27,612 bases of DNA from positions 1-27,612 of the IMG/VR virus record IMGVR_UViG_3300030331_004683. One strand, 5' to 3'. A program made the position numbers and the translations under genes. Below the pieces are notes generated by a model. That model searched no databases, was not told the DNA's origin, and saw only the letters and a program-made list of their open reading frames with translations. This DNA is from a virus. Of this stretch, positions 1-27,612 are shown piece by piece; within the stretch, counting starts at the first letter, position 1; each line of letters starts with the position of its first letter.

Positions 1-644
1 ACACAACTACAGCTTATAGCACAACAACAACTTATGCTACAAGCAGAAGCACGGGTGAAAGCAGAAACACAACAACAGCCTATGCAACAACAACAACATT
101 TAATACGTCTACTAGTACAACAACTGTATATGCTACAGCTGCAGCATTAACAAGCTTTAGTTCTACACCATCAAGTAGTTTAAGCTTTGTATGTTTTGAA
201 GTTATGTCAGACACTAGATTTGGTAGTAATGTATCTAGTGGAGTACCACAAGTAGGTTCAAATGTATATGCTATAAACAATACTAGCTTCCCATTAGCTA
301 ATGGTGTTTATGGCTGTGATTCAACTGGTGGTTTAGGATTTGGACCAGACACAATATATACTATTAGCGGAGGTGCTGGAGGTGTAGCATCATTAAGTAG
401 TTGTGGTGGTGGTTTCTCAGATAGATCATTAAAGAAAAATATTAGACAATATGGTAAGTCATTAAATGGAATAAATATATACTTGTTCGAATTTAAAGAT
501 GAGAAATATGGTAAAGGGGTATGGCAAGGTGTTATGGCTGATGAAGTAGAACATATACCAGGTGCAGTTGTAGAGTGGAACGGTCTTAAGTATGTAAACT
601 ACAATCACTGTGATGAAATAGATGTAGAATTTAAAAAGATATAA
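1..644 (+). CDS. Tail fibre, 3' part, with C-terminal S74 chaperone domain
   Basis: The frame is open from base 3 (first full codon) and the true start lies upstream of the window. The first ~45 residues are the same Thr/Ser/Asn/Tyr repeats as in the large fibre at 1215, including a TGESRNTTTAY module. A glycine-rich linker follows, then SDRSLKKNI (Ser codon at 417) and GVMADEVEHIPGAVV...GLKYVNY, the hallmarks of the peptidase S74 intramolecular chaperone. In that family the domain trimerises the fibre and cuts itself off just before the Ser of the Ser-Asp pair. The domain is short here, about 75 residues, and lacks the long C-terminal helix of some homologues. An ATG at 204 opens a smaller frame but leaves out the repeats, so I do not take it as the start. 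The role as a receptor-binding or side fibre is inferred from family and context. Confidence 0.85.
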   Translation, partial: TTTAYSTTTTYATSRSTGESRNTTTAYATTTTFNTSTSTTTVYATAAALTSFSSTPSSSLSFVCFEVMSDTRFGSNVSSGVPQVGSNVYAINNTSFPLANGVYGCDSTGGLGFGPDTIYTISGGAGGVASLSSCGGGFSDRSLKKNIRQYGKSLNGINIYLFEFKDEKYGKGVWQGVMADEVEHIPGAVVEWNGLKYVNYNHCDEIDVEFKKI

Positions 645-645
645 T

Positions 646-1212
646 ATGGGAGTTTATTTTAACGAAGATAATATAGTTGCACATACCGGTACAAATTTTG
701 TAATAGAAAAGCTTACTAGAAAAGATGAGAATATGGAAGACTATACTATTTCTAGGTTTAAGTATATACAAGATGTTTTACATTGTAAATTTAATCATGA
801 AATACCAGCAAAACTTTTTGCGGGCGACGGAGGTGAATGCTGTGGTTGGGATGTAACCGCAGCGCAATATAACGATGCAACATGGGGAGATGTATTATAT
901 TTAGGTTTATATTTAGGTAAAACACCTGATTATATATATAAAAATAAATCTGTAACATCTTTAGATGTAGTAGAGTCTGATCAAGAAATAATAGATCATG
1001 TTGGGTGGATAGATAACAATATAACCGTTATACAACATGATGAATGGACTTATGCAACATCAAAACAATACGATATTATAATATGTGATTTATGGGCTAT
1101 GCCAAATGACATAACTCAAGATCATAAAACAAGTTTGTTAAATAATTATACAAATAATTTAAAATCTGGTGGTAAAATAATAATACCAATATCAGGTGAA
1201 ACAATAAATTAA
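646..1212 (+). CDS. SAM-dependent methyltransferase-like protein (spermidine-synthase-like fold)
   Basis: This 188-residue protein has the layout of a Rossmann methyltransferase. DVLYLGLYLG (residues 82-91) resembles motif I, SLDVVESDQEI has an acidic residue (E110) where the SAM ribose is usually bound, and YDIIICDLW (around 142-150) resembles motif IV. Near the C-terminus, LKSGGKIIIPI resembles motif VI strand-turn sequences. Motif I is degenerate: it lacks a full G-x-G-x-G, so catalytic activity is not assured. The start follows the upstream stop by one base and the gene ends two bases before the next ATG, so it is translationally packed between two fibre genes. That position suggests a link with fibre maturation or modification, but the substrate cannot be read from the sequence. 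Confidence 0.6.
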   Translation: MGVYFNEDNIVAHTGTNFVIEKLTRKDENMEDYTISRFKYIQDVLHCKFNHEIPAKLFAGDGGECCGWDVTAAQYNDATWGDVLYLGLYLGKTPDYIYKNKSVTSLDVVESDQEIIDHVGWIDNNITVIQHDEWTYATSKQYDIIICDLWAMPNDITQDHKTSLLNNYTNNLKSGGKIIIPISGETIN

Positions 1213-1214
1213 TC

Positions 1215-4200
1215 ATGCCAAATACTAGTAGAAGTACAACAACAACATTCGCTACCAGTGATTTAACTGGAGAGAGCAGAAGTACGACGACGGCGTATAA
1301 TACTACTACTACGTATAATACCAGTAGAAGTACGGCTGAAAGTAGAGCTACAGGTACGTCAAGAAATACTACTACAAGTTTTAATACTACAACGGCATAT
1401 AATACTACTACAACTTATAATACCTCTAGGGGAACAGGAGAAAGTAGAAATACATCTACATCTAGAACAACTAGTACAGCTTTTAATACAAGCACCACAA
1501 CAACATATACGAGTTTCTTTTCTACTAGCAGGTCTACAACCACCACTTTTGCAACAAGTAAAAGTACAACTACTGTATATAATACAAGTAAAAGTACTAC
1601 TACAACATATAATACAAGTAAGAGTACTACAACAACATTTAATACTAGTAAATCTACCACAACCACTTTTAATACGTCTACCACTACTACAACAACTTTT
1701 AATACGTCTACTGTAACAACTAGAAGTACCACTACGACTTTTAATACAAGCAGAAGTACCACTACAACATTTAATACTTCTACTGCTACCACAACTACGT
1801 TTGCTACAAGTAAATTAACAAGTAGAAGCACAACAACTACATTTTCTACAAGCAGATCTACTACAACCACGTTTGCTACATCTAGAACAACAAGCACAGT
1901 ATTCAATACTAGTACAACAACTGTTTACACTACGACTTTTGCAACAAATAGAAACACTGCTGAGTCTAGGTCTACGACAACAGTATATACAACTAATACG
2001 GTATTCAACACTAGTACAGCGACTACCACCACTTTTAATACATCAACTATAACAAGTAAAAGTACTACAACTACATTTTCAACAAGTAGGAATACAACAG
2101 AGAGTAGAAGTACAACAACAGTTTATACTACTAATACTGTATTTAATACGTCAACGCTTACAGGTAGAAATACTACGACAACATTTAATACTAGTACAAC
2201 AACTGTTTATTCAACACAATTTGAAACTGCTAGAAATACTTTATCTACGTCGCCTATAAATAGAAACACAAGTAAACTTACTACTAGAAATACTATAACT
2301 GTATTTAATACATCTACTAGTACTGTATTTAATACTAGTACATCAACTACTACAGTATATACAACTACGTTTAGTACAAGCAAGAATACTACCACAACAG
2401 TTTCAACGTCTAGAAGCACAAGTAAATCTACATCAAGATCTACCACTACAACGTTTAGCACAAGTAAATCTACTACTACAACGTTTAATACAAGTACTGC
2501 AACCACAACTGTATTTAATACGTCAACTAATACTATTACAGTATACAATACAACAACCGCAACATCTAAAACCACAACAACTACATTTGGAACGTCAAGA
2601 ACCACGAGTACTACTATTTCAACATCAAAAAATACTACTACTGTATATACAACTACATTTAGCACTAATAGAACTACAACAACTACATTTAGCACTAATA
2701 GGTCAACTAATACAGTGTTTAATACTAGTACGGCAACTACGACAACTTTCAATACATCGACAGTAACTAATACTGTTTTCAATACAAGTACTTCAACAAC
2801 AACGGTATTTAATACAACAACAAGTACAGTATTTAACACAAGTACGTCCACAAACACTACGGTTAGTACAAGTAAAAATACTACGACAACATTTAATACA
2901 TCAACTAATACTGTTTATAATACAAGTACAGAAACAGTTCAAAATACTTTGTCTACTATACCTATAAATAGAAATACAAGTAAATTAACAAATACTATTA
3001 CAATAACCGCATTTAATACAAGTACAACAACAGTATTTAATACATCTACAAGTACAAGCACTGTTTATACAACAACATATAATACAAGTACTTCAACAAC
3101 TACTGTATATACCACAACATTTAGTACAAATAAAAATACTACAACAGTATATAATACGTCGACTTCTACAGGTACAACGACAACAATTAGTACATCTAAG
3201 TCAACAACAACTGTTTATTTAGCAGCGAGAAATACATTAGTAACCGAAGCTATTAATAGAAACACAACGGTATCTACTAGCACAATAACAATTACTTCGT
3301 TTAACACAAGTACAACAACCGTGTTTAATACTAGTACTGCAACAACAACAGTTTATACAACAACGTTCTCAACTAGTAAATCAACAGATACTCAATATAC
3401 AACAACGTTTTCAACTGATAAAAGTACAACTACGGTTTATAACACATCAACCGTAACTCAAATTGCTACTGCAAAATCAACTTCTAAATCAACTTCTACA
3501 ACATTTGAAGAAGCAAGAAACACTCTGGTAACTGAGGCGATAAATAGAAATACAACAGTTTCAACAAGCACAATTACTATAACGGCATTTAACACAAGTA
3601 CCACCACTACATTCAATACCAGTACAAGTACTACTACCGTATATACAACGACTTTTGAAACTAGCAAATCAACTAATACTGAATATACAACGACTTTCAG
3701 TACTAATAGAAACACAACCACTGTATATAATACATCAACAACAACACAAGTTTCTACAGCAAAATCAACTTCAAAGTCAACAAGCACAACTTTTGAAGAG
3801 GCAAGAAATACATTAGTGACAGAAGCTATAAACAGGAACACTACAGTATCAACTAGTACTATTACTATAACAGCATTTAATACTAGTACGACCACAGTAT
3901 TTAACACAAGTACTGAGACTACTACCACGTTTTCAACGAGTAAGAGTACAGATACAACTGTTTCAACTTCTAGAAATACTACAACAACGTTTAACACATC
4001 GACTACTACAGTATTTAATACTTCGACTAATACAACAGTTTCAACGTCTAAATCTACTGATACAGTTTATAGCACTAGTAAAAGTACAACAACAAGTTTT
4101 GGCACGGTTACACCAACTAACATTTCAACATCAACAACTGTTAGCACAAGTAAAACCACATCAACAACTTTTTCAACGTCAAGTGTAGTAAATACATCAA

Positions 4201-4562
4201 CAGTGTTTAATACTAGTACAACTACGGTATACACAACTAGTACAGTTTATAGTACTACAACAGTATTTAACACTAGCACAAGTACTGTATTTAATACCAG
4301 TACAAGCACCGCATTTAATACTAGTACTTCTACAGTATTCAATACCGCTACGAGCACCGTATTTAATACTGCAACTACCACGGTATTTAATACCAGTACA
4401 ACAACAGTTTATAGTACGAGTACAACTACAATTACAAGTTCAATTGTTAGCACATCGTTCTCAACAAGCTTTGATACGACAACTAGCGTTATAACAACAT
4501 GGTATGTTCCTTCAACGAGAGCACATCAACCTGGAGACGTGTCGCATCACCCGCGAAGTTAG
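1215..4562 (+). CDS. Giant Thr/Ser/Asn-repeat tail fibre or adhesin
   Basis: The 1115-residue protein consists almost wholly of units such as NTSKSTTTTF (10 residues) and VFNTSTST (8 residues), with occasional 4-, 6-, 14- and 16-residue spacings between Phe/Tyr. The body has no Cys, no Trp until the end, and hardly any Gly or Pro. Larger modules recur: a TxESR module near the N-terminus (also in the fibre at 1-644) and ARNTLVTEAINRNT modules spaced 288 bp apart. The strict alternation of residue types suggests extended beta structure, in a shaft or solenoid. The C-terminus leaves the repeat with TTWYVPSTRAHQPGDVSHH and has no S74 domain, unlike the upstream fibre. No signal peptide is seen. 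The role as a long tail fibre is inferred from repetition, its relation to the S74-bearing fibre and its place beside virion genes. A decoration or ice-binding-like function is possible but unsupported. Confidence 0.75.
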   Translation: MPNTSRSTTTTFATSDLTGESRSTTTAYNTTTTYNTSRSTAESRATGTSRNTTTSFNTTTAYNTTTTYNTSRGTGESRNTSTSRTTSTAFNTSTTTTYTSFFSTSRSTTTTFATSKSTTTVYNTSKSTTTTYNTSKSTTTTFNTSKSTTTTFNTSTTTTTTFNTSTVTTRSTTTTFNTSRSTTTTFNTSTATTTTFATSKLTSRSTTTTFSTSRSTTTTFATSRTTSTVFNTSTTTVYTTTFATNRNTAESRSTTTVYTTNTVFNTSTATTTTFNTSTITSKSTTTTFSTSRNTTESRSTTTVYTTNTVFNTSTLTGRNTTTTFNTSTTTVYSTQFETARNTLSTSPINRNTSKLTTRNTITVFNTSTSTVFNTSTSTTTVYTTTFSTSKNTTTTVSTSRSTSKSTSRSTTTTFSTSKSTTTTFNTSTATTTVFNTSTNTITVYNTTTATSKTTTTTFGTSRTTSTTISTSKNTTTVYTTTFSTNRTTTTTFSTNRSTNTVFNTSTATTTTFNTSTVTNTVFNTSTSTTTVFNTTTSTVFNTSTSTNTTVSTSKNTTTTFNTSTNTVYNTSTETVQNTLSTIPINRNTSKLTNTITITAFNTSTTTVFNTSTSTSTVYTTTYNTSTSTTTVYTTTFSTNKNTTTVYNTSTSTGTTTTISTSKSTTTVYLAARNTLVTEAINRNTTVSTSTITITSFNTSTTTVFNTSTATTTVYTTTFSTSKSTDTQYTTTFSTDKSTTTVYNTSTVTQIATAKSTSKSTSTTFEEARNTLVTEAINRNTTVSTSTITITAFNTSTTTTFNTSTSTTTVYTTTFETSKSTNTEYTTTFSTNRNTTTVYNTSTTTQVSTAKSTSKSTSTTFEEARNTLVTEAINRNTTVSTSTITITAFNTSTTTVFNTSTETTTTFSTSKSTDTTVSTSRNTTTTFNTSTTTVFNTSTNTTVSTSKSTDTVYSTSKSTTTSFGTVTPTNISTSTTVSTSKTTSTTFSTSSVVNTSTVFNTSTTTVYTTSTVYSTTTVFNTSTSTVFNTSTSTAFNTSTSTVFNTATSTVFNTATTTVFNTSTTTVYSTSTTTITSSIVSTSFSTSFDTTTSVITTWYVPSTRAHQPGDVSHHPRS
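2937..3911 (+). repeat. 288-bp (96-residue) tandem super-repeat inside the large fibre gene
   Basis: The module that reads xxNTLxTxxINRNT starts at 2937, 3225, 3513 and 3801, exactly 288 bp apart each time; the fourth copy is only matched for its first ~37 residues. A further isolated header lies at 2229, outside this register. The copies starting at 3225 and 3513 match at 84 of 96 residues. In the first 24 residues of those two copies all amino acids are identical, but 17 of 24 codons differ synonymously, so the repeat is far clearer in protein than in DNA. Confidence 0.9.
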
Positions 4563-4614
4563 TATTATATAAAACTATGTAATAAATATATTATAGAAAT
4601 TTAAATTTAATTTT

Positions 4615-5520
4615 ATGGAAATGTTTAATAAAAAAGAGCTTGATAAAAGAATCGGCCCTTTAAAAAAAGATAAGCAATTATATAACTTAGAACAAGTTGA
4701 AGGTTATGTAATTAGAAAAGCTAGTGAAGTTGGTTTAGAAACTAGCTACGATGTTATGGCAGAAGAAATGCCATATTTTAAAACTTTAGCATATACAGAA
4801 TATGCGGGTAACTTTTATTTACAACCGTTAAATTTCAAACTAAGAAACGAACAATTAATAGATGCGTTTCATTGTACTGAAAAAACAAATAAATTAGATT
4901 ACTCTGATTGGCTAGTAAATAGAATAGTAAATAATCAAGCAAATAAATATTTAGAAAGAGACGAAAAAGCTTTAGCTAAATATCCAGCAAAAGATTATAT
5001 AGTTGTTTTACCCGGGTCTAATAAGGTTAGAGAAAATGTTTGTTTGAATAGATTAAAGTTCATTGCTAAAGAGCATGGAGATAATATTTATTTTAAACCA
5101 CATCCTATAACAACACATCAAATTATTGGTGAATTGAAAGATTTCTTTGGTGAAGAAAATGTATTACCAAGAAATATAAACATGTATTATTATTTACAAA
5201 AAGCTAAAGGCGTATATACAACACATATAAGTGAAAGTTGTGTTTACGGTGTAGTATTAGGTAAAGATACTCAACCTATAGATGTTTGGAATAATATACA
5301 AAGAGGTTCATTTTATTGTATTAATAATCATTTATTATATCATCAAGATAAAGCAAAAGATTATATCAATAAAACTTTTTCAAATTATAAATCAGGTATT
5401 ATAAACCCTGAGCTAGATAAAAACTGGCAAGAAAAAGTTGATAAGTATATTGATTATATATGCGAAAAAAGAAATAAATACAAAAATTGGTTCTTAGACG
5501 GAAGAGCACAAAAGAAATAA
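4615..5520 (+). CDS. GT-B glycosyltransferase-like / capsule-synthesis-like protein
   Basis: The 301-residue protein has a C-terminal half like nucleotide-sugar-binding domains of GT-B enzymes of the capsule-synthesis or glycerophosphotransferase type. DYIVVLPGSNKVREN (from residue 127) begins it, followed by IYFKPHP with K161-P162-H163-P164, then a FGEENVLP turn and HISESCVYGVVLGK (204-217). The last matches the Ser/Glu plus Gly-Lys sugar-nucleotide loop in this position. The N-terminal half is not recognised. The start has no Shine-Dalgarno sequence and follows a 52-bp AT-rich spacer after the fibre gene. Placed next to a protein dominated by Thr, Ser and Asn, it could glycosylate the fibre; alternatively it could alter host surface sugars. 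Fold assignment is moderate, substrate unknown. Confidence 0.5.
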   Translation: MEMFNKKELDKRIGPLKKDKQLYNLEQVEGYVIRKASEVGLETSYDVMAEEMPYFKTLAYTEYAGNFYLQPLNFKLRNEQLIDAFHCTEKTNKLDYSDWLVNRIVNNQANKYLERDEKALAKYPAKDYIVVLPGSNKVRENVCLNRLKFIAKEHGDNIYFKPHPITTHQIIGELKDFFGEENVLPRNINMYYYLQKAKGVYTTHISESCVYGVVLGKDTQPIDVWNNIQRGSFYCINNHLLYHQDKAKDYINKTFSNYKSGIINPELDKNWQEKVDKYIDYICEKRNKYKNWFLDGRAQKK

Positions 5521-5521
5521 A

Positions 5522-5740
5522 ATGAAACTTATAAGAAAAATTACTATAGGAAAAGATTATAAAAATGATGCAATGCATTATTCTGTTGGCCAAGATGTAT
5601 ATGGTGGCCATACAATAGATTCTATAGTCGAAGAAAATGATAAGTTTTCCATTTATATTAAAAAAGGAAAAGAGGTTTTGCCTTGGAAAGATTTTAATAA
5701 AAACATGGCTATATCTGTTGAATATAATTTAGAATATTAA
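5522..5740 (+). CDS. Small conserved-looking protein of unknown function
   Basis: The 72-residue product begins MKLIRKITIG and ends AISVEYNLEY. Alternating hydrophobic and charged residues (HTIDSIVEENDKFSIYIKKG) suggest a small mostly-beta domain. It has no signal peptide, membrane segment or cysteine. It starts two bases after the glycosyltransferase-like stop and its own stop overlaps the next start (TAATG), so it is probably translationally coupled with its neighbours. I recognise this kind of short gene upstream of terminases in marine phages but cannot assign a role. Confidence 0.65.
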   Translation: MKLIRKITIGKDYKNDAMHYSVGQDVYGGHTIDSIVEENDKFSIYIKKGKEVLPWKDFNKNMAISVEYNLEY

Positions 5741-6324
5741 TGCAAAGCATATCTGATTTTATAATCAAACCTAAAAATAAAAGATATAACAATACAAAAC
5801 AGATCGGTGATTCAGAGTTACTGTTAAATTCAGAAATCTCTGATCATCGGTATGTTAGTAGAAATGCTATTGTTTTAGCCACGCCTTTAATTAATGAAAC
5901 AGATATAAAAGTTGGCGATGAAATAATTGTTCATCATAATGTTTTTAGACGCTGGTATGATGTAAGAGGTGTAGAAAAAAATAGCAGAAGCTATTATAAA
6001 AAAAATAAATATTTTGTAAAAGCTGATCAAATATTTTTATATAAAAGAAATAACGAATGGCAAGCGCCAAAAGGTTATTGTTTTATCAAACCAATTGTAT
6101 CTAATAATATTATTGAAAAAGAAGTACCTTTACGTGGAATAATAAAACATGTAGATAAAGATTTAATCGGTATTGAAAAAGAAGATCTAGTTGGTTTCAC
6201 ACCTAGCAGCGAATATGAATTTGTTGTTGACGGTGAAAGATTATATAGAGTATTAACAAATTCAATATCTATTAAATATGAACGTAAAGGAAACGAAAAA
6301 GAATATAATCCAAGCTGGACATAA
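5740..6324 (+). CDS. Possible GroES-like (co-chaperonin-fold) protein
   Basis: The 194-residue product can be read as two GroES-like halves. In the first, SRNAIVLATPLINETDIKVGDEIIVHHN resembles the strand - 'VKVGD' turn - strand of co-chaperonins, with a long HHNVFRRWYDVRG segment in place of the mobile region. In the second, YCFIKPIV and PLRGIIKHVDKDLI lead to EKEDLVGFTPSSEYEFVVDG and LYRVLTNSISIKYE, like the GroES C-terminal strands. It starts on the TAATG overlap with the small gene before it. Phage co-chaperonins such as T4 gp31 help the host GroEL fold the capsid protein, which would suit its place ahead of the head genes. The resemblance is by eye only; an unrelated OB-like virion protein is the main alternative. 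Confidence 0.45.
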   Translation: MQSISDFIIKPKNKRYNNTKQIGDSELLLNSEISDHRYVSRNAIVLATPLINETDIKVGDEIIVHHNVFRRWYDVRGVEKNSRSYYKKNKYFVKADQIFLYKRNNEWQAPKGYCFIKPIVSNNIIEKEVPLRGIIKHVDKDLIGIEKEDLVGFTPSSEYEFVVDGERLYRVLTNSISIKYERKGNEKEYNPSWT

Positions 6325-6550
6325 AGCAGTTAAAGAACTTATTAAGGTTGCAAAAGAACCTATTGTTGAAACTGAAGATGACATTTCAGCTGATAGATTA
6401 AAAAATGCAGCTGCTACAAAAAAGCTAGCTATATTCGATGCTTTCGAAATATTAAATAGAATTGAAGAAGAAAAAGCATTATTAAGCGGCACAACATTAG
6501 AAAAAAAATCTGAATCGTTTAAAGGTTTTGCTGAAAGAAGATCTAAATAA
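6278..6550 (+). CDS. Small helical protein in the position of a small terminase subunit
   Basis: This 90-residue protein is predicted by eye to be mainly helical (AGHKAVKELIKVAKEP, then RLKNAAATKKLAIFDAFEIL and NRIEEEKALL) and ends in a basic FAERRSK tail. It begins 47 bases inside the previous gene in another frame, and its stop overlaps the start of the large terminase (TAATG). Size, charge, helicity and position immediately before the large terminase are what a small terminase subunit would show, but no DNA-binding helix-turn-helix is obvious. An alternative is an unrelated virion assembly factor. Confidence 0.5.
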   Translation: MNVKETKKNIIQAGHKAVKELIKVAKEPIVETEDDISADRLKNAAATKKLAIFDAFEILNRIEEEKALLSGTTLEKKSESFKGFAERRSK

Positions 6551-8763
6551 TGTATAATCAAACTTTATATAGTATTATTGAGCCAGTAAAAATTAATACA
6601 ATTAAACGGCTTAATAAAGCAAAAAAATGGAAATATGGTTACAATAAAGAAAATGATATTATCGTTATATCAAAAACTGGTCAAATTGGTGAAATATATA
6701 AAATCCAAAATCTGCGGATAGCTTTACCACCTAAACCAAAAAATATTGATAATAAAAATAATAAGTGGACAGTACAAGACTATCCAAAAGAATTATCAAA
6801 ATTAAAAACTATATTTGATTGGAAAGATTTACCAGCAGAATTTAAAAATAAATGGCATGGTTATATCGATAAAGAATTTACCAAACGTGAAGAAGGCTAT
6901 TGGTTTTATAACAAAAGCAAAGCTACTTATATCACTGGGTCTCATTATATGTACTTGCAGTGGACCAAGATTGATGTTGGGAAACCAGAGTTTAGGGAAG
7001 CAAACAGATTATTCTTTATATTCTGGGAAGCTTGCAAAGCAGATAACAGATGCTACGGAATGTGCTACCTCAAAAATAGACGGAGTGGCTTTTCATTCAT
7101 GGCATCATCGGAAACTGTTAACCAAGCTACTATATCTTCAGACGCTAGATATGGTATCTTATCAAAATCCGGGGCTGATGCTAAAAAAATGTTTACCGAC
7201 AAGGTTGTACCAATATCCGTCAATTATCCATTCTTCTTTAAACCAATACAAGACGGAATGGATAGACCTAAAACAGAATTGGCTTATAGAGTTCCCGCAA
7301 GTAAATTTACTAGACGTAAAATAATTGTAAATGAAAAAGTTGAAGAACTGGCTGGTCTTGATACCACAATCGATTGGAAAAATACTGGTGATAATAGTTA
7401 CGATGGTGAGAAGCTTGCGTTACTTGTACATGATGAGGCCGGCAAATGGGAAAGACCAGAAAACATATTAAATAACTGGAGAGTAACTAAAACTACATTA
7501 AGATTAGGTAGTAGAGTTATAGGTAAGTGCATGATGGGTTCAACAAGTAATTCATTAGACAAAGGAGGTGAAAACTTTAAAAAACTATATGATGGCTCAG
7601 ATGTTACAAAAAGAAACCGCAATGGACAGACTCGCTCGGGATTATATAGTTTGTTCATACCTATGGAATGGAACTTCGAAGGATTCATTGATTCTTATGG
7701 ATTACCTGTATTCAATACGCCGGATCAACCGGTTAAAGACAATTATGGAGACTACATCGACGTTGGGGTTATTGAACATTGGGAAAACGAAGTTGATGGA
7801 TTAAAAGGGGATCAAGACGCTTTAAATGAATTTTATAGACAGTTTCCCCGTACAGAAGAGCATGCGTTTAGAGATGAAACTAAAAACAGCATATTTAATT
7901 TAGCTAAAATTTATGAACAAATTGATTATAATGAAGAAGCTAAATATGAGGCTGTTGTTACACGAGGTAGCTTCCAATGGCTAAATGGTATAAAAGATAC
8001 TGAAGTACAGTTTATACCTAATTTAAATGGTAGATTTAATATTAGCTGGGTATTACCTAATAATTTACAAAATAGAGTAATAATAAAAAATGGAATTAAA
8101 TATCCTGGCAATGATCATATTGGAGCTTTTGGCTGTGATAGTTATGACATATCCGGCACAACAGATGGCAAAGGATCTAAAGGTGCTTTACACGGCCTTA
8201 CTAAATTTAGTATGGAAGAAGCTCCAGCTAATAAGTTTTTTTTAGAATATATAGCTAGACCTGCAACTGCAGAAATGTTTTTTGAAGATGTTTTAATGGC
8301 ATTAGTATTTTATGGAATGCCTTTACTTGCAGAAAATAATAAACCTAGACTATTATATTATTTAAAAAGAAGAGGATATAGGGGTTATTCCATGAATAGA
8401 CCTGATAAAATTTGGAATAAACTTTCTGTAACTGAAAAAGAAATAGGTGGAATTCCTAATTCAAGTGAAGATATAAGACAAGCTCATGCAGCAGCAATAG
8501 AAACATATATTAATACTTATGTAGGTATTAAGCCTACGGGCGAATATGGTGATTTATATTTTAATACAACATTAACAGATTGGTCTAAATTTGATATAAA
8601 TAAAAGAACTAAATTTGATGCTGCTATTAGTAGCGGATTAGCTATTATGGCTTGTAATAAAAATTTATATACTCCTAGACCTCAAATAAAATTACAAGAT
8701 AAAGTTAACTTTAGCTTTGCTAAATATAACAATAAAGGAAATTTTTCAAAAATAATAAGATAA
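6550..8763 (+). CDS. terL: Large terminase subunit (packaging ATPase and nuclease)
   Basis: The 737-residue protein drives DNA into the procapsid. The ATPase half shows a degenerate Walker A, LKNRRSGFSF (174-183), that lacks the usual Gly-Lys-Ser/Thr; a clear Walker B, LALLVHDEAG with D295-E296; and a CMMGSTSNS coupling motif after it. The C-terminal half has GAFGCDSYDISG with D530 and D533, fitting the first acidic motif of the RNase H-like headful nuclease. The N-terminal ~150 residues include WYFxNKSKATYITGSHY-like sequence typical of large phage terminases. The start overlaps the upstream stop and the stop directly abuts the portal start. Base composition around 6950-7450 is somewhat richer in GC than the flanks, in the conserved ATPase core. 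Confidence 0.9.
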   Translation: MYNQTLYSIIEPVKINTIKRLNKAKKWKYGYNKENDIIVISKTGQIGEIYKIQNLRIALPPKPKNIDNKNNKWTVQDYPKELSKLKTIFDWKDLPAEFKNKWHGYIDKEFTKREEGYWFYNKSKATYITGSHYMYLQWTKIDVGKPEFREANRLFFIFWEACKADNRCYGMCYLKNRRSGFSFMASSETVNQATISSDARYGILSKSGADAKKMFTDKVVPISVNYPFFFKPIQDGMDRPKTELAYRVPASKFTRRKIIVNEKVEELAGLDTTIDWKNTGDNSYDGEKLALLVHDEAGKWERPENILNNWRVTKTTLRLGSRVIGKCMMGSTSNSLDKGGENFKKLYDGSDVTKRNRNGQTRSGLYSLFIPMEWNFEGFIDSYGLPVFNTPDQPVKDNYGDYIDVGVIEHWENEVDGLKGDQDALNEFYRQFPRTEEHAFRDETKNSIFNLAKIYEQIDYNEEAKYEAVVTRGSFQWLNGIKDTEVQFIPNLNGRFNISWVLPNNLQNRVIIKNGIKYPGNDHIGAFGCDSYDISGTTDGKGSKGALHGLTKFSMEEAPANKFFLEYIARPATAEMFFEDVLMALVFYGMPLLAENNKPRLLYYLKRRGYRGYSMNRPDKIWNKLSVTEKEIGGIPNSSEDIRQAHAAAIETYINTYVGIKPTGEYGDLYFNTTLTDWSKFDINKRTKFDAAISSGLAIMACNKNLYTPRPQIKLQDKVNFSFAKYNNKGNFSKIIR

Positions 8764-11178
8764 ATGGCAACAACATATAAATACGGTCTCTTCCCCAGTC
8801 AATCAGTGCCTGATGTTGAGAAAGCTAGTTCAGAATATGGCATGCAAGTTGCTAAGGCCATAGAAGCTGAATGGTTTAAAAAAGATTCGGGAACTACCAG
8901 ATATTTTGCTAATAGAGATAACTTTCATAGATTAAGATTATATGCTAGAGGTGAACAAAGTATACAAAAATACAAAGATGAATTATCTATTAATGGTGAT
9001 CTATCATATCTTAACTTAGATTGGAAACCGGTACCTATTATACCTAAGTTTGTTGATATAGTTGTTAATGGTATTTCAAATAGAACTTATGATTTAAAAG
9101 CTTACTCTGTAGATCCAGTAGCTACTAAAAGAAGAACAGAATTTGTAGAAAATTTGTTAAATGACATGTACGCTTCTGAGTTTGCTAATAAAATTGAAAA
9201 AAATTTAGGAGTAAATACTTTTTTTAATGAAAGACAAAACATACCCGATGATGAAGAAGAATTACAGGTTCATATGCAATTAAGCTATAAACAAAGTATA
9301 GAAATAGCGCAAGAGCAAGCTATAACAAATGTAATGGATTTAAATAAATATGATTTACTAAAAAGAAGGGTTGATTATGATATAGCTGTAGTAGGAATGG
9401 GTGCTATTAAAAATAGTTTTAATACTGCTGAGGGTATAAAAATAGAATATGTTGATCCAGCTGATTTAGTGTATTCATATTGTGAATCACCTTATTTTGA
9501 TGATTTATATTATGTAGGTGAAATAAAAACAATAAGTATTACTGAGCTTAAAAAACAATATCCATATCTTACCGCTGAAGATATAAAAGAAATAGAAGGA
9601 AGAGGATCAGATACAAGATTACATAATAAATCTTATACATCAGAAAGTCAAGATAAAAATTTTGTAAACGTATTATATTTTGAATATAAAACTTTTGAAA
9701 ATCAAGTTTATAAAATAAAACAAACCGCAAGCGGTGCGCAAAAAGCTATAGAAAAAACAGATCAGTTTAATCCACCTAAAGACGCGCGTTCAAGGTTTGA
9801 AAAAGTAAATAGATCAATTGAAGTTTTATATGCAGGCGCTAAAATTGTTGGACACGAAAGTTTGTTAGAATGGAAAAAATGTGTTAATATGACACGTCCT
9901 AAAGCTGATATAACAAAAGTACAAATGAGTTATAATATTGTAGCTCCTAGAGTTTATAAAGGTAAGCCTGAATCGTTAGTTAGCAGAATGACCACATTTG
10001 CAGATATGATTCAAATAACGCATCTAAAATTACAACAAGTGTTATCAAGACTTGTTCCCGACGGGGTATTCTTGGATGCGGACGGCATTGCTGAAGTGGA
10101 TTTGGGTAATGGCACAAATTACAATCCTCAAGAAGCACTAAATATGTATTTCCAAACTGGTAGTGTTATTGGTAGATCTATGACGCAAGATGGTGATTTC
10201 AATAACGGTAGAGTGCCTATACAAGAGTTAAGGGCATCAGGCGGTAATACTAAAATAGCAAGTTTAATACAGTCATATAATTATTATTTACAAATGATGC
10301 GTGACGTAACTGGATTAAATGAAGCTAGAGATGGTAGTCAACCTGATAAAAATGCTTTAGTTGGATTACAAAAATTAGCAGCAGCTAATAGTAATACTGC
10401 TACAAGACATATATTACAAGGAGGATTATATTTAACTTTAAAAACCGCTGAGGCGGTATCTTTAAGAATATCTGATGTTTTAGAGTTTTCAAATACTAAA
10501 AGATCTTTTATTCAATCATTAGGTAGATTTAATATAGGTGCTATGGAAGAGTTGTATACTTTACACATGCATGATTTTGGTATATTTTTAGAGTTAACAC
10601 CTGATGATGAAGAAAAACAGCTATTAGAAAATAATATTCAAATGGCTATAAATCAAAAACAAATTGAATTAGAAGATGCTATTGATGTTCGTGAAATTAA
10701 AAATTTAAAATTAGCTAATCAACTTTTAAAGCTAAGAAGAAAAAGAAAATATGAAAGAGATAGAGCGGCTCAATTAGAAAACATTCAAGCTCAATCTGCA
10801 TCAAATACTCAAGCTGCACAAGCAGCAGCGCAGGTTGATATGCAAAAACAAAATGCTATTACTGAAAGTAAAGTACAATTAGCTAATGCACAAAAAGCAT
10901 TTGATATTGAAAAAATGGAAACAGAAGCTGCTATAAAGAAAGAATTAATGGAATATGAATTTAAATTAAACATGCAGCTTAAACAAGTTGAATCAGATGT
11001 AATTAAAAATAAAGAAAAGTATAAAGAAGATAGGAAAGATGATAGGACAAAAATACAAGCTAGTCAACAAAGTGAATTAATAGAACAAAGAAAAAATAAT
11101 ACACCACCTAAAGATTTTGAATCGGCTGGCTTTGATAACTTAGGTGGATTTGGTTTAGAACAATTTGAACCAAGATAA
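8764..11178 (+). CDS. Portal protein, long form with coiled-coil C-terminus
   Basis: The 804-residue protein follows the terminase without a gap. The N-terminal region (RLYARGEQSIQKYKDEL, WKPVPIIPKFVDIVVNGI) is characteristic of P22- and crAss-like portals, which form the dodecameric vertex for DNA passage. YDIAVVGMGAIKNSF and EYVDPADLVYSY mark the wing/stem part, and QPDKNALVGLQKLAAANSNT the long crown-proximal helix. From about residue 620 to 770 the protein is almost wholly charged helix rich in Lys, Glu, Gln and Ala, as expected for an internal barrel. Its length, well above the ~500 residues of many portals, matches the long portals of podoviruses. Confidence in the role is high from motifs and neighbours together. 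Confidence 0.9.
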   Translation: MATTYKYGLFPSQSVPDVEKASSEYGMQVAKAIEAEWFKKDSGTTRYFANRDNFHRLRLYARGEQSIQKYKDELSINGDLSYLNLDWKPVPIIPKFVDIVVNGISNRTYDLKAYSVDPVATKRRTEFVENLLNDMYASEFANKIEKNLGVNTFFNERQNIPDDEEELQVHMQLSYKQSIEIAQEQAITNVMDLNKYDLLKRRVDYDIAVVGMGAIKNSFNTAEGIKIEYVDPADLVYSYCESPYFDDLYYVGEIKTISITELKKQYPYLTAEDIKEIEGRGSDTRLHNKSYTSESQDKNFVNVLYFEYKTFENQVYKIKQTASGAQKAIEKTDQFNPPKDARSRFEKVNRSIEVLYAGAKIVGHESLLEWKKCVNMTRPKADITKVQMSYNIVAPRVYKGKPESLVSRMTTFADMIQITHLKLQQVLSRLVPDGVFLDADGIAEVDLGNGTNYNPQEALNMYFQTGSVIGRSMTQDGDFNNGRVPIQELRASGGNTKIASLIQSYNYYLQMMRDVTGLNEARDGSQPDKNALVGLQKLAAANSNTATRHILQGGLYLTLKTAEAVSLRISDVLEFSNTKRSFIQSLGRFNIGAMEELYTLHMHDFGIFLELTPDDEEKQLLENNIQMAINQKQIELEDAIDVREIKNLKLANQLLKLRRKRKYERDRAAQLENIQAQSASNTQAAQAAAQVDMQKQNAITESKVQLANAQKAFDIEKMETEAAIKKELMEYEFKLNMQLKQVESDVIKNKEKYKEDRKDDRTKIQASQQSELIEQRKNNTPPKDFESAGFDNLGGFGLEQFEPR

Positions 11179-11196
11179 CCTTTAAAAATAATAACT

Positions 11197-11553
11197 ATGG
11201 GAATGAGAGGCACGGACTTTCCAAAAAACGTTGTAGGGTCTGTTTTTACAACCGCAAGTAGCGACGCTATAATTCCACCAACAAATCATATATTTACTGC
11301 TTTTACTGTATTAGCAGCTGCAACATTTGATGCTAGTGGTGGTTTAGTAGCAGAAGCAGCAACTAAGTTTGCTAATACTGAAGACGCAGCAGGCGATTTA
11401 GCCGCAGGATCTGAAACAAATAATGAAGGATCAGGTGGTGTACAAATAACAAATTCAAACGCAACATTTCCTGCAGGTGTAACTATTCATGGTAGATACA
11501 CTGAAATAGATGTAGCGGGAGGAAGCATTATTGCATATTACGAAAGGCAATAA
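11197..11553 (+). CDS. Small beta-rich structural protein, possible head decoration or head fibre
   Basis: The 118-residue protein is rich in Ala, Gly, Thr and Ser with few charges. The C-terminal part (ITNSNATFPAGVTIHGRYTEIDVAGG, then SIIAYYERQ) looks like a compact beta sandwich of the sort seen in small phage decoration proteins. It lies between portal and scaffold genes, where decoration or head-fibre genes are often placed. The middle portion (about 40-75) is low-complexity Ala/Thr/Asn. No Shine-Dalgarno sequence precedes the start. The virion role is inferred from location; no specific family is recognised. Confidence 0.55.
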   Translation: MGMRGTDFPKNVVGSVFTTASSDAIIPPTNHIFTAFTVLAAATFDASGGLVAEAATKFANTEDAAGDLAAGSETNNEGSGGVQITNSNATFPAGVTIHGRYTEIDVAGGSIIAYYERQ

Positions 11554-11584
11554 ATAAATTTAAGTAATTATATAATATTTTATC

Positions 11585-12856
11585 ATGGCAGAAGAATTAA
11601 AAGTAACAGCTGTAAAAGCTGAAGAGCCAAAAACTATGGCTGAAAAAGAAGAAACGGTAGCAGAGAATGCCGGTATACCTATCGATAAAGACGGAGTATA
11701 CAAATTAGATCTCGATAAGTTTAACCAAGAAAATAAAAAAGAAGATGCCGTTCAAGAGCAAAGCACAGATGAGGTTCCTGTACGCGACGAATCCGAAACT
11801 AGCGAAGAGGTTCGAGAAGGAAACGTCGAAGCGACAGATGAAAAACCTGCCGGAGAAGAAGTCGGCAATGAGGATGTGCGGGATAAAGAAACACCGATAA
11901 TAGAAGAAATAACCGATGAAACCGATAATACTAACGAGACAGGAGTGGACGGAAGCATTGAAGATGCCAACGCCACATCGCAACAAGAAGAAATACTACA
12001 GGAAGAAAAAACACAAGAACCTGTAGATTTACCAGAAAATATTCAAGATGTTATAAACTTCATGAATGATACTGGTGGAACATTAGAAGATTATGTAAAA
12101 TTAAATGCAGATTATTCTAATACAGACGACAATACTCTTTTGGTTGAGTATTATAAAAAAACCAAACCACATCTTACGTATGAAGAAATTTCTTTTTTAA
12201 TGGATGATAAATTTTCTATTGATGAAGAGTTAGACACAGACAGAGATGTAAAAAGAAAAAAATTAGCTCTAAAGGAGGAGGTTGCAAATGCCAAAAACTT
12301 TTTGAAAACGCAAAAGGATCAATATTATAAAGAAGTCAAGTTGGGTTCTAAACTATTGCCTGAGCAGCAAAAAGCTATTGACTTTTTCAATCGCTATAAT
12401 GAAGAGCAAAAATCAGCTGAAGAATTATTGCAGAAGCAAACATCACATTACAACAATGAAACTAATAAAGTTTTTAATAGTGAATTTAAAGGTTTTAACT
12501 TCAAAGTAGGGGACAAAAGATACAGGTTCAATGTTAGTGATGTAAATAAAGTAAAAGAAAATCAAAGTGATCTATTAAATGTTTTTAATAAATATGTTAC
12601 AGAAGATAAACTTCTTACTAACGCGCAGGATTTTCATAAATCTTTATTTGCCGCTTCTAACCCGGACGCTATAGCTAATCATTTTTATGAGCAAGGCAAA
12701 GCCGACGCTATAAAACAAATGACTGCAGATGCTAAGAACATTAATATGGATCCTAGAAAAACTGCAGACGGTATTGTTGAGGCTGGCGGAGTTAAAGTTA
12801 AAGCATTAAGTGGAGATAATAGTTCCAAGCTAAAGTTAAAACTCAAAAACTATTAA
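11585..12856 (+). CDS. Capsid scaffolding protein
   Basis: The 423-residue protein sits directly before the major capsid gene and has the usual scaffold composition. Residues ~30-150 are strongly acidic and disordered (runs of Glu, Asp, Thr). Residues ~200-290 are charged helix (DVKRKKLALKEEVANAKNFL). The C-terminus is basic (LKLKLKNY), and basic C-terminal helices bind the capsid lattice in known scaffolds. Scaffolds direct assembly of the procapsid and leave before maturation. No protease gene is visible beside it. The acidic N-terminal stretch is encoded with clearly higher GC than its surroundings (about 52% by hand count over 11761-11880), which differs from the rest of the gene. Confidence 0.8.
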   Translation: MAEELKVTAVKAEEPKTMAEKEETVAENAGIPIDKDGVYKLDLDKFNQENKKEDAVQEQSTDEVPVRDESETSEEVREGNVEATDEKPAGEEVGNEDVRDKETPIIEEITDETDNTNETGVDGSIEDANATSQQEEILQEEKTQEPVDLPENIQDVINFMNDTGGTLEDYVKLNADYSNTDDNTLLVEYYKKTKPHLTYEEISFLMDDKFSIDEELDTDRDVKRKKLALKEEVANAKNFLKTQKDQYYKEVKLGSKLLPEQQKAIDFFNRYNEEQKSAEELLQKQTSHYNNETNKVFNSEFKGFNFKVGDKRYRFNVSDVNKVKENQSDLLNVFNKYVTEDKLLTNAQDFHKSLFAASNPDAIANHFYEQGKADAIKQMTADAKNINMDPRKTADGIVEAGGVKVKALSGDNSSKLKLKLKNY

Positions 12857-12869
12857 AAATTAATAAAAA

Positions 12870-14324
12870 ATGGCAAATGTATCATTTTCGTTACCTAGCG
12901 AATTGACCCCTAACGTGGTTAAACAAGCTAGCTATTCGAATTATTTAAACTTTCACTCTGGAGATGGAACTCCGGTAACTGACTGGGCACAACAGTATTT
13001 ACCTGAGCTTTATAACCAAGAGGTGGAGAGATATGGAAACAGATCTATATCTTCGTTTTTAAGAATGGTAGGTGCTGAAATGCCTATGGCTTCTGATCAA
13101 ATTATTTGGTCTGAGCAAGGTAGATTACACTTAGCATACGAAGGAGCGACGGTAAACAATGATGGTCTTATTACTATTGCTGGCGGTGGAACACACGCTG
13201 TAAGAGTAGGACAAACTATCGTATTATCTGATAACCAAGCATCTCCTACAGTTATCAAAGCTTACGTTAATACAGTAAGTGATGACAACACTACGTTAAC
13301 TGTGTTACCTTATAAAGGATCAACTAACGGTACTTTAGGTGCACACACATCATTCAAAACTACAAACGATAGCGGAACAAACACATGTTCATTCTTTGTT
13401 TATGGTTCTGAATTTGCTAAAGGACAAGCTAGCATGGCTGGTTCTATTAAGCCTGAATTTGAATCTTTTACAAATAAACCAATTATTTTAAAAGACAAAT
13501 TTGAAATCAATGGTTCTGACACTGCACAAATTGGCTGGATAGAAGTATCTGGTGAATCAGGTGTTGGTGGTTTCTTATGGTATTTAAAAGCCGAAGGAGA
13601 CACAAGAGTTAGATTTGAAGATTATTTAGAAACAGCAATGGTTGAAGCTGAAAAAGCTGATGCAAACAACATCATTGATAGTGACTCTGCTTACGGTGGA
13701 AACAACGGTGATGCTGTTGGTTCAGAAGGCTTATTTGCTGCTATTGAATCAAGAGGTATCGTAGCAACTGGTGCTTATGACTCAGTAAATGACGTTATTT
13801 CTGACTTTGATTTAATTCTTAAAGAACTAGACAAACAAGGATCTATTGAAGAAAATATGTTATTCTTAGATAGAGACTCAAACTTAAAAGTTGATGATGC
13901 CTTAGCTGCGGTAAACGCATCTAACCCAGGTATGACATCTTTTGGTGTATTTGAAAACTCTGAAGACATGGCGTTAAATTTAGGTTTCAACGGATTTAGA
14001 AGAGGTTCTTATGACTTCTATAAAACTGATTGGAAATATCTTAACAATAAGTCTACAAGAGGATTATTCAATGACATTAAAGGTGTATTAGTACCTGCTG
14101 GAACATCTTCAGTATACGACCAAATTCTTGGAAACAACATTAGAAGACCTTTCTTACACGTAAGATATAGAGCTTCTGAAGCTGATGACAGAAGAATGAA
14201 GTCATGGATTACAGGTTCAGTAGGTGGTGCTGCAACATCAGGTGATGATAAAATGGAAGTACATTATTTATCAGAAAGATGTTTGATAGTACAGGCTGCT
14301 AACAACTTCGTATTATTCAAGTAA
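12870..14324 (+). CDS. Major capsid protein, HK97 fold, crAss-like type
   Basis: The 484-residue protein forms the capsid shell. WAQQYLPELYNQEVERYGNRSISSFL near the N-terminus, GSEFAKGQASMAG, KPIILKDKFEINGSD (203-217) with AQIGWIEV, and the C-terminal RCLIVQAANNFVLFK resemble capsid proteins of crAss-like and related phages as I know them. An insertion from about 90 to 175 (GGTHAVRVGQTIVLSDN... to FFVYGSEF) looks like a small surface beta domain. It follows the scaffold gene by 13 bases and is followed at once by a strong terminator, as expected for a very highly expressed gene. Codon use here is more C-ending (AAC, GAC) than in neighbours, fitting high expression. Confidence 0.9.
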   Translation: MANVSFSLPSELTPNVVKQASYSNYLNFHSGDGTPVTDWAQQYLPELYNQEVERYGNRSISSFLRMVGAEMPMASDQIIWSEQGRLHLAYEGATVNNDGLITIAGGGTHAVRVGQTIVLSDNQASPTVIKAYVNTVSDDNTTLTVLPYKGSTNGTLGAHTSFKTTNDSGTNTCSFFVYGSEFAKGQASMAGSIKPEFESFTNKPIILKDKFEINGSDTAQIGWIEVSGESGVGGFLWYLKAEGDTRVRFEDYLETAMVEAEKADANNIIDSDSAYGGNNGDAVGSEGLFAAIESRGIVATGAYDSVNDVISDFDLILKELDKQGSIEENMLFLDRDSNLKVDDALAAVNASNPGMTSFGVFENSEDMALNLGFNGFRRGSYDFYKTDWKYLNNKSTRGLFNDIKGVLVPAGTSSVYDQILGNNIRRPFLHVRYRASEADDRRMKSWITGSVGGAATSGDDKMEVHYLSERCLIVQAANNFVLFK

Positions 14325-14333
14325 GATTATTTT

Positions 14334-14370
14334 AAAAGTGCTGGGCGTTTCGGCGCCTAGCCTTTTATTT
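14334..14370 (+). terminator. Rho-independent-type terminator after the capsid gene
   Basis: GCTGGGCG (14340-14347) pairs with CGCCTAGC (14354-14361), an 8-bp stem with one G-T pair around a 6-base loop. The stem can be extended across a single bulged T by AAAAG (14334-14338) pairing with CTTTT (14362-14366). The T-rich tract TTTTATTT follows. The GC-rich stem stands out from the AT-rich surroundings. It would limit read-through and help to raise capsid mRNA over downstream genes. Confidence 0.8.
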
Positions 14371-14392
14371 AACATTTTTATTATATTATATT

Positions 14393-15193
14393 ATGGCAAA
14401 AAAACAAAAAGCAGAGGTGGCTGTTGAAGAACCTGTAACGGTTACTCCACCAAAAAAAGAAAAACCCCAAAGTACTTGGGAATATAAAGATAGACAATAT
14501 TATTTATTAGGAGATACAACACCCGTTGTATTTATTTTAAAATCAAAAGGCATCATGTGGTTTGATAAAAAATTAGGGTATGAAAGAGAAATTAGATATA
14601 CCTTAAATCAAAAAACAGTTTTTGCTGATGAATTTAAGGGAGATTCAAGATTAGATCATATTATTTTTAGAGATGGTGTTTTAAATGTACCAAAAGAAAG
14701 AACTGTTTTGCAACAAATACTTTCAATATATCATCCCGATAAAGGCAGATTATATGCAGAAGTTGATCATGAAGCTGACGCAAAGTCTGATTTAGATGAA
14801 TTAAACTTAGAATTTGAAGCAATACAAGCTGCAATGGGAATGGATATTGACCATGCTGAAGCAATTGTAAGAACAGAAAGAGGTAGTGCAGTTAGTAGAA
14901 TGAGTTCTCAGGAAATTAAAAGAGATTTATTTTTAATGGCTAAAGATAATCCTGCGTTGTTTTTAGAATTAGCTAATGATGACAATATCAATATTAGAAA
15001 TCTAGGTATTAAAGCAGTTGAATTAGGATTATTAATTCTTTCAAATGATCAAAGAACATTTTTATGGGGAAGTAATAATAGAAGATTACTTACAGTTCCA
15101 TTTGATGAAAATCCATATTCAGCTTTAGCATCTTGGTTTAAAACAGATGAAGGTATTGAAGTCTATCAATTATTAGAAAAGAAACTTAAATAG
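14393..15193 (+). CDS. Conserved-looking virion-module protein of unknown function
   Basis: The 266-residue product has a Lys/Glu/Pro-rich N-terminal tail of ~28 residues, a beta-rich section (TWEYKDRQYYLLGDTTPVVF) and a helical C-terminal half. LQQILSIYHPDKGRLYAEVDHEADAKSDLDELN and MSSQEIKRDLFLMAKDNPALFLELANDD mark the middle. It lies alone between two hairpins, after the capsid gene. I know this type of gene from the same position in marine podovirus-like contigs, but not its job. A head-completion or assembly factor would suit the place. No catalytic motif is seen. Confidence 0.65.
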   Translation: MAKKQKAEVAVEEPVTVTPPKKEKPQSTWEYKDRQYYLLGDTTPVVFILKSKGIMWFDKKLGYEREIRYTLNQKTVFADEFKGDSRLDHIIFRDGVLNVPKERTVLQQILSIYHPDKGRLYAEVDHEADAKSDLDELNLEFEAIQAAMGMDIDHAEAIVRTERGSAVSRMSSQEIKRDLFLMAKDNPALFLELANDDNINIRNLGIKAVELGLLILSNDQRTFLWGSNNRRLLTVPFDENPYSALASWFKTDEGIEVYQLLEKKLK

Positions 15194-15199
15194 TTTGTT

Positions 15200-15238
15200 T
15201 ATAGTGGTTAGGCCGCTATAAGCGGCTTAATCATTATA
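15200..15238. terminator. Strong hairpin without a clear U-tract, upstream of the connector gene
   Basis: GCCGCT (15212-15217) and AGCGGC (15221-15226) pair around a 3-base ATA loop. Pairing continues outward through GTGGTTAG (15204-15211) with TTAATCAT (15227-15234), including three G-T pairs, and through TATA with TATA, for about 18 bp in all. It is the most stable-looking hairpin in the window. Downstream on the + strand is TTATATAAAAA rather than a T run, so it may be an attenuator, an mRNA-processing site or a protector of the downstream transcript, rather than a simple terminator. It ends 10 bases before the next ATG. Confidence 0.6.
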
Positions 15239-15248
15239 TAAAAATATT

Positions 15249-15959
15249 ATGGCAATATCAGTTGATAAAGTATATAAAACAGTATTATCAATATTAAATA
15301 AAGAATCAAGAGGTTTTTTAACACCAGATGAATTTGAAAGAATTGCTTCACAAGTTCAACTTGATATACTAGATCAAAATTTTCATGATTATAATAAAGC
15401 AGTTGTAAGAGCTTCTAGAGGAAGAGCTGTACAAGATTATGGAAATATACCAGAAAAAATTCAACATAAAATAGATCCATTTTATGCGGCTGCGGATATT
15501 ACATTAACAAATGGTATTGGTACTTTGCCAACAGATTTGTATAAAACAATAAATATTAGTATAACTAATAAAACTATTCAATTAGAAAAAGTAAATAAAA
15601 GCACATTATCATATTTACTATCTTCACCTTTAACAAAACCAACAACATCATTTCCTGTATATTATCAGAGGGCAACAGATATTATTGTTGAACCTGCTTT
15701 ATCAGATGGTAGTTGGACATTAGGTAATTTACTTATTGAATATGTAAAAACACCAGTTGACGTAAATTGGAATCACACTGTTGGCTCAAGTGGAGAGTTA
15801 ACAGCTACTGACCCTATGACAGATTTTACATTGCATGAATCTGATAGAGTACAATTAATATTAGGTATATTAAAATATGCCGGATTAGTAATTGAAGATC
15901 CTGCTGTAATACAAGCAGCGAGTGGAGAAGAAACTAAATTAATACAATTAGAACAATAA
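15249..15959 (+). CDS. Head-tail connector (ring) protein
   Basis: The 236-residue protein starts with a helical N-terminus, SRGFLTPDEFERIASQVQLDILDQNFHDYNKA (about 20-50), a combination I associate with ring or adaptor proteins of crAss-like and marine podoviruses. A beta domain follows (TLPTDLYKTINISITN, TSFPVYYQRATDIIVEPA), then a last helix, HESDRVQLILGILKYAGLVIEDP. In such virions ring proteins stack beneath the portal. The start lies just downstream of the hairpin at 15200 and has no Shine-Dalgarno sequence; the next gene begins three bases after the stop. The exact ring number cannot be fixed by eye. Confidence 0.65.
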   Translation: MAISVDKVYKTVLSILNKESRGFLTPDEFERIASQVQLDILDQNFHDYNKAVVRASRGRAVQDYGNIPEKIQHKIDPFYAAADITLTNGIGTLPTDLYKTINISITNKTIQLEKVNKSTLSYLLSSPLTKPTTSFPVYYQRATDIIVEPALSDGSWTLGNLLIEYVKTPVDVNWNHTVGSSGELTATDPMTDFTLHESDRVQLILGILKYAGLVIEDPAVIQAASGEETKLIQLEQ

Positions 15960-15962
15960 TAA

Positions 15963-17129
15963 ATGGGACTTATAACACAAACTCAAGAAGCTTATTATAA
16001 TAAAACGCAAACTTTTACGGGGTCTACTGCTTCAGTTGTTGATGGTTCAAATAAAGTATTTGATTTATTAACAAGTTCTTTTTCTGTTTTGCCTACATCT
16101 ATAACAGATTTTGTAATTACTATAAATGGTCAATCAATAAGCTCGGCTAATTATGGTTATAGTTCACCAACAATAACATTTTCAGGAAATACAAATAATA
16201 CAGATGTATTAGAATCAGATGGTGCACCTAAAACAGGATTTGAAGTTATAGTTACTGAAACGAATAAAGCACAAAGACACGGACAATATAGATATATATC
16301 ATTAGCTGATATTGTAAATAATTATATGATAGCTTTTGTAGGAGAAGGTAAATTAATACCAACTTGCAAAAGAACTGATGTTTTATTTCATGCGAAAAGA
16401 GGTATACAAGAATTTAGTTATGACATTACTCGTGTTGAAAAAATACAAGAAGTTGAGGTTGCTGATACATTATCAGTTCCTTTCCCTCAAGACTATGTAA
16501 ATTATGTTAGATTATCTAGAGTTGACGACGCTGGTATAGAGCATATAATATATCCTGCAAGATATACTTCTCAACCCTCAGAGTCTATATTACAAAATGA
16601 AGATCATAAATATTTATTTGATAGTAATGGTAATTTATTAACAATAACGCCATATACATCAGATCAGTTTAAAAACTTTGAACATGCCAACCTAGCCGGT
16701 GCTTTTGATAATGCTGATTTAACATATGATGTACATAAAGATATTGATAGAATAGGTGAGTTTGGCGCTAGGTATGGGTCAGATCCTGAAATATCTCAAA
16801 AAAATGGTATATTTACAATTGATGAATTAAATGGAAGCTTTCATTTTAGCAATGAATTATTAAATAAAATTATAACAATTAAATATATATCTGATGGCTT
16901 GGGAACTGACGATGAAATGCAAATACATAAATTAGCTGAAGACGCAATATATAAATATATAACTTATGCAATAGGCAGTAGCCGTATAAACTTTCCTGAA
17001 TTTATTATAAATAGATTTAGAAAAGAAAAAAGAGCTGCTATGAGAAATGCCAAGTTAAGATTATCAAATTTAAAATTAGGTGAGCTTACTCAAGTTATGA
17101 GAGGTAAATCTAAACACATTAAACATTAG
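15963..17129 (+). CDS. Second connector / tail-tube-like protein with an N-terminal beta insert
   Basis: The 388-residue product carries QYRYISLADIVNNYMIAFVGEGKLIP followed by RTDVLFHAKRGIQEFSYDITR and VPFPQDYVNYVRLSRVDD, a layout typical of tail-tubular or gp4-like adaptor proteins in short-tailed phages. Residues ~15-105 form a Ser/Thr-rich beta domain (FTGSTASVVDGSNKVFDLL, FVITINGQSISSANYGY) inserted before this core. The C-terminus is basic helix (NRFRKEKRAAMRNAKLRL, then KSKHIKH). It is three bases from the preceding connector gene and three from the hub gene, so all three are likely co-translated and assembled in order below the portal. Confidence 0.65.
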   Translation: MGLITQTQEAYYNKTQTFTGSTASVVDGSNKVFDLLTSSFSVLPTSITDFVITINGQSISSANYGYSSPTITFSGNTNNTDVLESDGAPKTGFEVIVTETNKAQRHGQYRYISLADIVNNYMIAFVGEGKLIPTCKRTDVLFHAKRGIQEFSYDITRVEKIQEVEVADTLSVPFPQDYVNYVRLSRVDDAGIEHIIYPARYTSQPSESILQNEDHKYLFDSNGNLLTITPYTSDQFKNFEHANLAGAFDNADLTYDVHKDIDRIGEFGARYGSDPEISQKNGIFTIDELNGSFHFSNELLNKIITIKYISDGLGTDDEMQIHKLAEDAIYKYITYAIGSSRINFPEFIINRFRKEKRAAMRNAKLRLSNLKLGELTQVMRGKSKHIKH

Positions 17130-17132
17130 TAA

Positions 17133-20100
17133 ATGCCGGAAATAAAGAATAGTTTCATCAAAGGTAAAATGAATAAAGACCTTGATGATAAAATATTACC
17201 TAACGGTGAGTATAGAGACGCTGTTAACATTAAAGTATCTAAATCAGATAATTCAGATGTAGGTTCTGCACAAAATGTTAAAGGCAATGACTATGAATAT
17301 GGTGTTGGGAAAAAAATAACTTTTACAGGTGATACTATAGGCAAGCATGTTAATAAGCTAACTGGCGATGTTTTTTGGTTTGTAACTGATTTTACAGGTA
17401 TTGATATAGATGATCCTGTGTCAATGGAAACTAACGGCGGATTTGCTACTAGTTCTAATAATTGTAAAATATATCATACTAAACTAGGAAGTGGCCAAGA
17501 ACCTAAAGAATTAATTAATAGCTTTAGATTAAATTTTTCTAAAAAACATCCAATATTACATTCAAATATAATAGATGAATTATTATTTTGGACTGATAAT
17601 TATAATCAACCTAGAAAAATAAATATTAGAATAGCAATAGATGATAGAGAAAAAGATGACGCAGAAAAATATTATAAAAATGACAAATATTTAGAAGATA
17701 AAATTAGTGTTGCACAATATGCGCCGGCTAGCGCTCCTAAAGTTAGAATGTCTCATGATACTTCTATAAAAAGTAAACATATAGAAGATAAATTTGTTAA
17801 ATTTGCATATAGGTTTCAATTTGATAATAATGAATATTCAATAATATCACCTTTTACTCAAACTTGTTTTCATCCTGGCAAAGGTAAAGATTTTAATTTT
17901 GGTGAATTTCAAAATACCGCTAAAGCTGGCGTTTTAACATCTGCAGAAGAGACAGACGCTGTTGAACAAACAATAGTAAAATCTGTGCAAAATTTAGCAA
18001 ATGTTGTAGAGTTATTTATTGATTTACCAGGTATGACGCTAACAGATGGTATAACTGAAAATAATCATGCCGCTTGTAGCATAAATAAATCTGGTGGCGA
18101 AAGTGGGGGCTATCCAATAACTATTGACGGAGTTAATGGAACCATAGCTAACGGCAATACTGTTTTAACAGAAAGAGGTGATAACTATACTGTTGACACA
18201 AGTGCTGGTACTTTAGATTCAACTAATTTACCATTATCAACAAGTATTGATTCAAAAATACCTTTAATAGATAATCAACGTTTATATTTCTTTACAAATA
18301 TAGCTGATTATGTAAATAATTTAAAAATTAAAAAAATACAAATATTATATAGTGAAGCTGGTAGCTTAGCTTTAAAAGTTGTAGATACAATTGATTTTAA
18401 AAAGCAAGTTTTAAACACATCAGATAACATTAACAATATAATATACAGAGCAGAGCCAATATCTGATAATAAAGCCAAACTTATGTATGGTTTTAAATTT
18501 ACTTATAACTCTGCAAAGCCAATATTAACCTTGCCAGAGTCTGAGTTAATAAGAATATCTGATATAATACCAGTTAAAGCAAAAACACAAGAAGTCAGCG
18601 GTAATAGAGTTATATATGGTAATTTTTGGCAAAATAGAGATATAACAGGTATAAACGCAGATGATTTTAATATTACAAGTGGTGATCAAGATAAACTTAA
18701 TTCTCAATATTTATTATCTTCTGTAAAATCTAATAGAGAATATTCTGTTGGTATAGTTTTATCTGATAGATATGGAAGGCATTCAACTGTTCTTACTCCA
18801 ACAGATAATACAGAATTTTTAGATCCTAAAAGCGGAAGTTTTGCATCATGGAATCATTATGCTTTAAAATTAAACTTTAATGGGGTAATTGGCGATGCTT
18901 ATTCCGCTGACACTAACCCTTTAGGTTGGCACACATATAAAATAGTTGTTAAACAGGCAGAACAAGAATATCATAATGTATTTGCACCAACTATTTTAGA
19001 TAATATTCCAGCAGATGAAAAAAGATCATGGCTAGTATTGCATGGTGATAATATAAATAAAGTACCTAGAGATGTTACTGATACTAATACTGAAGACGGA
19101 ACTCAAGGATCACAAACAAGTTTATTGCCTAAAATATTAGATACTAATGGTAGCTCAACACAACAAAGTGGTACAGAATTTATAGATATAATTTCTATAG
19201 GTACTAAAAATGAGCATGGTATTGGAACTAGTATACCTGATTTTTATTTAAATGATAAAAATCCTTTATTAGCTGAATTACCCGACGGTAGTGGACGTAA
19301 TCATAGTCAAGGAACTACGTTTGATAATTTAATTGTTTTAGAAACAAAACCAGTTTCTTCAGCTTTAGATTTATATTTTGAAACTTCTACAGCAGGTTTA
19401 GTGTCACATTTAAATGAACAAATAGACGAAGGATTAACTGGTTCTGTTCCAAACGCGGTAGCTTTAAGTGCAAACACAGTAGCCGAAAGCGCTTCATCAG
19501 GCACTAAAGTTGCGGATTTAACAACTACAGACTCGAGCGGATCAACTATTAGTACTCCAACATATTCAATAGTTTCAATTTTTGATGGTAATGGTACTGA
19601 TAGAGCTGGAGCTTTTGTAATTGATGGTGAAGATTTAGATACTGGAGAAACATTTGAATTTAAAAATAATAATCAAGATACATATAGTATTACAATAAAA
19701 TCTACAAAAGGCAGTAATTCACAAAATTTTCCTAAAACAGTTACCGTATCTAACGTTGTGCCAACACAAACAGTTGGTTCATCTTTAGCATTAGCAGCAT
19801 CAACTACAGTTGGTACTGCTATTAGAACAATAACAGCTGTTAACGGAAGCGCTAAATCTGGTGCTACAGCTAATAATTTAACCTTTTCAATAGTTAGCGG
19901 TAATACAGATAATGATTTTTCTATTAATTCAAGTACAGGTGTAATATCAGTTGCTAATTCATTAACAGCTGGAGATTCATATACATTAGGTATAAGAACA
20001 ACTGATGTGGGTGGTTTACAAGATAACGATAATTTATCTATAACTATTTCATCGTCAAACTTTACATCTTTTTATAGGTCAGAAGGAGCTTCGTCACCAA

Positions 20101-20336
20101 TTCCTGATGCTTGTGATCGAGCTGTAGGTATTCTTGCTTATCATAATGGAACTGATGCAGTGCCTGTTCAAGGTGATACTATTTTTACAGATGCTCAAGG
20201 AACTACGCCGCTTGCTGGAGGTAATGCTGACTTTGCTTGGTCTCCAGGTGGAGGGTCACATAATGGTACAGGAACATCTTTTAAAGCGCCTGTTAATAAC
20301 TCAGGTGTAGTAGGTTCGGTAACTTTATGTAGCTAA
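17133..20336 (+). CDS. Tail hub / muzzle-like (stabilisation) protein with cadherin-like and tip domains
   Basis: The 1067-residue protein opens with MPEIKNSFIKGKMNKDLDDK and NGEYRDAVNIKVS (24-36) plus SDVGSAQNVKGN, the signature I know from large tail hub or muzzle proteins of crAss-like and marine podoviruses. A beta-rich body follows to about residue 770, including SNREYSVGIVLSDRYGRHS and VLETKPVSSALDLYFETS. Residues ~772-870 and ~876-975 look like two cadherin-like or Ig-like domains (NTVAESASSGTKVADL; NDFSINSSTGVISVAN). From 977 a distinct module with two Cys (PDACDRAVGILAYHNG, VQGDTIFTDAQGTTPL, TLCS at the end) resembles adhesin tip domains. In my recollection homologues continue into sequence that is here on the next gene, so this may be a split hub. 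Confidence 0.7.
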   Translation: MPEIKNSFIKGKMNKDLDDKILPNGEYRDAVNIKVSKSDNSDVGSAQNVKGNDYEYGVGKKITFTGDTIGKHVNKLTGDVFWFVTDFTGIDIDDPVSMETNGGFATSSNNCKIYHTKLGSGQEPKELINSFRLNFSKKHPILHSNIIDELLFWTDNYNQPRKINIRIAIDDREKDDAEKYYKNDKYLEDKISVAQYAPASAPKVRMSHDTSIKSKHIEDKFVKFAYRFQFDNNEYSIISPFTQTCFHPGKGKDFNFGEFQNTAKAGVLTSAEETDAVEQTIVKSVQNLANVVELFIDLPGMTLTDGITENNHAACSINKSGGESGGYPITIDGVNGTIANGNTVLTERGDNYTVDTSAGTLDSTNLPLSTSIDSKIPLIDNQRLYFFTNIADYVNNLKIKKIQILYSEAGSLALKVVDTIDFKKQVLNTSDNINNIIYRAEPISDNKAKLMYGFKFTYNSAKPILTLPESELIRISDIIPVKAKTQEVSGNRVIYGNFWQNRDITGINADDFNITSGDQDKLNSQYLLSSVKSNREYSVGIVLSDRYGRHSTVLTPTDNTEFLDPKSGSFASWNHYALKLNFNGVIGDAYSADTNPLGWHTYKIVVKQAEQEYHNVFAPTILDNIPADEKRSWLVLHGDNINKVPRDVTDTNTEDGTQGSQTSLLPKILDTNGSSTQQSGTEFIDIISIGTKNEHGIGTSIPDFYLNDKNPLLAELPDGSGRNHSQGTTFDNLIVLETKPVSSALDLYFETSTAGLVSHLNEQIDEGLTGSVPNAVALSANTVAESASSGTKVADLTTTDSSGSTISTPTYSIVSIFDGNGTDRAGAFVIDGEDLDTGETFEFKNNNQDTYSITIKSTKGSNSQNFPKTVTVSNVVPTQTVGSSLALAASTTVGTAIRTITAVNGSAKSGATANNLTFSIVSGNTDNDFSINSSTGVISVANSLTAGDSYTLGIRTTDVGGLQDNDNLSITISSSNFTSFYRSEGASSPIPDACDRAVGILAYHNGTDAVPVQGDTIFTDAQGTTPLAGGNADFAWSPGGGSHNGTGTSFKAPVNNSGVVGSVTLCS

Positions 20337-20357
20337 TAAAACATGTAATAATTAATT

Positions 20358-21620
20358 ATGGGATATACTATTGACATACAGTTTCAAAATACCTTTATTA
20401 TAAGATCTGCAACAGCTGTTCGTCATTTTGAGGAATCTAGAATAAAAGGAGGTTTTAATGAACCTTTTGTAAGCATAGGGCCTAAAGCTCATTTAGTAGA
20501 TGAAAATTTTGCAGGGCAAAGAAGAAATAATGCTTTAATATATTCTGGTATTTATAATTCAAAAACTGATGTTAATAGAACAAATGTATTTAGCGCAGGT
20601 GAACCAATAACAAGAGCGGTTGACCCTGCTAATGGGCCTATACAAAAACTACATGCTGAAGATACAAATTTAAATATATTGCAATCTGATAAAGTTAGTT
20701 ATGCTTTAATTGATAAAGATGCGTTATTTACAGCTGAAGGAGGAAGATTAACAGCATCTGGTGCCGCGGTAATAGGTCAAATAATTCCTTATCAAGGAAG
20801 ATATGGAACTCAACATCCTGAAAGTTTTGCTTTCAAAGGTATAAGAAAATATTTTGTAGATAAAAATAGAGCAGCGGTTTTAAGATTATCTAGAGATGGT
20901 ATTACTGAAATATCTCAATATGGAATGCGTGATTGGTTTAGAGATAATTTAAATTTAGTAAAAGATGATTATCCTGATGATAAAGTTGTAGGATATTATG
21001 ACGACCATCATGATCAATATGTGGTATCTTTACAGGGTTTAAGCGGTACTATTGATGGTTTATCTGTAAATGAATATTATACTTTATCGTTTGATGATAG
21101 CATAAATGGATGGATTAGTTTTTATGACTATAAACCTGATTTTGGATTTAGTCATAATAAAAAGTTTTTTACTTTAAATGAAAATAATATATGGCAGCAT
21201 TATGTAAATGAGCTTCGTAATAACTTTTATGGACAGGGCAACGCATCATATATTACTTTTGTTGCTAATGAATCGCCATCTACAGTTAAGAATTTTTTAA
21301 GTATATATTATGAAGGAACTTCATATTGGGCTATGGAATCTGCAAAAGCAGAAGATGGTGTAAGACAAACGGTTCAAAAAGCTAAAAAAATTGATCAATC
21401 AGAACTAAATTTAACAGGTGATATTTTAAATCAATTTCAAAAGAAAGAAGATAAATATTATTCTTATATAAAAAATGACACTGGCGCTATAAAAGGCGGT
21501 GTTACTGGATTAGATACGGCTGGAATAGCTGGTTTATTTTCAGTAGTTGAAATGAGTAACGGTAATGACACTCAGCAAGAGTTATTTTCTGTATCTCATG
21601 TTATATCAAAATCAAGTTAA
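20358..21620 (+). CDS. Second part of hub/muzzle-like tail protein
   Basis: The 420-residue protein has NRTNVFSAGEPITRAV (73-88), IQKLHAEDTNLNILQSDKVS, IIPYQGRYGTQHPESFAFKG (142-161) and RLSRDGITEISQYGMRDWF (176-194), followed by YYDDHHDQYVVSL. These blade-like blocks, rich in aromatic residues and turns, match what I associate with the C-terminal half of large tail hub proteins. It starts 21 bases after the stop of the 1067-residue gene, with no Shine-Dalgarno sequence and an AT-rich leader. The two may associate as subunits of one ring. The alternative, a fully separate tail protein, is possible. It is directly abutted by the GNAT-like gene. Confidence 0.6.
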   Translation: MGYTIDIQFQNTFIIRSATAVRHFEESRIKGGFNEPFVSIGPKAHLVDENFAGQRRNNALIYSGIYNSKTDVNRTNVFSAGEPITRAVDPANGPIQKLHAEDTNLNILQSDKVSYALIDKDALFTAEGGRLTASGAAVIGQIIPYQGRYGTQHPESFAFKGIRKYFVDKNRAAVLRLSRDGITEISQYGMRDWFRDNLNLVKDDYPDDKVVGYYDDHHDQYVVSLQGLSGTIDGLSVNEYYTLSFDDSINGWISFYDYKPDFGFSHNKKFFTLNENNIWQHYVNELRNNFYGQGNASYITFVANESPSTVKNFLSIYYEGTSYWAMESAKAEDGVRQTVQKAKKIDQSELNLTGDILNQFQKKEDKYYSYIKNDTGAIKGGVTGLDTAGIAGLFSVVEMSNGNDTQQELFSVSHVISKSS

Positions 21621-22016
21621 ATGAAATTTAATATACGCAGACTCGTTGAGTCAGATTATGAAACATTAGTTAAATGGTGGAAGGGGTGGAAATGGCCACC
21701 TGTTCCAAAAACTTTTTTACCAGATACTGGCTTTATAGTAGAAAAAAACAAAATAGGCGTAGTTGCATGCTACGTTTATATGACTAATTCTAAGGCCGCT
21801 TTACTTGAATGGGTTATATCTAACCCAGAATATAGAGAAAGTGACAGAAAAGACGCGATAACGCTCTTAATTCAAGCCGTAGAGCATGTTTTAAGCGAGC
21901 AAGGGATTAAACATGTATTTACAATAGGTAGAAATAAGCATTTGATAAATGTACACGAAAAATTAGGATGGGATGTTGATAAAAAACCATCTTATGAAAT
22001 AATAAAAAATTTATAA
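21621..22016 (+). CDS. GNAT-like acetyltransferase-fold protein
   Basis: The 131-residue protein has the beginning of a GNAT domain (IRRLVESDYETLVKWWKGW), a middle strand pair (GVVACYVYMTNSKAALLEWVISNPEY), a helix in the acetyl-CoA pyrophosphate position, and a late strand with NVHEKLGWDV as in the GNAT motif A/B end. The usual R/Q-x-x-G-x-G/A loop is replaced by YRESDRKDA, so CoA binding may be lost or altered. It abuts the stop of the tail hub part and lies three bases before an internal virion protein. In this place it is either a structural relic or a modifier of virion or host proteins. Fold confidence is moderate, activity unknown. Confidence 0.6.
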   Translation: MKFNIRRLVESDYETLVKWWKGWKWPPVPKTFLPDTGFIVEKNKIGVVACYVYMTNSKAALLEWVISNPEYRESDRKDAITLLIQAVEHVLSEQGIKHVFTIGRNKHLINVHEKLGWDVDKKPSYEIIKNL

Positions 22017-22019
22017 ACA

Positions 22020-22604
22020 ATGGCAATATTTAGTGCAATAAACGCGGGTAAAGCTAGAAAAGCGCAGGGAAGAGCTAATGATGCTTTAAATCAAGCTATA
22101 GCAGATCGTCCAGATATAATAAATCCATATGAAAACGTAACGGATTTAAGCGGTATGATTAGCAATCCTTTTGCTAATTTACAAGTTGCAACAGGTGCCG
22201 CAGAGTTTCAAGCAGAACAAGCAGATATGTCTTTAGCAAATGTATTAGATCAACAAAGGGCATTAGGTGGCGGTGCATCATCTGCTACTGCAATTGCTCA
22301 AGCTGCTGTACAAAGTAAAAGAAATGTGGCTGATTCAATTCAACAACAAGAAGCTCAAAACGCAAGATTAAGAGCACAAGGCGAACAACAAGCTCAAGGT
22401 AGAAGATTAGCGGAAGCTCAAAGATTACAACAAGCAGATATTTTAGGAAAAACATTTAAATTTCAAGCAGAAGAAAGCAGAAGTATAGCAGATATAGCTA
22501 GACAAGCAGGATTAGCTCAACAATTTGGTCAGCAAAGAATGGACGCTTTAGCAGGAATGGGTGCAAATACAGCAGGTGTACTAGCAGGAATTTTTGGGAA
22601 TTAA
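22020..22604 (+). CDS. Small internal (ejection) virion protein, Ala/Gln-rich
   Basis: The 194-residue product is mostly helix and rich in Ala and Gln (ARLRAQGEQQAQGRRLAEAQ; FQAEESRSIADIARQAG). NPFANLQVATGAAEFQAEQADMSL and LGGGASSATAIAQAAVQSKR mark a pattern I know from internal core proteins of short-tailed phages (T7 gp14- and P22 gp7-like in general nature). Such proteins leave the head before DNA and help to cross the host envelope. Gly/Ala-rich ends (LAGMGANTAGVLAGIFGN) could insert in a membrane. It lies directly before two larger proteins of the same supposed class. Confidence 0.6.
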   Translation: MAIFSAINAGKARKAQGRANDALNQAIADRPDIINPYENVTDLSGMISNPFANLQVATGAAEFQAEQADMSLANVLDQQRALGGGASSATAIAQAAVQSKRNVADSIQQQEAQNARLRAQGEQQAQGRRLAEAQRLQQADILGKTFKFQAEESRSIADIARQAGLAQQFGQQRMDALAGMGANTAGVLAGIFGN

Positions 22605-22616
22605 TAAAAAAAAATT

Positions 22617-24167
22617 ATGGCATTACCGGTAGTAACATATGGCAAATATAATTATGGAGATTATTCTAATCCTAGACCTATTAGATATAAAGGAGGTTTA
22701 GGTGAAGCTTTAGCGGCAGGAATTACTTCAGCTATAAGTGCAGATAAAAGAAAAGAAAAAGAATTTAAAGCAGCTCAAGAAAGTGCTTTAATGATGAGTA
22801 TGCAATTTAATTCACAATTAAATCAAGCTTTTGGAAAAGCCGCTGCAACTAATAGACAATTTTTAAGAGATTTAAAACAAGATTATGGCAATGATGTAAA
22901 AGCTTACAAGTTAGGCAAGATGAGTTTTGATCAATATGAAGAAAAAATGACTTATTATCAAAATATATTAGATGAATCAGTGCAGCTTGCTGCAATAATG
23001 AAACCTATTATAGAAAGTGACCAAGACGTTGATTTTACTATGGTTAGAGACAATGACGATAATAAAGCAGCTGTAATGGCTAGGTATGGAGTTAAAAATG
23101 GCAAATATCTTTTACAAAGAGATGAAAATGGTTTAAGAATTATATTACCACATGGTAAAGATGTTTCTGGATATGTACCTAAATCTTTATCTGCGGCAGA
23201 ACTTATAACAAATACTAAATACATAACTCCTGAAATAAAATATAATAATTTAAAAAATCCACTATTTGCAGACATGCTAACAAAAGTTGGTAATGTTATA
23301 AAAACTAAAAGTAATTTATTAACGTCAAGAATAGAGGCGGATTTAGGGGCTAAAGTTTTTCAATTAGATCCAGGTAAAAAATTAGAAATTATTAATGAAA
23401 TTAAAAATAGAAGCGATTTATTAAATATATTTGATAAAACACAAATAAAATATTACTATGAAGACGAAATTGGAGATGATCAATGGACTGCTTCGGATGA
23501 TCAAAAAGAATTAGTAAAAAATAAATTAGCAGAAGATTTATATAGTTCATTATTAAATGTAGATATAAATGCTGTAAAATATGTTCCTGAACCTTCAATA
23601 ATTGATCCTAGAACTGGGAAGCCATTTAGTAGTAAAGATCAAATAACTGATTATAATAAGCAAGTATCTCTTCAAAACAAAAGAAAAGACTTTTTTGATA
23701 AAAATTTATTAGAAATTTATTTTCTCCCAAGGCAAGGCTATAAAGTAACAGAAGATGTAGAATATAGAGATAAAGATGGTAGAGTTAAAAAAGAAAAAAT
23801 AAAAAGATTTAGTAAAGATTTTTTAAACAGATTGCAAGAATTAGAAGGCGTAGAATCCGATTTAAGAGCTTTTAGTGTAAATGCACCTATAGACAGTGAT
23901 TTTGATATAGAAGAGCAAATTGAAATTGGTGCTTCTTCACAATTTGAACAGGAATATGATCAAGGAAAAGGAAAAGTAAGAATTAATCCAAGTATGACAG
24001 AAAATGAAATTATATATGCTATTGGTTCATCTTTAGGTTTTAGCAGATCACAAATTCAAAAAAGAATAGAAGAAATTAGAAAAGAAAATCCGGCAAAAAC
24101 AATATATAGTCCTGAAAGACTACAAGGGATGACAAATATTATAGAAGGACTTCCTACAAATAAATAA
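22617..24167 (+). CDS. Putative internal virion protein
   Basis: The 516-residue protein starts with MALPVVTYGKYNYGDYSNPRP and a Gly/Ala-rich helix (GLGEALAAGITSAISADKRK), then long charged helical sequence (FGKAAATNRQFLRDLKQDYG). The rest is hydrophilic, with no recognised enzymatic motif, no cysteine-rich part and no signal peptide. NEIIYAIGSSLGFSRSQIQKRIEEIRKEN near the C-terminus is a probable helical bundle. Its place between a small Ala/Gln-rich core protein and a giant protein suggests a member of the ejected internal set. The leader AATTAATAAAAAAAAATT before the start is purely A/T. Confidence 0.55.
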   Translation: MALPVVTYGKYNYGDYSNPRPIRYKGGLGEALAAGITSAISADKRKEKEFKAAQESALMMSMQFNSQLNQAFGKAAATNRQFLRDLKQDYGNDVKAYKLGKMSFDQYEEKMTYYQNILDESVQLAAIMKPIIESDQDVDFTMVRDNDDNKAAVMARYGVKNGKYLLQRDENGLRIILPHGKDVSGYVPKSLSAAELITNTKYITPEIKYNNLKNPLFADMLTKVGNVIKTKSNLLTSRIEADLGAKVFQLDPGKKLEIINEIKNRSDLLNIFDKTQIKYYYEDEIGDDQWTASDDQKELVKNKLAEDLYSSLLNVDINAVKYVPEPSIIDPRTGKPFSSKDQITDYNKQVSLQNKRKDFFDKNLLEIYFLPRQGYKVTEDVEYRDKDGRVKKEKIKRFSKDFLNRLQELEGVESDLRAFSVNAPIDSDFDIEEQIEIGASSQFEQEYDQGKGKVRINPSMTENEIIYAIGSSLGFSRSQIQKRIEEIRKENPAKTIYSPERLQGMTNIIEGLPTNK

Positions 24168-24169
24168 AT

Positions 24170-27100
24170 ATGTTTGAATATAATAACGTTTTGTATACTA
24201 CCGCGGACATGTACGGTCATGCGCAGGCATTAGGTTTATCTTTAAACGATTATTTAGCTGCTAATCCTGAAATTAAGGAACGAACTGATTTAAAAGAATT
24301 TATACCTGAAAATAAACGCGTTAATTTTGAAATACTAGAAAGTTCATTAATAGAACAAGGTATTTTAATACCCGGAGAAAACACTGCTAATCAAAATTTT
24401 TTAAAACCTAATGCTCCTTATGTAGATGTAAGCGGAACAGTTATAGAGCCAAAACCTCCAACTGCTTTAAGGAATGTAAGCAGAAAAGCAAAAAAAACAA
24501 ATTTACAAGTATTAACGCCTGAGCAAAAAAAATCTTATGATGATTATTTAAAACTTTACAAAGAGGCTGTTTTTGAAGAAAGAATGAATAACGCAAGAGC
24601 AATATCAGAAAGTAAAGGTGATGGCTTTGGTAGTAAAATGATAAATGCTGTAGATAATATGTTTTTACAGATTGCTCAAGCTTATCCTAATACCCAAATA
24701 TCTAGTCTTCAATTTGCAAGACAATTATTTGGCTCTGAGGGCGGCAGCAATGTAGACGATTATATTAAAGATTTAGCGCCTAAGCTTTTTGAAAAATTTT
24801 TACCAGGTGGTGCAGTGGGAACTGTGTCCGGTATTAGAGTTGGTAAAAGAATACTTGCTGATATATTACCAGAAGAAGTAAAAAAAGCTGGTTTAAAAAA
24901 AGCAAATAAAGAATTAATTCGACAAATCCAGTCTGCTCAAATAATAGAAGCAAGAATGGGGCAAACAGGCTCAATAACCGAAGGATGGAAACAGGGTGAT
25001 CTTGGAGAAATGGTAGCTGGAGCAGCAAATGCTGTTGGTTCATTTGGAGCATCTATAATTATAAGCGGTGCAACAAGAGGGGCTGGTATATATACAGATT
25101 TTTTTGGTAGAGCTTATGAAAATGTAAATCAGGCTAAAGCAGATGAATTAGGTATTAGTTTAGAACAATTAATAATGACTGGCCAAGATGATGTAAGAGC
25201 GCCTTTAGTAACAGCGGGAGCTGCAGGATTATTAGAAAGATTTGGTATAAAAGGTGTAACTAGAGCATTAAGGGCTAAACCACCCAGTTATACTAGAGCT
25301 TTAGCATTAAGAGCATCTTCAGGTACTAGAGAAGGATTAACAGAATATTTTCAACATGGCATAGAGCAAGTAGAAACTGCTTATGGTAAAGGCGCTAGAG
25401 GCGTAGAATTAGGAGAAGTATTTGTTAATTCATTAAATACTCAAGAAGGTTTAGAAAGCTTTTTACAAGGATTTGTTGGTGGTGGTATAATTTCTTCTGG
25501 TGGAAATTTACAAAAACAAGATGCTGCAGCTCTTGCTGGTATAGCTGGTTTAGCTACATTTGGTGCTGATGGTTTTGTTTTAGCAGGTTCAGTATTGCCT
25601 TTGAATGCTAAATTAGCTGCTTTTAATATGAGAAGCTCAGCTAATAAAACAAAAATAAAAAATCTTGAAGAAAAAGTACATGTACTAAAAGAGGAGTTGG
25701 CTAAAACTACTGATAAAGATGGGCAAGATATTATTATAGAAAGAATAGAATCTGCTCAGAATGAAATTAAAAAAATTATAAAAGCTGATAATGTACTTAT
25801 AAATCAATTATCTGAAGAAGACATGAATTCTTTAGCTAAATTTAAAGATTTAAATAAAGAGTTTCAAAATAAATTTAAAAAGCTTTCAGAAAAAAGAGAA
25901 AAAGGAGAAATATCACCTTCAGAATATAATACACAATCAGCTTTACTTAAAGAACAACTAGCAGAACAACAAAAAGAATTAAACCAAGTTGTTGGGGATA
26001 TATCTTTAAAAAATCAAAATATATCACAAAAAAATGCTGATCTTATAAAAATTATAAAAGATCCAAATGCTGATCCAGCGGCAATTGAAAAAGCAAAAAA
26101 TGATTTAGTTGAAAATAATCGAGGGTTTATTGAAAAGCTTATAAAAAGCACATTTAATCCTACATTAAAAAGTGGATTATCAGAACAAGACTATAGAGCA
26201 GCAATAAATTTAGAATTTGCAAAGATTATAAATTCTTATAAAATAAAAGAAAATGTACCGTTTGGTGCATACTTACAGCAAACTTTACCTAAAAGATTAC
26301 CTGCTATATTTGATTTAGCAATTGAAACAAATGAACAAGGTGAATTTATTGTAAAAACAGATGTAACTGAATCTGATAATATAATAGGCGATAAAGGTAT
26401 TAATATAAATACAAAATCTAATAATAATCTTGCAAATAATATAATAGGTATTACAGGTTTAAATAAAGAAGAAAGTAATACTAAAGGTAAAGAAATATTA
26501 AGTGGTAAACTTCCAGGTGTAACAGAAAAAGTAAAAGGCGATCAAAACCCATTTTTAACAGCTATAGAAAAAGCTGCTGAAGGTAAATTCTTCCAAGATA
26601 TAATGGATGCAATGGGTGGTAATTTTAAACAAAACCCTGATGCTTTAAGTGAATATGTTACATTTTTAGAAACTAATATTGCAGACATAAAAGCTGTTAT
26701 TGAAGAGGCTGGTAATCAAGATTACAATAGGTATAAAAATAAAATGCTTAAAAGCTTATATAAACCTAAAAAAATTGGTAGAGCAAAAGCAGCGGAAGGA
26801 GGTACGCCTGTTGGTGAAGGAAGATATGAGTATCAAACGCCTACCGATGCAGAAATTATTTCATACTTTAGCGAAGGTAACTTAACTACTGTTGTTGAAA
26901 GAAAGAAAACATTATCAAAAATATTATCTCATTCTGTTGGTAAACAAGCAGTATCTGAAGCAATTAAAGATCCTGCTGTTGCTGAAAAATTTAAAGATAT
27001 ACAAGAGCTATTAGGTAAAGAAGTTCCAGCTAATGTTGAATCACAAGTAATAGCTAAGTTAGATCGAGTAATTAAAAAGCTTGAAGACGCAAAGCCAGAC

Positions 27101-27612
27101 CCTAATGTTTTAAGCATCAATCCAATTATAGAATTAGGTAGACAATCTTTATTAGGGTTTTTAAAATCAATAAGACAACTTTTAAAAGCTGGTGCAAATT
27201 TTAATAAAGCAAAATCTCAATCAATAAAAATTGCTTCAAAAGATTTAAATTTAAGTAAAAATCAAGAACAAATATTTACAAGAGAGTTAGGTCCTTTATC
27301 AGCTGAAATAATTGATAGTAATGATTTTGAAGTAATATATCTTGCCGCTATACGAGAAACTGTTAAAGATAGGCTTAAACAAGACTCCGATCGTATAGTA
27401 AAAAATATAAAAGAAAAACTTAATGATAAAAAATTAAATGATAAGCAAAAAGCAGAATTTGTGTTTGATTTTTTTAAATATGAACATTCGGCATATGTTA
27501 AAAATAGCAAACTACATGGTCTTTGGGAAGGCGCTAGCAACGAAGTTTCTTTTAAATATTGGGAAAAACAATTTGGTATTAAATTAAAAACATTAGGTTT
27601 TAAAATACAAGG
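24170..27612 (+). CDS. Giant internal virion protein, 5' part (runs off the window)
   Basis: The ATG two bases after the previous stop opens a frame with no stop to the end, 1147 full codons. Residues 279-310 (EMVAGAANAVGSFGASIII and following) and ~426-487 (FLQGFVGGGIISSGG to AGIAGLATFGADGFVLAG) are Gly/Ala-rich hydrophobic segments that may interact with membrane. REGLTEYFQHGIEQVETAYG lies between them. After this come long charged coiled-coil stretches (about 500-640) and Lys/Asn/Glu-rich helix to the edge. Size, membrane-like parts near the N-terminus and context fit the giant ejected proteins of short-tailed phages, which may carry enzymatic domains further on. No lytic transglycosylase or protease motif is visible in this part. 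Confidence 0.65.
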   Translation, partial: MFEYNNVLYTTADMYGHAQALGLSLNDYLAANPEIKERTDLKEFIPENKRVNFEILESSLIEQGILIPGENTANQNFLKPNAPYVDVSGTVIEPKPPTALRNVSRKAKKTNLQVLTPEQKKSYDDYLKLYKEAVFEERMNNARAISESKGDGFGSKMINAVDNMFLQIAQAYPNTQISSLQFARQLFGSEGGSNVDDYIKDLAPKLFEKFLPGGAVGTVSGIRVGKRILADILPEEVKKAGLKKANKELIRQIQSAQIIEARMGQTGSITEGWKQGDLGEMVAGAANAVGSFGASIIISGATRGAGIYTDFFGRAYENVNQAKADELGISLEQLIMTGQDDVRAPLVTAGAAGLLERFGIKGVTRALRAKPPSYTRALALRASSGTREGLTEYFQHGIEQVETAYGKGARGVELGEVFVNSLNTQEGLESFLQGFVGGGIISSGGNLQKQDAAALAGIAGLATFGADGFVLAGSVLPLNAKLAAFNMRSSANKTKIKNLEEKVHVLKEELAKTTDKDGQDIIIERIESAQNEIKKIIKADNVLINQLSEEDMNSLAKFKDLNKEFQNKFKKLSEKREKGEISPSEYNTQSALLKEQLAEQQKELNQVVGDISLKNQNISQKNADLIKIIKDPNADPAAIEKAKNDLVENNRGFIEKLIKSTFNPTLKSGLSEQDYRAAINLEFAKIINSYKIKENVPFGAYLQQTLPKRLPAIFDLAIETNEQGEFIVKTDVTESDNIIGDKGININTKSNNNLANNIIGITGLNKEESNTKGKEILSGKLPGVTEKVKGDQNPFLTAIEKAAEGKFFQDIMDAMGGNFKQNPDALSEYVTFLETNIADIKAVIEEAGNQDYNRYKNKMLKSLYKPKKIGRAKAAEGGTPVGEGRYEYQTPTDAEIISYFSEGNLTTVVERKKTLSKILSHSVGKQAVSEAIKDPAVAEKFKDIQELLGKEVPANVESQVIAKLDRVIKKLEDAKPDPNVLSINPIIELGRQSLLGFLKSIRQLLKAGANFNKAKSQSIKIASKDLNLSKNQEQIFTRELGPLSAEIIDSNDFEVIYLAAIRETVKDRLKQDSDRIVKNIKEKLNDKKLNDKQKAEFVFDFFKYEHSAYVKNSKLHGLWEGASNEVSFKYWEKQFGIKLKTLGFKIQ

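Follow-up and report, generated by a model that had tools for sequence, protein, structure and literature searches.

A repeat fibre protein with a two-residue register is very probably one strand of an antiparallel two-protein phage fibre

The receptor-binding tip of bacteriophage T4 gp37 is a short six-stranded antiparallel β needle, and λ Stf is predicted to resemble it (PMC9659904, PMC7291167). The S74 intramolecular chaperone trimerises its protein and cuts afterwards (PMC3742443). Here, we describe a fibre locus on an IMG/VR virus record of 27.6 kb, analysed over its whole length and referred to as the window. By terminase, portal and other structural genes, flavobacterial podoviruses lie nearby; TerL matches an environmental Manatee Spring phage at 62%, Elemovirus at 44% and Cellulophaga/Tenacibaculum phages at 31–38%. 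The original prediction had treated the 1115-residue product of one gene, B, as a self-contained fibre. We propose instead that B is very probably one strand of a two-protein fibre, with the product of the upstream gene A as its antiparallel, in-register partner, and A3B3 as the likely assembly. The features of the locus are as follows.

3..137, + strand: last 45 repeat residues of gene A, TTTAYSTTTTYATSRSTGESRNTTTAYATTTTFNTSTSTTTVYAT; the 5′ part of the gene lies beyond the start of the record
138..416, + strand: tip domain of gene A, the interval from repeat to chaperone (AF2 model of the whole A tail, mean pLDDT 82.4)
417..641, + strand: C-terminal self-cleaving intramolecular chaperone of gene A (Peptidase_S74; PF13884, E=7.6e-5, above cutoff)
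646..1212, + strand: 188-aa ORF between A and B, SAM-binding/methyltransferase-like, with a sub-threshold spermine synthase match
1215-4562, + strand: whole ORF of gene B, ATG to stop, 1115 aa, exact coordinates
1215..4499, + strand: repeat strand of gene B, 1095 aa, in a single two-residue register throughout
1506..1520, + strand: YTSFF, aa 98-102 of B, the sole odd aromatic spacing in the repeat body; its two odd steps cancel
2220..2283, + strand: B island 1, FETARNTLSTSPINRNTSKLT
2928..2990, + strand: B island 2, TETVQNTLSTIPINRNTSKLT
3216..3278, + strand: B island 3, YLAARNTLVTEAINRNTTVST
3504..3566, + strand: B island 4, FEEARNTLVTEAINRNT..., within a 288-bp tandem repeat
3792..3854, + strand: B island 5, FEEARNTLVTEAINRNT..., within a 288-bp tandem repeat
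4500..4559, + strand: C-terminal tail of gene B, WYVPSTRAHQPGDVSHHPRS, kept in relatives
4615..5520, + strand: 301-aa gene, phrog_26179, directly 3′ of the fibre module

Aromatic residues of B had been noted, in the stretches checked, to lie an even number of residues apart, with Lys/Arg on the same parity and Asn/Ser on the other. A full tabulation bears this out: 93 of 96 successive F/Y steps are even. Steps within the body measure between 4 and 32 residues and are odd in YTSFF only, the third odd step being FDTTTSVITTWY at the extreme C-terminus. Over aa 1-1085, the counts at even/odd positions are 94/1 for F/Y, 63/0 for K/R, 0/96 for N, 6/179 for S and 1/33 for A (binomial p from 4e-9 to 2e-45), and the repeat body contains no His. 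The upstream fibre was noted to follow the same rule until its repeat ends, and ORF 3-644 does obey parity up to aa 45.

Each of the 16 tandem-repeat rows in gene B has a period divisible by 6 bp. At the same time, all four Thr codons (225/163/55/40) and both Ser codon boxes are in use, and because the codons are mixed, parity reflects a constraint at the protein level and not recent slippage by one unit. The claim that indels occur in multiples of 6 bp only was somewhat too strict: of the 127 indels that separate close homologues, 124 are even and three are odd, and rare bulge motifs do switch the phase. Such phase switches are restricted in homologues to a small set of non-repeat motifs that recur and behave like one-residue bulges; TTFST^FVRNSISTLITAYNT, TTRTIN^DTGRDT and STQ^LQETNKS are examples. 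The five islands of B are mirror counterparts of the phase-switch islands of A, as seen in relatives.

Gene B has no match in Pfam or PHROG, hence no S74 domain, and a phmmer search against the PDB gave no match at E<=1. Likewise, tblastn against cultured phages with the low-complexity filter on found no match for B, the A tail or the N-domain of L057, and a scan of genome contigs with B confirmed nothing. An ending of the WYVPSTRAHQPGDVSHHPRS type is common to the B proteins of L004, L010, L014, L033 and others; this tail is predicted to adjoin the start of the A chain on the virion side.

In the S74 domain of A, S95 and D96 (the cleavage site) and K100 are invariant in 15 of 15 aligned homologues, with five residues from the cleavage-site Ser to the Lys. 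Matches of the A-tail model in BFVD are annotated as 'intramolecular chaperone auto-processing' proteins, and a PDB fold search with the same AF2 model returned no significant match. From its position only, the tip domain (138..416) is presumed to be the receptor-binding head. The A genes of L021, L023 and L024 end in a Gly-rich tail and carry no S74 motif in the same ORF; here, the chaperone may be separate or lost.

Searching with B, with the tail of A and with the ORF between them turned up relatives, and in these loci A and B adjoin in constant order. The 188-aa ORF occupies the same place between them in 21 loci. Setting the repeat ends of A on a conserved anchor motif yielded 22 non-redundant A/B pairs. 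Across these genomes repeat lengths vary from 424 to 1188 aa, and A and B of the same genome differ by 0-24 aa (r=0.9998). In L006, L010 and L014 the A repeat is the longer one by 17 aa, from which a length of about 1110 aa would be expected for the A repeat of the window. The A-B difference grows with the excess of phase switches in A over those in B (r=0.72), and the parity expected from this bookkeeping agrees in 16 of 22 genomes. This is suggestive of each phase switch being a one-residue bulge on one strand, with a bookkeeping that is not exact.

Indels were compared between close pairs only, since low-complexity sequence aligns to anything at 70% and distant maps are unreliable. Relative to L017, L016 lacks 68 aa from A at position 126, which mirrors to 300, and 68 aa from B at 304. 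L006 and L010 are separated by 12-aa indels: those of A fall at 567 and 1012, those of B at 138 and 579, for which the mirrored positions are 138 and 583. For L027 and L040, the indels of A (+40, -56, -12, +10, +20) recur in B as the same series reversed and at mirrored places, and the pairs L006/L014 and L017/L018 show mirrored indels likewise. Parallel mapping gives a poorer fit than mirrored mapping in these close pairs. The mirrored indels indicate that A and B are tied together antiparallel and in register. A mirrored-deletion test on L022/L055 failed, as the deletions differ in size (66 and 36); the truncated L055 record is full of repeats, and assembly collapse is a possible cause of the mismatch.

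Mutual information between residue p of A and residue q of B, with p+q=Aend+s and pooled over the 22 genomes, is highest at s=4 (0.74 bits), with a background of 0.2-0.3 far away. Taken singly, 20 of the 22 genomes have their maximum at this value; the exceptions, L039 and L042, show a uniform shift. Cells at s=4 contain 657 F/Y-K/R pairs, one aromatic-aromatic and no cation-cation pair, and Asn lies opposite Ser 400 times and opposite Asn 22 times. Six genomes have one ungapped full-length register. Here, 398 of 410 K/R(H) residues (about 97%) face an aromatic residue, the observed/expected ratio for aromatic-cation pairs is about 10 (9.6-11.2), and no aromatic-aromatic or cation-cation pair is observed where 24 and 15, respectively, are expected. 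The sequence F-N-T-S-K is its own antiparallel complement under this code, which accounts for its being very common.

Because gapped alignments inflate control scores, we placed ungapped 120-aa windows of B anywhere on reversed A, scoring them with a leave-cluster-out matrix learned from the other clusters, of which the first 212 residues were used. The antiparallel diagonal was the best place for 181 of 218 windows. Own pairs reached a mean best score of 0.44 bits/residue, as against -0.12 for swapped genomes, -0.33 for parallel placement and 0.05-0.07 for self pairing. The offset from the diagonal stays at 0 over hundreds of residues and steps by 1 at phase switches; in L021 and L023 the step is 5. 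The ungapped signal weakens inside islands. It also does so over the distal half of the 1100-aa genomes, the longest ones, where internal repeats are alike. Compensation by substitution is weak: a class change at an A site is accompanied by a partner change in 7 of 47 cases versus ~5% at most other offsets, with 13% at offset +4 too. Conditional mutual information hints at a second contact register at -2, which could be a barrel neighbour or just a diagonal contact.

Gene A of the window is incomplete at the start of the record, and the full-length pairing rests on relatives. The A stub of the window (48 residues used), when reversed, nevertheless finds B residues 1-48 as the single best of 1048 placements, scoring 1.02 bits/residue; the next placement scores 0.45 and the median is -1.25. 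Window B also shows clear pairing to the A chains of L006 and L010 over its first ~300 residues and then weaker pairing; against L010, the offset is 0 over B 1-350, with scores of 0.56-1.18. Equal length, antiparallel register, the pairing code and mirrored indels are shown by these sequence comparisons. Of the marks that we propose for a two-gene fibre, equal length, mirrored indels and the K/R-F/Y code were found in the relatives, to which the window adds its stub. Since F/Y and K/R of A set the K/R and F/Y of B, parity in B can be understood as a by-product of the second chain. The architecture originally envisaged, a continuous β structure with alternating faces and no fixed turn length, stands in these respects, but it missed the second chain.

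How else could these patterns arise? Two separate homotrimeric fibres, with triple β-helix or β-spiral shafts for example, might merely need equal length; homotrimers are the norm for S74-type fibres, and B is equipped with a start of its own and with a C-terminus that is conserved. Such fibres, however, leave the pairing of A with reversed B, the mirrored indels and the loss of signal upon swapping genomes unpredicted. Self pairing is far below A-B pairing, and the fixed period that a helical rung would need is absent, so that we regard this explanation as very improbable. A β-solenoid with Thr ladders of the ice-binding TxT type, formed by each chain alone, would suit the TxT-rich, alternating sequence of B, and no PDB homologue was found that would exclude it directly. 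It is nonetheless harder still to believe, since it needs a regular rung length, yet F-F distances span 4 to 32 residues, and it leaves the partner-chain code unexplained. The least credible explanation, to which we give next to no weight, is that parity is a DNA artefact, produced by slippage of 6-bp-multiple units in the absence of structural selection. The repeat periods, every one a multiple of 6 bp, would agree with it, but the use of all four Thr codons and the survival of parity between diverged units speak against it, and slippage cannot produce matched mirrored indels in two genes. An antisense or inverted-repeat DNA origin of the complementarity was considered and rejected: DNA inverted repeats from A to B that would support it were not found, with none at all in the window or L034 and a single imperfect 24-nt inverted pair in L010, both arms of which lie within gene A.

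A different matter is how the paired chains assemble. The data fix the pairing of A with B and leave stoichiometry free, and the signal at -2 is ambiguous; a two-stranded ribbon, an A2B2 assembly or a stacked cross-β sheet in place of a closed A3B3 needle is unlikely, though by no means negligible. The S74 chaperone means that A should be trimeric (PMC3742443), which argues against these assemblies. For the ribbon in particular, a further objection is that an isolated two-stranded ribbon of >1000 residues is unlikely to hold.

In the two-protein fibre that we favour, A would run outward from the virion and end in the tip domain and the self-cleaving, trimerising chaperone, while B would return along A in antiparallel orientation, keeping register for the full length (p+q constant). 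Each would be a single extended β strand along the fibre axis, which would leave parity as the sole rule inside each chain. Between the chains, one face would have each Lys/Arg stacked on a partner Phe/Tyr and Thr opposite Thr; on the other, Asn would prefer Ser. Because A is trimerised by its chaperone, A3B3 is the likely assembly and would form a six-stranded antiparallel needle. An indel in either gene would need an indel of the same size at the mirrored place in the other, and single-residue phase switches would be bulges. We infer the β geometry, the A3B3 stoichiometry, the assignment of the inner face and a role as long tail/receptor-binding fibre; with an axial rise of ~0.33 nm for each residue, a length of roughly 360 nm would be expected here.

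Four genomes (L007, L063, L022 and L057) each encode a single long repeat protein, interrupted about halfway by an apex that is not repetitive. Single-chain carriers belong to two unrelated groups; L057 is a T4-like 188-kb record with a tail sheath, and L013, with HK97-type head genes, has a fibre almost identical to that of L007 (99.4%). The pairing matrix trained on A/B was applied to these proteins without retraining and gave constant fold-back sums: c=720 in L063 (7/7 windows), c=910 in L007 (6/9), c=1232 in L022 (9/13) and c=1374 in L057 (9/14). With these sums, the last residue opposes the first residue beyond the N-terminal anchor (720-712=8, 910-901=9, 1232-1184=48, 1374-1322=52). Judged by this fold-back, the single-chain fibres are hairpins, and the two-gene fibre would share their design, having two chain ends in place of the turn. 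An AF2 model of the L007 hinge fragment, computed as a monomer, was uninformative (pLDDT 32). Code-type fibres would then be spread over crAss-related flavophage podoviruses, a T4-like 188-kb phage and HK97-type phages. We consider it quite probable that they represent a general class of code-specified antiparallel phage fibres (K/R-F/Y, Thr-Thr, Asn-Ser), made from two genes or as a hairpin in unrelated phages, with matched indels in the two-gene form.

In cultured Caulobacter phages, BL199 gp042 (L067:8321-8974) and Cr30 gp254 (L066:8497-8847) are short, Thr/Tyr-rich and roughly alternating, and both lie close to a relative of the window's 4615-5520 gene. BL199 gp042 was rejected as a member, as the pairing test gave no consistent register. 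No such fibre was found in the first 50 kb each of Cellulophaga phi38:1, phi19:3 and Tenacibaculum Gundel_1, or in ~32-kb regions of an Elemovirus and of the Manatee Spring phage.

The phrog_26179 gene is also located 3′ of the single-chain fibre in L063 (5491-6393), a phage with unrelated structural genes, indicating that this gene travels with the architecture. A gene at the equivalent place in L007 (3107-3988) looks similar and is a candidate for the family, and distant relatives occur in KVP40 and Caulobacter phages. Beside the hairpin fibre of L063 (6378-8295) are genes for a GT29 sialyltransferase-like protein, a methyltransferase and a GT8-like glycosyltransferase; adjoining enzymes of this type are possible candidates for glycosylation or modification of the Ser/Thr/Asn-rich fibre. 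Elsewhere in the window, a GroES-like gene (phrog_13932) at 5740-6324 is placed directly 5′ of the terminase. The 1067-aa protein at 17133-20336 contains a crAss muzzle domain as its N-terminus, followed by cadherin-like domains, and the muzzle family match resumes in the adjoining ORF 20358-21620, so that the gene looks split.

The A/B pair would be a protein analogue of strand complementarity: its two chains, separately encoded and up to ~1200 residues long, reveal in their sequences the partner, its orientation and the exact register. Fibre length becomes predictable from gene length, at about 140-390 nm across the family, and paired fibre genes in metagenomes can be annotated by a self-checking rule. 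How identical indels get fixed in two genes is an evolutionary puzzle. The code also offers a natural, testable β-strand pairing system for materials and protein design.

Among described systems, the needle at the tip of T4 gp37, reportedly described by Bartual in 2010, has most in common with these fibres: axial antiparallel strands, a chain running out and back, a trimer, and parity as the sole sequence rule, where strand geometry and trimer are deductions on our side. Antiparallel register and alternation, the marks of a gp37-type needle, are seen here by covariation, and the β and axial nature is presumed. The fibres of L007, L063, L022 and L057 fold back similarly about a non-repeat apex. 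The gp37 needle, however, is one short hairpin from one gene, whereas here each strand comprises 400-1200 residues and the window's family uses two genes; the residue complementarity code (K/R-F/Y, Asn-Ser) is found on the side of the present fibres. The gp37 needle is also said to have a metal-His core, while the B repeat body is free of His, and the PDB search detected no homology of B to gp37 or any solved needle. With S74/intramolecular-chaperone fibres and tailspikes, the locus shares the terminal domain of A with its S-D site and Lys, but by the present evidence the shaft is not a homotrimeric β-helix, and a second gene provides the return strands. Fixed-period shafts (triple β-helix, β-spiral) have a constant repeat length, which B lacks. 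No description of an architecture of the A/B type was found in the full-text literature and databases searched, a coverage that excludes subscription papers and preprints, and the complementary two-chain fibre appears to be new. Looser analogies exist outside phages. The (GA)n/(GS)n strands of silk fibroin show the two-residue alternation of B with no higher fixed period, but they are low in information and self-associating, with no specific partner or register. Type I/II keratin heterodimers are, like A and B, obligate and co-extensive two-gene fibres; they differ in forming a parallel α coiled coil built on heptads, with no antiparallel residue-by-residue code.
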